A DNA stretch of 64,000 nt from Muribaculum sp. (lineage in GTDB: Bacteria > Bacteroidota > Bacteroidia > Bacteroidales > Muribaculaceae): contig JAMPAZ010000001.1 in the NCBI GenBank assembly GCA_023666965.1, positions 415,738 to 479,737 of the forward strand. Reading direction: 5' to 3'. Below are positions 1 to 64,000 of this stretch, piece after piece (positions within the stretch are counted from its first letter, which is position 1; each line of letters begins with the position of its first letter). The position numbers were made by a program, and so were the translations under genes. The notes beneath the pieces are model-generated. The model was not told where the DNA came from. It did no database searches and saw only the letters and a program-made list of their open reading frames with translations.

Positions 1-20
1 CGAGTTTTCCTTTTGTTCAT
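1..20 (-). CDS. Start of a gene running off the left edge
   Basis: A minus-strand ATG at 18-20 opens a frame that reads M-N-K-R-K-T before the window ends. It lies about 33 bases downstream of a good Bacteroidota -7 box at 54-61, which is the main reason to believe it. Nothing can be said about the product. Confidence 0.3.
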
Positions 21-53
21 AACTTTTCTCTGTGAGAATTTTTATTCAAGATG

Positions 54-82
54 CAAATTTAGTGACAATTTTCCGATAACAA
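54..82 (-). promoter_or_regulatory. Bacteroidota-type promoter, leftward
   Basis: On the minus strand TAAATTTG (61-54) fits the -7 consensus TAnnTTTG. A TTG at 82-80, 18 bases further upstream, could be the -33 element. It would drive the truncated gene at the left edge and is divergent from the peptidase gene. Confidence 0.4.
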
Positions 83-192
83 CGAATTTTTGTTGCATTA
101 ATATGCATTCAAATCAGTACGGCGGAAAATTCTGCTGAAAACCGGTGGAAAATTTTACCCAATTATGCAGTACAATTCCTTCTTCGGCATAT

Positions 193-200
193 TAACTTTG
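193..200 (+). promoter_or_regulatory. -7 box for the M15 peptidase gene
   Basis: TAACTTTG matches the TAnnTTTG -7 consensus exactly. No clear -33 TTTG is seen at the right distance. Its position downstream of the first in-frame ATG (165) argues that translation begins at 255 instead. Confidence 0.45.
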
Positions 201-254
201 CAGTGGATTCTGAACAAAACAACTTTTTTATTAACCACAAAAACCTTTTTCGCC

Positions 255-686
255 ATGAAAAACAACAAATTAATGGCCGCAATCGTAGCGGCGGCCGAAT
301 TTGCATCTCCAGCAAAAGCAAAAGAAGCAATCTCGCACTTTACAGTCAACGAGCTGACACGCAGCACTACAGCGTCGAGAATGCACATCGACAACACCCC
401 TCCGCCCGAGATGGTGGACAACATACACAGACTCATCGACCACGTACTCGACCCGGCGCGAAGAGAGCTGGGACGACCGGTTTATGTCAATAGCGGTTAC
501 CGCTGCCCGGAGTTGAACCGAGCCGTGGGAGGGGTTCCAAAGTCATATCACCTGCAGGGGCGGGCGGCCGACTTGAATACCGGCTCGCTCGAAGGCAACC
601 GACACCTGTGGCAAATACTGCAAAAACTGCCGCATGTAGAACTGATTTGGGAAGGTGGCGGAACATGGATTCACGTGGCTTACTAA
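255..686 (+). CDS. M15-family D-Ala-D-Ala carboxypeptidase-like metallopeptidase
   Basis: A 143-residue protein with the zinc peptidase signature of the M15 (Peptidase_M15_3) family: SGYRCPELN, then SYHLQGRAAD (H99, D106) and a C-terminal WIHVAY (H140). The three residues H99, D106 and H140 are the expected zinc ligands. Family members cut D-Ala-containing peptides of peptidoglycan; compact versions like this are common in Bacteroidales and often come from phage or mobile elements. There is no convincing signal peptide. The start at 255 is preferred over the ATG at 165 because a -7 promoter box lies at 193-200 and because the domain begins soon after residue 25. It stands alone as a single gene. 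Whether it is a phage-derived lysin or a housekeeping enzyme cannot be told from sequence. Confidence 0.8.
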   Translation: MKNNKLMAAIVAAAEFASPAKAKEAISHFTVNELTRSTTASRMHIDNTPPPEMVDNIHRLIDHVLDPARRELGRPVYVNSGYRCPELNRAVGGVPKSYHLQGRAADLNTGSLEGNRHLWQILQKLPHVELIWEGGGTWIHVAY

Positions 687-730
687 GCGCATTTTCCCGA
701 CATTTTACGCAATTAATGATTTTAATTATT

Positions 731-738
731 TATCTTTG
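731..738 (+). promoter_or_regulatory. -7 box for the 426-residue secreted protein gene
   Basis: TATCTTTG matches TAnnTTTG exactly, 46 bases before the ATG at 784. No TTTG is found at the standard -33 distance. Confidence 0.45.
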
Positions 739-783
739 CGCTACAGACAATACTGAATTATAAATCAATAAATATCATACACG

Positions 784-2064
784 ATGAATAAATTTTTAAA
801 GACACTCTTATGCGCCACGCTGTGCATAGCGAGCGCGCTCCCCTCCTTCGCAGAAATGCAGATTACGAAGGAAGAAGGTGTGATTATTGCCATGGACGAA
901 CAGTTTTTCTACTCCACAGAAATGTTGAATTCACAATCAGAAATCTCCCAACGTAAAAGCGCGCTGGGAGTCGAATCGCTTTGGACCGATGGACAGAGCG
1001 CCGTAATGTTTATGATTGGATGCGGAATTAATCACTCAAAAGATTTTTCAGATATTATCTTTGGCTTTGTAGGGCCGGATTCATGGTATTCACAGATTCG
1101 ACAAAATAAAGCCTTCACTATTACCTTCACCGATGGGAAAGTACGTAATGTATTTATTCCCGAATTTGATGGAGCCATACAAATTGAAGACTATGTTTTA
1201 TCTACCGGATTTGTCCCGGGAGCTACAGACGGCTCGTCCATTGCAGGCAAACTGCCGATGAACGAAGCAATGATTCAGTTCGCCACGAGCAATATCGCCT
1301 CCATTAAATGCGGCAACCAGACATACCATTTCAAGGGGAATACGGCAGAGGTGATTCGCGCTGAGTTTGACGCGCTGTTTAAGCAAAAAGAGGTATCGAA
1401 AGAAGCGTTCTCAATCTACCTTAACTCAGTCGATGCAAAAGCCGCATCAACCGCCTCAGCATCGAAGCCGGCAAGCACATCCTCAGCAAGCAGGTCGACA
1501 AAAACACCCAAAACCACTTCCTCATCATCAGCCAAACCGGCAACCGCCACGGCTGCCAAGCCATCAGCTCGCGCTTCAGAATATTCTTCGGACGTGGCCT
1601 CGCTGATCAAGAATCCGGCCGGCTATACTGCGCGGAACCCGTTCAAATCGCCTGGTATTTACGAAGACAACTTTAAGGCGTACGCTTCCGGGAACTCTTG
1701 GCGCTATCGTACTCGTTCGGCAGGACAAAATCAAGTGCTGGTATTTGACAACGGAACCGTCTCGTCGACGTTGATGGGATATGAATGTAAATTCGTGGCA
1801 AACTTTAAGAATCAGATTCTTAACGGATACGCCTATCAGACGCAAGTGATAAGCAGCGAACAGGCCGTCAAGCTGGCCAATGAGTTAGCATCCGGACTCT
1901 CCGGACTGTCAAACGTGGCTCCCGCGTCTGACACCGAAGCCGACTCCGGTACGCTGTTCAGCCGCCAATATCTGTATGGAGCCGGAACGAAGCTGACCGT
2001 CGACGCACGTCAGGTCGACGGACGCTATTTCGTGTCGCTGACCGTCGGAATCACCCATTTTTAA
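784..2064 (+). CDS. Secreted protein of unknown function with Ser/Ala/Thr-rich linker
   Basis: I do not recognise this 426-residue protein. It starts with a clear signal peptide (basic MNKFLK, hydrophobic stretch, cleavage near ALPSFA-E at residue 23). An N-terminal domain of about 190 residues (roughly 25-215) is followed by a low-complexity linker of Ser, Ala, Thr, Lys and Pro (about 217-270), and then a C-terminal beta-rich domain (about 275-426) ending in alternating hydrophobic strands. No catalytic motif is visible. The linker suggests two separately folding domains in the periplasm or at the outer membrane. It has its own promoter box and is not obviously in an operon with the sugar nucleotide gene that follows 121 bases later. 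Confidence 0.7.
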   Translation: MNKFLKTLLCATLCIASALPSFAEMQITKEEGVIIAMDEQFFYSTEMLNSQSEISQRKSALGVESLWTDGQSAVMFMIGCGINHSKDFSDIIFGFVGPDSWYSQIRQNKAFTITFTDGKVRNVFIPEFDGAIQIEDYVLSTGFVPGATDGSSIAGKLPMNEAMIQFATSNIASIKCGNQTYHFKGNTAEVIRAEFDALFKQKEVSKEAFSIYLNSVDAKAASTASASKPASTSSASRSTKTPKTTSSSSAKPATATAAKPSARASEYSSDVASLIKNPAGYTARNPFKSPGIYEDNFKAYASGNSWRYRTRSAGQNQVLVFDNGTVSSTLMGYECKFVANFKNQILNGYAYQTQVISSEQAVKLANELASGLSGLSNVAPASDTEADSGTLFSRQYLYGAGTKLTVDARQVDGRYFVSLTVGITHF

Positions 2065-2185
2065 TCGACGAGTGAGATTTAATCGACGAGAGAGAATGGA
2101 TTAACGAAATTTTTCGCCATTAACAATGTTAATTGCAATATAATTTCTATCTTAGCGGAAAATACAACCCATAAACACTCACGAT

Positions 2186-3271
2186 ATGACTAACCAGCAT
2201 AGATATTGCGTGATCATGTGCGGAGGTATAGGAAGCCGTTTTTGGCCTTACAGCCGCACCGACCGACCAAAACAGTTCATCGACTTCTTCGGCACCGGAC
2301 GCTCTTTGCTTCAAATGAGCTACGACAGGATAGCTTCATTGATTCCGAAAGAAAACATCATCATAGTCACCAACGACAAATATTCACCTTTAGTCAAAGA
2401 ACAGCTTCCGCAACTTGAGGAGAGCCAGATTCTGCGTGAGCCGGCAAGGCGCAACACGGCCCCCTGCATAGCATGGGCCGCCTCACATATCCATGCACTC
2501 GACCCGCAGGCAAGCATTATAGTCACTCCGAGCGACCACGTCATCACGCGTGAACTGCAGTTTGTCGAGTCGGTGCGCCGAGGTTTTGATTTTGTCGAAT
2601 CGCACGATTCACTGCTGACTCTCGGCATCAAGCCCACGCGCCCGGAGACCGGCTACGGCTATATCCAGATCGGACAACCGGTGGAGGACGGCATCAACAA
2701 GGTCAAGACCTTTACCGAAAAACCTGACCACGAGCTTGCAAAAGTGTTTGTCGAGAGCGGGGAATTTTTCTGGAACTCAGGTATATTCATTTGGTCGGCA
2801 AACTCAATTTTGAAAGCGCTGCGTGAATATGCGCCCGATCTGATGACCGTGTTCGACCGCGGCATCGGCCTTTTTGGAGACCCTGAGAAAGAGGCAGAAT
2901 TTATCAACCGGGAATTTCCCGGATGCGTCAACATCTCCATCGATTATGCCGTCATGGAACGCGCCGACAATGTCTATGTAGAATGTGTCGATTTCGGATG
3001 GAACGACCTCGGAACGTGGAGCGCGCTCTACGACATGTCGCCAAAAAATGCCACTAAAAATGTAACGCAGAACTGCCGTGTGCTGTCATACAATTCGGAG
3101 GGCAACATTTTTGCCGTGAACCCCGACAAACTCGTGGTCGTAAGCGGACTGAGCGACTACGTAATAGCAGACTCCGACGACGTACTGCTTATATGCCCCA
3201 AGGCCGAGGAACAGTCGATTAAGCTGTATGTCAACGACGTAAAGCTTGCATACGGCGAGAAATATATGTAA
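2186..3271 (+). CDS. manC: Mannose-1-phosphate guanylyltransferase
   Basis: Makes GDP-mannose from mannose-1-phosphate and GTP, for glycan and capsule synthesis. The N-terminus holds the nucleotidyltransferase signature GGIGSRFWPYSRTDRPKQ (residues 13 onward), and further in are the FTEKPD sugar-binding motif and FFWNSGIF, typical of GDP-mannose pyrophosphorylases. At 361 residues it is the short, single-domain form: it lacks the C-terminal cupin phosphomannose isomerase domain of bifunctional enzymes. The product call rests on family motifs; substrate preference among hexose-1-phosphates is the main uncertainty. A weak -7-like TATCTTAG at 2148-2155 precedes it. Two inverted repeats follow before era. 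Confidence 0.88.
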   Translation: MTNQHRYCVIMCGGIGSRFWPYSRTDRPKQFIDFFGTGRSLLQMSYDRIASLIPKENIIIVTNDKYSPLVKEQLPQLEESQILREPARRNTAPCIAWAASHIHALDPQASIIVTPSDHVITRELQFVESVRRGFDFVESHDSLLTLGIKPTRPETGYGYIQIGQPVEDGINKVKTFTEKPDHELAKVFVESGEFFWNSGIFIWSANSILKALREYAPDLMTVFDRGIGLFGDPEKEAEFINREFPGCVNISIDYAVMERADNVYVECVDFGWNDLGTWSALYDMSPKNATKNVTQNCRVLSYNSEGNIFAVNPDKLVVVSGLSDYVIADSDDVLLICPKAEEQSIKLYVNDVKLAYGEKYM

Positions 3272-3286
3272 TTTGGCATTTTTAAC

Positions 3287-3329
3287 AACGACTATTTCGG
3301 TCGTTCACGTGTTATATCTGATATAACAC
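3287..3329. promoter_or_regulatory. Two adjacent inverted repeats between manC and era
   Basis: AACGAC-7nt-GTCGTT (3287-3305) is followed after three bases by a perfect 9-bp palindrome GTGTTATAT-ctg-ATATAACAC (3309-3329). There is no U-run, so this is not a classic terminator. The A/T-rich second repeat could be an operator or an mRNA hairpin 17 bases before the era start codon. Confidence 0.4.
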
Positions 3330-3346
3330 AGAAATAAACAACGACT

Positions 3347-4237
3347 ATGAACGAAAATCATAAATCCGGATTCGTCAATATCGTCGGCAATCCCAATGTG
3401 GGAAAGTCGACATTGATGAATGATCTTGTGGGCGAAAGAATCAGTATAATAACCTCAAAGGCGCAGACCACGCGTCACCGCATCATGGGCATCGTCAACA
3501 CCGACGACTACCAGATAGTGTTCTCTGACACTCCGGGCGTGTTGAAACCGAACTACAAGATGCAGGAAGCCATGCGCGAATTTTCGGAAGGCGCATTGAC
3601 CGATGCCGACATACTTCTTTACGTCACCGACGTGGTTGAGGATCCGACTAAAAACGCCGACTTTTTAGCAAAAGTGGCAAAGGAGACCGTGCCTGTGCTT
3701 CTCGTCATAAACAAGGTAGACCTACTGAAAAATAACGACGAACTTGAGGCAATTGTGGCGAAATGGAATCAACTGTTGCCTAACGCCGAGGTATTTCCCA
3801 CGTCGGCCAAGCTCGGATTCAATACTGACTCGCTCATGGCGCGCATATTGGAGCTGCTCCCGGTGGCACCGCCATATTTCGGTAAAGACGCGCTGACCGA
3901 CAAGCCGGCACGATTTTTCGTCACCGAAATAATCCGCGAGAAGATGCTTCTTCACCTCGATAAAGAAGTGCCCTACTCGGTTGAGGTCGTGGTCGAGAAG
4001 TTTGACGAGAAGGAGGATTCCATCCACATAATGGCAGTCATTTATGTGGAACGCGACTCGCAAAAAGGCATTATCATAGGCAAAGGCGGCACAATGATTA
4101 AACGCATCGGCACCGAAGCCCGTAAAGACATCGAGACATTCTTTGCAAAACACGTTTATCTCGAGCTGTTCGTAAAGGTCGAAAAAGACTGGCGCAATAG
4201 AGAAAACAAGCTCCGATCGTTCGGATACATCGAATAG
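3347..4237 (+). CDS. era: GTPase Era
   Basis: Essential GTPase that binds the 3' end of 16S rRNA and helps assemble the 30S ribosomal subunit. All GTPase boxes are present: G1 GNPNVGKS (14-21), G2 around TTRHR (41-45), G3 DTPG (61-64), G4 NKVD (122-125) and a G5 SA near residue 150. The C-terminal KH RNA-binding domain shows the GKGGTMIKRIG motif. At 296 residues its length is normal for the family. The gene is followed by a hairpin and then metY. Confidence 0.97.
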   Translation: MNENHKSGFVNIVGNPNVGKSTLMNDLVGERISIITSKAQTTRHRIMGIVNTDDYQIVFSDTPGVLKPNYKMQEAMREFSEGALTDADILLYVTDVVEDPTKNADFLAKVAKETVPVLLVINKVDLLKNNDELEAIVAKWNQLLPNAEVFPTSAKLGFNTDSLMARILELLPVAPPYFGKDALTDKPARFFVTEIIREKMLLHLDKEVPYSVEVVVEKFDEKEDSIHIMAVIYVERDSQKGIIIGKGGTMIKRIGTEARKDIETFFAKHVYLELFVKVEKDWRNRENKLRSFGYIE

Positions 4238-4267
4238 AAGGAATCGACACTTAAACCTATACAGCCC

Positions 4268-4302
4268 CATGCCGACCCCCATTCAAAATGGGTGCCGGCA
4301 TG
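4268..4302 (+). terminator. Terminator-like hairpin after era
   Basis: CATGCCG (4268-4274) pairs with CGGCATG (4296-4302), with an inner CCCATT/AATGGG stem. It lies 31 bases past the era stop codon. The downstream tract is A/T-rich but lacks a solid T-run, so it may be a weak terminator or a stabilising hairpin. Confidence 0.45.
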
Positions 4303-4335
4303 GTCATAAATTATATATAAGAATAATATTCTGTC

Positions 4336-5628
4336 ATGTCAATTAATCGCAAAAAACTCCACTTTGAGACTCTCCAACTCCACGTTGGACAAGAGACTCC
4401 CGACCCTGCCACCGACGCAAGGGCAGTCCCAATCTATCAAACCACCTCATACGTGTTCGGCAGTTGCCGTCAGGCCGCTGACCGATTTGACCTTAAGGAA
4501 GCGGGGAACATCTACGGACGTCTGACCAACAGCACCCAGGAGGTACTGGAAAAACGCATCGCCGCTCTTGAAGGAGGAACAGCGGCCTTGGCCGTAGCGA
4601 GCGGTGCCGCGGCGGTGTCCTACGCGCTGCTGAATATAACTTCGGCCGGCGACCATATCGTAGCGGCCAACAATATCTACGGTGGATCATACAACCTGCT
4701 CGACAACACGCTGCCCACATACGGAATTAAAACCACGTTTGTCGACCCTTCAGACCCCGAGAATTTTGAAAAAGCGATCCGGCCGGAAACCAAAGCCTTG
4801 TTCATCGAAACTTTGGGCAATCCGAACTGCAGCGTGACCAATATCGATGCGATAGCGGATGTGGCGCACTGTCACGACATTCCACTGATAATCGACAACA
4901 CTTTCGGTACGCCGTATCTGATTCAACCGATTGAACACGGGGCGGACATCGTGGTCCACAGCGCCACCAAATTCATCGGAGGCCACGGCACGTCGCTCGG
5001 AGGTTTGATTGTGGATTCAGGCAAGTTTGACTGGAAAGCGTCGGGAAAATTTCCGCAACTTACCGAACCCGACCCCAACTACCACGGTGCGGTGTTTACC
5101 GACGTTGCCGGAGATGCCGCATTCGTGACGAGAGTCAGATGCGTACTTCTGCGCGACACGGGCGCTGCAATAAGTCCGTTTAACGCTTTTTTGCTTTTAC
5201 AGGGGCTGGAGACGCTTTCACTCAGAGTTGAACGCCACAGTTCAAACGCAGAAAAAGTCGTTGACTTTTTGAACAAACATCCGAAAGTCAAGAAGGTTAA
5301 CCACCCCTCACTACCTGACCATCCCGACCACGAACTCTATAAGAAATATTTTCCAAACGGAGGTGGCTCAATCTTCACTTTCGAGATCGACGGGGGCATC
5401 GAAGAGGCGCACCGGTTTATCGACTCGCTTGAAATATTTTCATTGCTGGCCAACGTGGCCGACGTGAAGAGTCTCGTAATACATCCGGCCACCACGACAC
5501 ATTCGCAACTGACACCTGAGCAACAAATCGAACAACACATCTATCCTGGAACGGTGCGTTTGTCAATCGGCACGGAACATGTCGACGATCTGATTGCCGA
5601 CCTCGAGCAGGCACTGGAACAAGTATGA
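4336..5628 (+). CDS. metY: O-acetylhomoserine sulfhydrylase (PLP enzyme)
   Basis: Converts O-acetylhomoserine and sulfide to homocysteine in methionine synthesis. It belongs to the Cys/Met metabolism PLP family: the PLP lysine is K212 in [15 protein letters not shown], preceded by IDNTFGTPY. The N-terminus ([19 protein letters not shown]) and the 430-residue length with the insertion after the lysine region fit the MetY subgroup rather than cystathionine gamma-synthase or beta-lyase, which are shorter. Methionine gamma-lyase activity cannot be fully excluded. It is a single gene closed by a strong terminator and converges on the polysaccharide locus. Confidence 0.9.
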
Positions 5629-5650
5629 ATAAGCGACATCGAATAATGCG

Positions 5651-5689
5651 AGAACGCCGACCTTCACAGGCCGGCGTTCTCTTTTTGTT
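5651..5689 (+). terminator. Rho-independent terminator of metY
   Basis: AGAACGCCG (5651-5659) pairs perfectly with CGGCGTTCT (5672-5680), extended by CC/GG around a short loop and followed by CTTTTTGTT. It also lies where the leftward polysaccharide operon ends, so the hairpin may serve both sides. Confidence 0.9.
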
Positions 5690-5722
5690 ATCGAAACGAT
5701 TATTAAAGTGGAGATATAATTC

Positions 5723-7636
5723 TTACTTCGATTTTTTGCCCCAATAAGTCTTTCTATTGCCGAGACCGGCATAGACGATGGTGTGGGTACGGGGATTACG
5801 TTCCCAATCGCATTCGCGCATCAGATAAAGCTCAACGCCGTTGGCGGTCAAAATCTGGGTTGTGGCATCGTAGCTCCAAGTACCGCCTTTCCATGCACCG
5901 GAACTGATCGTATGGTCGGCCTTGAAGGTCATGGCCGAGGCCGAACGCTGTTCGCCGTACTTATAGCTTAAGTCGATGTGTTCCCAGACACCGGCGATTT
6001 CATCCTCCGTGATAGGAACCTGCGGAACAGCGCCGTAGCGTTCGGGCATCACAAGAGGCCAGCCGTCGTTTGTCCAACGGATAGCACGCACATGGCCGAG
6101 CATATTGGCATTAGGAGCCCAGGTGTCGCCCGCGATTTCGGGCAAACGTCCCTGCGAAGCGAAGTACCAATTGTCCTGACCGTCGTCAAAGACTGCGCAG
6201 TGAGATATTCCTACCCACCCATGGCTGTTGGCGAACTTATAGGGGTGGGTCAATATGGGATATGCGTCGCCGCCGAGATCGCCACGTGTGCCGTACATGT
6301 CGAGGTACGGGCCTTCGATGTCGGTAGCGCGAAGAACGCGGGTATTATACGGGACATCGAGAGCATCGTAAGCGAGGAAGAGATAGTAATAGCCATTTCG
6401 GTAGACCACTTCAGGCCCTTCAGAACCTTGCCAGCGGTTGCCGAGCTGACGCGTATAGATGAGTTTTCCGTAAGGAGCAATCTCCTCTTCCGTGCCCCAA
6501 GGATTGACGTTAATATCGGGAAGGCCTGTTTCGGCATCCAATTTAACGACATATATGCCACTGTGCCAAGAGCCGTAGACGAGCCAATGCTCGCCGGAAG
6601 GGGTTATGATATAACTCGGGTCGATAGCGTTGATCTTAAAATAGCAGTTGGCCCAATCGTTGGGTCTGACATAAAAGTTAAGACCCTTGTCGGAGGGATT
6701 CGTCACAACATATCCTTTATCGACCCAGCCAGAATTGTTAGCAGGGTCGGAATTTTCCATCATACCGATGAAAGCACGTTCACCCCATGAGTTAGAGCCA
6801 TCGATGTTGCCCGGACACACAATTGAATAGTACATGCGGTAGAGTCCGGAGCGCACTTTTCGTACGCACGGCGCCCAATATCCAAAGTCGGAGACTGGGG
6901 GATTGGCCGCGTTAAGACCCATTCCGGCGCGAAACTCGTTGAGTTTAGGAATGACCCAACCGGGGAGCGAAGTCATCACACCGCCGAGGTATTCCCAATT
7001 GACCAAATCCTTAGAGCGGCGGCCGTGGAAGTGCCCGCCGGCAGTGTGGGCGTTGCCGAACGAAGCATCGGTCTGATACATATAATAGTAGCCGTCGTCG
7101 GCCTTGACCACCGACGGATCGTGGACGTTTGCGAGATTCCACTGGTCGCGCTTGGCCCAATCGGCCAAAGTACGGTAGTCGTCGGGATAATCCGGCGCCA
7201 CGTATTCGGCGAGTTGCTCGTCGATAGTGATTTCGTTAGTTGTAAATTGATACTCCGAAGAGTATATAGTTCCTTCTGAAGTCCCTGTGGCAAACGCTTT
7301 AACATAGTAGGTAGTTGCCGGTTCCAAACCGATTAATTCAGCGACAGCCACACCCGCAGTGACTTTGGCATTAACCGACATACTTGCTCCTAACGACGGG
7401 TTGGCCTCGGAGGCATAGCAGAAACCGATGCGGTCGTATTTCGCTGAACCGGAAAGAGTGACAGTGCTTTTCAAAGTGGCGGAGACGGTACCTATGGATT
7501 CTGCCACGGGAGCACCGACCGACACAAAACCTTGATTGTCGTCGCCACCGCCGTTGCCGCCTTTATCTCCACAAGCAGACAGAGCAATGGCACCGATCGA
7601 CACAATTGATAAAAGTAGGTGTTTAAATCGTTTCAT
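5723..7636 (-). CDS. Surface GH43 endo-arabinanase-type lipoprotein
   Basis: Predicted to cut alpha-1,5-linked arabinan. The start at 7636 (not the upstream ATG at 7675) gives a lipoprotein signal ending LSAC with C22, and a protein of 637 residues. Domains in order: lipid anchor with Gly/Asp-rich tail, an Fn3-like beta domain (about 30-135), then the five-bladed GH43 propeller with catalytic base D173 in VHDPSVV, an IDPSYI transition-state aspartate, and the acid E406 in an EGPE motif. A C-terminal beta domain (about 550-637) fits the GH43 C-terminal domain of endo-arabinanases. It is the last gene of the SusC/SusD operon, after a hairpin in the intergenic gap, which suits a surface enzyme that supplies oligosaccharides to the transporters. 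Arabinan as substrate is inferred from family and neighbours. Confidence 0.85.
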   Translation of the reverse strand: MKRFKHLLLSIVSIGAIALSACGDKGGNGGGDDNQGFVSVGAPVAESIGTVSATLKSTVTLSGSAKYDRIGFCYASEANPSLGASMSVNAKVTAGVAVAELIGLEPATTYYVKAFATGTSEGTIYSSEYQFTTNEITIDEQLAEYVAPDYPDDYRTLADWAKRDQWNLANVHDPSVVKADDGYYYMYQTDASFGNAHTAGGHFHGRRSKDLVNWEYLGGVMTSLPGWVIPKLNEFRAGMGLNAANPPVSDFGYWAPCVRKVRSGLYRMYYSIVCPGNIDGSNSWGERAFIGMMENSDPANNSGWVDKGYVVTNPSDKGLNFYVRPNDWANCYFKINAIDPSYIITPSGEHWLVYGSWHSGIYVVKLDAETGLPDINVNPWGTEEEIAPYGKLIYTRQLGNRWQGSEGPEVVYRNGYYYLFLAYDALDVPYNTRVLRATDIEGPYLDMYGTRGDLGGDAYPILTHPYKFANSHGWVGISHCAVFDDGQDNWYFASQGRLPEIAGDTWAPNANMLGHVRAIRWTNDGWPLVMPERYGAVPQVPITEDEIAGVWEHIDLSYKYGEQRSASAMTFKADHTISSGAWKGGTWSYDATTQILTANGVELYLMRECDWERNPRTHTIVYAGLGNRKTYWGKKSK

Positions 7637-7661
7637 TGAATAGATTTTTGTTTTGTTAATC

Positions 7662-7697
7662 ACTGCCGGGCACACGAATGACCGTATGCCCGGCAGT
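7662..7697 (-). promoter_or_regulatory. Intercistronic hairpin before the GH43 gene
   Basis: An 11-bp perfect stem, ACTGCCGGGCA (7662-7672) with TGCCCGGCAGT (7687-7697), encloses a 14-base loop. It sits between two genes of the operon and has no U-run on the minus strand. A transcript-stability or partial-termination element is likely. Confidence 0.6.
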
Positions 7698-7714
7698 AAC
7701 TATATCACATTAAA

Positions 7715-8191
7715 TTACTCAGCAGGAGTCTCCGTAGTCTCGGGTGTTTCGGGAGCTTCGGGCTTCTCGTTAAGAACAATAGTTTCAGAGTAGACGGTAC
7801 CTCCTTGATATACACTTACGTAAGCACGAACATAGTATTGTTCGCCGTCGTTGAGTTCTTCAGCGTCAACGAAAAACGAACCGCCGTCAATGTCTGTAGA
7901 GCGGATGGCATTGTCATACATCGTCGGGGTTTTTGAGGTCTTTGAGTAGCAGAACCCTGCTCCTCCACAAGCCGCGTCGCCTTCCATCTTATATTGAGCC
8001 TTCAGTGTAAGCGTGGCAGGAACGGCCTCAGTGGTTTCGGTGGCATCGACAGCGGGAGTAGCGACAGCTTCGACCTTAGTGATGACAGCCTGCTGGCCGT
8101 TGAAGTTTACGTTGTCGTCATCGTCGTCGCAAGCGGTGAAAAGCATACCGACGGCTGCCAACGCGCTTAAAAGAAATATTTTAGCTTTCAT
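7715..8191 (-). CDS. Small surface lipoprotein with Fn3-like domain
   Basis: A 158-residue lipoprotein: signal peptide ending FTAC (C21) followed by a run of five Asp, an acidic tract of the kind that directs Bacteroides lipoproteins to the cell surface. The body is one beta-sandwich-like domain (about 33-140) with GFCYS and YYVRAYVS elements, then a Pro/Glu/Thr tail. The same pattern (GFCYA ... YYVKAFA ... GTIYSSE) occurs in the N-terminal domain of the neighbouring GH43 enzyme. Its place right after susD suggests a SusE/SusF-like glycan-binding or spacer protein, but it is much shorter than those and has no recognisable binding site. Confidence 0.75.
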   Translation of the reverse strand: MKAKIFLLSALAAVGMLFTACDDDDDNVNFNGQQAVITKVEAVATPAVDATETTEAVPATLTLKAQYKMEGDAACGGAGFCYSKTSKTPTMYDNAIRSTDIDGGSFFVDAEELNDGEQYYVRAYVSVYQGGTVYSETIVLNEKPEAPETPETTETPAE

Positions 8192-8228
8192 TGAATATTT
8201 TAAATTATTAGAATTATTCTCAAGAGTT

Positions 8229-8269
8229 TGTCGCTTGGGCGCACTGTTTAGCGTGCGCCCACAACGACA
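8229..8269 (-). promoter_or_regulatory. Intercistronic hairpin after susD
   Basis: TGGGCGCAC (8236-8244) pairs with GTGCGCCCA (8253-8261), with outer TGTCG/CGACA pairing (8229-8233 with 8265-8269). It lies in the gap between the susD-like gene and the small lipoprotein gene, with no T-run on the minus strand. Confidence 0.6.
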
Positions 8270-8308
8270 GCCTTATTTGAATAACTGTATTAAACTAAAT
8301 GCGGATTA

Positions 8309-10081
8309 TTAACGTTCCCAACCGGGGTTCTGCACCATGTTAGGTATACGCTGAATTTCGCTGTAAGGAATCGGGAAACGATAGTTCTTGGGCGAGTTGA
8401 ACGTCTGGCGAGAATATTTCTCGGCCAATCCGTAGTTGAATGTAGTACCGGAACCTTCGCGAATCGACACACCGTAAAGGTTGTAGATCTGCTTGTAGCG
8501 CGGAAGATTAACTTCAGAAGCGGCAGTCTGGCCTTCAAAAAGCTTCCAGCGGCGGCAGTCAGCCCAACGGTGATCCTCGAAGCAGAGTTCGATACGGCGT
8601 TCGTTGTGGATGCGTTCGATGAGAGCGTCTTTAGAGAGCGAAGCCTTAAGTTCGGGCATACCTACACGCGCACGCACCTGATTGACATAGCTGAGAGCCT
8701 TTGAAGAGTTGTCAGCTTCGGCGTATGCTTCAGCTGCATTGAGCAGAATTTCAGCATAGCGGAAGATAGGGCAAGCCACCTGCTGATTACCCGAAGTACC
8801 GTCGAAACGGACATTGTTGACGTATTTCTTCAGATAGTAGCCGGTACAAGTACCACCGTTACCGCGGGCATAGTCGATACCTACGCGGGTGTCGTCGTTG
8901 TTCATGTCGAGAGGACGTTCCTCGTCGCCCATACCCCAAAGCATACCATGATAGAAGATAGTCTGGTCGAGGCGCGGGTCGCGGTTAGCGAATGGATTCT
9001 GCGGGTCGTAGGAGGGATCCTGGTCGATGGGCAGACCGTTCTTAGTCTCGTAAGCGTCAACGAGGTTCTGGGTGGGGTTGGCATATCCGGTGTTGGAAAT
9101 TTTACCGGCGAATCCGCAAGGACCGTTGAAGTACACGAGGTTAAGGGTATTGTAGACCGAACGAGAAAGGATGTACTCATTAGAACGCACGGGGTTAGCG
9201 GTGAATACATCGTAGTAGTTGGAGTTTACATTACCGTTGTCTGTCAGACGATAAGGGCTGTAGCATTTATTATTCTTCTCGATGAAGTCTTCAGCCGCCT
9301 GAGCAGCTTGTTGCCAAAGGGTTTTGTCGTTAGAAGTATTGTTCAACGGAGAAGCCTTATAGAGATAAGCACGGGCACGGAGAGCATAGCAGGCCGCACC
9401 GTTGGCGCGTCCCCAGTTCTCATCTTCGTTAGCATAGCGGAAAGGCAGATTGTCCTTAATGGCATCCATTTCAGAGATTACCCAGTCGAGACTTTCAGTA
9501 ATTGAGCTTCGTTCGGGGATGGGAGCACCGGGAGAAAGAATTATAGGTGAACCGCTTTCGTCGTCACCGACAATAGATACACCGCCGTAGTAAGTCATCA
9601 TCTCAAAGTGGAGGATGGCGCGCATGAAGCGGGCTTCGGCCATCCAACGGTCGTACAGCCTATTGTCGTCGCCGGACTTCTCTGCGTTACCTATAACCGA
9701 CGACTTTGCGTTTGTAAGGAACTGGTTGCAAGAACGGATACCGTCATAGTTACCCCAAAGGTCGGAGGCAAACCAGTGGCTGTCCGAGTCGTAGGCATCG
9801 TCCATTACGGAGTGGTAGCGGGCCACACCCCAATAGTCGATACAGTTGTCGGTCATACAGTCCTCGTTCAGACGATATTGAGTGTCGCCATATCCTGCGA
9901 AAGCGTCGGGAAGATAGTTGTAAAGGGCAGCGAGCGCGCCACGAGTCATATCATAGTCATTGAAGACCACATCAGACTGAAGCGTAAGGTCGACCTCCTT
10001 GTCAAGGTAGGAGTCGGTGCAGGATGCTCCCGCCAAGGAGAGCACGCCTGCAACGTATAAGGATATTTTATTCAGTTTCAT
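8309..10081 (-). CDS. SusD/RagB-family glycan-binding lipoprotein (first pair)
   Basis: Surface lipoprotein that caps a SusC transporter and delivers glycan to it. Start chosen at 10081 so that the signal peptide ends GASC with C21; the ATG 18 bases upstream only adds residues before a typical signal. The sequence is 590 residues and shows SusD hallmarks: an N-terminal helix-rich (TPR-like) region with YLDKEVDLTLQ, the FLRAILHFEM-type helix, and the C-terminal RFAEILLNAAEAYAEA-like segment (here RYAEILLNAAEAYAEAD) with RRIELCFEDHRWADCRRW. It follows its susC partner by 21 bases and is thus translated from the same message. Confidence 0.93.
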   Translation of the reverse strand: MKLNKISLYVAGVLSLAGASCTDSYLDKEVDLTLQSDVVFNDYDMTRGALAALYNYLPDAFAGYGDTQYRLNEDCMTDNCIDYWGVARYHSVMDDAYDSDSHWFASDLWGNYDGIRSCNQFLTNAKSSVIGNAEKSGDDNRLYDRWMAEARFMRAILHFEMMTYYGGVSIVGDDESGSPIILSPGAPIPERSSITESLDWVISEMDAIKDNLPFRYANEDENWGRANGAACYALRARAYLYKASPLNNTSNDKTLWQQAAQAAEDFIEKNNKCYSPYRLTDNGNVNSNYYDVFTANPVRSNEYILSRSVYNTLNLVYFNGPCGFAGKISNTGYANPTQNLVDAYETKNGLPIDQDPSYDPQNPFANRDPRLDQTIFYHGMLWGMGDEERPLDMNNDDTRVGIDYARGNGGTCTGYYLKKYVNNVRFDGTSGNQQVACPIFRYAEILLNAAEAYAEADNSSKALSYVNQVRARVGMPELKASLSKDALIERIHNERRIELCFEDHRWADCRRWKLFEGQTAASEVNLPRYKQIYNLYGVSIREGSGTTFNYGLAEKYSRQTFNSPKNYRFPIPYSEIQRIPNMVQNPGWER

Positions 10082-10102
10082 ATTATTAAAATGTCGCATG
10101 GT

Positions 10103-13100
10103 TTAGAATGACAAGTTGATACCAAAGTTGAAGATACGTGTCTTGGGATACCACCAGCAGTAGTTCATAGGACGTTCGGGGTCCATGTCTTTGGGAAGAT
10201 GGCTCCAAGTGGCCACGTTGTAAGCGCTGAAATAGAAGCGGCAACGAGTCATGTAGAGCTTCGAGATTAACTTCTGCGGAAGAGAGTATCCGAACTCGAC
10301 GTTGCGGAGCGAGAAGTAGTCGCCGTTCTGAATCCAAATATCGTTCTGGTAAGAACCATTGTCGCGTGAAGAGTCCTCAGAGTTGTAAGAGAATGACAGA
10401 CGCGGATATTTGGCGTTGATGTTGCGCGGGTCGGTAGGATCGTCGGTGTAGTAACCCCAAGCCTTGGTGACTTCGTGAGTAGAGTTGTTAGAACCCCATT
10501 CAGAGAATGTAATAGCAGGTGAGAGGAATACCGAACGATTGAGGTAAGCGGTACCTACTACACGGAGGTCGAAACCGGCATACTTAACTGAGAGCTGAAC
10601 CGAAGGAGTCCAGTCAGGGAGCATAGTGAATCCCATCGGGCGCATATCCTTGGAGTCGATGACACGGTCGCCGTTGACATCCTTGAACACTGCGGTACCG
10701 AGCTTCTGGCCACCACCGGAGAATGAGTTGTAGGGATACTTTTCGGGATGATCGATGGCATCCTGCTGGCTGGTAGAGATGAGGGCGGGATCAGAAGCCC
10801 ACTTAACGAACTCGTACATGTTCCAACCACCGATGACACCGGAGTTTTCGCTTTCATAGATACTGGCAACAGACTCGTAACCACGGATACGGTGTCCGGT
10901 CTTACGTTGCCATTCAACGGCAGGCTCAACTTCGTCCATTTCGGTAATCTTATTCATATTGTATGAAAGAAGACCTTCGATAGAGTATTCTACTTTGCCG
11001 ATCTTGTTCTGGTGGCCGAGAGTCAACTCAAGACCATGTGATTCAACCTTACCGTAAGAGTCCTTGGCAAACGAGATACCGAGGATGTCAGGGTTGGTAG
11101 ACCGGCTAACGAGGATGTTGGAGCGCCATTCTTTCCATACATCGGCAGAACCGTAGAGTTTATTGTTGAAGAATCCCCAGTCGAGACCGATATTGGCCAT
11201 TTCAGAGATTTCCCACTTGGAGTTGGGATTACCTGCGACATTTTCAGCATAACCATCTACCCAAACGCCACCGGTACCGAAGTTGTAGCCGGACTGCTGT
11301 GAGAACGTCGACTGATATGGATAGCGGTCAGCCCCGGTGTCGTTCATACCGGTCTTACCGTAGCTGGCGCGAATCTTGAGAAGGTCAATGTTCTGGTGGC
11401 GCAACCAAGGTTCGTTAGAGAGTACCCAACCTACACCGGCACCCCAGAATGTACCCCAGCGGCTGTCCGGGTCAAAGTTGTCGCTACCCATGTAGGAGAT
11501 AGAACCGTTAAGAATGTAGCGACCGTCGAAGATGTAGTTAACTACACCATTGTAGGAGAGGTAGCGGTCAGACGAGAGGTGATACCAGTTGGCCGAGTGC
11601 GGACCGCGGTTGCGGCGACGCATATAGGTACGCATAAATGCCTTGGCATCGATGTGGTGCTTACCAAACGTATGGTCGTAGCCGAGACCAAAGCGAGTGT
11701 TGAGAGTCCAAGAGTTGTCGCGCTCATTGGCACCCGGGTTGGTAAGTTCAGAATATGTCTGAGTCTGAGTGTAGGTAAAGTCCTCGACATTCTGTACTGC
11801 GGCGTTGGTGTAGTCGTAAGAATAAGCATTCACACTGTTGGTCTGGGTAGACTGGAAACCGTCGTATGCATCAAACGAAACTACACCTTCAAGCTTCAAG
11901 CCGGGAACTACCTTACCGAGGTCGCCGGTAACGGTCAAAGTAGAATAGAGCTGACGGCGACGGTTCTTTTCGATACCTGACGACCCAAGCTGATAGAGCG
12001 GGTTGTTGGTATTATTGTCATAGTAGATAGACCCGTCGGGGCAATAAACCGGAGAAAAGACATTGGTCTCAACAGAACCAAAAGTAGTCAAGTTGAATAC
12101 CCAAGCTGTAGGCTGCTTGATGTTGTCGATACGTCCACCGAGGTCAAGTCCTACGGTCAAAAAGTCGTTGACTTTGACGTCGAGATTCGAACGGAGGTTC
12201 CAGCGGTTAAGCACGTGCTGAGAACTCCAGCCCTCATCATGCTTTGGAGCTTCATTGTTCCAAACACCTTCCTGACGGAGATAAGAGAACGACACATAGT
12301 AGCGCGCACGGTTATTACCTCCCGAAATCTGAAGGTTGGTCTTCATAACCGGTGCAGAGTCGCGGTAAAGTACATCAGACCAGTTGGTCGAGAAGTATTT
12401 GTAACGGTCGATGCCCTCGAGCTGTCCACCCTCGCTGACGATCTTATATTTGGCGAGCTGTTCGGCAGAGTAAAGGGGATCCTTGCCGTCGAGATAGCGC
12501 ACCTGGTTAGAAGTCAAGGCGTGGTTGTAGGCGTTCTGGTTCTCCATGTGGGTGGTCAGAGTCTGCCAGCCGACTTCCTGGGTGAATTCGATGTTGGTCT
12601 TACCGGCTTCACCACGCTTAGTGGTAACGAGGATAACACCGTTGGCACCGCGCATACCGTAGAGGGCTGTAGCGGCGGCATCCTTAAGTATGGTCACATT
12701 GTCGATGGGGAATGCATCGAGGAACGAGATGTCACGCTCGACGTTGTCCACGATAACGATGGGGTTGCGCGCTGAGGAGTTAAGAGTGCGTAGACCACGA
12801 ATATACATCTTGGTTTCAGCCCAACCAGGCTCGGTAGCGGCCTCGTAGGTCTGCACACCGGTCAGCAGGGAGTTGAACGCATTCTGAAGCACAGTGACAG
12901 GATAGCGCTGAAGCTCTTCACCGGTAACTGTCGAAGTCGACTCGATGGCATAGCGTGCGGGCTTGTCCTGAAAGGCGTAATTTTTAATTTTCTTATAAGC
13001 ATCCGTATCGGGGTCGAGGACAATCACGAGAGGCTTGTCGAAGCTTTCTACAGACACGATTTTTGATTCGTAGCCTACACACTTGGTGTTGACTTCGTCA

Positions 13101-13330
13101 TCCATGCCGACATCTTTAAGGGTAAAGTTACCGTCTTTGTCGGTCAATACTATACGGCTCTGTTCGGCGAGGTTGACAACAGCACCGGCGATGGGGTTGC
13201 CATCGGGGTCGGTCACCTTACCTGAAAGCTCGCGGCCGCCGGCAGCCCACACTGTGAGCGAGCTACCGATAAGCGCTGCGGTCAGCAGGGCCTTACCCTG
13301 GACTGACATATATTTTATGATATTATTCAT
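10103..13330 (-). CDS. SusC/RagA-family TonB-dependent transporter (first pair)
   Basis: Outer-membrane importer for oligosaccharides. The 1075-residue protein has a signal peptide ending near VWAAGG, a carboxypeptidase-regulatory-like domain (about 33-112, LSGKVTDPDGNPIAGAVV), a plug domain (about 125-245) with the usual YGMRGANGVILVTTKRG, and a 22-strand barrel ending GINLSF. It differs from its neighbour: the common DEVVVVGYG segment just before the plug, near where the TonB box is usually placed, is absent and replaced by a stretch rich in Lys, Tyr and Asp (about 110-140). It probably imports a different size or branch class of the same polysaccharide. Pairs with the SusD gene that follows. 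Confidence 0.93.
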   Translation of the reverse strand: MNNIIKYMSVQGKALLTAALIGSSLTVWAAGGRELSGKVTDPDGNPIAGAVVNLAEQSRIVLTDKDGNFTLKDVGMDDEVNTKCVGYESKIVSVESFDKPLVIVLDPDTDAYKKIKNYAFQDKPARYAIESTSTVTGEELQRYPVTVLQNAFNSLLTGVQTYEAATEPGWAETKMYIRGLRTLNSSARNPIVIVDNVERDISFLDAFPIDNVTILKDAAATALYGMRGANGVILVTTKRGEAGKTNIEFTQEVGWQTLTTHMENQNAYNHALTSNQVRYLDGKDPLYSAEQLAKYKIVSEGGQLEGIDRYKYFSTNWSDVLYRDSAPVMKTNLQISGGNNRARYYVSFSYLRQEGVWNNEAPKHDEGWSSQHVLNRWNLRSNLDVKVNDFLTVGLDLGGRIDNIKQPTAWVFNLTTFGSVETNVFSPVYCPDGSIYYDNNTNNPLYQLGSSGIEKNRRRQLYSTLTVTGDLGKVVPGLKLEGVVSFDAYDGFQSTQTNSVNAYSYDYTNAAVQNVEDFTYTQTQTYSELTNPGANERDNSWTLNTRFGLGYDHTFGKHHIDAKAFMRTYMRRRNRGPHSANWYHLSSDRYLSYNGVVNYIFDGRYILNGSISYMGSDNFDPDSRWGTFWGAGVGWVLSNEPWLRHQNIDLLKIRASYGKTGMNDTGADRYPYQSTFSQQSGYNFGTGGVWVDGYAENVAGNPNSKWEISEMANIGLDWGFFNNKLYGSADVWKEWRSNILVSRSTNPDILGISFAKDSYGKVESHGLELTLGHQNKIGKVEYSIEGLLSYNMNKITEMDEVEPAVEWQRKTGHRIRGYESVASIYESENSGVIGGWNMYEFVKWASDPALISTSQQDAIDHPEKYPYNSFSGGGQKLGTAVFKDVNGDRVIDSKDMRPMGFTMLPDWTPSVQLSVKYAGFDLRVVGTAYLNRSVFLSPAITFSEWGSNNSTHEVTKAWGYYTDDPTDPRNINAKYPRLSFSYNSEDSSRDNGSYQNDIWIQNGDYFSLRNVEFGYSLPQKLISKLYMTRCRFYFSAYNVATWSHLPKDMDPERPMNYCWWYPKTRIFNFGINLSF

Positions 13331-13357
13331 ACTTTTAAGATATAAATCGATTTAAGA

Positions 13358-15133
13358 TTAGTCCCAACCTGGGTTATTTTCAAGACCTGTCTTCCAATAT
13401 TCCTCTTCAGGTATAGGATAGAGATACATCTTTTCAGAGAAAACACGTGGTTGAGCAACTTTGCGACTAATGGTTCCGTTCTGAGCTACTTCTATACCGT
13501 AGATAGGACGAGAGAGAGCTTCAACAGCCACACCCCAACGGCGTACATCCCATGGACGATGTTCCTCGAAAGCAAATTCTACGGTACGTTCCTTATGGAT
13601 GAAGTTGCGCATAACGTCTTTGTTTCCGGTGAGGTCGGTACGGTCGGCTACAGAACCCTGAATGCCTGCACGATGACGCACTTGGTCGAGGAGGTCATAG
13701 ACTTCGGCGCAGGGGCCCTGAATCTCGTTGAGGGCTTCGGCACGGCTGAGCAGAATCTCAGCGTAGCGGATAATGGTCCACAAACGATAGTCGCTACCTG
13801 CATGGTTGCTGGCGAGGATTGTAGCGGGTATATACTTGCGCATGTAGTAGCCGGTCGGAGTAGCATTGGCGTTACCGATGGGATTGTCGGCCATGCCGCG
13901 GCGTACATCAATATAACCGGTAGAGTTCATCGAACCCCATTCGACACCTTGATAAAGGACAGTGGCATCGAAACGCGGGTCGCGATTAGCCCACATGTTG
14001 GCATCGCTGTAGCCACTGGCTGCGTTAACGGTGGGAACACCGTTGGCGTTGTAGACGGGAGCACCGGTGGCATCGTACTGAGCAAAAGGCGACGAGCCGT
14101 CGATCATGTCGTACATGTCCACGAGGTTCTGCGAGGGGCAGTTACCGCCCGATCCGCCTTCACCGACGGGAGTATCCATCGAAACTTCACCCCAACCTAC
14201 AGTGCCGTCGTTGCGGAAGAAGATGGTCTCCTTGTTGCCGTCGCGGTGAGCGGCGCGTAGCACGGCACCTGAGTAGTTAGTCATACCACCGGGGTTGGTA
14301 GCATCGACATAAAGTTCAAAGTTTCCGCCGTAAGTGTCCATAAACTTCTTCTGAGCATCATAGGCCTGCTGCCAGGTCACTCCTGACTGCGAAGCAAAGC
14401 GGGGAGAAGCCATATATAGAAGTATGCGGGCTTCAAGAGCCATCGACATAGGCTGAGAAAGACGGCCTACGCGCTGGGTGTTCCATGCATCGTCATAGTC
14501 ATAGAGGTCGGCGCGTGATTCGCGAAGCTCAGTGAGAATGAAGCTGATATACTCAGTCAGAGTAGGACGCGTCTTATAAGGGCCTACGAGGTCATCGTTA
14601 TCCGGGTCGAGCACCTCAGTGACTATGGGCAGGGGTCCGAAGCGGAGGAAGAGTTCCCAGTAGAACCAAGCACGGAAAGTACGGGCTTCGGCCACGATAA
14701 GAGCGCGGTCGTGGGCTTCGGTGGCTTCGTCCTTAGTCTTATCGTTAGGCACCTTGTCGATGTCGTTAACGACACGGTTACATTTACGGATACCACGGTA
14801 ACGAGATTCCCAAACGGAAGTCAGCTCGGCAGAACCGCCTCCGGCATAATAGTTACCGATGTTGAACGATACACGAGTACCGCCGGTGGCAAACGACGTC
14901 TCCGAAAGGTCGGTGGCAGAGTCGAGCCAAGAGTTGTTGATGCGGTGTGCGCCATGGAGAAGGAAGTTGTAAGTGTCGTTGTGGAAATATTCAAACATTT
15001 TCCAGTCGGCGTAAGTCTTCGCTTCAGAAAGCTCGTTGGAGGCCTGCTTGTCGAGGAAGTCGCTACAAGAAGCGAGCGACATTGAGGCACCGAAGAGCAA
15101 CGCGGCAGCTATATTTTTTACTGTTATTTTCAT
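13358..15133 (-). CDS. SusD/RagB-family glycan-binding lipoprotein (second pair)
   Basis: A 591-residue surface lipoprotein with signal peptide ending LASC (C23) when started at 15133. SusD features: SDFLDKQASNELSEA at the mature N-terminus, AEARTFRAWFYWELFLRFGPLPIVTEVL helix region (residues about 150-180), a RYAEILLSRAEALNE segment and the C-terminal KERTVEFAFEEHRPWDVRRWG block, and NNPGWD at the end. It partners the SusC gene just upstream (gap of 14 bases). The two SusD proteins of the locus are clearly different sequences rather than recent duplicates. Confidence 0.93.
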   Translation of the reverse strand: MKITVKNIAAALLFGASMSLASCSDFLDKQASNELSEAKTYADWKMFEYFHNDTYNFLLHGAHRINNSWLDSATDLSETSFATGGTRVSFNIGNYYAGGGSAELTSVWESRYRGIRKCNRVVNDIDKVPNDKTKDEATEAHDRALIVAEARTFRAWFYWELFLRFGPLPIVTEVLDPDNDDLVGPYKTRPTLTEYISFILTELRESRADLYDYDDAWNTQRVGRLSQPMSMALEARILLYMASPRFASQSGVTWQQAYDAQKKFMDTYGGNFELYVDATNPGGMTNYSGAVLRAAHRDGNKETIFFRNDGTVGWGEVSMDTPVGEGGSGGNCPSQNLVDMYDMIDGSSPFAQYDATGAPVYNANGVPTVNAASGYSDANMWANRDPRFDATVLYQGVEWGSMNSTGYIDVRRGMADNPIGNANATPTGYYMRKYIPATILASNHAGSDYRLWTIIRYAEILLSRAEALNEIQGPCAEVYDLLDQVRHRAGIQGSVADRTDLTGNKDVMRNFIHKERTVEFAFEEHRPWDVRRWGVAVEALSRPIYGIEVAQNGTISRKVAQPRVFSEKMYLYPIPEEEYWKTGLENNPGWD

Positions 15134-15147
15134 ACTGATCAAGGTGA

Positions 15148-18100
15148 TTAGAATTGGATGTTAACACCGAAGTTTACAGTCTTGCAGATAGGATACTTGT
15201 TAGATCCGCTGCTTTCAGGGTCGGTCAAGCCATCAAGGTGGTCCCAAGTGATGAGGTTGTTGGCATTGACATAGAAACGGCATTCCGACATGAATGCATG
15301 CTTAATCCAGCTCTTCGGGAGCGAATAAGCCACTTCTACGTTTTTCAGACGGACGAAAGAACCGTTCTTAAGGAAGAATGAGTTCTGACGCTGGTTGTGG
15401 TCTCCGTAACTGTCGTAGTGGAGGAGCGGGTACTTTGCGTTGGCGAGGTTCTGCTGCTCTGACAGAGCCGGATTCCAGCGGTCGAGATGGTGTTCCTTAA
15501 CCTTACCGCCGTTGACGAAGGCAAACATGGCCTCGGCATCGTAGTAGCGGCTAACATGGTCAACACCCTGGAACATTACAGACACCGAGAGACCCTTCCA
15601 TTGAGCGCCGAGGTTGATGGCGAACGTGTTTTCGGGAAGGTCAGTCAGACCGATAGCAGTCTGGTCGCGGTCGTCGATGAATCCGTCCTTGTTCATGTCG
15701 CGGTATTTGAGGTCGCCCACCTGAACGTCACCGTAAGTGGAAGTCGGGAAGTTGGGGTCGGCAAGATCGGCGGCAGTCACGAATCCTTCGCAGACGAGTC
15801 CGAAGTACTGGCCGATGGCGTGTCCCTGCTGACGACGATAGTCGGTCTTAAGCGCGGGTTCATCCATGAAAGTGATTTCGTTCTTTGCGTGAGAGTAAGT
15901 ACCACCGATGTTGAACGAGAAGTCCTTAGTCACTTGCTTGTTGTAGCGGAGCTCGATTTCAAAACCTTTGTTCTTAGTCTCACCGAGGTTACCGGCGGCC
16001 GAAGTCACACCGAGCCACCAGGGACGGGTGAGGTATTCAGTCAAGATATTGTCGCGCTTCTCGTAGAAGAGGTCAAAGTTACCGGTAAGGGCTGAGTTGA
16101 AGAGTCCGAATTCAAGACCTACATTATATTTATGTGCACGCTCCCAAGTAACGGCGTAGTTAGGATACTGCTGCTCATAAATACCGGACTGCCAAGAACC
16201 TGTTCCGAATACGTAGTCGCTGCTGATCTGGCTCCACTTCTGCTCGTAGAGGAAGCGCTGACCACCCATCTGGTCGTTACCTACCTCACCGTAGCTACCA
16301 CGAATCTTCAAGTTGTCGAGCCAATTGCGGGCAGACTCCATGAAGGATTCCTGAGTGATGCGCCATCCGAGAGAGACTGCGGGGAAGAAACCGAAGCGGC
16401 GGCTCTTGTGGAAGTTCTCAGAACCGTTGTAACCGGCATTGAACTCGAAGAGGTACTTATTGTCATAACCGTAAGTGACACGACCAACGACACCTTGATA
16501 ACGCTTTGCGAGGTCGGAATTGTAGCGATAGTCGTTCTGCATGTAGAGTACCATTGCAGTCACGTCGTGCTTCTGCGCGAAGAGACGCTTGTAATTAATC
16601 TGACCCTCCATGTAGAGCTTATAGACCGTGTAGAATGAATAGCCGGATTCCATAGGAGCGTCGGTACCGAACTTATTGTAAGCGTCGATTGAAGTATAAT
16701 TGGCGCGGTCGTTAAGTTCGTAAGTGGCGAAGCTCTTGGTGTATTGGTTCTGATGGTAGTTCTCGTAGTCGAACGAAGCCATTGCGCGAGCAGAAAGTCC
16801 GGGAGTCAACCAGTCGAGCTTGTAGTCTGCTATAAAGTTGGTCTCGTTGATGGTGTTGATACCTTTACGGTAGCCACCTTCGGAAAGTGTACCATATACG
16901 TTGTTCTGATATTGAGAAGAACCGCCGTAAAGTTCCTTCATCTCTTCACCGTTTTCAACCATGTATGAGATGGGGAAAAGCCATCCCGGAGTGTGGTTGA
17001 GCTGATAGAAGATGTTGCTGTAGCCGGCGCTTTCGTCAGAGTTGGGAAGATAGCGTTCCTCGAAACGTGTACCGAAGTTGACAGAGAGCTGAAGGTCTTT
17101 AGTCAGGAAGAAGTCGGCGTTGGCACGGAATCCGTAGCGTTTGTAGCGCTGCGAAGAGTTGTTGCCGTACTGGTCCTTAGAAAGTTCCTTGAAGAGCGAC
17201 TGCTGGTCATAGTATTCGAGAGAAGCATAATAGCGCATGCGCTTCGTTCCGCCACGGATAGAGGCATTGTAGCGCTGTGCGGGAGCTGAAGAACGGAGAA
17301 TCTCGTCGTACCAATCGACATTCGGATAAAGGAGAGCGTCGGCACCGGTAAGTTGGCCGGCCACTGACTGACGATACATCTCTATGTCGTTGGCAGAGAA
17401 CTGGCTGGGCTGTCCGTCGTTGGCGAGAGCCTCTTCGAGGAGCTTCACAGATTCGTAAGAGTTAAGATATGTGTCCTTGCGGGTCGGGGTTTGCCACTGC
17501 CAGTTGGCGGTAAGGCTAACCACGGGCTTCTGCTCCTTACCGCGCTTGGTGGTGATAAGCATAACGCCGTTAGCACCGCGTACACCGTAGACGGCCGTAG
17601 CGGAAGCGTCCTTAAGTACGGAGATTGTCTCGATGTCGTCAGGGGCAATCTGAGAGAACGAACGTTCGATACCGTCGACGAGGATAAGCGGCTGTGCATC
17701 ACCTGCAAAGGTAGCACGACCACGGATGAAGATAGAAGCATCGTCGGCACCGGGGGCACCTGAACCCTGCGAAGTGATCACACCGGGAATCTTACCGGTG
17801 ATGGCCTGCGAAAGGTTAGCGGCCGGAGTCTCGAGAAGGTCGGCGGAGTTGACCTGAGAGATAGCTCCGATGACCGACTCTTTCTTCTGCTGGCCGTAAC
17901 CTACGACGACAACTTCGTCGAGGACAGCTGTGGACTCTTTAAGAGTGATGGTGATTTTAGTCTGACCCTTTAGGGCGACTTCCTGAGTCTCATAACCGAC
18001 GTATGAAACGGTGAGCACCGAAGTGCCGGGGTTCTTGACGAAGAGCACAAACTCACCGTCGAGATTGGTTGCGGTACCGGTCGAAGTGCCTTTTTCGATT

Positions 18101-18267
18101 ACGCTTGCACCCATAAGAGGCTCACCGGTAGTGTCCTGCACGATACCTGTCACCTGAGTTGACTGCGCGCGCAGGCTTACTGCGGCGAAGACAAGCAGGA
18201 AGGCAGGTAGGAGGAGGCGGAGCGCACTGCTCCACCCTCCTATCGCTGTACTGCGTTTATTATTCAT
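15148..18267 (-). CDS. SusC/RagA-family TonB-dependent transporter (second pair)
   Basis: A 1039-residue outer-membrane importer. After the signal peptide (cleavage near SLRAQ) comes the carboxypeptidase-regulatory-like domain (about 38-115, TGIVQDTTGEPLMGASV), the DEVVVVGYGQQKK segment typical of SusC, and the plug domain with SIFIRGRATF and VYGVRGANGVMLITTKRG, then the barrel ending GVNIQF. It is the second gene of the leftward operon, 26 bases after the LamG lipoprotein gene. Canonical in every respect. Confidence 0.95.
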   Translation of the reverse strand: MNNKRSTAIGGWSSALRLLLPAFLLVFAAVSLRAQSTQVTGIVQDTTGEPLMGASVIEKGTSTGTATNLDGEFVLFVKNPGTSVLTVSYVGYETQEVALKGQTKITITLKESTAVLDEVVVVGYGQQKKESVIGAISQVNSADLLETPAANLSQAITGKIPGVITSQGSGAPGADDASIFIRGRATFAGDAQPLILVDGIERSFSQIAPDDIETISVLKDASATAVYGVRGANGVMLITTKRGKEQKPVVSLTANWQWQTPTRKDTYLNSYESVKLLEEALANDGQPSQFSANDIEMYRQSVAGQLTGADALLYPNVDWYDEILRSSAPAQRYNASIRGGTKRMRYYASLEYYDQQSLFKELSKDQYGNNSSQRYKRYGFRANADFFLTKDLQLSVNFGTRFEERYLPNSDESAGYSNIFYQLNHTPGWLFPISYMVENGEEMKELYGGSSQYQNNVYGTLSEGGYRKGINTINETNFIADYKLDWLTPGLSARAMASFDYENYHQNQYTKSFATYELNDRANYTSIDAYNKFGTDAPMESGYSFYTVYKLYMEGQINYKRLFAQKHDVTAMVLYMQNDYRYNSDLAKRYQGVVGRVTYGYDNKYLFEFNAGYNGSENFHKSRRFGFFPAVSLGWRITQESFMESARNWLDNLKIRGSYGEVGNDQMGGQRFLYEQKWSQISSDYVFGTGSWQSGIYEQQYPNYAVTWERAHKYNVGLEFGLFNSALTGNFDLFYEKRDNILTEYLTRPWWLGVTSAAGNLGETKNKGFEIELRYNKQVTKDFSFNIGGTYSHAKNEITFMDEPALKTDYRRQQGHAIGQYFGLVCEGFVTAADLADPNFPTSTYGDVQVGDLKYRDMNKDGFIDDRDQTAIGLTDLPENTFAINLGAQWKGLSVSVMFQGVDHVSRYYDAEAMFAFVNGGKVKEHHLDRWNPALSEQQNLANAKYPLLHYDSYGDHNQRQNSFFLKNGSFVRLKNVEVAYSLPKSWIKHAFMSECRFYVNANNLITWDHLDGLTDPESSGSNKYPICKTVNFGVNIQF

Positions 18268-18293
18268 ATTTAGTATTCAGATTTTAAAGTTAA

Positions 18294-20597
18294 TTACTTT
18301 GTTGAAGCGAGTTGCTGCACTTGTTCCTGGGTAAGAGCTTTGTTGTAGATGCTGACATTGTCAATCCACCATTCACCATCCCAGTCATCCCACCAAGATT
18401 GGTTACCTCCGACACAGATGTAAGACAACCGTGCATCGCCGAAGATTTCGCAACGCGCACCGTCGCTCGAACCGTCAATAACCCAAGAGTTATGAAGCTC
18501 ACCATCGAAGTAGACCGCAGCAGAAGTCTTTGTGAATGTTACAGCATAGTGGTGCCACTGCTTATCCTCCAACCAGTCGCCTGCGTTCCAGACATTTGAT
18601 TGAATAACTTCGCCCTGCTCACATTGAGCATTGGTATAGTCGCACCAGTTTCCACCTACATTGTCAGCGGCATTCATGTTATTGGCTATGACACCGCGAT
18701 ACTGGCAACATACAAGAGGTGCATGGTTGCCGGGGTTCGGAGCCTCGCTATATGCGGAGAAGATTGGCGACCAAGCGTAATCGCTGTTTGATGCGGCCGG
18801 AGTAGCGTTGACCCACATAGCGACAGTCATTTCCTGAGTTTCACCGGTTCTCATCATTGCGTCAGAAGGCAAAGTGAGGTAGTTAGCATGGGCAGCACCT
18901 GTTGCGTTCTGGAATACAGTTCCGAAATCGCCACCCACATTGTGGAGGAATCCGTTACCAACAACGACAGCATCGTCAAGTCCGTTTTCGAAATTGTTGA
19001 AGTAGATAGGATCAGGAATATCATTCTCTTTTGCCGCAATCACAGTCTTAATTTGGTCTTGTGAAAGGGCATGGTCGTATATTGCAACGTCGTCGAACAT
19101 GAAGGCAGGGTCGTTGTCGCTCCAGCTCCAGGCCTGCAGACCACCAAGACATACGAGGTCAAGTTCAGACTTACCGAAGATTTCGCAACGAGCACCATCT
19201 GAAACGCCGTCAATAGTCCAAGAGTTTGCAATCTCGCCGTCGAAGTAAACGGCTGCGGACGTTTTAGTGAATGTAACCGCGTAGTGGTGCCACTTCTTAT
19301 CGGCAAGCCAGTCTGTGTCACCGTGATAGGCAGTCACAGTACCTTGGTCACATTGAGCATTTGTATAGTCGCACCAATTGCCTCCGCTATTGTCGTGTCC
19401 GTTCATGTTCTGCTGAACCGTACCGCGATATTGGCAGACAAGCATCGGGCATCCGGTACCGGCCACTTCATGGTCGTAAGCCGAGAAGATAGGAGCCCAC
19501 ATGTATTCACTGGACTCACCTGCATTTTCCGAATTCACCCAGAATGAAATTGTGATTTCTTCATTTGTACCAGTCTTAACGAATACGTCAGAAGGAAGCT
19601 TCAAATAGTTGACACGCATACCTCCTCTGCCATTCTGGAATACGGTACCGAAATTACCACCTACATTCTTAAGTTCCCCACTACCGACAATTTCTGAGCT
19701 ACCAAGTCCGCGCTCAAAGTCGTAGTAGTAAATCGGGTCGGGAACAGGCACGAAGCTTACGCCACCGCCGTTGCCACCGTTACCACCCCAAATGTTACCC
19801 TTCTTGGGACGGGCAATCTGCTTGGCCTCGATTTGGTTGCGGTAAACAGTCAAGTCCTCGAGATAGAACGACGTATGGGTGTCTGCACCATAATTAAAAT
19901 ACATATAAGGAGCGTTAGCGGCAAACTGCACGGCCCCTTCATAGTTGAGGTCAGACGAAGTGATGTCGGTCTTCTTTTCACCGTCGACATATACGGCATA
20001 GCCGTGGTCGCGGAGAATAAGAGCGACATAGTGCCATTCATCCGGAGTAATGTAGCCGGTCTTGTATTCGGCGGGATTGTTCTGCTCCCACTTGCTGTCA
20101 AGTCCGTCATACTTAATCCATCCGTTGGCTGAGAAAGAGAGCGACGCCGAGCCGTTCTCGTTTTCCCAATACATAATGGGGCTTTCGACATCCTGGGGCA
20201 TCACTTGTCCTTCAATGGGATTACCTTCCTCGTCAAGCACGGGTTCGGACACCTGCTTCATCCAGAAGGTGTAAGAGACAGCGTTTTGTGCACCTGAGCT
20301 TTTCAACGGGTTGTTGAAGCGGGCATAACCGCCGGTAAGGTCAAGAACGGGCGATTTAGCAAGTTCATCCTCGTAAAGGGCCGGCATAGCGCCGTCCTCG
20401 TAGGCTGAAAGTTGAATCACCACGGGATCACTGATCTCCTCTTCGGAATCAAACGTGTAAGCGGCGATGCTCTGCATCGTCGGGTAGACTTGGTCGCCTG
20501 CCGGCGGATCCATCTTTCCCCAATCATGCTCACACGACGAGCCTAAAAGGAGCGTGGCGACGAAAGCCGCCAAAGACATCCACTTTTTAGTCTTCAT
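18294..20597 (-). CDS. Triple LamG/concanavalin-like surface lipoprotein
   Basis: A 767-residue lipoprotein (signal ending GSSC, C22) that opens the polysaccharide operon. It carries three LamG/concanavalin A-like lectin domains: about 55-245, 290-505 and 515-765. The second and third are near copies of each other, sharing GNWCDYTNAQC, WHHYAVTFTKTSAAVYFDGE and DGARCEIFG, which shows an internal duplication; the first is more distant. LamG folds bind carbohydrate, so a role in surface capture of the polysaccharide is likely, in place of the SusE/F-type binding proteins usually found in such loci. No catalytic residues of a glycoside hydrolase are apparent. Promoter box at 20744-20751. Confidence 0.85.
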   Translation of the reverse strand: MKTKKWMSLAAFVATLLLGSSCEHDWGKMDPPAGDQVYPTMQSIAAYTFDSEEEISDPVVIQLSAYEDGAMPALYEDELAKSPVLDLTGGYARFNNPLKSSGAQNAVSYTFWMKQVSEPVLDEEGNPIEGQVMPQDVESPIMYWENENGSASLSFSANGWIKYDGLDSKWEQNNPAEYKTGYITPDEWHYVALILRDHGYAVYVDGEKKTDITSSDLNYEGAVQFAANAPYMYFNYGADTHTSFYLEDLTVYRNQIEAKQIARPKKGNIWGGNGGNGGGVSFVPVPDPIYYYDFERGLGSSEIVGSGELKNVGGNFGTVFQNGRGGMRVNYLKLPSDVFVKTGTNEEITISFWVNSENAGESSEYMWAPIFSAYDHEVAGTGCPMLVCQYRGTVQQNMNGHDNSGGNWCDYTNAQCDQGTVTAYHGDTDWLADKKWHHYAVTFTKTSAAVYFDGEIANSWTIDGVSDGARCEIFGKSELDLVCLGGLQAWSWSDNDPAFMFDDVAIYDHALSQDQIKTVIAAKENDIPDPIYFNNFENGLDDAVVVGNGFLHNVGGDFGTVFQNATGAAHANYLTLPSDAMMRTGETQEMTVAMWVNATPAASNSDYAWSPIFSAYSEAPNPGNHAPLVCCQYRGVIANNMNAADNVGGNWCDYTNAQCEQGEVIQSNVWNAGDWLEDKQWHHYAVTFTKTSAAVYFDGELHNSWVIDGSSDGARCEIFGDARLSYICVGGNQSWWDDWDGEWWIDNVSIYNKALTQEQVQQLASTK

Positions 20598-20743
20598 AAT
20601 GTTGATGATATTAAGTTTTAGAGGTTAAAAATAATTTAGTTTCTTTTTCTCTTAAGGCTGATTAATTGAGTCATGCAAAAAACATGTCATGGTTCGATTA
20701 ATTGCACTGGGTTAAGGTTATTTAGTTTAATTGTTAAACTATG

Positions 20744-20751
20744 CAAAGTTA
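20744..20751 (-). promoter_or_regulatory. -7 box of the polysaccharide operon
   Basis: On the minus strand TAACTTTG (20751-20744) matches TAnnTTTG. It would give a leader of about 140 bases before the LamG gene. TTTG at 20770-20767 is only 15 bases upstream, shorter than usual, as might be expected of an activator-dependent promoter under the adjacent regulator. Confidence 0.45.
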
Positions 20752-20826
20752 TCGGTTGTGGCATGTCAAAGGGTGGACAAACGGGCAATTGTGTTGGATA
20801 AACGGACACCGCGAGAGGATTTAACA

Positions 20827-23800
20827 CTACGAATCAGCCATAAATGCACTCGGAGGCTCTCCAAACTGCTTGGTGAAGCACCGGGTGAAATATTTTGAGT
20901 CGTTGAAGCCTACTTCGTATGCAATTTCGGAAATATTCATCGTGCGGGTACGCCGATTGCGGACAAGCAGCTCGCGGGCGAGGTTCATTCGATAGGACCG
21001 CATGAGCTGTCCGGCCGACTGTCCGACCAGACTTTGGAGCTTCTTGTTGAGCAGGCTCCGGCTTATGCCGAGGGCTTCGGCAAAGTCGCCCACCTCGAAG
21101 TAGGAGTTTTTATAGTTGTCGCGAACCACTGCCATCACCTGATCCATGAATTTTTTGTCGCGCGACTCGTCGTCGATGTTGAGCGAGCTGACATCCATGT
21201 CGGTGCTGAAGCTGCGACTTTGCCGACGTTTGTTCTCAAGAATGTTGTGTATGCGGGCCAGCAATAGGTCCGGATCGAACGGCTTCGGCAGATATTCGTC
21301 GACACCGACCTTGAAGCTTTCGATACGCGCCTCCTGAGAAGTGCGGGCCGTAAGCATCAGGAACGGGATATGGCAAATGGCAAAATCCTCCTTTACGCGA
21401 CGTGACAGCTCGAGTCCGTCCATGACGGGCATCATAAGGTCGCTGACGATGAAGTCGACATGGCTCGACATAAGAATGTCGAGGGCTTCCTGCCCGTTGG
21501 AAGCGAGAAGCACCGAGTAGCGGTCGGCCAGAATGGAGCGGATAAACGAGCGCATGTCGGCATTGTCTTCCACCACCAATATGGTAGTGCGCGAATCGCC
21601 TGCCTCCGACTCCGAATCGGCATCATGCGCCGACGGATCGCTGAGAGCCACCGACCCGGCATTGTCCGGATCAGACTCGACAGCAGGAAGCTCCGGATCA
21701 ACGGGAAGCAGAAGGCGGAACGAACATCCCCGGCCGCCGGGATTGTTACGTGCCCATATCCTGCCGCCATATATCTCGACTATACTTTTGCACAGATACA
21801 ACCCTATGCCGCTGCCCGATGTCCCGGCCACGGGATATTTCAACTGGCTATTGCCTTGATAGAACCGTTCAAATACGCGGTCGATGTCGGCGGGAGCTAT
21901 ACCGTTGCCGGAATCCGACACATTAATATATAAGGAGGTTCCGGAGGCATCGTTGCCGCCGCGCACAATAGCGGCATAAACTGTCACTTTGCCGCCGTCC
22001 GGCGTAAACTTGACAGCGTTGCCGAGAAGATTGACTATCACCTTACGGAGAGCCTCTTCATCGTAGCTGAAAGTGTCGCGGTCGAGCCGGCAAATGAGGC
22101 GGAGGTCTATCATACGGTCATCGGTCATTGGACGGAAAGCCTCGACCACATCTGTGATGAAGCGGCGGAAGTTGCCGCGGTTGCGCACAATCTCCATTTT
22201 GCCTGATTCCACCTTGCGAAAGTCCATCAGCTGATTCACCAATGTCAGGAGATAGCGTGAGTTTCGCTCGGCAAAGCGGAGCTGCTCGATGACCTGCGGA
22301 TTGTAGCTAAGCTTTAGCGCACGCTCGATCGGGCCGATAATCAGAGTGATGGGAGTTCGGAATTCGTGGGTGATATTGGTGAAGAAGCTGATGCGGTCCA
22401 CCGACAGTTCCTGAACTCGGCGGGCCATGTCGGCCAGACGGGTCTTCTGCATCGTTATCTCCTCATTGCTCTGCTTAAGTCGCTTGTTTTGCTCGGAAAG
22501 CTCCACTGCACGCTCCTCAAGCATACGCTTTTGGCGCGAAATCTCGGAGGTGCGCTCGTCGACCGACTTTTGAAGAGTCAGTTTTTGACGGGTGAGGTCG
22601 CGGACGCGCCAAAGATGTATCAACATAATCGACGACACGACGAGAAGGACCATGATGGACACGAACCACCACCGGCGATAGAAATAAGGGCGCACATCGA
22701 CTGAATATGACGCTACGGGAGCGGTGTCGGCGGAGAATCCCGGCTTGACATACTTCACCTTAAGGGTATAAGATCCGGGGGAAAGATTCGTGTAAGAAAC
22801 TCCGTGAGAGCGCGGCTGCAGCTTTATCCACCCCTTGTCGAAACCGTCGAGTCTATAATAATATGTGCCACGGCCGTTGGAGTCATAGTCGAGCGCCGAG
22901 AAGTCGATTCCAAGAGATTTTACGCTTTCATGTATGACAGTGCTACCTGAGGGGCTAATTTCATTGCCGTCGATTTTCAGACCGGTGAACTGCACGGATG
23001 CAGGTGTGCGGGACAATCTTACGGCATCTTTGTCAAGCAGAATCAAGCCTTCAGTAGTCCCGAACGCCAAACGGCCGTCGTCAAGACGGCATGAAGCATT
23101 CCAGTAAAACTGATCGCCGGGGAGACCGTCGGCCACGTCGTAGCAGATAAAAGTCCCGTCAGGCGAACGATACGAGAGTCCACTGTAGGTGCCTACCCAA
23201 AGCGCCCCGCCACCGTCGACCATTGCTCCGAGAACCATGTCGCTCGACAGGCCGTCGGAGCTGTTATAGTTGTCAAACGCCTCTTCGCCCTTATCTGTAA
23301 TCCGACGCCGATAGACTCCGTTGCCGTTAGTGCCTATCCACAGACTTCCCTCAGCGTCGACAAACAGCGACGCCACTTTCTCTCGGTAACTGTCGGATGG
23401 ATCGTCGAATTTATTGAGCAACCGGCGGCATCCGAAAGTGCCGTCAGAGTTGCGAAATGTGAGGTCGATGTCATACAGACCGACATTGCCTCCGGCCCAA
23501 AGATGTCCATTGTCGTCAATCACCGAGGCCACACATCCGGTGGCTCCGTTCGTGTCACCGCCAAATGGCGAGTTCAAAGCCATCGTAGTCGGGTCGCAGA
23601 TATACAGCCCTCTGGAGCACCCTATCCATATAAGATTATTAATAGAGTCGTAAATCAGCGTACTTACATAGTCGACCTGAATCCGCCCGTCGGCAGAGGT
23701 GTCGATGTGTCTTATAGTCTTGGCAGGATTCCGGCGGTCAAGGACATCAATTCCCCCGCCCCACGTGCCTACCCACAGATGACCGTCGGAATCTTCGGCA

Positions 23801-25116
23801 AGCGCACTTACCGAATTATGTCCAAGGCTGCCGCTTTCATGGGTAAAGCGGTCGAAATGGCCGAGGGTCGAGTCAGTCCGGCTCAATCCACCCTCAACGG
23901 ACCCAATCCACAGACAGCCATCGCTGTCTTGAAAGATGGCATTAACAGGCCCCGGAGGTATAGACCCGGAACGACCCGGAACATTACGCGCCGTAAGGAT
24001 ATTTAGGCGGTTGGGGACGAATTTATTCATTCCTCCCCCCTCAGTGCCGACCCAAATGCGTTCGCCGTCGACAAATATGCAATTTACGAAATTATTGTTA
24101 AGTCCGCGACAGGGCAACTGCTCGGAGGAGTCGCTGATGCGCACAAAGTCGTCGCGACGGGGATTATATACGTTAAGTCCGCGCAAACTACCTACCAACA
24201 ACCGATTGTCGGGGGTGACAGCCAGACTCGTCAGGAAATTCTGCGATATAGAGTTAGGATTCGCCTCGTCGTAAGCGTAGTGCTTCACTATATCGTCGCT
24301 CATATTGTAGCGCCACAGGCCGGCATCAGTAGCAATCCAAATATCGCCCCCCCTCAAAGCAAAGTCATTGACAATGGCTTTGGAGGGAAATCTGAGGCGG
24401 TCCGACACAGGTTCGACACGCATATCGCCTTTGCTGTCAATCCACAGACGACTAATAACCCCACCAATGGAAGTCCAGACATGCGAGTCCGAACATACAT
24501 CCCTGAGTATCTGACTATTAGAAAGAAGATAGGGGGGGTCAAACGACTGAATTTCAACTATTTCGCCATTCGGTCCGAATTTAAGCCTCGCGATTTCCGA
24601 CACATTGCCAATCCATATACATCCATCGGCATCAAGCTCGAGGCCCCATGTCGGAGAGTCGAGAAGCCTTTCGAGCTGACCGGTGCAGTCTTCGACCACT
24701 ACCGTTTCTAAACAATCTATGTCAATGACATCGACACCGCAATCCTCGGCCACCCACAGCCTTCCAAAGCGGTCCTCTTTCGTGCATTTCAAGAAGTTGC
24801 TCTTCAGTTTCCTTGTGTCGGAATTTTGACCGAAGTCAACAAACCGATAGCCATCGTAACGCGACAGACCTCCACCGGACATTGCCGTCCAAATGAATCC
24901 CTTAGAGTCGGCGACTATATCTTCGATGAAATTATGACGGAGACCTTGCTTCATGGTGATATAGCTGACCATGTACTCATCGGCAAACGACAATCTCTGT
25001 GGGGAAGACTGCGTCGCATTGTCGGCCAGAACCCAAAACGGGAACAAAGCCACAAGGCAAAGCCACCACACATGCCATTGCAAGAATGAATGATTATGTC
25101 GGTCGGTGATCATCAT
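20827..25116 (-). CDS. Hybrid two-component sensor/regulator (HTCS)
   Basis: Senses oligosaccharide in the periplasm and activates the locus. Started at 25116 it is 1429 residues and has an N-terminal membrane signal (WWLCLVALFPFWVLA); the longer frame from 25272 would place about 50 charged residues before that segment. Order of domains: two seven-bladed propellers of Reg_prop repeats (to about 720), a Y_Y_Y domain (about 730-790), a membrane helix (FVSIMVLLVVSSIMLIHLW), a histidine kinase with H917 in THEFRTP, an N-box NLLGNAVKF, a GNGIAPADI lid region, a receiver domain with phospho-acceptor D1226 in VSDLMMPVMDG, and a C-terminal AraC-type DNA-binding domain with FNDSKYFTRCFTKQFGEPP. It lies between the two divergent arms of the locus that it presumably controls. 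Confidence 0.95.
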   Translation of the reverse strand: MMITDRHNHSFLQWHVWWLCLVALFPFWVLADNATQSSPQRLSFADEYMVSYITMKQGLRHNFIEDIVADSKGFIWTAMSGGGLSRYDGYRFVDFGQNSDTRKLKSNFLKCTKEDRFGRLWVAEDCGVDVIDIDCLETVVVEDCTGQLERLLDSPTWGLELDADGCIWIGNVSEIARLKFGPNGEIVEIQSFDPPYLLSNSQILRDVCSDSHVWTSIGGVISRLWIDSKGDMRVEPVSDRLRFPSKAIVNDFALRGGDIWIATDAGLWRYNMSDDIVKHYAYDEANPNSISQNFLTSLAVTPDNRLLVGSLRGLNVYNPRRDDFVRISDSSEQLPCRGLNNNFVNCIFVDGERIWVGTEGGGMNKFVPNRLNILTARNVPGRSGSIPPGPVNAIFQDSDGCLWIGSVEGGLSRTDSTLGHFDRFTHESGSLGHNSVSALAEDSDGHLWVGTWGGGIDVLDRRNPAKTIRHIDTSADGRIQVDYVSTLIYDSINNLIWIGCSRGLYICDPTTMALNSPFGGDTNGATGCVASVIDDNGHLWAGGNVGLYDIDLTFRNSDGTFGCRRLLNKFDDPSDSYREKVASLFVDAEGSLWIGTNGNGVYRRRITDKGEEAFDNYNSSDGLSSDMVLGAMVDGGGALWVGTYSGLSYRSPDGTFICYDVADGLPGDQFYWNASCRLDDGRLAFGTTEGLILLDKDAVRLSRTPASVQFTGLKIDGNEISPSGSTVIHESVKSLGIDFSALDYDSNGRGTYYYRLDGFDKGWIKLQPRSHGVSYTNLSPGSYTLKVKYVKPGFSADTAPVASYSVDVRPYFYRRWWFVSIMVLLVVSSIMLIHLWRVRDLTRQKLTLQKSVDERTSEISRQKRMLEERAVELSEQNKRLKQSNEEITMQKTRLADMARRVQELSVDRISFFTNITHEFRTPITLIIGPIERALKLSYNPQVIEQLRFAERNSRYLLTLVNQLMDFRKVESGKMEIVRNRGNFRRFITDVVEAFRPMTDDRMIDLRLICRLDRDTFSYDEEALRKVIVNLLGNAVKFTPDGGKVTVYAAIVRGGNDASGTSLYINVSDSGNGIAPADIDRVFERFYQGNSQLKYPVAGTSGSGIGLYLCKSIVEIYGGRIWARNNPGGRGCSFRLLLPVDPELPAVESDPDNAGSVALSDPSAHDADSESEAGDSRTTILVVEDNADMRSFIRSILADRYSVLLASNGQEALDILMSSHVDFIVSDLMMPVMDGLELSRRVKEDFAICHIPFLMLTARTSQEARIESFKVGVDEYLPKPFDPDLLLARIHNILENKRRQSRSFSTDMDVSSLNIDDESRDKKFMDQVMAVVRDNYKNSYFEVGDFAEALGISRSLLNKKLQSLVGQSAGQLMRSYRMNLARELLVRNRRTRTMNISEIAYEVGFNDSKYFTRCFTKQFGEPPSAFMADS

Positions 25117-25155
25117 TTCTGTTAATTCATGGTCAATTCCATTTGCAAGAATGTC

Positions 25156-25190
25156 CAAAATTACAACTTTTATTCGATTATTTATCCAAA
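25156..25190 (-). promoter_or_regulatory. Promoter of the HTCS gene
   Basis: Minus-strand TAATTTTG (25163-25156) fits TAnnTTTG. TTTG at 25190-25187 lies 23 bases further upstream, slightly long for a -33 element. Transcription would start near 25150, which supports the ATG at 25116 as the translation start. Confidence 0.5.
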
Positions 25191-25317
25191 AATGCGTAAA
25201 AATTCTCTCAATGCTCGCTTTTCTCCCCCACCAATGCCATATATCCACCTTTGTTGATAAAAACTCCACCACGGGGGAGCAAATGATTTCGTAATTTTAT
25301 AAAAATTTTATTCAATC

Positions 25318-26847
25318 ATGAAAATACATCGCATTTCTTTGCCATTATGCCTCGCGGCCTTCCTTGCCGGAACGAGCTGTTCCGCAGACAAGTTCTCCCC
25401 CGTCTCAAGCGTAAATCCGTGGGTCGACGACTATTCGGAAGTCGCCGTCTTTGACAGCATCAACAGTTGGGGTACATACAATGTCCACGACCCGGCCATG
25501 ACCCGCGTCGGCGACACATATTATATGTACAGCACCGACGCCATATATTTTGCCCGCCCGAAAGGCCCCATCGACACGGCCGCAATGCGTCAACGTATGC
25601 GCGAACGCCCCCGCACCGGGAATGTACAGATGCGCCGCTCAAAAGACCTCGTTAACTGGGAGTTTATAGGCTGGGCTTTCCCCGAAATTCCGCAGGAACC
25701 GGTTGATTGGGTGCGAGGCCTCAATCAGGGCATGAGAGGAGCCGCCGGCAACGTCTGGGCACCCTACATGGTGGCGGCCGACGACGGAACATACCGCCTA
25801 TACTACTGTGTATCGGCATTCGGAAGAAAGACATCTGCAATCTCGATGGCAACGGCCGACTCTCCCGAAGGGCCCTGGACCCACCAAGGCTGTGTGGTAA
25901 AGACCGACAATGAGTCGCCGATGAACGCCATCGACCCTTCGGTAATAACCGGCAAGGACGGACGGCAATGGATGCACTACGGATCATATTTCGGAGGACT
26001 TTACTGCGTTGAGCTTGATCCCGCTACAGGATTTACAAAGGAAGAGGGCGACAAGGGACATCTCGTCAACCATCGCCAACGCTTGACATCAGCCGACAAC
26101 AACGAAGGTCCGGAAATAATCTACAGTCCGGAGCACGACATGTACTATCTATTCACCTCTTATGATCCGCTCGAATCGACCTACAACGTCAGAGTGTCGC
26201 GCTCGAAGACTCCCGAAGGCCCGTTCGTGGACTTCTTCGGCAAGGAAGCCTCCGACACCACTGACAATTTCCCGATTCTGACCGCACCCTACCGCTTCGA
26301 AGGACATCCGGGATGGGTAGGCAACGGACACTGCGGTGTGGTGGCCGACGCGGACGGACACTTCTATATGGCACATCAAGGACGCTACGCGCCCACCCCG
26401 GGCATGATGGACCTGCATCTGCGCCAAATCTTCTTTACCCCCGACGGTTGGCCGGTCGTTTCACCTGAAAGATATACCGCCACTGCCGAACGCAAGTTTG
26501 CCTCTGCCGACCTCGAAGGCACATGGGAAATAATCCGCATCCGCGAGCCACGCGCCAACAAAGAGCTGAACAACGGCGTAGTGCCACGTGGATTCGACGT
26601 CCTCTCAGGCAAATGGAACACCGGCAAAAGCCACGTCTTTGCATCCGACGGCACCATCACAGGAAAAGACGCTTCTGCATGGGAGCTAAACGAGGAGAAA
26701 CAATTACTTAATTTGACCGTTGACGGCGAAGTTATAAATAATTTAGTTATATTTGCAGGACATGACTGGGAACGTGAACTCGACACCATCCTGTTCACCG
26801 GACTTGACAAAGACGGACGTTCGGTATGGGGCAAGAGAATCATTTGA
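25318..26847 (+). CDS. GH43 arabinanase/arabinofuranosidase-type lipoprotein
   Basis: A second GH43 enzyme, 509 residues, with a lipoprotein signal ending GTSC (C21). Catalytic residues are visible: base D58 in NVHDPAM, the central aspartate D206 in AIDPSVI, and acid E263 in EGPE. A C-terminal beta domain (about 400-509) resembles that of endo-arabinanases. It lacks the N-terminal Fn3-like domain of the other GH43 protein in this locus, and the two propellers are clearly diverged. First gene of the divergent plus-strand arm, starting about 200 bases from the regulator. A weak -7-like TAATTTTA lies at 25292-25299. Role: cleavage of arabinan or arabino-oligosaccharides; exact mode is inferred. 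Confidence 0.85.
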   Translation: MKIHRISLPLCLAAFLAGTSCSADKFSPVSSVNPWVDDYSEVAVFDSINSWGTYNVHDPAMTRVGDTYYMYSTDAIYFARPKGPIDTAAMRQRMRERPRTGNVQMRRSKDLVNWEFIGWAFPEIPQEPVDWVRGLNQGMRGAAGNVWAPYMVAADDGTYRLYYCVSAFGRKTSAISMATADSPEGPWTHQGCVVKTDNESPMNAIDPSVITGKDGRQWMHYGSYFGGLYCVELDPATGFTKEEGDKGHLVNHRQRLTSADNNEGPEIIYSPEHDMYYLFTSYDPLESTYNVRVSRSKTPEGPFVDFFGKEASDTTDNFPILTAPYRFEGHPGWVGNGHCGVVADADGHFYMAHQGRYAPTPGMMDLHLRQIFFTPDGWPVVSPERYTATAERKFASADLEGTWEIIRIREPRANKELNNGVVPRGFDVLSGKWNTGKSHVFASDGTITGKDASAWELNEEKQLLNLTVDGEVINNLVIFAGHDWERELDTILFTGLDKDGRSVWGKRII

Positions 26848-26904
26848 TTCCACCCACAGCCACACAGCTGACAATCAAACTATAGTAATTACATAATTTA
26901 TATC

Positions 26905-28884
26905 ATGAAGTTAAAATCACATTTGCTCACCGCCCTTGCCCTCGTTGCTGGCATCGGGATGAACGCAGCCACTAACGAACTTGTGGTACAGACCAACAAA
27001 ATCGGAGCACCCGTGCAGCCTACCATGTACGGAATCTTCTTCGAGGACATAAACTATGCCGCTGACGGTGGACTTTATGCCGAAATGATTAAAAACCGCT
27101 CATTTGAATTTCCTCAGAACTTCATGGGCTGGGTCACCTACGGAAATGTCGACTTGAAAGACGACGGACCGTTTGACCGCAATCCACACTACGTGCGTCT
27201 CGGCGACCCCGGCCATGCCCACAAGCATACCGGCCTTGAAAACGAGGGATTTTTCGGTGTAAGCGTTAAGAAAGGCGAGAAGTATCGGTTCTCCGTATGG
27301 GCACGCACTCCCGACGGAGGCAAGTCGTCGATCCGCGTCGAAATTGTCAACACCAAATCTATGGACGAAAACCATGCCATAGCTACCGAAAACATCGAAA
27401 TCAACTCTAAGGAGTGGAAAAAATACCAAGTCGTGCTCACGCCATCCGAAACCCTGAAAGATGGCAAACTGCGCATATTCCTCAACAAGCCCGAAAAGGC
27501 CGTTGATCTCGAGCACATCTCCATGTTCCCCGTCGACACCTGGAAAGGCCACGAAAACGGTATGCGTAAAGACCTCGCACAGCATCTCGCCAATCTGCAA
27601 CCGGGCGTGTTCCGCTTCCCCGGTGGATGTATCGTGGAAGGAGCCGACATCGACTCTCGCTATCAGTGGAAGAACACAGTAGGCCCGGTTGAGAACCGTC
27701 CTGTCAACGAAAACCGCTGGCACTACACATTCCCACATCGCTTCTATCCTGACTACTATCAGTCATACGGACTTGGATTTTATGAATACTTCCTTCTGTC
27801 AGAAGAAATCGGGGCAGAACCGCTTCCTATACTCAACGTAGGACTTATCTGCCAATTCCAAAACGACCTCGACCAGCAGATTCCTGAAAGCGACCTCGAC
27901 ATGTACATTCAAGACGTGCTTGACCTCATCGAATTTGCCAACGGCGACCCCTCGACCACTTGGGGCAAAGTACGTGCCGATATGGGACACCCGGAATCGT
28001 TCAATCTGAAGTTCGTCGGCATCGGCAACGAGCAGTGGGATTCCATCTACCCCAAACGCCTTGAGCCGTTCGTAAAGGCTGTCCGCGCCAAATATCCCGA
28101 CATTAAGATTGTAGGCTCGTCAGGTCCCGACTCCGAAGGCAAGCAATTTGACTATCTTTGGCCTGAAATGACCCGTCTGAAAGCCGACCTCGTTGACGAG
28201 CACTTCTATCGTCCCGAAAGCTGGTTCCTGGCACAGGGTGCACGATATGACAATTACGACCGTAAGGGCCCGAAAGTATTTGCAGGAGAGTATGCATGCC
28301 ATGGTGCAGGCAAAAAGTGGAACCACTACAACGCCGCGCTTCTCGAAGCCGCATTTATGACCGGACTCGAACGCAACGCCGACATAGTGCACATGGCCAC
28401 ATACGCACCACTCTTCGCCCATGTGGAAGGATGGCAATGGCGTCCTGACATGATTTGGTTTGACAATTTCTCTTCATTCCCGACCGCCAGCTACTATGTA
28501 CAGCAACTTTATTCAAAGAATAAGGGTACAAATGTCCTTCCCTTGACTATGGACAAGAAGAACGTCACCGGCGCCGAAGGCCAAAACGGCCTGTTCGCCA
28601 GCGCAGTCTATGACAAGGACAACGACGAATACATCGTCAAGGTGGCCAACACTTCAGCAGAGGACCAGGAACTCAAAATCAATTTTGCCGGAATGAAGAA
28701 GAAAGAAGGCATCACAAATGTCCGTGTACAGACACTCTCATCGCCCGACCCGGATGCCGATAATTCTATAGAAAATCCGTCAAAAATAGTTCCGCAGGAA
28801 AAGAAATTTGCCATTGAACAGGCTCAGGACTACACAACCATCCTTCCTGCAAAGACATTTGCAGTATATCATTTTCAGAAATAA
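26905..28884 (+). CDS. GH51 alpha-L-arabinofuranosidase (with carbohydrate-binding insert)
   Basis: Removes terminal alpha-L-arabinofuranosyl units. The 659-residue protein has a signal peptide (cleavage near MNAAT), then an N-terminal strand of the GH51 fold, a CBM4/9-like beta domain (about 90-205) inserted before the catalytic barrel, the barrel with acid/base E376 in GIGNEQWD and nucleophile E462 in VFAGEYA, and the C-terminal beta domain. This is the eukaryote/Bacteroidales-like long GH51 form, unlike the shorter one that follows. A periplasmic location is expected, downstream of import through the SusC/D pairs. Second gene of the plus-strand arm, 57 bases after the GH43 gene. Confidence 0.93.
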   Translation: MKLKSHLLTALALVAGIGMNAATNELVVQTNKIGAPVQPTMYGIFFEDINYAADGGLYAEMIKNRSFEFPQNFMGWVTYGNVDLKDDGPFDRNPHYVRLGDPGHAHKHTGLENEGFFGVSVKKGEKYRFSVWARTPDGGKSSIRVEIVNTKSMDENHAIATENIEINSKEWKKYQVVLTPSETLKDGKLRIFLNKPEKAVDLEHISMFPVDTWKGHENGMRKDLAQHLANLQPGVFRFPGGCIVEGADIDSRYQWKNTVGPVENRPVNENRWHYTFPHRFYPDYYQSYGLGFYEYFLLSEEIGAEPLPILNVGLICQFQNDLDQQIPESDLDMYIQDVLDLIEFANGDPSTTWGKVRADMGHPESFNLKFVGIGNEQWDSIYPKRLEPFVKAVRAKYPDIKIVGSSGPDSEGKQFDYLWPEMTRLKADLVDEHFYRPESWFLAQGARYDNYDRKGPKVFAGEYACHGAGKKWNHYNAALLEAAFMTGLERNADIVHMATYAPLFAHVEGWQWRPDMIWFDNFSSFPTASYYVQQLYSKNKGTNVLPLTMDKKNVTGAEGQNGLFASAVYDKDNDEYIVKVANTSAEDQELKINFAGMKKKEGITNVRVQTLSSPDPDADNSIENPSKIVPQEKKFAIEQAQDYTTILPAKTFAVYHFQK

Positions 28885-28904
28885 TCAATCTAATTAACCA
28901 ATTT

Positions 28905-28947
28905 GGGGTCACCGGGGCTTAATAACCCCGATGACCTCATCGTTTTT
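28905..28947 (+). terminator. Terminator-like hairpin between the two GH51 genes
   Basis: GGTCA-c-CGGGG (28907-28917) pairs with CCCCG-a-TGACC (28926-28936) with one mismatch and an 8-base loop, followed by CGTTTTT (28941-28947). It stands 13 bases before the second GH51 start at 28960, so it would act as a partial terminator or attenuator inside the operon. Confidence 0.65.
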
Positions 28948-28959
28948 AACCAATCAGCA

Positions 28960-30495
28960 ATGCGCATCAAATCACTTTTAACCATGTTAGGCGTGACCGC
29001 ATCAGCCTTTGCGGCCAATGAGACTGTCACCGTCAATCTGAATTCCGACGAAAAAGCTCCAGTAATTAACAAAGAGATTTACGGTCAATTTGCCGAACAC
29101 CTCGGAACATGTATCTACGGAGGCATCTGGGTGGGCGAAGACTCCCCTATCCCCAACACAAACGGCTATCGCAACGACGTGCTTCAAGCCATGAAAGACT
29201 TGAAGGTGCCCGTACTTAGATGGCCTGGAGGATGTTTCGCCGACGAATACCACTGGGTAGACGGTATCGGTCCTAAAGAGAACCGTCCGCGCATGGTCAA
29301 CAACAACTGGGGCGGCACTGTCGAAGACAACAGCTTCGGAACACATGAATTCTTCAACCTATGCGAGTTAATCGGTGCCGAACCATATCTGAGCGGAAAT
29401 GTCGGCAGCGGATCTGTCGAGGAATTGGCGAAGTGGGTGGAATATATCACAGCCGAAGAGGGACCGCAGGCTAAAGTACGCAAACAAAACGGACGCGAAA
29501 AACCGTGGAAGCTCAAATATCTCGGCGTAGGCAATGAGAGCTGGGGATGCGGAGGGAACTTCACTCCCGAATATTATGCCGACGTATATCGCCGCTACCA
29601 GACCTACTGTCGCAATTTCGGCAAAAACCGTCTCTATAAGATTGCATCAGGAGCAAGCGACTATGACTACAACTGGACTGACGTGATGATGCAGAAAGCC
29701 GGCGACCAGATGGACGGCATCTCACTGCACTACTACACCGTCAAAGGATGGAGCGGAAGCAAAGGCTCGTCCACAGAATTTACCGACTCTGACTACTACT
29801 GGACTCTCGGCAAGTGTCTGGAAATCGGAGACGTAATAAAACGCCACATGCAGATTATGGATAAGTACGACCGTCGCAAACGCGTAGGTCTGCTCGTCGA
29901 TGAATGGGGAACATGGTGGGACGAAGAACCAGGTACCATCCGAGGACATCTCTATCAGCAAAACACTATGCGCGATGCCATGGTAGCCGCACTGTCGCTC
30001 AACACATTCCACAATCTGACCGACCGCGTAAAGATGACTAACATCGCCCAAATAGCTAATGTACTCCAGTCGATGGTGCTTACCAAGGACGATAAAATGG
30101 TTCTCACCCCGACTTACTACGTGTTTAAAATGTATGTGCCTCATCAGGACGCGAAGCTCATCCCCCTCACTTTAAACACCCGCTACCGCTCCGTTCGCGA
30201 CAACCGCATGGTACCGGTGGTGAGCGCTACAGCCTCTGAAAAGGACGGTAAAGTAACCGTATCGTTAACTAACACCGACCTTACTGAAGCATGCGACATC
30301 GAGATTCCGCTCGACGGCATAAAAGCGACAAAAGTGACCGGAGAAATTTTAACTTCAGACAATATTCGCGACTATAACGACTTTGGAAATCCCGATAAAG
30401 TCACACTCAAAGACTTCAAGGGAGCAAAGATCAACAAGGGAATGCTCACGCTGACCCTTCCGGCAAAGTCTATCGTCACGCTTTCGCTGAATTAA
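28960..30495 (+). CDS. GH51 alpha-L-arabinofuranosidase (short form)
   Basis: A 511-residue enzyme with signal peptide ([19 protein letters not shown]). Motifs: [29 protein letters not shown], acid/base E193 in GVGNESWG, nucleophile E315 in [10 protein letters not shown], the standard GH51 pair of glutamates. The start at 28960 is preferred because the upstream ATG at 28903 lies within the hairpin and adds no signal sequence. It resembles the bacterial intracellular AbfA-like GH51 group but has an export signal. Together with the longer GH51 it probably acts on different side-chain linkages of arabinan or arabino-oligosaccharides. Confidence 0.94.
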
Positions 30496-30513
30496 GAGTT
30501 TGTTTAGTAAGCT

Positions 30514-30598
30514 GTGTCAAAAGACGAATAGATTCTTAAAGAAGCTTAAAAATTGCATAGCCGGGCAAATCGGTCTCCAGACCGATTTGCCCGGCTAT
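30514..30598. repeat. Solitary palindromic REP-like element after the GH51 genes
   Basis: A perfect palindrome with 20-base arms and a 2-base loop (30557-30576, CC, 30579-30598). The inner arms contain CCGGGCAAATCGGTC, the same core as the palindromes near 54.6-56.1 kb and 64 kb. The left flank also matches that family: a TGTGTCAAAA box (30514 onward) and TTCTTAAAGAAGC...ATTG, close to the flank of the copy at 55100. The foot tetranucleotide is ATAG on both sides instead of GTAG. It lies 61 bases past the gene end. Confidence 0.8.
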
Positions 30599-30639
30599 AT
30601 ATTGCGGTTATATACAATTGCACAGACAATATAAAATAA

Positions 30640-30667
30640 GAATAGGATGCTTCCCAGCATCCTATTC
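30640..30667 (+). terminator. Perfect hairpin, probable terminator of the GH51 arm
   Basis: GAATAGGATGCT (30640-30651) pairs perfectly with AGCATCCTATTC (30656-30667) around a TCCC loop, followed by CGTTTAAACCTTT. It separates the polysaccharide locus from the helicase gene. The rest of 30668-30889 holds no gene I can support. Confidence 0.65.
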
Positions 30668-30889
30668 CGTTTAAACCTTTATCTTAATCTAATACTATGA
30701 AAAACACACGTGCAAATGTAAGCATTATTTGTGAACCCGCAAACGACACGCGCCCATATTTAACATATTTTTCGTCAAAAATTAAATATGGAGATAGCAA
30801 ACTGCTACTATTTAACATTTCGTTAACATTTAGACGAAATGCAGCCCATTTTCAACATCTTTATGAGGCTCAAATTTGTTTCTTTACCG

Positions 30890-30897
30890 TAACTTTG
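30890..30897 (+). promoter_or_regulatory. -7 box of the helicase gene
   Basis: TAACTTTG matches TAnnTTTG, 25 bases before the ATG at 30922. This argues against the long upstream in-frame extension beginning at 30697. Confidence 0.5.
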
Positions 30898-30921
30898 CAA
30901 AAAATTCTTCATAACCAAAAT

Positions 30922-32238
30922 ATGAAACAGTCTGAGATACTCTCCAATATTAGCTCCAAATTAGGAATCGAATCGCTTAATCCGATGCAACGCGAAGTGA
31001 TGGAATGCAGAGCTTCCGACATCATACTCTTGTCGCCCACCGGCAGCGGCAAAACGTTAGCTTTCGCCATTGCCATGCTCTCCGTATTGCCAAAGCCGCA
31101 AGGGAAGGTGCTTGGGGTCGTGATAGCACCTTCGCGCGAACTTGTAATGCAGACCTACCGAGTAATTCGCGACATCGCCACAGGATATAAAGTGTCGGCA
31201 TTTTACGGAGGACACTCAATGACCGATGAGAAGAACTCGCTCTCACAGACTCCTGACATAGTAATAGCAACTCCCGGACGCCTGCTCGACCATATAAACC
31301 GCAAACAAATCGACCTTTACACGACGCGTGTGCTGGTCCTCGACGAGTACGATAAATCGCTCGAACTCGGATTCCAGGACGAAATGAAGAAAATCATCCG
31401 CACCATGCCTAATTTATCCCGCTCGATACTGACTTCTGCCACAAGACTTGACGAGTTTCCCAAATTCTTCAAGCTTAGCAATCCTGTCACCCTTGACTTT
31501 CTTGAAACAAGCTCAGAACCGGGAAAAAGGATGCAAATCGTAGAGGTTGAAAGTCCGTCGCGAGATAAGCTGGCTACGCTGGCCGACCTTCTTCGATCGC
31601 TGGCCGACGGCAAAGTCATCGTCTTTGTGAATCATCGTGAAAGCGCCGACCGGGTATATGAATTTTTGAAAAAGGAAAATCTACCAGTAGGAATATATCA
31701 CGGCGCTCTCGACCAAAACGACCGGGAAAAAGCTATCGACCTCTTAAACAACGGAACGACACCGATCCTTGTATCGACCGACCTCGGAGCAAGAGGGCTT
31801 GACATAGACGAGATAAAGAACATCATACATTACCATATCCCACTGACCGAACAAACATGGACTCACCGCAATGGACGTACAGCCAGAGTTAATGCATCAG
31901 GCACTGTGTATGTAATCACATCCGAGGCCGACAGCCTGCCTGAATATATCGTATTTGACCGCGCTTATTCGCCTACCGGACACAGCGACAATCCTATTAA
32001 AGCATCGTATGCAACCGTATATTTCAACGCGGGCAAAAAAGAAAAAATTTCGCGTGGCGACATAGCAGGTTTCCTGATGAAAATAGGCGGACTTTCGGCG
32101 CAGCAAGTAGGTAAAATTGTCGTCAGAGACCACTCTGCGTTAGCCGCAATTCCGGCAGAATTAGCGAAAGAAACAATTGCAAAAGTCACTAACGAGAAGT
32201 TGAAAGGGAAAAGAGTCCGGATCAGTCTGATGGCCTGA
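30922..32238 (+). CDS. DEAD-box-type RNA helicase with a DEYD motif
   Basis: ATP-dependent RNA helicase of superfamily 2, 438 residues from the start at 30922. Motifs in order: Q-like region NPMQREVM, motif I PTGSGKT (K44), Ia APSRELV, Ib TPGRLLDH, II DEYD (141-144) instead of DEAD, III TSATR, IV region VIVFVNHRESADRV, V STDLGARGLDID, VI HRNGRTAR. A C-terminal domain (about 350-438) ending KGKRVRISLMA resembles the RNA-binding DbpA-type domain (PF03880), suggesting a ribosome-assembly role, but this is inferred. The N-terminal extension in the longer frame is low-complexity and rejected. A terminator overlaps the end of the convergent permease gene. Confidence 0.92.
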   Translation: MKQSEILSNISSKLGIESLNPMQREVMECRASDIILLSPTGSGKTLAFAIAMLSVLPKPQGKVLGVVIAPSRELVMQTYRVIRDIATGYKVSAFYGGHSMTDEKNSLSQTPDIVIATPGRLLDHINRKQIDLYTTRVLVLDEYDKSLELGFQDEMKKIIRTMPNLSRSILTSATRLDEFPKFFKLSNPVTLDFLETSSEPGKRMQIVEVESPSRDKLATLADLLRSLADGKVIVFVNHRESADRVYEFLKKENLPVGIYHGALDQNDREKAIDLLNNGTTPILVSTDLGARGLDIDEIKNIIHYHIPLTEQTWTHRNGRTARVNASGTVYVITSEADSLPEYIVFDRAYSPTGHSDNPIKASYATVYFNAGKKEKISRGDIAGFLMKIGGLSAQQVGKIVVRDHSALAAIPAELAKETIAKVTNEKLKGKRVRISLMA

Positions 32239-32262
32239 ACCCTCCTCATTAATAACGAACTT

Positions 32263-33546
32263 CTACCGCCGGCATCCGAACGATGCCGGCACTTTTATTA
32301 GTGCCGTAACAGCTATCGTAGCTACGCAGCAAGCCATTACCCACCAAAAGAAGCCGACATAACCGAGCACCGACTGGATCCAGCCTGCCACCATTCCGGG
32401 CAACATCATGCCAAGTGCCATAAATCCCGTGCATATAGCATAGTGAGCCGTCTTAAAGGGCCCGTCACTGAAATAAATGAGGTATAGCATGTAGGCCGTA
32501 AATCCAAAACCGTAGCCAAACTGTTCGATAAACACGCACGCATTAACTGTGAGAAGATCCGTTGGCTGGACCATGGAAAGGTAACAGAACGTTACGCAGG
32601 TCAGAGAAATACTCCACGACATTGGCCAAAGCCACCGCTTTAAGCCACCCCGAGCGGCCACTATTCCACCGATTACTCCACCGACAGTAAGCCCGATAAC
32701 ACCAACGGTACCATATACGACTCCAACCGCTGAAGTAGAAAGTCCGAGTCCGCCGGCCTCAGGAGAATCCAGCAGGAAGGGGTTAATCAACTTCACCAAC
32801 TGCGCCTCCGGCAGACGATAGAGCAACATAAAAGCTATCGCCGTAATCGCCTGCGGCTTTTTAAAGAATGAAACGAACGTGGAACAGAACTCACGCACAA
32901 CATTGGACGAAGTCACCCCCGAGGCAGCGCGGTCTGATGCCGGACGAGGCAAAACTACTCTGTGGTAGACACTTACCAATATGAAAAAAATTGACAAAAT
33001 CCACATCACTGCAGTCCAAGCCGGCACCACTCCTCCGCGGCTTTCCAAATAGCCCGCAAGTATCACCAACGCACCCTGTCCTACTACTGTTGCTATGCGG
33101 TAAAAAGTACTCCTAATACCGACAAAAAATGACTGCTGACGTTCGTTAAGTGCAAGCATATAAAATCCGTCGGAAGCGATGTCGTGTGTCGCGCTTACAA
33201 ACGCCACGAACCAAAACATCGCCAATGTCATTCTAAAAAATACCGATCCTGGCAACAACAAGGCAACGCCTGCCAGACCTATGCCGATCAGCATCTCCAT
33301 AGCGACAATCCACCAGCGCTTTGTTCGGAACAAATCGACTACCGGACTCCACAAGGGCTTAACCACCCATGGCAAGTACAGCCACGACGTATAGAGCGCG
33401 ATATCGGTATTGGAGATACCTAAACGCTTGTACATTATGACTGAAATAGTCATAACAGCCACGTAGGGCAACCCCTGCGCAAAATATAGGGTCGGAATCC
33501 ATGCCCAAGCACTTAATCTATCAATATGCTCTACGGATTTCTGCAT
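32263..33546 (-). CDS. AmpG-like major facilitator permease
   Basis: A 427-residue membrane protein with about 12 hydrophobic segments and the AmpG/acetyl-CoA transporter-like start WIPTLYFAQGLPYVAV followed by LGISNTDIALYTSWLYLPW and the VSATHDIASDGFY motif. AmpG carries anhydro-muropeptides into the cytoplasm for peptidoglycan recycling. It overlaps the end of the preceding HIT/SpoIID gene by 26 bases, so it is the last gene of a three-gene operon. The neighbours make a recycling role plausible; the true substrate is not shown by the sequence. Confidence 0.85.
   Translation of the reverse strand: MQKSVEHIDRLSAWAWIPTLYFAQGLPYVAVMTISVIMYKRLGISNTDIALYTSWLYLPWVVKPLWSPVVDLFRTKRWWIVAMEMLIGIGLAGVALLLPGSVFFRMTLAMFWFVAFVSATHDIASDGFYMLALNERQQSFFVGIRSTFYRIATVVGQGALVILAGYLESRGGVVPAWTAVMWILSIFFILVSVYHRVVLPRPASDRAASGVTSSNVVREFCSTFVSFFKKPQAITAIAFMLLYRLPEAQLVKLINPFLLDSPEAGGLGLSTSAVGVVYGTVGVIGLTVGGVIGGIVAARGGLKRWLWPMSWSISLTCVTFCYLSMVQPTDLLTVNACVFIEQFGYGFGFTAYMLYLIYFSDGPFKTAHYAICTGFMALGMMLPGMVAGWIQSVLGYVGFFWWVMACCVATIAVTALIKVPASFGCRR
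32268..32299 (+). terminator. Terminator of the helicase gene
   Basis: GCCGGCAT (32268-32275) pairs perfectly with ATGCCGGC (32283-32290), followed by ACTTTTATT. The hairpin overlaps the last codons of the convergent permease gene (stop at 32263). Confidence 0.75.
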
Positions 33547-35518
33547 TTCTAAAATAATGATGTAAAATTTCTTTATAACTAAACCCCTTGGCTCCCATTA
33601 CGGCGGCACCAATCTGGCACAATCCGACACCATGCCCCCACCCTGCGCCATGAAAAATCCACCGGCCATCGGCCCTTCGGTCGACAACAAAGGCTGAACT
33701 ATAGAGATGCGACGGAGAAAGCCACTTACGAATCTCCAATTCTTTTCCCACAGTGACAGTACGCTTCGTTCCGACGATTTTCAACTCATATATGCGTCCT
33801 GAAGTGCCACGTTTCTCCGGAATAAGCTCAAGTATAGAGCCAAAGTCAATGCCTGAACGTCGGCTTACGAGATCTGAAAGTTCGTCACTGCCATATTCAA
33901 CGGTCCATCTGTAGAAATCGGGAGTCTCGCGATCGTAGCTGTTAAGCACATGCGACAATATCTCATCGGAAGGAGCGGCACAGAACGACTCCGGGCGTGA
34001 CATAATCCAACGACGAGCTTCCTCCTCATCAGTCAAATCAGGCATAGGCTCACCCCCGACCGTGTCGAGGGCGGCTACAAGATAACTATGGTGGACTGGC
34101 TCCCAGCAATTTTCAAACTCTTCAAATGCACCTCCGCAACATTTGGAGAAACGAGCATCACACAAATTACCATCCACATCGAAAAGCACTTCGCCAAGAG
34201 TAGCTTGAACTGCGTCGTAAACGGCATGACTGTCTATCCGCGAAACTCCTTGATAGCGTTGGCAATGGTCGTCGGCACATACATCGAAATCCAAATGGTC
34301 GTCGTGGTCGTACCATTTTATAACTTTAGTCTCGCTGACGTCACCTCGGCATCCTCCCTCTAAAGTCGACGAGTTATGGCGCATCTGCGCAAGTAGCCAG
34401 CTTCTTGATAGGACAGCGTGAGCCTTTAACAGCTCTATCGATGCGTGAGCGCTCATTTCAGAACTGATAACACTGTGTAGATATTCCTCGACGGGCAATA
34501 TATTAATGGCCGTCATAAATCCGTCATAGCCTTTTTTAAGCTTTAACGCACCCCTATAGCGATGTACCTCCTTACGCTCCCAATGAAAGCCGACACCGAT
34601 AGTCACATCCGTCAGTTCAAATTCGCAATCCTCACGCTGAGGCACGAAAGTGTCACTGTCTTCTTTGAAAGGTCCGTGAAAGTGACAATCAATCTTTTCG
34701 GCACTCATTATCCCCACGCTTACCATAGGTATACGACGCTCGTATGCCACTTCACGAAAAATTTGTTCGAGCAAAGGAGTATCGACAGAATCGAAGTCGG
34801 ACTCTGATGTAGTAACTATATACCCGAACATATCGAGTGCGCCAGGACTCACATTCACGCTTCCGTAGCAAGCGGGTCGGTGCTCTCTTCTCGGAATAAG
34901 CACAGCTTCATACGAATCCATGCCTATGCTTTTAATTGCCATATTAAGTCGGGGTTCAATCTCCCCTTCAACCACCTCAAGACGAGATATAGCATCTTTC
35001 AGTCCGGCCACGACGGTGCCTGAATCACCGGATATATAGTATCTTTCAAACGGGAAGCTTCTGTGCAGACTCAGGCATGATTCGGGGACAGCCTGGAAAT
35101 GAGCATGATCGGGAGCCGATGCACCACTTCGAGGTCCATTGTAGAAAACGGCATGTCCCTCCAATTCCGTGGCTAAATCGACGATGTCGTTAAGTCGACG
35201 AGTTATTGACTGTGGGACATGCCGACGGTCAACAATCGTCAAATGTCCGTGCAATATGGGATATGGATTGACCAAAATGTCGTAATGGCTCCAATTAAGG
35301 GCCTTCTGCCACGGCAATCGGTTATCCGGGCATAGGAAACAGGGACGCTTGGCTATAGCTTCAGGATCAACCGAAGCACGAGTACTCCTGGCACGCTCGA
35401 CATTGAAGAGGACTCTCCACGGAACGCCACCGACCATGACGCACTTTTCGCGCAAATTCGGCACCTTTACATTCCCGATCTGCGAAGCAACAAATGATTC
35501 TATTTCACCTTTTGTCAT
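33521..35518 (-). CDS. HIT-like (DUF4922) and SpoIID/LytB fusion protein
   Basis: A two-part protein of 665 residues from the start at 35518. The N-terminal half (about 1-320) looks like the DUF4922 family of GDP-galactose phosphorylase-like, HIT-superfamily proteins: [12 protein letters not shown], then [10 protein letters not shown] and the HAHFQ motif (H138, H140) expected at the nucleotidyl-transfer site. The C-terminal half (about 350-665) has SpoIID/LytB features: [29 protein letters not shown], a SKCCGG segment and the final [13 protein letters not shown] block. SpoIID is a lytic transglycosylase acting on denuded glycan strands. No signal peptide is seen, so both halves may be cytoplasmic. 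The start overlaps the glycosyltransferase stop by 14 bases, and the AmpG-like gene overlaps its end. Confidence 0.82.
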
Positions 35519-36965
35519 TCTGCCTTGATTTATTTTGCAGCAGGCGAGCTTTAAGCTCCCAAGTACGCAATCTGTCCTTATACAAATTATTCTTATTCTG
35601 AGCATCGACATTCAACGATGCATCAGAATTACCCTCCCATCGGCGACACAGATATAACGACTCCCAAATGCGGCCTATCTTATATCGACGTGAAACGGCA
35701 AGTCCCATCGCATAGTCTTCTCCATAGCTGACGTTCGGAAAACGTATAGACCGTGCTACCGGAACGAAAAAAGCCCGCGGAGCACCAAAACCATTGATTC
35801 TAAGAGCATTGTTAGCGCCATTTTCACTTGTCCATTCTTGATGGTCTATAAGCCCCGGCTCAATAATATTGCCGTCAAAGTCGGTCAGCGTGTAACTACC
35901 GATCACCATGGCGCACGACTCCGCATAAAAGCAATCCACTATCTTACGCAAAGTTTCTTCCGACGAATAAAGATCGTCGCTGTCGAGCTGCACTGCGAAT
36001 TTTCCGCATGGGCCTCTGTCTAACGCATAATTCCAACATCCGCCTATTCCCAAACCTTCTACATCAGGTATAAGATGGATAACACGTGAATCTGATTCGC
36101 TCATTTTACATACCAATTCAGAAGTTCCGTCGGAAGAATGGTTGTCGACTACAATTACGTTGAAATTAAAGTCGGTTTTTTGTGACAAGGCACTCCGAAT
36201 GGCATCGCAAATAGTAGTGGCGCGGTTATATACCGGTATTATGACCGAGGCCTCAATTTCCATTTTAAAATTAAGCTCGCTCAGAGACAGCTTTTCAAAG
36301 GGAGGCATCATATTTGCATCAATCAGTTCTAAATGGGAGGTACACACGCGTTCCATTTCAATCTGCACGTCGCGGTTACGCGGATTTACATAATCAAACT
36401 GAGAGACATTTTGACGCGAGCTGTCCACTGAATACAACGGTTCGTTGACATGCACTATAGCCCCGCACCTCGACAATGCGAGCCTTAGCGCATAAAAGGC
36501 CGCGTATTTGTATTCACGCACCCACCTCCCACCGCCGGGAATTATCTCTGCCTCAGAATCTCTTCCACATGAAACTTCGTCTCTTAAAGTAGGTAAAATC
36601 GGTTCGGTTATCGCCGACAAATCAAACCTGCGTATGGCTACGACATATCCGAAATCAAAATCATCTCTCAACGAACCATCTTGATAATCAATCAAAGGGT
36701 GAACACACCCATCTTCATAGTAGTCGGAATATACCATTGAAGCATTTGTCATGCGCCCGACTTGAACCATCCTGCTAAATCCATTATCGAGGTCTACCAC
36801 CGTAACACCCTTACGCGTCAGCACGACATATTCAGAATCAAAATTCTTATTTTCACATACATCTGTCAAATATGCAAAGATGTCATAGTCAGCAAGTTTG
36901 AGGTTCTCTCGCAAAAGCACCTTAAGCCAATTGGAGTCGCATATATAGTCAAATTCAGTCATCAT
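35505..36965 (-). CDS. GT2-family glycosyltransferase with extra N-terminal domain
   Basis: A 486-residue protein. The C-terminal part (from about 235) is a GT-A type family 2 glycosyltransferase: [38 protein letters not shown] and the metal-binding DSDD in [12 protein letters not shown], with [17 protein letters not shown] further on. The first 230 residues are not a domain I can name: they begin [25 protein letters not shown] and contain VYSDYYEDG and a [16 protein letters not shown] stretch, which look like part of a glycosyltransferase-like fold themselves. The gene starts the three-gene operon. Acceptor and donor are unknown. Confidence 0.85.
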
Positions 36966-36988
36966 ATATAAAAGGACAGTTTAAGATT

Positions 36989-36996
36989 CAAATATA
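36989..36996 (-). promoter_or_regulatory. -7 box of the glycosyltransferase operon
   Basis: Minus-strand TATATTTG (36996-36989) fits TAnnTTTG and ends 24 bases before the ATG at 36965. A TTG at 37024-37022 is 25 bases further up, so the -33 element is doubtful. Confidence 0.45.
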
Positions 36997-37027
36997 CGAC
37001 AATTTACGTTTATCTACGTATCAACTC

Positions 37028-37066
37028 AATAAAAAAAGACAGCACCACCTATGCGACGGTACTGTC
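37028..37066 (-). terminator. Terminator of the nuo-atp operon
   Basis: On the minus strand GACAG-T-ACC (37066-37058) pairs with GGT-G-CTGTC (37046-37038) and is followed by seven T residues and ATT (37037-37028). This is a classic intrinsic terminator placed 29 bases past the last nuo stop codon. Confidence 0.88.
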
Positions 37067-37094
37067 ATGGTTATGAGTGAGTGCTTTAAGCCTT

Positions 37095-38573
37095 TCAGTT
37101 GGCAAAGAACGTAAATATATACTCGGTGTTAATCTTGGCGGAAGCAATGAGCGTATTGTAGATACAGCTAAAGAGTCCAACAAAGATTATACCTGCTACG
37201 CAGATCCACATTCCGAGACGTTCGCTCCCTGATGAACGGAACGCTGGAATCACGCACTCCTCCTGATTCTTGATAAACATGGCCTTAACCACCAATAGAT
37301 AATAGTAAAGCGAAATAATCGTGTTAATCAACGCTATCAATGTCAGAATATAGAGAGCGGGAGTGCCTGGCTGAACAGCTGCTGAAAAAATGAAGAACTT
37401 GCTGAAGAATCCGGCAAATGGGGGGATACCCGCAAGCGAGAACATGGCAAGCATCATTGTAAACGCGAGTTTGGGATTTGTCGAATACAGATTGTTGTAA
37501 GAATCCATGTCGACACGACCCGTCTTATTTTCAATCGCAGAAATTACCCCAAACGCAGCAAGATTAGAGAATATGTAAACCAATACGTAGAACGTCAGCG
37601 AACCAAGTCCTTGCGGAGTTGCAGAAATCACACCGAGCATGATATATCCCGCCTGCGAGATTGATGAGAAAGCAAGGAATCGCTTAAGATTTTTTTGACG
37701 AAGAGCAAACAAGTTGCCCACGGTAATAGTCAGAATAATCAACGCATATAGCATCCACTCCCATATCTTGGAATAGAACGGGCCGAATACCTGCACCATT
37801 ACTACGAAGAACGAGAATGCCGCGGCACCCTTTGATATAACCGAAAGATAAGATGTAACCGCAGTAGGCGCACCTTGATAAACATCGGCAGTCCACAAAT
37901 GGAAGGGCACAAGCGACAGCTTGAAGCCGAAACCTGCAATTACAAAGGCCACTGCCACAATAAGCATTGCGTCACCTCCGAAACATGCACCGGCTATGTC
38001 GTTGAAATAGAGCGTACCGGCCAATCCGTAAACGAATGAAAGACCCATCATAAGTATTGCCGACGAGAACACGGCAGTCAAAATGTATTTGACCGCGGCT
38101 TCGTGACTTTCATAGCTTTTCTTGTCGAAAGCGACAAGAGCAGCAAGAGGCAACGATGCCGTCTCCAGACCGATGATGAAAAGCAGGAAATGACGAGCCG
38201 AAATCATCAAGTACATTCCGAAGAGTGTAATCAGCAACAGTTCATAGAACTCACCTCGGCGAATGCGGATGAACTCGCTGTCGGCCCAATTCATCGACTG
38301 CAAAAGCACGATGAATACGCCTACGTTCAATACATTCTTTATTGCAATCATGACCGGAGAGGTGACATACATGCCTCCAAAAGCAGAAGCAACAGCTTTG
38401 TCCCAAGGCAATACGAACCCTCCGACAGTCAACAGCCCGAACAGACAAACTGCAAACATTGACATGCCACGAGGCACTTGACGCGAGCTGAAAGTGTCAA
38501 ATAAGAAGATCAATAAGATGAGGACCAACAATCCTATCTCTTGATGCATGACCAAAAACTGTGAATAATCCAT
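37095..38573 (-). CDS. nuoN: NADH dehydrogenase (complex I) membrane subunit N
   Basis: Antiporter-like proton-pumping subunit of complex I, 492 residues with about 14 membrane segments. The family core is clear: GLETASLPLAALVAFDK (the conserved membrane glutamate), ILTAVFSSAILMMGLSF, and KLSLVPFHLWTADVYQGAPTAVTSYLSVISKGAA around the conserved lysine and proton channel. Last gene of the long operon, 13 bases after nuoM, followed by the terminator. Confidence 0.96.
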   Translation of the reverse strand: MDYSQFLVMHQEIGLLVLILLIFLFDTFSSRQVPRGMSMFAVCLFGLLTVGGFVLPWDKAVASAFGGMYVTSPVMIAIKNVLNVGVFIVLLQSMNWADSEFIRIRRGEFYELLLITLFGMYLMISARHFLLFIIGLETASLPLAALVAFDKKSYESHEAAVKYILTAVFSSAILMMGLSFVYGLAGTLYFNDIAGACFGGDAMLIVAVAFVIAGFGFKLSLVPFHLWTADVYQGAPTAVTSYLSVISKGAAAFSFFVVMVQVFGPFYSKIWEWMLYALIILTITVGNLFALRQKNLKRFLAFSSISQAGYIMLGVISATPQGLGSLTFYVLVYIFSNLAAFGVISAIENKTGRVDMDSYNNLYSTNPKLAFTMMLAMFSLAGIPPFAGFFSKFFIFSAAVQPGTPALYILTLIALINTIISLYYYLLVVKAMFIKNQEECVIPAFRSSGSERLGMWICVAGIIFVGLFSCIYNTLIASAKINTEYIFTFFAN

Positions 38574-38586
38574 ATCTTATAATTTC

Positions 38587-40092
38587 TTATTTAGTCAAAA
38601 CTTCTATGATGGGAATAAATGAGTCATGGAGCAGGCCGGCAATCCAGTTGGGGAAACAGCCGATCCCGGCAACGCAGACAATCAACGTGATGGTAGACAG
38701 ACGCTCCCACCAAGATGCATCGGTAAGCTGGAGATGGTGCTCATCCTGCACAGGACCGAACAGGAGCTTGCCGACTACACGCAGGATATACACTGCCGTA
38801 ATCACTATAGAGCTGCAGGCAACGATGGTGAATGCGCGGTGGAAGAAATCGGAGTTTTGGAATGAGCCTACAAAAATAGTCATTTCAGCGACAAATCCGC
38901 TAAGACCGGGGAGACCGAGAGAGGCCATACCGGCAATCACATAACAAACAGCCAAGAACGGCATAATCTTCATAAGACCTCCCATCTGTCGGATGTCACG
39001 GGTGTGAGTACGTCCGTAAATCATACCGATGAGGGCGAAGAAGAGGGCTGTCATTAGACCGTGCGAAAGCATCTGCATTACGGCACCTGTCATAGCTGTG
39101 GTGTTAAGCATCAATATTGCAAACAGCACCAGTCCACAGTGGCTAACCGAAGAATATGCATTAATATATTTAAGGTCGGTCTGCACGCAAGCACTAAACG
39201 CTCCATACACGACGGAGATACCCGTAAGTATCAAAAATATCCATGCAAGTTCGTTAGCGGCAAACGGCATAAGATAGATGGCCACACGGAAGCAACCATA
39301 ACCTCCAAGCTTCATAAGCACACCGGCGTGCAGCATCGACACCGCAGTAGGCGCGGAAGCATGACCGTCAGGACTCCATGTGTGGAACGGGAACATAGCA
39401 CCGAGCACACCAAAGCCGACGAAAGTTATCGGGAATAGGAAATATTGCCAATTGTGGTCAATTGCGTCGTTGGCCGAAATTTCAAGAAGATTCATAGTCA
39501 GCTGTCCACCGTCAGGAGCCGAATGGTAATAAATACCAAGTATGCCGAGAAGCAGGAATGCCGACCCTCCCATAAGCATCAAAGTCAACTTCATTGCAGA
39601 ATATTCCTTGCGGCCCGTGCCCCAAAGTCCAATCAAAAGGTACATCGGAATCAAAGCTACCTCATAGAACATGAACATTGAGAACAAGTCGATCGAGATA
39701 AAGAATCCGAACACACCTGTAGAAAGGAGTATCAACCAAAGGAAGAAGTCCTTAGGCAACGGAGTAATCTTCCAAGAAGCGAAAGTCCCCGCGAAAACTA
39801 TTATGGCAGAGAGCAGAATCATGGCGACAGAAATACCGTCGACACCGACTGCAAGATGTATATTCAATGGTTCAAACCACATCCAGGATCCCTGGTAGAG
39901 CATGATGTCGTCAGCACCGGCGGCACGTAAATGCAAAAAGTCGAACATCAAGTAGACCGACAATGCCAACAGCGCCGTCGAACCGATGACTGCCACGGTG
40001 CGGATCTGATTCATGTTCCGACAAAGGAACAAGCCACCGAGCATCACCAGAGGGATGACTACGAAATATATCAGAATGTTAGAGAATATCAT
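38587..40092 (-). CDS. nuoM: Complex I membrane subunit M
   Basis: Antiporter-like proton-pumping subunit, 501 residues. Conserved features: MFYEVALIPMYLLIGLWG (glutamate on helix 5), LGAMFPFHTWSPDGHASAPTAVSMLHAGVLMKLGGYG, and SVSHCGLVLFAI. It is 13 bases before nuoN and 34 bases after nuoL, the usual gene order. Confidence 0.96.
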   Translation of the reverse strand: MIFSNILIYFVVIPLVMLGGLFLCRNMNQIRTVAVIGSTALLALSVYLMFDFLHLRAAGADDIMLYQGSWMWFEPLNIHLAVGVDGISVAMILLSAIIVFAGTFASWKITPLPKDFFLWLILLSTGVFGFFISIDLFSMFMFYEVALIPMYLLIGLWGTGRKEYSAMKLTLMLMGGSAFLLLGILGIYYHSAPDGGQLTMNLLEISANDAIDHNWQYFLFPITFVGFGVLGAMFPFHTWSPDGHASAPTAVSMLHAGVLMKLGGYGCFRVAIYLMPFAANELAWIFLILTGISVVYGAFSACVQTDLKYINAYSSVSHCGLVLFAILMLNTTAMTGAVMQMLSHGLMTALFFALIGMIYGRTHTRDIRQMGGLMKIMPFLAVCYVIAGMASLGLPGLSGFVAEMTIFVGSFQNSDFFHRAFTIVACSSIVITAVYILRVVGKLLFGPVQDEHHLQLTDASWWERLSTITLIVCVAGIGCFPNWIAGLLHDSFIPIIEVLTK

Positions 40093-40126
40093 AATTACTA
40101 TATTTTTCTTGTTGCACCATTATTAA

Positions 40127-42046
40127 TTATAAGAGGCATAGCCAAGTGACAGTGGCCAGGAGCAATGCTCCAACGAGATAAATCCATACATACGTCTGGA
40201 CATTGCCCGACTGCAGACCGCGTATCGAGCAGGAAGCCCACTGAGTCATGCGAGCGAAGCCGTCCATTGTTCCGTCGATGATATGACGGTCAAACCATGC
40301 AATCGGCTTACAGATTCCGTTAAAGATGACTTTATGAGTAATCCAGAGATAAATTTCGTCCCAATAGAAGCGATGATGAGCCGCAGTCCACAGGCCATGG
40401 AAGGTATTGGCAAGTTTGTCGGGTAGAGGATTCTCCTTGCGATACATATATGTGGCAAGAAGTATGGCCAATATAGCGATAATTAAACTTGTAGCGGCAA
40501 CAACAGGGTCAATGTGGATGGTGTAAGGCTCATGGTTCCAAGTAACAAGGTGTCCAAACGGAATAAATCCGGCTACGCAAGACACAGCGGCAAGGAAAAT
40601 GAGCGGGAACTTCATTGCCAACGGAGGGTCGTGGGGAGTATGGTGACCAAAGTCGGGGTTTTTCCACCAGAAAATAAGGTAGTAAAGGCGGAACATGTAG
40701 AAAGCGGTCAAGCCGGCCACCATCGACAGCCACGCACCCCAGAACCAATGATTACCATAAGCGGCCGACAGAATCTCGTCCTTTGAGAAGAATCCGGCAA
40801 ACGGCCAGATACCGGCGATGGCGAGACAGCCAATGAGGAACGTGATATGGGTGACTGGCATGTATTTGCGGAGACCGCCCATAGCTGTATAGTTGTTGGA
40901 ATGAACTGCATGAATCAAAGCACCTGCGCCCAAGAACAACAACGCCTTGAACATGGCGTGGGTAAACAAGTGGAACATTGATGCCATGAATCCCAGACCT
41001 TCGTGGATCTCGGGGCGAGCAACACCGAGCGAGGTAATCATAAACGCTATCTGAGAAATGGTCGAGAATGCTAGTACGCGCTTTATGTCGACCTGCGTAC
41101 ATGCGACTACCGCCGCATAGAACGCCGTGATACATCCTACTACGGTCACTATCACCATCGCAGACTCTTCGAGCAGATAGAGCGGGAACAAACGAGCGAC
41201 GAGATATACGCCGGCTACGACCATCGTAGCGGCATGAATCAAAGCCGATACAGGAGTCGGGCCTTCCATGGCGTCAGGGAGCCAAATGTGCAACGGAAGC
41301 ATTGCTGACTTACCCATACCTCCCATGAAGATGAGCACTAAAGCCCATGTCAAGACGGAAGCGCCCATGAACGTAGCACCTTCAAAGCTGCCGAGCACGG
41401 CCTGCGGATCGGATGTCATCGTCTCAAAATTGAATGTCTTGGTGTAGTATGATAGGATCAAAATACCAATCAAGAAACCAAGGTCAGCGAAACGAGTCAC
41501 TATAAATGCCTTCTTTGAAGCTGACACGGCCGACGGCAACTTATAGAAGAATCCGATCAACAAATATGACGACGCGCCCACAAGTTCCCAGAAGATATAC
41601 ATCTGGAATATGTTGGTAGCAACTACCAATCCGAGCATTGAGAAGCTGAAGAGCGACAGGAATGCATAGTAGCGCTGGAATCCTTTTTCGCCCTCCATAT
41701 AGCCTAACGAATAGACATGTACCATAAACGAGATAGTCGGGATAACGACCAACATCATGGCAGAAATCGGGTCAAGAAGGAATCCGAGACGAATCACTAG
41801 ATGTTCAGTAAACTGAAGCCATGTAGTGTTCCAAAGCACTTGCTGGATGCGTTCTCCGGCCTCGTTGACGAAGTCGCCTCCGAAGAAATAAGTAAACGCA
41901 GTGATATAGCACAACGTAAGACATGCTCCCATGCCCAAACATCCGAGAAATCCGGTCAATTTATGGCTCAATTTCATGCCCACCAATCCGAGGAAGAGGA
42001 ACATGAAAAGGGGAATGCACAATATGAAGATAGACATTATTTCCAT
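40127..42046 (-). CDS. nuoL: Complex I membrane subunit L
   Basis: The distal antiporter-like subunit with the long lateral helix, 639 residues. Characteristic stretches: FWELVGASSYLLIGFFY with the conserved glutamate, AMLPLHIWLPDAMEGPTPVSALIHAATMVVAGVYLVARLFP and FSTISQIAFMITSLGV. A nearby in-frame ATG (MSIFIL, residue 4) could also be used. It is separated from nuoK by five bases. Confidence 0.96.
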   Translation of the reverse strand: MEIMSIFILCIPLFMFLFLGLVGMKLSHKLTGFLGCLGMGACLTLCYITAFTYFFGGDFVNEAGERIQQVLWNTTWLQFTEHLVIRLGFLLDPISAMMLVVIPTISFMVHVYSLGYMEGEKGFQRYYAFLSLFSFSMLGLVVATNIFQMYIFWELVGASSYLLIGFFYKLPSAVSASKKAFIVTRFADLGFLIGILILSYYTKTFNFETMTSDPQAVLGSFEGATFMGASVLTWALVLIFMGGMGKSAMLPLHIWLPDAMEGPTPVSALIHAATMVVAGVYLVARLFPLYLLEESAMVIVTVVGCITAFYAAVVACTQVDIKRVLAFSTISQIAFMITSLGVARPEIHEGLGFMASMFHLFTHAMFKALLFLGAGALIHAVHSNNYTAMGGLRKYMPVTHITFLIGCLAIAGIWPFAGFFSKDEILSAAYGNHWFWGAWLSMVAGLTAFYMFRLYYLIFWWKNPDFGHHTPHDPPLAMKFPLIFLAAVSCVAGFIPFGHLVTWNHEPYTIHIDPVVAATSLIIAILAILLATYMYRKENPLPDKLANTFHGLWTAAHHRFYWDEIYLWITHKVIFNGICKPIAWFDRHIIDGTMDGFARMTQWASCSIRGLQSGNVQTYVWIYLVGALLLATVTWLCLL

Positions 42047-42051
42047 ATCCG

Positions 42052-42366
42052 TTAGAATTTCATTTTATTGAGGTCGCGTATATCAATGTTCTTAACAGCA
42101 CGGAATATATTCACAATGATGGCTATGGCGAGAGCCGTTTCAGCCGCGGCGATGGCTATGGCGAAGAGCGTGAACATCATGCCTTCGAGCTGGCCGGGAT
42201 AAAGAAAGCGGTTAAACACCACAAAGTTGATATCCACAGAGTTGAGCATCAGCTCCAGAGATATCAAAATCGCAATCATGTTTTTCCGTGTGATGAATCC
42301 GTAAACCCCGCAGCAGAACATTATGATGCTGGGGATGATGTAAAGTGCGATAGGTAATTTTTCCAT
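42052..42366 (-). CDS. nuoK: Complex I membrane subunit K
   Basis: A 104-residue, three-helix subunit of the proton-pumping arm. Shows the family's two conserved membrane glutamates: in ISLELMLNSVDINFVVF and in AIAIAAAETALAIAIIVNIFR. Gap of six bases after nuoJ. Confidence 0.95.
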   Translation of the reverse strand: MEKLPIALYIIPSIIMFCCGVYGFITRKNMIAILISLELMLNSVDINFVVFNRFLYPGQLEGMMFTLFAIAIAAAETALAIAIIVNIFRAVKNIDIRDLNKMKF

Positions 42367-42372
42367 TGCGTC

Positions 42373-42891
42373 TTAACGTTTACGGGCGATAACAACACCA
42401 CCGATTATACATGCTAATAACAACACACTCACAGCTTCAAAGGGAAGCAAATACTGGTACTTGTCAGTTCCGAGCAACACATCACCCAATAAGTGCATGT
42501 CAAATCCGGTCTCGGAAGGTCTGATAAAAGTAGACCAGAAATCACAGCGTCCGACTATAGCATAACCGAGAACGGCCAGCGATGCCACCGATGCGGCCAA
42601 GCCTAAGACGCGCTTCTTTGAAGTAAGCTTCGAACTGCTGTCGCCGGGCTTGCTTGTGAGCAAAATGGAGAACACAACCAAGACCACGATACCACCTGCA
42701 TAGACAGCAATCTGCACGGCGCCAAGAAACTCATAATCAAGCATGAAGTAGAGTCCGGCCGTGGCAAACAGAGTGAATAGCAGATAAGTGGCCGCACGAA
42801 GTATGCGGCGCGTGGTGACAGTGAGTATCGAAAAGATGATAATCGCGGCAACGATTATCCCATACATAACAATACTTCCTACTGATTCCAT
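42373..42891 (-). CDS. nuoJ: Complex I membrane subunit J
   Basis: A 172-residue, five-helix subunit with the hallmark LDYEFLGAVQIAVYAGGIVVLVVFSI segment, whose bulged helix takes part in proton coupling. Starts eight bases after nuoI ends. Confidence 0.94.
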   Translation of the reverse strand: MESVGSIVMYGIIVAAIIIFSILTVTTRRILRAATYLLFTLFATAGLYFMLDYEFLGAVQIAVYAGGIVVLVVFSILLTSKPGDSSSKLTSKKRVLGLAASVASLAVLGYAIVGRCDFWSTFIRPSETGFDMHLLGDVLLGTDKYQYLLPFEAVSVLLLACIIGGVVIARKR

Positions 42892-42899
42892 ATTATATT

Positions 42900-43529
42900 T
42901 TAATTTTCTTTTTTAATTTCAGGGTCTTCTGCCTTAGGTGATTCAGAAGGCTTGGCGGGAGTTTCGGCAGGAGCCTGAGCTGCCGGTTTTGGTGTGACAG
43001 GAGCGGCTGCCTTTGGGACGGTCGGGGCTGCCGGTTTAACCGGGGTGCCCGGCTTTGGAGCCGGATCATTGGGCTGCTCGGGAAGATAGTTGAGCTTCTG
43101 CACTAACTTTTCTCGAGTGAACACTGCTTGTTCAAAGTCGTTTGTAAACTCAATAGCCTCAAACGGACATGTAGTGACACAAAGTTCACAGAACGTACAG
43201 CTGCCTAAGTCGTAGAGATAGGTGTCAAGTTTACGTTTTTTCTTCCCATCGGGCATATCCACCATCTTTGTAGTGATTGAGATAGTTCCGTTGGGACAGT
43301 TGCGCTGACATGTACCGCAGGCCGTACAGCGGTTTCGGCCATCGGCCTCGTAGATGAATTGTAGCTTGGCACGGAAGCGAGGAGCCGCATATTGAAACTC
43401 CTTACGATGGTCGGGGTATTGTTCTGTGACCTTCTTGGTAAAGAACTCTTTACCGGTGACTCCCATACCCTTCACCAAACTCGAGATGCCTGTGCCCAGT
43501 GATGAAAAATAATCTTTTACACTGCCCAT
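42900..43529 (-). CDS. nuoI: Complex I iron-sulfur subunit I with Pro/Ala-rich tail
   Basis: Carries two [4Fe-4S] clusters that pass electrons toward quinone. Both ferredoxin motifs are present: CTACGTCQRNCP and CTFCELCVTTCPFEAIE (residues about 68-125). The core ends near residue 150; the remaining 60 residues are a repetitive, proline/alanine/lysine-rich tail (PAPKPGTPVKPAAP and similar) not needed for cluster binding. At 209 residues it is longer than typical NuoI. It resumes the nuo series 36 bases after atpG. Confidence 0.94.
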   Translation of the reverse strand: MGSVKDYFSSLGTGISSLVKGMGVTGKEFFTKKVTEQYPDHRKEFQYAAPRFRAKLQFIYEADGRNRCTACGTCQRNCPNGTISITTKMVDMPDGKKKRKLDTYLYDLGSCTFCELCVTTCPFEAIEFTNDFEQAVFTREKLVQKLNYLPEQPNDPAPKPGTPVKPAAPTVPKAAAPVTPKPAAQAPAETPAKPSESPKAEDPEIKKEN

Positions 43530-43565
43530 AGATATGATTGGTCTTTTAATACTAAATTTGCAATT

Positions 43566-44450
43566 TTAATTCTTAACCTGCCCTCCAAGAATATCAAGAA
43601 GCTCCGAGGTGATAGCTTGCTGTCGGAGTTTATTGTATTCAAGTTGGAGTTGGTCAAGGAGCTTTTTGGCGTTGTCATTGGCACTTTGCATTGCCATGAC
43701 TCTCGCGGCCTGCTCAGAGGCCATATTTTCAGTAAACACCTCCTGCATCACAGAAAGGACGAACAGAGGCAGGACGGTAGAGAAGATAGTGTTGGCATCC
43801 GGCTCGAAAATGTACGGACGACAAGTCTCCTTCACCGCATTGTCAGTCAAAGTCTCGTGTGCCACAGGCAGGAGCTGTTCGGCGCGTAATGACTGACGGC
43901 TTACGCTCTTAAAGCTCATATACACGATGTCAAGACGGTCGATTTCACCGTCGAGGAAGCGTTGCCGGAGGTCAAATGTGAATTTCTTGACCTCCGAGGC
44001 ATCGCTCTTAGAGTTAACCCCATCGGGGCGAACCACTGAAATGTGGGGGCCGGCAAGTTTTCTAACGGCCTTAAACATTTTGTCGCCAATGGGATAAATT
44101 GTCATGTCTATGTTTTCTCCGAAAGACTCACGGTAACCGCCTATGCTACTAATCAAGCCTTTGTAGACATTGATGTTGTAGGCTCCACAGAGTCCATCGT
44201 CGGAGCCGAACACCACTATACCGATTCGGTTGACTTCGCGGGTCTCAATCAGAGGGGATGAAAATTCGGCATCGGCCGAGAGCAAATTACCAATAATAGT
44301 CTGAATCTGACTTCTGAAAGGCAACAGCTTCTTCAAAGCCTGTTCGGCCTTGTGCATTTTAGCAGAAGATATCATCTTCATGGCCCCGGTAATCTTTTCA
44401 GAAGACTTTACCGAGCCGATTCTGCCTTTGAGTTCGCGTAGTGTAGCCAT
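43566..44450 (-). CDS. atpG: ATP synthase gamma subunit
   Basis: Central rotor shaft of the F1 sector, 294 residues. Conserved ends are visible: N-terminal ATLRELKGRIGSVKSSEKITGAMKMISSAKM and C-terminal LQLEYNKLRQQAITSELLDILGG, plus SDDGLCGAYN. Last of the ATP synthase genes and directly before nuoI. Confidence 0.97.
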   Translation of the reverse strand: MATLRELKGRIGSVKSSEKITGAMKMISSAKMHKAEQALKKLLPFRSQIQTIIGNLLSADAEFSSPLIETREVNRIGIVVFGSDDGLCGAYNINVYKGLISSIGGYRESFGENIDMTIYPIGDKMFKAVRKLAGPHISVVRPDGVNSKSDASEVKKFTFDLRQRFLDGEIDRLDIVYMSFKSVSRQSLRAEQLLPVAHETLTDNAVKETCRPYIFEPDANTIFSTVLPLFVLSVMQEVFTENMASEQAARVMAMQSANDNAKKLLDQLQLEYNKLRQQAITSELLDILGGQVKN

Positions 44451-44470
44451 CGGTTAAGCGGGGATGTATT

Positions 44471-46045
44471 TTATTTATAACGACTTGCTATTTCTTGTGC
44501 GCTGTTAGTGAGTTTTTCGATGCAGTCATCAGTCAGCTGGCCGCTCTTGATCACGTCGAGCACTTCTTTTTGATATTTGGCGTGGAGAAGCTGCAAGAAC
44601 AGTTTTTCAAACTCAGCGACTTTATCCAAAGGCACCTTCTCAAGAAGGCCCTTAGTGCCACAGAAAATTACTGCCACCTGATCTTCGACTGCCATAGGGG
44701 TATATTGGGGTTGTATCAGCAATTGCTCATTCTTACGCCCCTTGTCAATCACACGCGCAGTAACAGGATCGATGTCGCCACCGAATTTAGTAAACGATTC
44801 CAACTCGCGGAACTGAGCCTGGTCAATCTTCAACGTTCCGGCGACCTTCTTCATTGACTTAATCTGCGCGTTACCTCCCACACGGGACACCGAAATACCC
44901 ACGTTGATGGCAGGGCGGATACCTCTATTGAATAGGGCCGTCTCAAGGAATATCTGACCGTCAGTGATAGATATTACATTCGTAGGGATGTATGCAGAAA
45001 CGTCACCGGCCTGTGTCTCGATAATCGGGAGCGCGGTCAGCGAACCTCCTCCCTTAACCTTATCTTTAAGCACCTCGGGGAGGTCATTCATCGAAGAGGC
45101 TACTTCTTGATTATCGATAATTTTAGCGGCACGCTCAAGCAGACGCGAATGCAGATAGAAAATATCTCCCGGATAAGCCTCACGTCCCGACGGACGCTTA
45201 AGAATCAAGGATATTTCGCGGTAAGCCACAGCTTGCTTAGAAAGATCGTCGTAGACGATAAGCGCGTCACGGCCGGTATCACGGAAATACTCTCCGATAG
45301 CCACACCGGCAAATGGAGAATAGTATCTCATGGATGCGGAGTCTGACGCATTCGCGGCTACGATTACCGTATAGTCGAGGGCACCGTGTTCGCGCAGAGT
45401 CTGCACGGTAGCGGCTACAGAAGAGGCTTTTTGTCCGATTGCGACATAGATGCAATATACGGGTTTGCCGTCTTCGTAGTTCTTACGTTGGTTGATGATT
45501 GTATCGATGGCAATGGCCGTCTTACCGATTTGGCGGTCACCGATGATAAGCTCGCGCTGTCCGCGACCGATAGGCACCATTGAATCCACGGCCTTAATAC
45601 CGGTCTGCAACGGCTGAGTCACAGGCTGGCGGAAAATAACACCAGGAGCTTTGCGCTCGAGCGGCATACGGTAAAGGTCGCCGGTGATAGGGCCGGCACC
45701 GTCGATGGGTTCGCCTAACACATTGATGACACGTCCCAATAGACCTTCGCCGGCCAGGATCGAGGCAATCTCGCCTGTGCGGCGCACAGTCATGTTTTCA
45801 GTGACACGGTCTATGTTGTTAAGCAGTATCACACCGACATTGCTCTCTTCCAAGTTCATTGCGACGCCCTTAACGCCGTTCTCGAACTCGACAAGCTCGT
45901 TGGCCTGCACATTATCGAGTCCAAACACGTGGGCAACGCCGTCGCCCACCTCAAGGACGGTTCCAACCTCCTCGAACGACACCTTACTGTTGACGTTTTC
46001 GAGTTGTTGCTTTAATACTTCCGATATTTCGCTTGGGTTAATCAT
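44471..46045 (-). CDS. atpA: ATP synthase alpha subunit
   Basis: Non-catalytic nucleotide-binding subunit of F1, 524 residues. Walker [10 protein letters not shown] with Ile where Thr is more usual, [13 protein letters not shown], and the alpha/beta signature region [19 protein letters not shown]. The N-terminal residues bind the delta subunit. Confidence 0.97.
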
Positions 46046-46054
46046 TCGTTTGTG

Positions 46055-46600
46055 TTAGTTGCTTAAAAGTTTCAGACGCAATTGTTTAATCTCGTTGCTC
46101 ACCGAAGCGTCGAGGCGCTCCGAGTTGACGCCGATGACGAATCCTCCGATTAGTTCGGGGTCGACCTCAAGCGTATATTCCACCATGGCCTTCCCCAAAT
46201 GTCTTTCGACGAGGGCTTTCAACCTCTCCACCTCGGCATCGGGCAAATCTGCGGCGGTCACGATTTTAACAAGGTATATATTGTTTGCCTTTCTGTATAT
46301 GTCAAGATACGTCAAGGCAATTCCCCGGATAAATTCGATACGTTTGTTTTTGATCAGTAGCCTTAAGAAATCAGCATAGCACTTATCGGCTTCGGAAGCA
46401 CCTGCGGCCGTCATCATCAGGCCGGTCTTATCTACCGAGGGCACGTATGGATTAGCCATGACACCGTTAAGTTCTGGTTGGGCGACAAAAGAGGCCGCCA
46501 CATTCTTCATCAAATCATACACTCTGTCGGCCTCCCCTTTTTCAAGGGCAAACTTATAGAGGGCTTTAGCGTATCGACTTGGGATAAGACCTTGGTTCAT
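46055..46600 (-). CDS. atpH: ATP synthase delta subunit
   Basis: Peripheral-stalk subunit joining F1 to the b subunits, 181 residues. Recognised by SRYAKALYKFALEKG at the N-terminus and the C-terminal DPELIGGFVIGVNSERLDASVSNEIKQLRLKL block. Confidence 0.93.
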   Translation of the reverse strand: MNQGLIPSRYAKALYKFALEKGEADRVYDLMKNVAASFVAQPELNGVMANPYVPSVDKTGLMMTAAGASEADKCYADFLRLLIKNKRIEFIRGIALTYLDIYRKANNIYLVKIVTAADLPDAEVERLKALVERHLGKAMVEYTLEVDPELIGGFVIGVNSERLDASVSNEIKQLRLKLLSN

Positions 46601-46608
46601 TGCGTTTA

Positions 46609-47106
46609 TCAGTTTTTATTTTCAATTTCGTCCAATAGTGAATTCACCAACTTAGTCTGAGCTTTTTCATCAGACATCTGGTTACGCACCACCTTTGTGG
46701 CGATGTCAAGAGCGAATGAACTCACTTCGTCGCGGAACCGCAACTCGGCCTCCTTGCGCTCCTGTTCGATAGACACCTTTGCGGCATCCATCACCTTCTG
46801 GGCTTCCTTGGAAGCGGCGGCACGAGCCTCTTCGATGATCTGAGTCTTCATCTTGTCGGCATCGCGGAGCATTTCAGCCTGTTGCTTACGGGCTTCTTCG
46901 ATATATTTATTGGCCTCCTCTCGGGCATGGTCAAGCTGCTCCTTGGCATTTTGAGCGTACTCCACACCTTTATCGATGAGGTCGGCACGACCTTCGATCA
47001 TCTTCATGATTGCGGGCCACCCCCACTTCGCCAATACGAAGAACAGGATGGCAAAGGCCACAAACATCCAGAATACAAGGCCGAAATCAGGCGTGAATAG
47101 TTCCAT
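46609..47106 (-). CDS. atpF: ATP synthase b subunit
   Basis: Peripheral stalk, 165 residues: one N-terminal membrane helix (GLVFWMFVAFAILFFVLAKW) followed by a long charged, Ala/Glu/Lys/Arg-rich coiled coil. Eight bases separate it from atpH. Confidence 0.95.
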   Translation of the reverse strand: MELFTPDFGLVFWMFVAFAILFFVLAKWGWPAIMKMIEGRADLIDKGVEYAQNAKEQLDHAREEANKYIEEARKQQAEMLRDADKMKTQIIEEARAAASKEAQKVMDAAKVSIEQERKEAELRFRDEVSSFALDIATKVVRNQMSDEKAQTKLVNSLLDEIENKN

Positions 47107-47121
47107 GTGCAGAGCGAACTA

Positions 47122-47367
47122 TTAGAGGAAGAAGGAAAGAAGGCAGACTACGACTGCAAACAGAGCCACACCTTCGACAAGGGCGGCAACCATAATCATA
47201 TTACTACGGATGTCACCGGTGGCCTCAGGCTGACGCGCGATGGCCTCCATTGCAGAAGCACCAATCTTACCGATACCAATACCTGCACCAATTACTGCGA
47301 TTGCGGCTCCAACACAAGCACCGATTCCTAAAAGGCCGTCGATAGCTGCTAAAATCATTGCTAACAT
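47122..47367 (-). CDS. atpE: ATP synthase c subunit
   Basis: Rotor-ring subunit of 81 residues, two membrane helices joined by the ARQPE loop (44-48). The ion-binding carboxylate is E65 in AALVEGVAL. The residues around it do not show the Gln and Ser/Thr pattern of sodium-coupled rings, so proton use is likely. Confidence 0.96.
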   Translation of the reverse strand: MLAMILAAIDGLLGIGACVGAAIAVIGAGIGIGKIGASAMEAIARQPEATGDIRSNMIMVAALVEGVALFAVVVCLLSFFL

Positions 47368-47422
47368 AATAAATTCTGTTTTTAGAGATGAGTATTTTAT
47401 TTATTTAATTTCTTATTTATCG

Positions 47423-48550
47423 TCATTTTGACATCGCTTTAGCGACAGGGTGGGCATCCTTGGCATGTTCGTGTTCGCCCTTGTCGGTGCCGAGCGAGAT
47501 GAACAGAGCCGACAGCATCGTAAACACGTAGGCCTGGATAAAGCTGACAAGAACGTCAAGTAGCAACATGAATAAAGAGAAACATACCGATACAACCGTG
47601 GTCAAGCCCGTAACGGCAGCTCCAAACGCCCCAAGTATGAAAATCAAAAGCGTAAGGACTATGACCACGATATGTCCGCCAAGCATGTTGGCAAAAAGAC
47701 GGATAGTCAACGCCGCGGGCTTCGTAAACACACCGAACAGCTCAATGGCCGGCATGATAGGAATTGGCACTTTAAGCCACCAAGGTACATCGGGCCAAAA
47801 TATCTCCTTCCAGTAGTGCTTTGTTCCGCACAAATTAGTAATGAAGAACGTGATCAGGGCGAGCACCATCGTGACGGCTATATTGCCGGTCAGGTTTGCT
47901 CCTCCGGGGAAAATCACCACAAGTCCCATAAGGTTCATCACCAATATTAAGAAAAATACGGTGAGAAGATACGGGCCGAACCGGTGGGCGCGGTCGCCCA
48001 AAGTCGGCACGATAACCCCTTTATAGACAAATTCAATCAACGCTTCTATGGCTCCTGTAAATTTTCTCGGGGCCTTATACATCGATCTCTTATACCACGC
48101 GGCCACGCGGAGCACCATCCAAATCACTAAAATCACGGTGATAAACAATGCCATCACATTCTTAGTGATTGAAATGTCCCAAGGGCGGTACTCTTCCATA
48201 ACAGTCTTTCCATCTACTGTGACCGGACGAAGTCCTACCACTTTGCCATGCCATTCGCTGTCTTTACCGCCCAGCATGAAGCCGTCATATTCTTGGCCGT
48301 GCTGGATTCGTGAGGAACTGAACAAGTGCCAGTGACCTTCATAGTCGCGGACTATGACCGGTAGCGGAATGCGCTTGTCATGGCTGAAAGGCACTTCCCA
48401 GCCATATCCGTCGCCGAGGTGTTCAAAGATTATCTCCTTTGGATTAATCTTCTTCTCCTCCTGCTCCGACGGGGTGTCGGCCGACATGGCGCTGACAGGC
48501 GCCAGAAGCACCGCACACACGAGCGACAACAAGAATATTAGTCTTTTCAT
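47423..48550 (-). CDS. atpB: ATP synthase a subunit with N-terminal extracytoplasmic extension
   Basis: Proton channel of the F0 sector. At 375 residues it is longer than the 250-270 of many bacteria because of a cleavable-looking signal (MKRLIFLLSLVCAVLLAPVS) and about 110 residues of periplasmic sequence before the first core helix, a feature of Bacteroidota. The essential arginine is in ALTIRLFANMLGGH. Its start codon is one base after the atpC stop codon. Confidence 0.95.
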   Translation of the reverse strand: MKRLIFLLSLVCAVLLAPVSAMSADTPSEQEEKKINPKEIIFEHLGDGYGWEVPFSHDKRIPLPVIVRDYEGHWHLFSSSRIQHGQEYDGFMLGGKDSEWHGKVVGLRPVTVDGKTVMEEYRPWDISITKNVMALFITVILVIWMVLRVAAWYKRSMYKAPRKFTGAIEALIEFVYKGVIVPTLGDRAHRFGPYLLTVFFLILVMNLMGLVVIFPGGANLTGNIAVTMVLALITFFITNLCGTKHYWKEIFWPDVPWWLKVPIPIMPAIELFGVFTKPAALTIRLFANMLGGHIVVIVLTLLIFILGAFGAAVTGLTTVVSVCFSLFMLLLDVLVSFIQAYVFTMLSALFISLGTDKGEHEHAKDAHPVAKAMSK

Positions 48551-48551
48551 A

Positions 48552-48785
48552 TTAATAAATACATACCGATACTACATTGTTATCCACATCCACGATGCCC
48601 CCTTCGACAGTCAGTTCGCTCTTCTGTCCGTTGTGGGCATAGCTGATGTTGCCCGGCACTAACGTTGAGATAAGCGACGCATGGTTTTTGAGCACTGTGA
48701 ACTCGCCCTCCGCACCCGGAAGGCGAACGCTGTCAACCTCTCCTTGGAAGAGGATGTCCTGCGCTGATATAACTTTTAGTATCAT
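48552..48785 (-). CDS. atpC: ATP synthase epsilon subunit (short form)
   Basis: A 77-residue subunit holding only the N-terminal beta-barrel domain (LKVISAQDILFQGEVDSVRLPG ... ISYAHNGQKSELTVEGGIV). The C-terminal helical domain that inhibits ATP hydrolysis in many bacteria is missing, as is usual for Bacteroidota. Follows atpD by 23 bases. Confidence 0.93.
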   Translation of the reverse strand: MILKVISAQDILFQGEVDSVRLPGAEGEFTVLKNHASLISTLVPGNISYAHNGQKSELTVEGGIVDVDNNVVSVCIY

Positions 48786-48808
48786 AGTAGTTGTGGTATT
48801 GTCTGATA

Positions 48809-50323
<1,515 letters not shown>

Positions 50324-50370
50324 TCAGAGAGGGTTATAAGATTTCTAAATTAATACTATTGTCTGAGAGA

Positions 50371-51447
50371 TTAGAAGTGCAAATGATAGCATACAACAAT
50401 TACCATCAGCACTAAGTTTACGAGATTTATCGGAAGCAGATATTTCCACTCGAGACTTAGAAGCTGGTCGATGCGCAGACGGGGGAATGTCCATTTAAAC
50501 CAAATGATGACAAACGAGAGCACCACGGCCTTGCCAATAAACCAAATAGTCGACGGAATATAGTCCATAACGCTATTGAATGCATCCCAGCCGGGTATGT
50601 GCAACGGCATCCACCCTCCGAAGAATAGGAGCGAAGCCACGCCTGCCACGATAAACAGGTTAAGATACTCGGCGAGATAGAAGAATCCGAAGTGGATACC
50701 GGAATACTCGGTATGGTAGCCGGCGGTAAGCTCACTTTCGGCTTCGGGGAGGTCAAACGGGCCACGGTTGGTCTCGGCCGTACCGGCTATGATATAAATC
50801 AAGAACGCGATTATGGCGGGGATATGTCCGGCGGCGATAAACCATAGGTCTTTTTGGGCGTTAACGATGTCGGTCACGGACATTGACCCGGCAAAAGCCA
50901 CCATTGTAATCACGGAAAGTCCGAGCGACAATTCGTAGCTGACCATCTGTGCGCCTGAACGCAAAGCACCGATAAGGGTGAACTTGTTGTTACTTGACCA
51001 TCCGGCGAGCAATATACCGAGCACTCCGATCGACGAAACGGCAAGGAGGAAGAAGATGCCTATGTTAAAGTCGATGATTTGAATGCCGTTGCCCCAGGGA
51101 AGCACCGCGAAGCAGAGCATCGAAGCGATGATGACCAGATACGGAGCAAGCGCGAAGAGGAACTTGTCGATATGGTTAAGCGAAATAAGCTCTTTGATAA
51201 GAATCTTGAACATGTCGGCGAAACTCTGCAGCACACCCATCGGACCTACACGGTTCGGGCCGAGTCGGCATTGGAAAGCGGCGCAGACTTTACGCTCGAA
51301 ATAGATGTAGAACAGCGCCAATAGAGCGTAGGCCAACAGAAGGACCACGCCAATGAGGACGCATTCGATGACAACTGCCACCCAGGGGGCACACCATGTC
51401 AGAAGCCAGTTGTTGAGCCAGTCGGCTCCTTGTGATAAATCGTACAT
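50371..51447 (-). CDS. nuoH: Complex I membrane subunit H
   Basis: Subunit that forms the quinone chamber with NuoB and NuoD, 358 residues, eight to nine membrane segments. Typical motifs: [19 protein letters not shown] (with the first proton-path Glu/Arg group), [26 protein letters not shown] and [11 protein letters not shown]. Last of the first nuo block, directly before atpD. Confidence 0.97.
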
Positions 51448-51474
51448 ATCGGTCGTTATCGTTATGTTTATTTA

Positions 51475-53103
51475 TTATCGGTCAATATCGGGCACCACAT
51501 AGTCGAGCGTACCGCCGATTGTGATTAAGTCAGCGATTTTACCGCCTCGGGTGAGGTGGTCAACCACTCCGGCGAGATTCATGCACGGCGAGTTGAACTT
51601 AAGGCGCCACGGGGTGTTGCCTCCGTTGCTTTCGATGTAGACGCCGAATGCGCCACGGCTTGCCTCCACCTGCTGGAACCAGTGTCCGGCGGGAAGTTTG
51701 ATGATTTTTGGCACCTTCGCGCAGTAGTCGCCTTCGGGAATCTTGTCGATAAGCTGTTCGAGGATCTTCACCGACTGCTCTATCTCCTTTACGCGCACGA
51801 GGAAGCGGGCCATCGAATCGCCCTCTTCAAGCACTACCTCTTCAAAGTCAAGCTGGTCGTAGATTCCGTAAGGAGCGGCCTTTCGCACGTCACAGGCCCA
51901 ACCCGAAGCACGTCCGGCAGGACCGGTAACGGCATACGAGATAGCGTCTTCGCGGCTCAGCTTGCCGACTCCGACCATACGGTTGTGGGCAATGACGTTT
52001 CCGGTAAACACAGTGTTATATTCCTTGATAGCGGCCGGCATGATTTCAATCAGATGTTTGACATCCTTCACGAAGTCTTTGTCTAGGTCGTCCATCACAC
52101 CGCCGATGCAGTTATAGTTGAACGTCATACGTGCGCCGCATGTCTTCTCCATGATGTCCAGGATAGTTTCGCGCTCACGCAATGTGTAGAAGAGCATCGT
52201 GGTTGCGCCGAGGTCCATGCAGAACGTTCCCATGAACAGCAGGTGAGAAGATATACGCATCAACTCGTCCATAAGCACTCGGATTACCTGTGCGCGGGGA
52301 GGCACCTCGATGCCGAGAGCCTTTTCGATACATAGGCAGAGGCAATGGCGGTTTTGCTGTGCCGACAGGTAGTCAAGTCGGTCGGTAAAGTGGAGAGTTT
52401 GCGGATAACCGAGGCCTTCGCTCAGTTTTTCGATTCCACGGTGGATATATCCTAAATAGAGGTCGATTTTCTTGATTGTCTCTCCGTCGACAGCCGTGCG
52501 GAACCGCAATACGCCGTGCGTAGCGGGGTGCTGCGGGCCGATGTTTACGACGAAGTCTTCCGGAGCGAATATCACGACATCCTCCTTCGTTATCGAGCCG
52601 TCGGGGTTTTCGCGGTAAGTGACCGTGGTGTCCTCAACCTCTTCGTGGTCAAGGCGCACGGGATTCACTTCGGGCGAGGCATCGTAGTCTTTGCGAAGTG
52701 GATAACCTACCCAGTCGTTGCGCAGGAACAGACGGCGCATGTCGGGGTGGTTGATGAATATGATTCCGAAATAGTCGTAGACTTCACGCTCATACAGGTA
52801 GGCCACTGCCCAAAGGTCGGAGATGCTGTGCAGCATCGGCTCCTCGCGGTCGGTGGTGGACACTTTTACGGATATGTGGGTATTGTATTTGGTTGAAGTG
52901 AGGTAGTACATACATCCGAGCGACTCGGTCCAGTCCATGCCGACGATAGCCACGAGATAATCGAAGCCCAGCTCGTCGTCCTCCTTCAAAGTCTTAGCAA
53001 GACTATGCCATTTAGCATCGGGAATATTCACCAACAGCCACTCCCCCTCTTCAAATGTAGCCTCGGGAAACAGCTTGGTAATCTTTTCCTGAATGTTTGC
53101 CAT
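51475..53103 (-). CDS. nuoCD: Fused complex I subunits C and D
   Basis: A 542-residue fusion: NuoC domain (about 1-135, with HPDMRRLFLRNDW and GYPLRKDYD) joined to NuoD (about 150-542, NIGPQHPATHGVLRF ... LDYLSAQQNRH ... GATTMLFYTLRERE ... GVYIESNGGNTPWRLKF ... IGGTLDYVVPDIDR). NuoD binds quinone near the cluster N2. The fusion is common in Bacteroidota. Confidence 0.97.
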   Translation of the reverse strand: MANIQEKITKLFPEATFEEGEWLLVNIPDAKWHSLAKTLKEDDELGFDYLVAIVGMDWTESLGCMYYLTSTKYNTHISVKVSTTDREEPMLHSISDLWAVAYLYEREVYDYFGIIFINHPDMRRLFLRNDWVGYPLRKDYDASPEVNPVRLDHEEVEDTTVTYRENPDGSITKEDVVIFAPEDFVVNIGPQHPATHGVLRFRTAVDGETIKKIDLYLGYIHRGIEKLSEGLGYPQTLHFTDRLDYLSAQQNRHCLCLCIEKALGIEVPPRAQVIRVLMDELMRISSHLLFMGTFCMDLGATTMLFYTLRERETILDIMEKTCGARMTFNYNCIGGVMDDLDKDFVKDVKHLIEIMPAAIKEYNTVFTGNVIAHNRMVGVGKLSREDAISYAVTGPAGRASGWACDVRKAAPYGIYDQLDFEEVVLEEGDSMARFLVRVKEIEQSVKILEQLIDKIPEGDYCAKVPKIIKLPAGHWFQQVEASRGAFGVYIESNGGNTPWRLKFNSPCMNLAGVVDHLTRGGKIADLITIGGTLDYVVPDIDR

Positions 53104-53157
53104 AAGTGTGATATTGTTGGATTATTTTAAATTCTGGTTAACACTCTCACTTCACGC

Positions 53158-53760
53158 CTACTTGTTCTCGAGGGGATGTTCTTCAAGAAATTTGTTGACT
53201 TTCTCCTGTCGGTTGACACCGCCGAAGAATTTCTCCACTTTGATTTTTCTTGAGAGCTGCATGATGCCGTAGATCATGGCCTCAGGACGCGGAGGGCAAC
53301 CCGGCACATATACGTCGACGGGGATAATGTCCTCGACACCCTTCACTACGTGGTAGGAGTTCTTGAACGGGCCGCCCGAGATGGCACATCCGCCACAGGC
53401 AATCACATATTTAGGTTCGGCGAGCTGGTCGTAAAGACGACGCACGACGGGAGCCATGCGGTGAACGATCGTGCCGGCAACCATCATAAAGTCGGCTTGA
53501 CGTGGGGAGGCACGTGCCACTTCCCAGCCAAAACGCGCCATATCGTAGCGCGCCGCTCCAAGCGCGATAAATTCAATACCGCAACAACTGGTGGCGAAAG
53601 TGAGCGGCCAGAGCGAGTTGGAACGCCCCCAGTTGATAAGTTTGTCAAAGGTGCCGACTACGACATTCACGCCGTTGTCTTTCAGCTCCTTGACAAGATG
53701 TTCGATATACTCATTGTCTTTCCAGTCGGAATAGGGCATACCCTTTGTCGTTACTTCCAT
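53158..53760 (-). CDS. nuoB: Complex I iron-sulfur subunit B
   Basis: Holds the N2 [4Fe-4S] cluster that reduces quinone. Cysteine ligands appear in [20 protein letters not shown] and PGCPPRPEA. The start at 53760 gives 200 residues and overlaps the end of nuoA by 10 bases; the longer frame from 53871 would place unrelated His-rich residues ahead of the conserved part. Confidence 0.95.
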
Positions 53761-54125
53761 TCGAGCGCTCCTTTCCGCCAGGCATATACCAGACCCAGCA
53801 CTAAAATTCCGAAAAACAGGGCGATACAGAGCAGTCCGCTCGTGCCCATGGTGCGCATGTTGACAGCCCATGGATAGAGGAACACTGTTTCGACGTCAAA
53901 CATGAGGAAGAGGATGGCATAAAGGTAGTAGCCTACCTTGAACTGAGCCATGCTCTCGCCTCGCGTCGGGATACCGCACTCGTAAGCTTCACCTTTTTGC
54001 GCATTGTAAGACTTCGGGGAGATAAGCCCGGCCATGACAAGCGCCAATGCCACAAGAGCCACACCGGTAAGCGCAGCCACCACGGCAAGGGTAGAATTCT
54101 GAATACCAAATACTAATGATACCAT
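53751..54125 (-). CDS. nuoA: Complex I membrane subunit A
   Basis: A 124-residue, three-helix subunit with the conserved [27 protein letters not shown] loop and [13 protein letters not shown] segment. First gene of the long respiratory operon. Confidence 0.95.
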
Positions 54126-54478
54126 ATCTTATTCTAATATATTCTCAATGTCAAAAAACATCATTTAACACACCTGTATAGATGTTTTTAACTCTTCGCG
54201 CCCGAAACAACGGCATATCAGACGGTCAATTCCGGCATCGGCACTTTCCGTAGCCCGTGTCAGTCATGGCTTGATACGCTGTATTTCTTACGAAGTTAGC
54301 CCATGATTTACAGATAGTTACAAAATACATTTAAGCAATTTTGTAATTTTGCAATAAATCTTTTGCAAAGATAACAATTTTTTTGAAACCGCATGGCGTA
54401 TAACCCCGATAAATACAGACTGTAGGATAAACGGGCATCAGACGGGGCATCACTGAATCTTCTCAAAATTGCACAATC
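54126..54478 (-). promoter_or_regulatory. nuoA: Leader and promoter region of the nuo-atp operon
   Basis: A -7 box TATCTTTG lies on the minus strand at 54373-54366, without a clear -33 TTTG. It would give a leader of about 235 bases before nuoA. I see no known riboswitch pattern in the leader and no gene in this stretch. From about 54420 on, the sequence merges into the repeat region. Confidence 0.4.
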
Positions 54479-54581
54479 GTTACTCCACGTTGGCGGTTAC
54501 GAGGATGAACGAATCTGAAAGATTCGCAAATCGTTAATCCACGTTGGTTGATTACGAGAATGAACGAATCTGAAAGATTCG
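54479..54581. repeat. Tandem pair of ~54-base units with mini-hairpins
   Basis: Two adjacent copies of a unit that begins CGTTA.TCCACGTTGG, continues as GA.GAACGAATCTGAAAGATTCG and ends there (about 54479-54526 and 54532-54581). Each carries the same 15-base hairpin GAATCTGAAAGATTC (54511-54525, 54566-54580), which is one form of the mini-hairpin found at the outer side of the neighbouring palindromes. Confidence 0.75.
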
Positions 54582-54780
54582 TCAGTTTGTGTAGCCGGGT
54601 AAAGCGGTCGTCAGACCGATTTGCCCGGTCCAAATTTGAACGGCAGAAAAATCTGAAAAGATTTTTTTCTGGTCGTCAAGATGTTAAATCTTTGCAGATT
54701 TAATTTCGGCTCTACAATATACCGGTCATTGTCGCTTCGCGCCAATACCCGGCTACACAAATTTAGCATCTTTCAGATGC
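54566..54780. repeat. First inverted pair of REP-like elements (BIME-like)
   Basis: Order on the plus strand: outer mini-hairpin (54566-54580), GTAG foot (54591-54594), palindrome with 15-base arms CCGGGTAAAGCGGTC / GACCGATTTGCCCGG and GTCA loop (54595-54628), inner hairpin AAATCT-GAAA-AGATTT (54649-54664), inner hairpin AAATCT-TTGC-AGATTT (54686-54701), then on the minus strand a second-type palindrome (54722-54752) with its own GTAG foot (54756-54753), and an outer mini-hairpin GCATCTTTCAGATGC (54766-54780). The two halves are mirror images in layout but carry different palindromes. Confidence 0.85.
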
Positions 54781-54831
54781 GATATTTACATTTTGACACA
54801 AGTTTTTTGCACCATCGCACATCGGCCAACT

Positions 54832-55088
54832 GCTGAAAGAAGAAAAATTGGCGGATAGCATCACGTCATTCCCGGACGGCTTCTGAAACTTAGAAATTGA
54901 CGGATAGCATCGCGACACTCTCGGACGACTTCTGAAACTTAGAAATCTACGGATTAGACCGCACCATTCTCGGACGACTTCTGAAACTTAGAAATCTACG
55001 GATTAGACCGCACCATTCTCGGACGACTTCTGAAACTTAAAAATTGGCGTATTAGACCGCACTATTCCCGGACGGCTTCTGAAAGAAG
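54832..55088. repeat. Minisatellite: five 49-base units plus a partial sixth
   Basis: Head-to-tail units at 54832-54880, 54881-54929, 54930-54978, 54979-55027 and 55028-55076, with a partial unit at 55077-55088. Units three and four are identical; the others differ at several bases. Each starts TTCTGAAACTTAGAAA or a variant and ends CGGACGAC or CGGACGGC. The partial unit forms the left flank of the palindrome at 55100. No coding frame runs through it. Variation between units points to expansion by recombination or slippage. Confidence 0.9.
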
Positions 55089-55099
55089 CGCAAAATTGT

Positions 55100-55175
55100 G
55101 TAGCCGGGTAAAGCGGTCGTCAGACCGATTTGCCCGGTTTTAGATTGGTGAATACACTTAATCTGCAAAGATTTA
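55100..55175 (+). repeat. REP-like element on the 3' side of the transposase gene
   Basis: GTAG foot (55100-55103) plus the same palindrome as at 54591: bases 55100-55138 are identical to 54591-54629. Inner hairpin AATCT-GCAA-AGATT at 55160-55173. It ends 26 bases from the transposase stop codon. Confidence 0.88.
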
Positions 55176-55200
55176 ATAATTAATCATTAATGTCAAGAAT

Positions 55201-55641
55201 CTATTTAGGAAAGTACGGTTCATCAGGTGAAACTCCATTCTCCAACAACCAATTGCGGTATTCATCCCGAAAAGAAATCTTTTTATGATGTTCTTTCTGA
55301 TTCAAAATATATCGCTTGATTTGCGGTAAATTTTCATAGCTACAAGTGAATGCGCCATATCCTTCTTGCCAACCGGGCCAACCTTCTATTACAGCAACGG
55401 CACTGGCGCTTGATTCACGCTTAACGGCCTGTGCAAATTTACTGACAGCAATCGTTGCAGGAATGCCGATTAGTATATGCACATGATCCGGCATACCTCC
55501 AATTCGGATAACCTCGCCGTTGTATTTCCGCATCACATTATATAATATTATATATAAATCGCGTTCAACGTTTGGCCCAATAACAGTTTGCCTATCTTTG
55601 GGAGAGAACACAATATGGTAATATAGTTTTGTAAAACTCAT
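55201..55641 (-). CDS. HUH/Y1 transposase, probable REP-associated tyrosine transposase (RAYT)
   Basis: A 146-residue single-domain protein of the IS200/IS605 TnpA superfamily. The metal-binding HUH motif is H53-V-H55 in PDHVHILIG and the nucleophile is most likely Y111 in IKRYILNQKEHH. Such enzymes nick and join single-stranded DNA next to hairpins. Start at 55641 because the frame upstream to 55734 runs into the flanking palindrome and has no domain content. It is a lone gene: no TnpB or other partner is encoded nearby. It is bracketed by identical GTAG-footed palindromes in inverted orientation (55100-55138 and 55726-55764), the arrangement of REP-associated transposases rather than of a simple IS200 copy. 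An ordinary IS200-like element cannot be fully ruled out. Confidence 0.85.
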   Translation of the reverse strand: MSFTKLYYHIVFSPKDRQTVIGPNVERDLYIILYNVMRKYNGEVIRIGGMPDHVHILIGIPATIAVSKFAQAVKRESSASAVAVIEGWPGWQEGYGAFTCSYENLPQIKRYILNQKEHHKKISFRDEYRNWLLENGVSPDEPYFPK

Positions 55642-55646
55642 GATTG

Positions 55647-55654
55647 CAAATATA
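55647..55654 (-). promoter_or_regulatory. -7-like box immediately before the transposase start
   Basis: Minus-strand TATATTTG (55654-55647) fits TAnnTTTG but ends only five bases before the ATG at 55641, so a transcript would begin at or beside the start codon. No -33 TTTG is seen. If real, the message would be nearly leaderless. Confidence 0.3.
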
Positions 55655-55690
55655 CGCAATTTATTTTGGTATATTAATATGTCTATCGAA

Positions 55691-55789
55691 AAATCTTTGC
55701 AGATTATTTCATTGTTCGGACATGAACCGGGCAAATCGGTCTGACGACCGCTTTACCCGGCTACACATTTTTCCGAATCCTTCAGATTA
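55691..55789 (-). repeat. REP-like element on the 5' side of the transposase gene
   Basis: Mirror of the element at 55100: inner hairpin AAATCT-TTGC-AGATT (55691-55705), palindrome 55726-55764 that is the exact reverse complement of 55100-55138, GTAG foot read from 55764, then an imperfect outer mini-hairpin GAATCCTTCAGATT (55775-55788). Confidence 0.88.
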
Positions 55790-55824
55790 GTCAACAGGAC
55801 ATCAACCACATGGAGATACAGTTT

Positions 55825-55893
55825 GCAAATCTTTCAGAAGGGCATCAGGGCGTGAATCATTCGGCTACACAGTTTTGCGAATCTTTCAGATTC
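55825..55893. repeat. Truncated REP remnants
   Basis: CAAATCTTTCAGAAG (around 55826-55840) is a decayed outer mini-hairpin. At 55860-55893 a CGGCTACACAGTTTTGC stretch, equal to the end of a palindrome plus its foot and spacer, is followed by a perfect GAATCTTTCAGATTC hairpin (55879-55893) with no palindrome before it. These look like deletion products of full elements. Confidence 0.6.
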
Positions 55894-55948
55894 ATCATCT
55901 CAGCATATTTGGGGACAAAAAAAGACGGTATGTCAAAATGCAATTGTC

Positions 55949-56166
55949 GCATCTGAAAGATGCACAAAATTGATTAGCCGGGGATTGGCGCAACGCGCCT
56001 ATCTCCGGTTTATGTTTGAAACAGCAATAAAATCTGGAAAGATTTAACAAATTATTAATCAACCATAAATCTTTGCAGATTTCGCGTATTACTCTAATAT
56101 AAAACCGGGCAAATCGGTCTAACGACCGCTTTGCCCGGCTACACAAGTTTAGCATCTTTCAGATGC
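55949..56166. repeat. Third inverted pair of REP-like elements
   Basis: Outer hairpin GCATCTGAAAGATGC (55949-55963); second-type palindrome with arms CCGGGGATTGGCGC / GCGCCTATCTCCGG (55978-56008) and foot TTAG; inner hairpin AAATCT-GGAA-AGATTT (56030-56045); inner hairpin AAATCT-TTGC-AGATTT (56067-56082); first-type palindrome on the minus strand (56104-56142) with GTAG foot; outer hairpin GCATCTTTCAGATGC (56152-56166). It ends 37 bases past the stop codon of the large secreted protein, so it lies in the 3' part of that transcript. Bases 55971-56083 recur at 63853-63965 with two differences in 113. Confidence 0.9.
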
Positions 56167-56202
56167 ACTAATTACATTTTAACACACATTAATCAGTGCC
56201 GA

Positions 56203-59200
56203 TTACTTAACGAGGACTTTGGCTACCTTGTCACCGGCCTTCACTACGTAAACGCCAGCGGCAACGTTAACAACAGTCTTGGCCTGGCCGGCAGCGGCGT
56301 AAACCACCTTGCCGTCAACGGCAACTACGCTAACTTCGAGACCCTCAGCACCGGTAACGATGATCTGGCCAACTTCGGCTACAATCTCAACACCTGCTAC
56401 AACCTGGTCAAGACCGGTAGTAGAGATGAGGAGCTTTTCAGAAGCCTTAGATTCACCTTCAGCGTAAACAGCTGTTACGGCATACTCATTGTTTTGAGCG
56501 GTAGCTGTAGCGTCGAGGAATTCGGGTTCTTCAACAGGCTCGTCGTTAAGCTTAACACCGTTGCGGTAAACGTTGTAGCCAACTACAGAGAGCTTCGAGA
56601 AGTCCATACCTGTTTCGTAAGTAACGTCGTCGAGCATCAGCATCCATGAGCTTGTGGCGCATGAGCGGATAGCGAAGTACTTAGCACCGGCAGGCAGAGC
56701 GGCAGTATAGAGTGTCCAGTCACCAGGAACAGTACCACCTACGCCCTCAACCTGAACGAAGTCGGCAGGAACGAGCGAACCGGTAGAGTAGTAAACCTCG
56801 ATCTTTTCGGGATAATCAGCAGAGTAGCTCTTAGCGTAGAACGACACGGTCTGAGCGTCGCCAGTCAATGCGGGCGAGATAGCCCAGTCGTCAGTCTGAC
56901 CGTCATCATAACGGAACATTGCTGCAAGATACTTAGTACCGGAGTGAGCGGCAAATGTATCGGCGAAGTTTGTAGCATCGAATACGAAGAACGAAACAAG
57001 TGACTCAAGTTCAGCACCAGGAATTTCCATATTTTGGAATCCACCTATTGGAGACTGGTCAACGTCAACGAATGTCCAACCGGCAAATTCGTGATCACCG
57101 GCTACACCTGATTCGAAGTCTTCAATCTTAGTCTCGGTGTTGTTGCCTGTCAAGTCAGGTTCACCCCAAGTAAGCTGAACGCCTTCCGGAACCACTTCAC
57201 CTTCGAGGTCGGTAGGAGCAGGATAGATAGATACCTTAGGAGTAACGGTCACTACGTCAGAAGTGTTGTTAGCAGTGTTAACATCACCGTCATAAACCAC
57301 TACAGCAGAGAATTCGATAGGATCTTCGTCAACAGCAGAGAATGAATAAGGAATAGTGAAGGTCTTGGCAGAATTGAATGCAAGAGCTTCTTCTTCTATA
57401 GTCTTAACCACTACATTGTTAGCCTTAACTTTAACAGTGTAAGCGCCGGCTGCCACGTCGGCAATGTTCTTGACGGTGACGTTTACATTGAATTCCTTAG
57501 CGGGAGCGATAGTCGCAGGAGCATCAACAGATACAGCAAGGTCCTTCTCTACGGGGTTAGCAACCTTGAAGGCATCGAACATAATGTTGGTATACTTTTC
57601 AATAATACCGGTAACCTTAATTACAATCTCCTTACCCTTGTAAGCAGAGAGGTCAACAAGAACCTTGTTCCACTCACCTGCGACACCTGTTTCGCACACA
57701 TAGTTCTCATCAACCAACTGATAGTCGGCATCGTCAGAGAGATCGTCGACATAAACCTGATAGATGTTGATGTCGTCGTCAGCAATGTTGTAAGTATAGA
57801 ATGAGAACATCGGCTCAGTAAGGTTAGCAAGAGAAATCTTACCAAGAATCAACGAAGCGGTAGATTCAAGATATTTACCCTGCATAACAATGAAGCCATT
57901 GTCAAGGTCGTAAGAAGCAAGGTCGCTGAACTGGCTGTCGCTACAGATAGCCCAACCACCCTGGTTAGCAACATCTGTGATAATGCCGAGACAGCTTACG
58001 GAAGGACCTGCGAATGATTCGAAGAAGTCAACGTAAGGCTTACCCATGATGCCTTGAACGAGGTCGCCCTCGCCTTCACCACGAGTTGAGTTAGCGAATA
58101 CGCCCACAGAAATCCAATCCTGTTCACCATTAACGAGTCCTTCGTAAGTGTAGGTCGGTTCTGTCAAGCCGGTGGCGAGAACCACGTTGTTCTGAAGGTC
58201 ACGAACAGTGTAAGTAGCGTTGATGTTAGCGCCACGAACATCCTTAGTAACAGGATCCCAAGTCACCTTAATCTCGTTCTCGTTAGAGGTGGCCGACAAC
58301 TTAATGTTAGCCGGAACTTCCGGATAGTCGATACCAATCCACTCAGAAGCGGAAACGGGATCGCCAGCACCGTTGGCATTGTAAGCCACAACGGTAAAGT
58401 TATACATACCATCTTGTTCTACAACAGCGGGGCAAGTAATCTTAGTTCCTACGAGAGGACGAGCGTTGAATATAACCTCACCGTCCATCAACACGTCAAT
58501 CTTAGTAAGCTCTGTAATATCCTTACCTGAGAGCAGCTTAGACGGAGTAACGAATGAGATATTTGCATAGAGGTCGCCATTAGGAGCAGGTTCGATAGTC
58601 AAATCAGAAACAGCTGCAGGAATGTCGGCATTGCCGGGACCAGAAACAGAGATGTTGTCAACATACAGATAGTATTCATTCTTATCTGAAATGCCATGGA
58701 AACCGATATTCAAATATCCGTTAGCCTGCGGAACATATCTAACCTTCAAGTGAGTCTTAGAAGTACCCTTAATATCAGTCGGTTCGAGAAGTACAGTTGT
58801 CATATCAGCGACACTATTACCGGCACCAATCATAACTTCAATACGTTCAGGATATGAGGCGCTGTGGGCACGTGCGTCAAACTCAATTTCGTAGAGTTTA
58901 TTAGCCTCGAATTTGAGAGGAGCCGTAATCAACCAGTCATCCATTGCAAGCGTACCGTTGTACTGCACACGAACCTCACCGGTAGAATAATACGACCAAG
59001 TGCGACCATCTTCGTTAGCATCAACAACAGTAAATGAAGCGAGATCATCGGCGCTGTCGAATGTGCAAGACCAAGGAGTCGGGAAGCCCTGACCGAGGGT
59101 AACGATGTTAGACTTACCAGCGGCAGATTTCTTCTCACCATTGTGAGCAACTACGGTATAGTAGTACATTGTGAGGATTTCGGTCTCCTCGATTTCCTGA

Positions 59201-60675
59201 GAGATAGCGTTAGCGTTAAGACCGTTAACCACGGGAACAGCACCCGGATAGCGGACGACATCGTAAACGACAGCCTTCGGGTCTATGTAACCGCCTTCAA
59301 CAGTAGAGGTAACGGGAACCCAAGAAATCTTCATGTTGCCACCTTCGTAAACAAGCGAAACCTCAGGAGTAGAAGGAACACCAACACCAATGTAAACAGA
59401 CTGCTTAACAGCAGGGCCCTTTCCTTCTGCATTTGATGCAATAACAGCTACATCATAGTTACCTGCATATGCAACAGTATGAGCTACAGAAACAGCCGAG
59501 CCATAGGCTCCGGAACCCGAAGCCACTTCGACACCATTAACAGTTACGCTGTAGTTAACAGTTCCGGTAGCAGTATTGCCGTCGTAAGTGGTAGCAGGAA
59601 GATTGAACTTTATAGTACCTGACAAAGCACCCTTCGGGAAATCAACAGCAAGGTTAGTCACCCCTGAAGGAGCGCCCTCAGCCGGAGGAGTCGGGATATA
59701 CAATCCACATACCTCTTCGCCGTCAGGGAATTCATAAAGGACTGTAGCCGCACCGGTAGTAGTGTTAACTTCTGCAAGAAGACCCGTTTCGTCGGGAGGA
59801 CAAATAGTCCAGAAAAGACGATTTGAACGAGTTTCAAAAGCCATATCGGTGACATATTGATTTACAACACCGGTGGAGCCAACTAAAGAAGTCGTACCGT
59901 CGGATAAGTTAATTTTCCACAACTCAGTACCAGCAGAGCCAGTCTTCATACCATAACCTTGACCGTTACCATCAATTGCAAAACCATTCCAAGAACCATC
60001 AAGCTCTGCAATCGTTGTAACAACAGGAGTTGCTGAATACTGTATGGTACCAAGTTGGAATCCACCTCCGGATGAACGCTGGAAAATGCCATAAACTGTA
60101 CCATTATATTCACTCAAGCCGGCAGAAATCTGCGAATTGTCGTTAATAGAGTACGTATAAACGACATCGCCGGTTTCCATATCGTAACCATTAATGGTAT
60201 ATATATTTATGATGCCCAGGAAACTCTCATACTCATGGGCATAATATATGCCATCCAGCAAAACACCACCATATATTGCATTGGGGCCACTGGTCACGAG
60301 TTCAAAGGACTGAGCACTGTTGGAAGGAACTTGATATACACCAAGGCCAACAGCCGAATTACTCGAATAAATAACACTACCGAAAATTTCAGGGACATTT
60401 GCACCCTCATGTAGAACAGGCTTCCTGTAGCTAAGGAGTGTAGGATTAGTAGCCGAACGTAATGCGTTCGTGCCAAAGGACGTATGCGACTTAGCCTGAG
60501 CCATAGGAACTATTTCCTTGAAGTCAGGAGCAGGAGTCGCCTTTTGGGTAAGAGCTTCGCGCTTAGCGTCGACAAGCTCGCCACCCTTCTTTGATGCCAA
60601 TTGCTGCGCCGAGCCGGTCAAAGCGGCCGATGCAACAAGCAACATCGAAAGAACAACTCGTAAAGTTTTCTTCAT
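56203..60675 (-). CDS. Large secreted adhesin-like multidomain protein with C-terminal sorting domain
   Basis: A 1490-residue exported protein (signal peptide MKKTLRVVLSMLLVASAALTG, cleavage near SAQQ). The region about 95-330 has repeated short strands like a beta-propeller (GVLLDGIYYAHEYE, SWNGFAIDGNGQGYGM). It then has Fn3-like repeats, three jelly-roll domains of the cleaved-adhesin/choice-of-anchor J type (about 535-690, 885-1040, 1175-1350; each with FDSADDLASFTV- or FESGVAGDHEFAGW-like starts and DDWLITAPL / DDWAISPAL), and a CARDB-like domain (about 1045-1145). The last 70 residues (VVAVDGKVVYAA ... VAAGVYVVKAGDKVAKVLVK) fit a type IX C-terminal sorting domain. Attachment or proteolytic maturation at the surface is likely; the ligand is unknown. 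It lies 88 bases after the protease gene and may be co-transcribed. Confidence 0.82.
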   Translation of the reverse strand: MKKTLRVVLSMLLVASAALTGSAQQLASKKGGELVDAKREALTQKATPAPDFKEIVPMAQAKSHTSFGTNALRSATNPTLLSYRKPVLHEGANVPEIFGSVIYSSNSAVGLGVYQVPSNSAQSFELVTSGPNAIYGGVLLDGIYYAHEYESFLGIINIYTINGYDMETGDVVYTYSINDNSQISAGLSEYNGTVYGIFQRSSGGGFQLGTIQYSATPVVTTIAELDGSWNGFAIDGNGQGYGMKTGSAGTELWKINLSDGTTSLVGSTGVVNQYVTDMAFETRSNRLFWTICPPDETGLLAEVNTTTGAATVLYEFPDGEEVCGLYIPTPPAEGAPSGVTNLAVDFPKGALSGTIKFNLPATTYDGNTATGTVNYSVTVNGVEVASGSGAYGSAVSVAHTVAYAGNYDVAVIASNAEGKGPAVKQSVYIGVGVPSTPEVSLVYEGGNMKISWVPVTSTVEGGYIDPKAVVYDVVRYPGAVPVVNGLNANAISQEIEETEILTMYYYTVVAHNGEKKSAAGKSNIVTLGQGFPTPWSCTFDSADDLASFTVVDANEDGRTWSYYSTGEVRVQYNGTLAMDDWLITAPLKFEANKLYEIEFDARAHSASYPERIEVMIGAGNSVADMTTVLLEPTDIKGTSKTHLKVRYVPQANGYLNIGFHGISDKNEYYLYVDNISVSGPGNADIPAAVSDLTIEPAPNGDLYANISFVTPSKLLSGKDITELTKIDVLMDGEVIFNARPLVGTKITCPAVVEQDGMYNFTVVAYNANGAGDPVSASEWIGIDYPEVPANIKLSATSNENEIKVTWDPVTKDVRGANINATYTVRDLQNNVVLATGLTEPTYTYEGLVNGEQDWISVGVFANSTRGEGEGDLVQGIMGKPYVDFFESFAGPSVSCLGIITDVANQGGWAICSDSQFSDLASYDLDNGFIVMQGKYLESTASLILGKISLANLTEPMFSFYTYNIADDDINIYQVYVDDLSDDADYQLVDENYVCETGVAGEWNKVLVDLSAYKGKEIVIKVTGIIEKYTNIMFDAFKVANPVEKDLAVSVDAPATIAPAKEFNVNVTVKNIADVAAGAYTVKVKANNVVVKTIEEEALAFNSAKTFTIPYSFSAVDEDPIEFSAVVVYDGDVNTANNTSDVVTVTPKVSIYPAPTDLEGEVVPEGVQLTWGEPDLTGNNTETKIEDFESGVAGDHEFAGWTFVDVDQSPIGGFQNMEIPGAELESLVSFFVFDATNFADTFAAHSGTKYLAAMFRYDDGQTDDWAISPALTGDAQTVSFYAKSYSADYPEKIEVYYSTGSLVPADFVQVEGVGGTVPGDWTLYTAALPAGAKYFAIRSCATSSWMLMLDDVTYETGMDFSKLSVVGYNVYRNGVKLNDEPVEEPEFLDATATAQNNEYAVTAVYAEGESKASEKLLISTTGLDQVVAGVEIVAEVGQIIVTGAEGLEVSVVAVDGKVVYAAAGQAKTVVNVAAGVYVVKAGDKVAKVLVK

Positions 60676-60763
60676 AGCGATTGGTTTCGATTCCTAAAAA
60701 TTAAAATTATCCCGCCCGGACATAGGAATCGGTTTGTTGCCCGGACGAGAGGGTTATAAATAA

Positions 60764-63607
60764 TTACTTAATAAGCAGCTTAAATGCCGCGCCGTCGACA
60801 CGGACAAGATAGACTCCACTGTCGGGAGCAACGAGCGACGCAAAGCCCGAGGCATCAGCCTTGGCCGTCCTCACGACCATTCCGGCCGTGTTGAGAAGCA
60901 CAACGTCGGCCGTGGGAGCGGCACCGCTGACGTTGACAGTCAGACCGTCGGCAGACACGACAGCACCGTCGCCGGCAAACACGGCATCAATGGCAGAAGT
61001 GCTTGCAAGGGTGGAGACATCCATCGGCTCGGACTCGAGCGAAACGAGCGTGCCGTCGGTGGCCTTAACAGTATAGTAGTAAACAGTGGCGCTCTTCAGA
61101 TTGGGGACGCTGTAGGAGACGGCATCACCGATCGGCTTCGAGGCATATTCGTCAAGACCAACCTTCTCGGAAGCTACTCCATAGTCGATCTCGATGTCGT
61201 CGAGCGCGAGCGCACCGTTGACGCCGCCGCGATAATAGGTGATGCTTACCGACCAAGTTCCCACCGGGAGATCCGTGATTTCAGTCACCTTACCGCCTTT
61301 TTCGGTGGTGACGGGGATGGTAGCGACCGTATGCCACTGTCCGCCGGCAAAAGCGGCAACTTTGATTACAGTCTCGCTGTCGGCCTTCGAACCGCGGTGC
61401 CAGAAGGACAGGCGCGACACAGGGCCGTCGTAGACGGGCGACGTCAGGCTCTCGCCGGTCGAGCCGAGACGCAGAGCCGGAATGGCCTGACCGGAATATG
61501 AGCCGTTGGCATAGAAAGAGCCGGACGAGGAAGCCCAACCGTCGGGCACCATATTGCCGGTGAAGTCTGCGGAGTCGTGGTTAGTACCAGTCATCTCCAT
61601 AGTGAACACCGAGATCATATAGCTTGTGGCATCGGGCAGGGGCGACCAATTGGCCGTGAACGAATTTTCGGTAACGTCGGATGCGGGGAGTACCTCTACC
61701 CTGCGCATGTCGAGCGGGAGGGGAAGAGTGGTGACGTAGACTTTCTCAGACTGTTCGCTGAACTGCCATCCGTCGCCGGCCTGCAGAGTATAGTAGTACG
61801 ACGCTTCGGGATTAAGTCCGGCGACTTCGCAGGAGCCGGCCTCACCGACGTTGCGACGCGAGTAGCCTGACACGGCTTGGTCGGTCGCGCTGTCGTATAC
61901 ATATACATAATAGTTAGTGTCAGCAACCGGAGTCCAGTTGGCCGTGAACGAGCAATAGGTGACATCAGTGGCAGGGAGCACTTCCGGCACTGAAACATTT
62001 CCGGCTTTACCGCCGAGTACATCGAACGAGATTACGCCTTCGGCCTCGGCAATATTGGTTATAGGCAGGTCTACAGCCACGCCGGTCCATGTGCGCATCG
62101 CGGGACGGGTATCGGCCGTGAACGAAGTCACATTTTTCGTTCCGGGGAACGGGTCTCCGTTTCGCGAACCTTCGGACTGAGTACCGTCGGCCTCTTCAAT
62201 GTCGACGTACTGGTGCGACGGGGTGTTGTTGACCACATTGGAGTTCCATACCGAGGGCACATAATGGATATGCCAGATCAGCATACCGTGGCCGGGGACG
62301 TATGCGTCCCAACCCTCCTGCTGACGGTTTTCGAGGAGGAAGAATTCGTTTGACTCAGAGGTGTTGATGACACCGGCCACATTATCCACAATGGGGTGCA
62401 GCGTAGCCGAGAGCGCCTCGGTGATCTCGCGGGGTTCCATCCAACCGAGGGCATAACGTTCGAACGCGCCGTACAGAGGAGGTGTCATACCGTCGTTGTT
62501 ATATGGGCCGTAGTCCATCGCCGACCATGAGCCGGGGGTGAACGACGAAGTATAGCTCGTGGCATACAGGTCGGGCAGACCCATCACGTGGGAAAACTCA
62601 TGGACAAATGTGCCCACACCGTCGGGGCGTCCGCTCTCCCATTCGTTAGAGCAGGCGTAGCGGTCGAGAAGCACACCGTCGTAGTAGTGGGGGGTATAGT
62701 CGCCGGCAGTAACATTCCACGAGTGGGGCCATACGGTATTTGCGCCGCCGCCCGAAGCTTCGCCACGACCGGCATAGAAGATGAACACATTGTCAATCAC
62801 ACCGTCGCCGTCGCGATCGTACTGCGAGAAGTCGACTTCGGAGTCAAGAATGTTGCATGCGTGTACGACCATCTGCTCGGGGTTTTGGTCGTCGCCCGAC
62901 CAGTTGTTTCCGCCGTAATAAGCCTGATTTTGCGGAAGGGTGACGGGACCGAGCACGTCGAAGTCAGGCTTGAACCGGCCCAGGGAGTTCAGCTCGAAGA
63001 AGTCCTTGGCCGAGCCGGTGCCGCCGTAGTCGTTGAAGCCCTCCTCGTTGAGCATACGGGTGAAATAGTCCTTAGGGTCGGCGAGGGTGAATTTAACGTC
63101 GGTATACTCGACGAGAATCACCACTGCACGTTGCTCGCCGTGGACGGGGAAGTTGGCATCGGGGAACAATCCTTTATTAGGGTTGGTCTGGGAAGCCGCG
63201 TAGGACGGTGCACGGTTGACGGGAGGTGTGAGCTTATTATTAAGTATTCTCTCAGCGCGGGCCGACATCTCCGCGTTCACGCGATCCATGTCGACAGTGG
63301 CAAGGAACGAGCGGGCGGCCTCGTCGCGCTGTGCGGCAGGAGCGGCCTTTATACGGCTGTTGACGTCGAAGCCGTCAGTGTCTATGTTGGCGTAATAGAA
63401 GTTTCCCTGTTCCTCAAGGAGCATGTAGCCGTCTTCCGTCAGGTAGAAGTGATGGCGTTCGTCGCCCCTCAGCTGCACATTAATCTCGGTGCCGTCGGCC
63501 TGGGTCATCTTGATGAGTCCGGGTTTGGCGGGCACGGCATTAGCTACAGAGCCTAAAATGGCAATTGAAGCCGAGGAGAAAAGGATTCTTTTAAACAAAT
63601 GTGACAT
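60764..63607 (-). CDS. M6-family secreted metalloprotease with Fn3 repeats and sorting domain
   Basis: A 947-residue exported peptidase of the immune inhibitor A-like M6 family. Signal peptide near the start (ILFSSASIAILGSVANA). An N-terminal prodomain-like part (about 25-150) leads to the catalytic domain with the zinc motif HEFSHVMGLPD (H336, E337, H340, D346) and the following SAMDYG turn. Then come Fn3-like domains (about 545-640, 645-690), a jelly-roll domain (about 690-820) and another Fn3 segment. The C-terminus (VSGAAPTADVVLLNTAGMVV ... DSGVYLVRVDGAAFKLLIK) fits a type IX sorting domain. A full promoter precedes it. It could cut host or dietary proteins, or process the neighbour; neither is shown here. 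Confidence 0.9.
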   Translation of the reverse strand: MSHLFKRILFSSASIAILGSVANAVPAKPGLIKMTQADGTEINVQLRGDERHHFYLTEDGYMLLEEQGNFYYANIDTDGFDVNSRIKAAPAAQRDEAARSFLATVDMDRVNAEMSARAERILNNKLTPPVNRAPSYAASQTNPNKGLFPDANFPVHGEQRAVVILVEYTDVKFTLADPKDYFTRMLNEEGFNDYGGTGSAKDFFELNSLGRFKPDFDVLGPVTLPQNQAYYGGNNWSGDDQNPEQMVVHACNILDSEVDFSQYDRDGDGVIDNVFIFYAGRGEASGGGANTVWPHSWNVTAGDYTPHYYDGVLLDRYACSNEWESGRPDGVGTFVHEFSHVMGLPDLYATSYTSSFTPGSWSAMDYGPYNNDGMTPPLYGAFERYALGWMEPREITEALSATLHPIVDNVAGVINTSESNEFFLLENRQQEGWDAYVPGHGMLIWHIHYVPSVWNSNVVNNTPSHQYVDIEEADGTQSEGSRNGDPFPGTKNVTSFTADTRPAMRTWTGVAVDLPITNIAEAEGVISFDVLGGKAGNVSVPEVLPATDVTYCSFTANWTPVADTNYYVYVYDSATDQAVSGYSRRNVGEAGSCEVAGLNPEASYYYTLQAGDGWQFSEQSEKVYVTTLPLPLDMRRVEVLPASDVTENSFTANWSPLPDATSYMISVFTMEMTGTNHDSADFTGNMVPDGWASSSGSFYANGSYSGQAIPALRLGSTGESLTSPVYDGPVSRLSFWHRGSKADSETVIKVAAFAGGQWHTVATIPVTTEKGGKVTEITDLPVGTWSVSITYYRGGVNGALALDDIEIDYGVASEKVGLDEYASKPIGDAVSYSVPNLKSATVYYYTVKATDGTLVSLESEPMDVSTLASTSAIDAVFAGDGAVVSADGLTVNVSGAAPTADVVLLNTAGMVVRTAKADASGFASLVAPDSGVYLVRVDGAAFKLLIK

Positions 63608-63638
63608 TATTAGCTTTAATGTATTACATAATATTTTG

Positions 63639-63670
63639 CAAAATTACGGCACAAAGTTGATATTACCAAA
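63639..63670 (-). promoter_or_regulatory. Complete Bacteroidota promoter of the metalloprotease gene
   Basis: Minus strand: TTTG (63670-63667), 20 bases, then TAATTTTG (63646-63639). Both boxes and the spacing fit the TTTG/TAnnTTTG consensus. Transcription would start near 63632, about 25 bases before the ATG at 63607. Confidence 0.7.
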
Positions 63671-63852
63671 TAAATCGGCAATCAAAAACGATAAAAAGGC
63701 AATTTTTAACTGTTCATTCGGAGATAAATCCAATTTATGTGGCAAAAATTGTGTAAAAACAGATTTTAGAACGCATTTTGTCAGTGCCGTTAGCAAATTT
63801 AACACTTTTTGGGTTGCCTGTCCAAAATAACATGTATTTTATATTGAGAAAC

Positions 63853-64000
63853 TGATTAGCCGGGGATTGGCGCAACGCGCCTATCTCCGGTTTATGTTTG
63901 AAACAGCAATAAAATCTGGAAAGATTTAACAACTTATTAATCAACAATAAATCTTTGCAGATTTCACATATCACCACAATCTAAACCGGGCAAATCGGTC
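63853..64000. repeat. REP-like inverted pair, cut by the window end
   Basis: Second-type palindrome (63860-63890, foot TTAG), inner hairpins at 63912-63927 and 63949-63964, and the first half of a first-type palindrome (63985-64000). The first 113 bases match 55971-56083 except for two substitutions. The outer mini-hairpin expected to the left is missing here. The stretch 63671-63852 holds no gene I can support. Confidence 0.88.

Follow-up and report, generated by a model that had tools for sequence, protein, structure and literature searches.

Tagged hairpin repeats around a subclass 1.2 Y1 transposase gene in Muribaculum: a candidate REP-like system on the IS200 side

The window, that is, the whole stretch of 64,000 nucleotides of Muribaculum sp. 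DNA that was analysed, carries three pairs of inverted bulged hairpins at 54.6-56.2 kb, the middle of which encloses tnpA, a Y1 (HUH) transposase gene, and brackets it with a GTAG tag on both sides (Table 1). These three pairs, together with a solitary copy at 30.55 kb, which proved to be a perfect palindrome, and a partial unit near the end of the window, had been recognized in the initial annotation, and all of them were present. The 39-base core described there is a real repeat, but it represents a fragment of a larger unit, a mirrored element of ~260 bp composed, in this order, of an outer end, a small palindrome, the tag with the big hairpin, an inner small palindrome and the mirror image of the whole. 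The GGCTGTGTCAAAAT ends, common on the dispersed units, are absent from the tnpA copy of the window.

Table 1. Position of tnpA and of the repeat features along the window
Feature	Position	Strand	Description
tnpA	55201..55641	-	146-aa Y1 (HUH) transposase, subclass 1.2 type; ATG 55641, stop 55201
Type A tagged hairpin	55100..55137	+	GTAG (at 55100) + 34-nt bulged hairpin; middle pair, tnpA bracket
Type A tagged hairpin	55727..55764	-	Opposite tnpA bracket, inverted; GTAG at 55764
Type A tagged hairpin	54591..54628	+	First pair
Tagged hairpin of other stem type	54722..54756	-	GTAGCCGGGTATTGGCGCG...; first pair
Type B tagged hairpin	55974..56008	+	TTAG + CCGGGGATTGGCGC...; third pair
Type A tagged hairpin	56105..56142	-	Third pair
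Outer small palindrome	55075..55089		GCTTCTGAAAGAAGC; left of tnpA bracket
Inner small palindrome, left	55159..55174		AATCTGCAAAGATT
Inner small palindrome, right	55691..55706		Mirror copy
Complete mirrored non-autonomous unit	55929..56187		Gene-free; outer ends ...GTCAAAAT / ATTTTAACACA
Lone perfect palindrome	30557..30598		Tags at both feet (ATAG ... CTAT)
Type B tagged hairpin	63856..63890	+	Partial unit at end of window

The recurrence of the hairpins in the source genome is far above chance. The 103-base half unit gave at least 42 matches at E<=0.001, a lower bound obtained by scoring 40 of the 78 first-look candidates, and, with at most one mismatch allowed, the 14-base outer end GGSTGTGTCAAAAT was found at 97 sites and the reversed control pattern at none. 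Among the 53 distinct copies having an outer small palindrome, the outer 5′ foot bore NTAG in 48 (23 GTAG, 18 ATAG and 7 TTAG) and another tag in five. The repeats are dispersed and mostly intergenic, since only 3 of 56 hairpins lay mostly inside ORFs of at least 100 aa, while such ORFs cover 79% of the bases examined. The description of a REP/BIME-like family, GTAG-tagged, dispersed, mostly intergenic and with the gene of a single-strand transposase inside one mirrored pair, was thus borne out. As in the GTAG REP super-family, the tag stands at one foot of a multi-copy, mostly extragenic repeat, and the likeness to the GTAG palindromic repeats of PMC3733652 extends to the inverted dimers, though the part of that paper considered here assigns GTAG repeats to Proteobacteria, Cyanobacteria, Chloroflexi and the PVC group and CGTC repeats to Bacteroidetes. 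When up to six first-look candidates per genome were scored in the family, the 102-base half unit was present in 2 of 149 genomes, namely its own and one with a weak match.

The product of tnpA matched the Pfam Y1_Tnp model with 85.5 bits (cut-off 23) and the NCBIfam IS200 model with 74.3 bits (cut-off 55), and scored 21.6 bits against the REP-transposase model, below the cut-off of 80. Its motifs are DHVH, W91-Q92 and YILNQKEHH, the last one of the Y---Q--HH type; the class-2 motif Y---NP is not present, and WQ stands instead of the W[TS] motif of subclass 1.1. In its account of subclass 1.2, PMC6006769 (Quentin et al. 2018) lists Y---Q--HH, WQ, DH[IV]H and a length of about 148 aa, and these characters were all found in the 146-aa window TnpA, which also resembles the subclass described there in its occurrence in Bacteroidota and its low copy number in the genome. 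In a tree without reference rows L281 and L284, 14 class-2 rows were split off by a branch of 100/98 support and ten IS200/IS605 (1.1) proteins were separated with support of 90/100, the window TnpA lying outside both groups, and the five rows nearest to it were all 1.2-like. The 39 1.2-like rows, assigned by similarity to the window TnpA and not by the set of PMC6006769 itself, required two changes, and a single clade was not established. By motif, curated models and tree, the window TnpA fits subclass 1.2, a branch that is close to IS200/IS605, yet distinct from both IS200/IS605 and the RAYTs.

Plain RAYT identity, which the initial annotation had proposed, was therefore rejected by the failure of the REP-transposase model, the missing Y---NP and the position outside the class-2 branch; of the two observations that it had put forward as support, many intergenic copies were found and placement in the RAYT clade was not. 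An ordinary IS200 copy was rejected as well, given WQ, the position outside the 1.1 group and the fact that no tnpB was recognised among the ORFs of at least 80 aa at 52-64 kb. Neither of the two outcomes named at the outset as contrary to a RAYT system was encountered, as the hairpins were not limited to complete IS200-like copies and TnpA did not fall within the IS200/IS605 group. The Pfam Y1_Tnp search gave a single match in the genome, whose assembly is 83% complete; tnpA as the sole Y1 gene was nevertheless rejected, for the REP-transposase model returned a second one, a class-2 (subclass 2.4-like) RAYT at C8:674-1123.

At E<=1e-20, members of the subclass 1.2 type were detected in 209 of the 393 genomes of the order, and outward NTA[AG]-CC hairpins recur around a large minority of the related tnpA genes, the hairpin sequence itself differing from genome to genome. 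In a strict scan, the NTA[AG]CC hairpin stood on both sides of 54 of 161 related loci, while nine other motifs reached 0-3; it did so at 19 of 59 held-out loci, for which one of 17 other motifs reached 8 and the rest 0-1, and in a second held-out set at 12 of 84, where one of 31 other motif classes exceeded 2, with 4. The motif counts of this and of the relaxed scan include redundant loci: L037 and L255 are one and the same place, and L052 and L124, for instance, share protein and flank hairpins. Under relaxed conditions, both sides were occupied at 85 of the 301 loci of all sets, compared with 2 for the inward-facing motif and a mean of 3.4 for 31 other classes. The strict motif was observed on both sides of 8 of 1309 control ORFs from the same genomes, of none of 10 class 1.1 genes (2 of the 10 had a tagged hairpin on at least one side) and of none of 13 class 2 genes. 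No GT[AG]G hairpin pair was detected by the scan at these 13 class-2 genes either, which indicates that it is of limited power for other layouts. Some of the other motif classes were more frequent: NAA[CT]CC, which overlaps TAACCC by one base and whose counts were not examined site by site, reached 2, 8, 13 and 8 in four of six sets, and NAA[AG]CC was found at 8 of 59 loci of the held-out set.

Moreover, other features of the layout recurred at these loci. Of 144 ends, 123 had a small palindrome on the outer side of the tag, against 9 of 144 in shuffled sequences. A matched-pair search over 157 loci revealed a similar inverted pair at 55 of them; 20 of the 55 bore TA[AG] on the two outer feet and none on the two inner feet, and the phylum set contributed none of these pairs. 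The first trinucleotide test, on 135 loci, gave the outer position on both sides at 42 and the inner position at 7. At 130 loci lacking the strict motif, GGTAG pointed outward on both sides in 14, and several of the 5-7-mers common to both flanks were small palindromes, so that the scan thresholds probably miss weaker hairpin forms. The motif was missing on at least one side at 216 of the 301 loci. Outside the order it was rare, with both sides occupied at 1 of 28 loci of the phylum set.

The fourth letter of the tag tracked residues 13 and 92 of TnpA in the discovery and held-out family sets. Residue 13 was S, A or T at 15 of 16 TAG loci and 2 of 32 TAA loci of the discovery set (p 1.9e-9) and, with position and residue set chosen before the held-out loci were fetched, at 6 of 6 TAG and 1 of 10 TAA loci of the latter (p 8.7e-4). 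Residue 92 aligns to E. coli Q95, which is listed among the tag-contact residues. In the order set, both of the two TAG loci tested had R at residue 13, contrary to the rule, and one of them had A at residue 92. Phylogenetic pairs for residue 13 gave 4.0 in the same direction and 0 opposite, out of 5, too few for significance, and across four tree tests with 4-5 supported independent pairs the significance of the link was weakened once phylogeny was taken into account. The first tag tree (76 rows) included one-sided tag calls, the later tests used the same letter on both sides, and identical proteins were removed only for the order-set and independent-pair test. The association suggests that TnpA reads the fourth letter of the tag.

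Dispersal between genomes ranges from none to extensive. Ten further genomes were partly sampled; the copies lying apart from tnpA reached up to 62 per Mb (G037), and none was found in 200 kb of G117, 180 kb of G040, 60 kb of G062, 40 kb of G013 or the 20 kb read of G051; universal dispersal was weakened as an idea by zero counts in 4 of 9 partly sampled genomes and in this tenth one. The relative G056 has two copies of the gene with both ends, 99% identical over ~840 bp and with unrelated flanks, so that the suggestion of a domesticated transposase was not upheld.

The explanation that we favour, and consider fairly probable, is that the hairpins form a REP-like repeat system operated by a TnpA of subclass 1.2 that would read the tag. 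It builds on what was observed of the anatomy, copy number and intergenic bias of the hairpins, of the placement of the protein and of the recurrence of outward NTA[AG]-CC hairpins around related tnpA genes. The autonomous unit would be the tnpA gene flanked by two ends in mirror arrangement; each of them carries a small palindrome, followed after ~10 nt by the 4-nt tag NTA[AG] and then by a bulged hairpin beginning with CC. TnpA is predicted to bind the single-stranded tagged hairpin, read the tag and cut and join single strands. In the source genome the ends have also spread gene-free, as mirrored units of ~260 bp and as shorter intergenic remnants. We infer that the dispersed units were moved by the subclass 1.2 TnpA and no other enzyme.

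Such a system would differ from subclass 1.2 as presented in PMC6006769, where the relevant portion of the paper gives it no REP and no IS properties, in the tagged hairpins found here and in many relatives and in the near-identical unit copies of one relative. It resembles the class-2 RAYT/REP/REPIN/BIME systems (E. coli rayT) in the inverted tagged hairpins with bulged stems around the gene, the tag at the outer 5′ foot and the dispersed intergenic pairs, and even the E. coli REPtron, as outlined in part of PMC6006769, in its three pairs at the gene. It departs from them in protein placement, with Y---Q--HH instead of Y---NP, in a tag that is NTA[AG] across relatives instead of GT[AG]G, in the small palindromes flanking the tagged hairpin, and in the unit size of ~260 bp. 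With IS200/IS605 (1.1) it shares a positive IS200 model, Y---Q, hairpin ends and a gene that can duplicate with its ends as a unit; besides the characters by which an IS200 copy was rejected, it differs in its mirrored ends with tagged hairpins and in the one Pfam Y1_Tnp match, where IS200/IS605 has several near-identical copies, often next to tnpB.

The foremost alternative, which appears improbable, is that a cut-and-paste (DDE) insertion sequence with the terminal inverted repeat GAGGCTGTGTCAAAAT gave rise to the dispersed units as its miniature elements, the hairpins and tnpA being cargo. The conserved outer ends, so much more frequent than their reversed control, would then be terminal inverted repeats, very short forms such as L176 and L195 hold little beyond two such ends, and two of three DDE loci have a two-mismatch copy of the end within a ~3.3-kb locus. 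On the other hand, the DDE search, which covered the DDE_Tnp_1 family, gave three matches in the genome, one of them below the cut-off, and no exact end in any of these loci. Among 15 end pairs, two of which come from one place (L030), no target-site duplication was seen, the inner edge showing no identical flanking k-mers of 3-9 nt, and a 2-nt offset gave one 4-nt flank match against 0.12 expected. Moreover, the tnpA copy stands without GAGGCTGTGTCAAAAT-type ends, and the feature that recurs in relatives is the tagged hairpin around tnpA.

It is very unlikely that the hairpins were moved by the class-2 RAYT of the genome, with the subclass 1.2 gene as a passenger in the repeat. Such a RAYT gene does exist, and the relevant parts of PMC8266576 and PMC3733652 give GTAG as the canonical tag of RAYTs, but the 2.6-kb locus of the RAYT gene carries a different repeat, GTAGGGACGTGCC / GGCATGTCCCTAC, and no CCGGG-type tagged hairpin was seen there, while the subclass 1.2 gene is paired with outward tagged hairpins at dozens of loci. 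Slightly less credible still is that the units represent mainly transcription terminators or RNA 3′-end structures, amplified by recombination and only incidentally linked to tnpA, for which the intergenic position of most copies and the resemblance of some short palindromes with an outer end (L187, L195) to bidirectional terminators may be adduced, but which leaves unexplained the unrelated hairpins facing outward with a fixed tag on both sides of tnpA and the association of tag and residues.

Beyond the source genome, the REP-like system run by TnpA raises a broader proposal, put forward tentatively, with doubt slightly outweighing belief: subclass 1.2 may be a second REP-making lineage, apart from the RAYTs and on the IS200 side, with a tag read by the protein, whose residue 13 (beta-1 region) and the residue that follows the conserved tryptophan would determine the last letter of the tag. 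Descriptions of REP repeats and their transposases come mostly from class-2 proteins, and the origin of REP transposases from IS200-like ancestors is an open question in the discussion offered by part of PMC8266576. Tagged hairpins already dispersed in a branch next to IS200 would make that branch either an intermediate step or a parallel example; if true, tag reading predates the split of the two lineages or arose twice. A possible substrate would also be indicated for the proteins detected in 209 of the 393 genomes of the order, to which the cited part of PMC6006769 assigns no REP. The pairing of tag and residues would lend itself to a simple two-residue bench test, and annotators of such genomes may find in the system a way to explain a set of hairpins that lie between genes.

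The anatomy reported in the initial annotation, which comprised three inverted pairs of bulged hairpins with the middle pair flanking a Y1 (HUH) transposase gene (tnpA; 146 aa, minus strand), a lone palindrome and a partial unit, was confirmed in the sequence (see table). A tandem repeat, including a CTTCTGAAA piece that resembles half of a small palindrome, was also observed directly adjoining the left tnpA bracket. The encoded protein scored 74.3 bits with the NCBIfam IS200/IS605 model (cut-off 55) and 21.6 bits with the REP-transposase model (cut-off 80), passing the first and failing the second, and its motifs DHVH, WQ and YILNQKEHH were those of subclass 1.2, which the consulted part of Quentin et al. 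(2018, PMC6006769) describes as having neither REP nor IS properties. A tree was built from 63 proteins, namely 14 class-2 (RAYT/TnpA-REP) rows, ten IS200/IS605 proteins and 39 1.2-like rows. The first two groups presented branch supports of 100/98 and 90/100, respectively, and the window protein was placed outside both, with other 1.2-like rows as its nearest neighbours; this tree did not establish the 39 1.2-like rows as a single clade. The nearest named homologues came from Muribaculaceae and other Bacteroidales assemblies.

Features located in the window and in other contigs of its source genome
Feature	Location	Remarks
Three inverted hairpin pairs	window 54566-56166	middle pair flanks tnpA
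Tandem repeat	window 54845-55089	five copies of 49 bp
Lone palindrome	window 30.55 kb	
Partial unit	window 63.86 kb	
Second Y1 gene (L292)	C8:674-1123	
GTAG-tagged hairpin of a further type (L012)	C44:25489	GTAGCCGGGGG...CCCCCGG
GTAG-tagged hairpin of a further type (L015)	C11:372478	GTAGCCGGGGG...CCCCCGG

Homologue searches were positive for 73 of the 149 genomes of the family (E<=1e-8), 209 of the 393 of the order (E<=1e-20) and 97 of the 198 of the phylum (E<=1e-10). The flanks of 301 loci with at least 120 bases on both sides, drawn from six sets that were not dereplicated, were scanned for hairpins bearing the tag NTA[AG] at their outer 5′ foot (TAG or TAA, according to the fourth letter), followed by CC. 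The relaxed scan revealed outward hairpins on both sides of 85 loci and on at least one side of 141, and inward ones on both sides of only 2, while 31 other motif classes averaged 3.4; the largest of these, NAA[CT]CC, numbered 2, 8, 13 and 8 in four of the sets and would overlap TAACCC by a single base. By set, two-sided pairs were present in 15/29 family loci, 12/22 extra family copies, 20/59 held-out family loci, 19/79 loci of named genomes, 18/84 of the order and 1/28 of the phylum. Strict scans gave 54/161, 19/59 and 12/84 loci, against 8 of 1309 control ORFs taken from these genomes, in stretches that include some tnpA loci. The strict motif flanked none of 10 IS200/IS605 genes and none of 13 class-2 genes on both sides; since these 13 likewise lacked a GT[AG]G hairpin pair, the scan is hardly informative on class 2. 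This architecture is therefore frequent in the family to which the window belongs, sparser in the order and rare in the phylum set, which was drawn from outside the order. Between genomes the hairpin sequence varied and the tag was retained. Of 144 ends, 123 had a small palindrome no more than 40 nt outside the tag, versus 9 when shuffled. Loci L085 and L101, from records labelled Akkermansia and Verrucomicrobiia, likewise had two-sided TAG pairs. Six other loci (L100, L109, L130, L132, L134 and L443) carried a small palindrome, followed after about 10 nt by a GGTAGAAA-like piece and no second hairpin, a possible different tag layout.

In 50 of 54 loci, the two sides had the same fourth tag letter, and a scan of alignment columns ranked residues 92 and 13 first in relation to it. 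In the discovery set, S, A or T at residue 13 accompanied 15/16 TAG and 2/32 TAA loci, and Q or E at residue 92 accompanied 13/16 and 0/32. The held-out family set gave 6/6 and 1/10 for residue 13 (p 8.7e-4) and 3/6 and 0/10 for residue 92 (p 0.036). In the order set, both TAG loci tested carried R at residue 13, contrary to the rule, and one had A at 92. Overall, among 69 distinct proteins, the proportions were 20/23 TAG and 3/46 TAA for residue 13, and 16/23 and 0/46 for residue 92. The trees showed only 6-11 changes of tag, and the independent pairs (residue 13: 4.0 same and 0 opposite, of 5; residue 92: 1.6 same and 0 opposite) were too few for significance. In alignment with E. coli RayT, W91-Q92 corresponded to W94-Q95 and S13 to N19; the consulted part of Corneloup et al. 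(2021, PMC8266576) places the TnpA-REP tag contacts in the beta-1 region, around beta-4 and at the C-terminus, naming Q95. Judging from its position before the HUH motif, residue 13 would lie in beta-1.

In the source genome of the window, a 103-base half unit had at least 42 matches at E<=0.001, with 40 of 78 candidates scored, and the reading of 30 half-unit places revealed a mirrored unit of about 260 bp. From its outer end, GGSTGTGTCAAAAT, this unit runs through a small palindrome (e.g., GCTTCTGAAAGAAGC), about 10 nt, the tag, a hairpin starting CCGGG, about 30 nt and an inner small palindrome (e.g., AATCTGCAAAGATT), and then its mirror image. The outer end occurred at 97 sites with at most one mismatch, versus 0 for the reversed control, and several of the 30 sites read were single halves or shortened forms; the tnpA copy in the window had no outer GGCTGTGTCAAAAT ends. 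Among 53 distinct hairpins with the outer small palindrome, the tag was GTAG in 23, ATAG in 18, TTAG in 7 and other in 5, and only 3 of 56 distinct hairpins lay mostly within ORFs of at least 100 aa, which took up 79% of the examined bases. A search of 149 family genomes recovered the half unit in 2, namely its own and one with a weak match, with at most six candidates scored per genome. Runs of N, which may be assembly gaps or withheld stretches, interrupted dispersed units at L183, L188 and L196, and a further type of GTAG-tagged hairpin was seen at two places (see table). Moreover, palindromes of about 60 bp at L176/L177 and L195 consisted of two GGSTGTGTCAAAAT ends with little between, and may represent terminators or internal deletions.

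Nine of 84 outer ends (two at L008 and one each at L020, L026, L173, L185, L188, L197 and L199) adjoined the outer half of a second unit that was broken at its tag or within a few bases of it, as though new units had been joined there; only 0.43% of random points in these loci did so. This hints at cutting or targeting at the tag. In 15 pairs of ends from full units, two of them from a single place, the inner edges had no matching flanks of 3-9 nt, and a 2-nt offset yielded one 4-nt match, with 0.12 expected. Most likely, the tagged hairpin would be exposed as a single strand and bound by TnpA, which would read the tag; this may also guide the cut, as do the 'guide' sequences of IS608 and GTAG in one RAYT, according to the consulted part of PMC8266576. 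Single-strand joining would leave no target duplication, consistent with the unit flanks.

Among relatives, the genome G056 contained the gene twice together with both ends; these copies shared 99% identity across about 840 bp, and their flanks differed. Where genomes were sampled in part, the tnpA flanks recurred at a distance from the gene 10 times in 160 kb of G037, 3 times in 115 kb of G131, twice in 120 kb of G125, and once each in 68 kb of G142 and 160 kb of G095; no such copy was found in 200 kb of G117, 180 kb of G040, 60 kb of G062, 40 kb of G013 and 20 kb of G051. The hairpin unit of G037 had 8 matches in that genome and short, weak ones in 7 of 148 others (at most five candidates scored in each). 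Dispersal therefore runs from none seen to extensive, as expected of transposons that shed non-autonomous copies only sometimes, and the domestication proposed in the initial annotation is not needed.

The Pfam search recovered one Y1 gene in the source genome. A second (L292) was matched by the REP-transposase model under its cut-off (44.5 bits). By eye, this gene is similar to subclass 2.4 and lies within what appears to be a type III restriction locus, accompanied by a separate set of GTAGGGACGTGCC / GGCATGTCCCTAC repeats, one of which falls in the reading frame of the gene; this genome therefore seems to harbor two hairpin families with two different enzymes. No link between subclass 1.2 proteins and REP-like hairpins was found in titles and abstract openings of the open-licence PubMed Central articles retrieved, and the consulted part of a survey (PMC3733652) reports GTAG repeats for Proteobacteria, Cyanobacteria, Chloroflexi and the PVC group, naming Bacteroidetes under CGTC repeats only. 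The interest of these findings lies in the apparent extension of REP-like hairpins to a different transposase branch.
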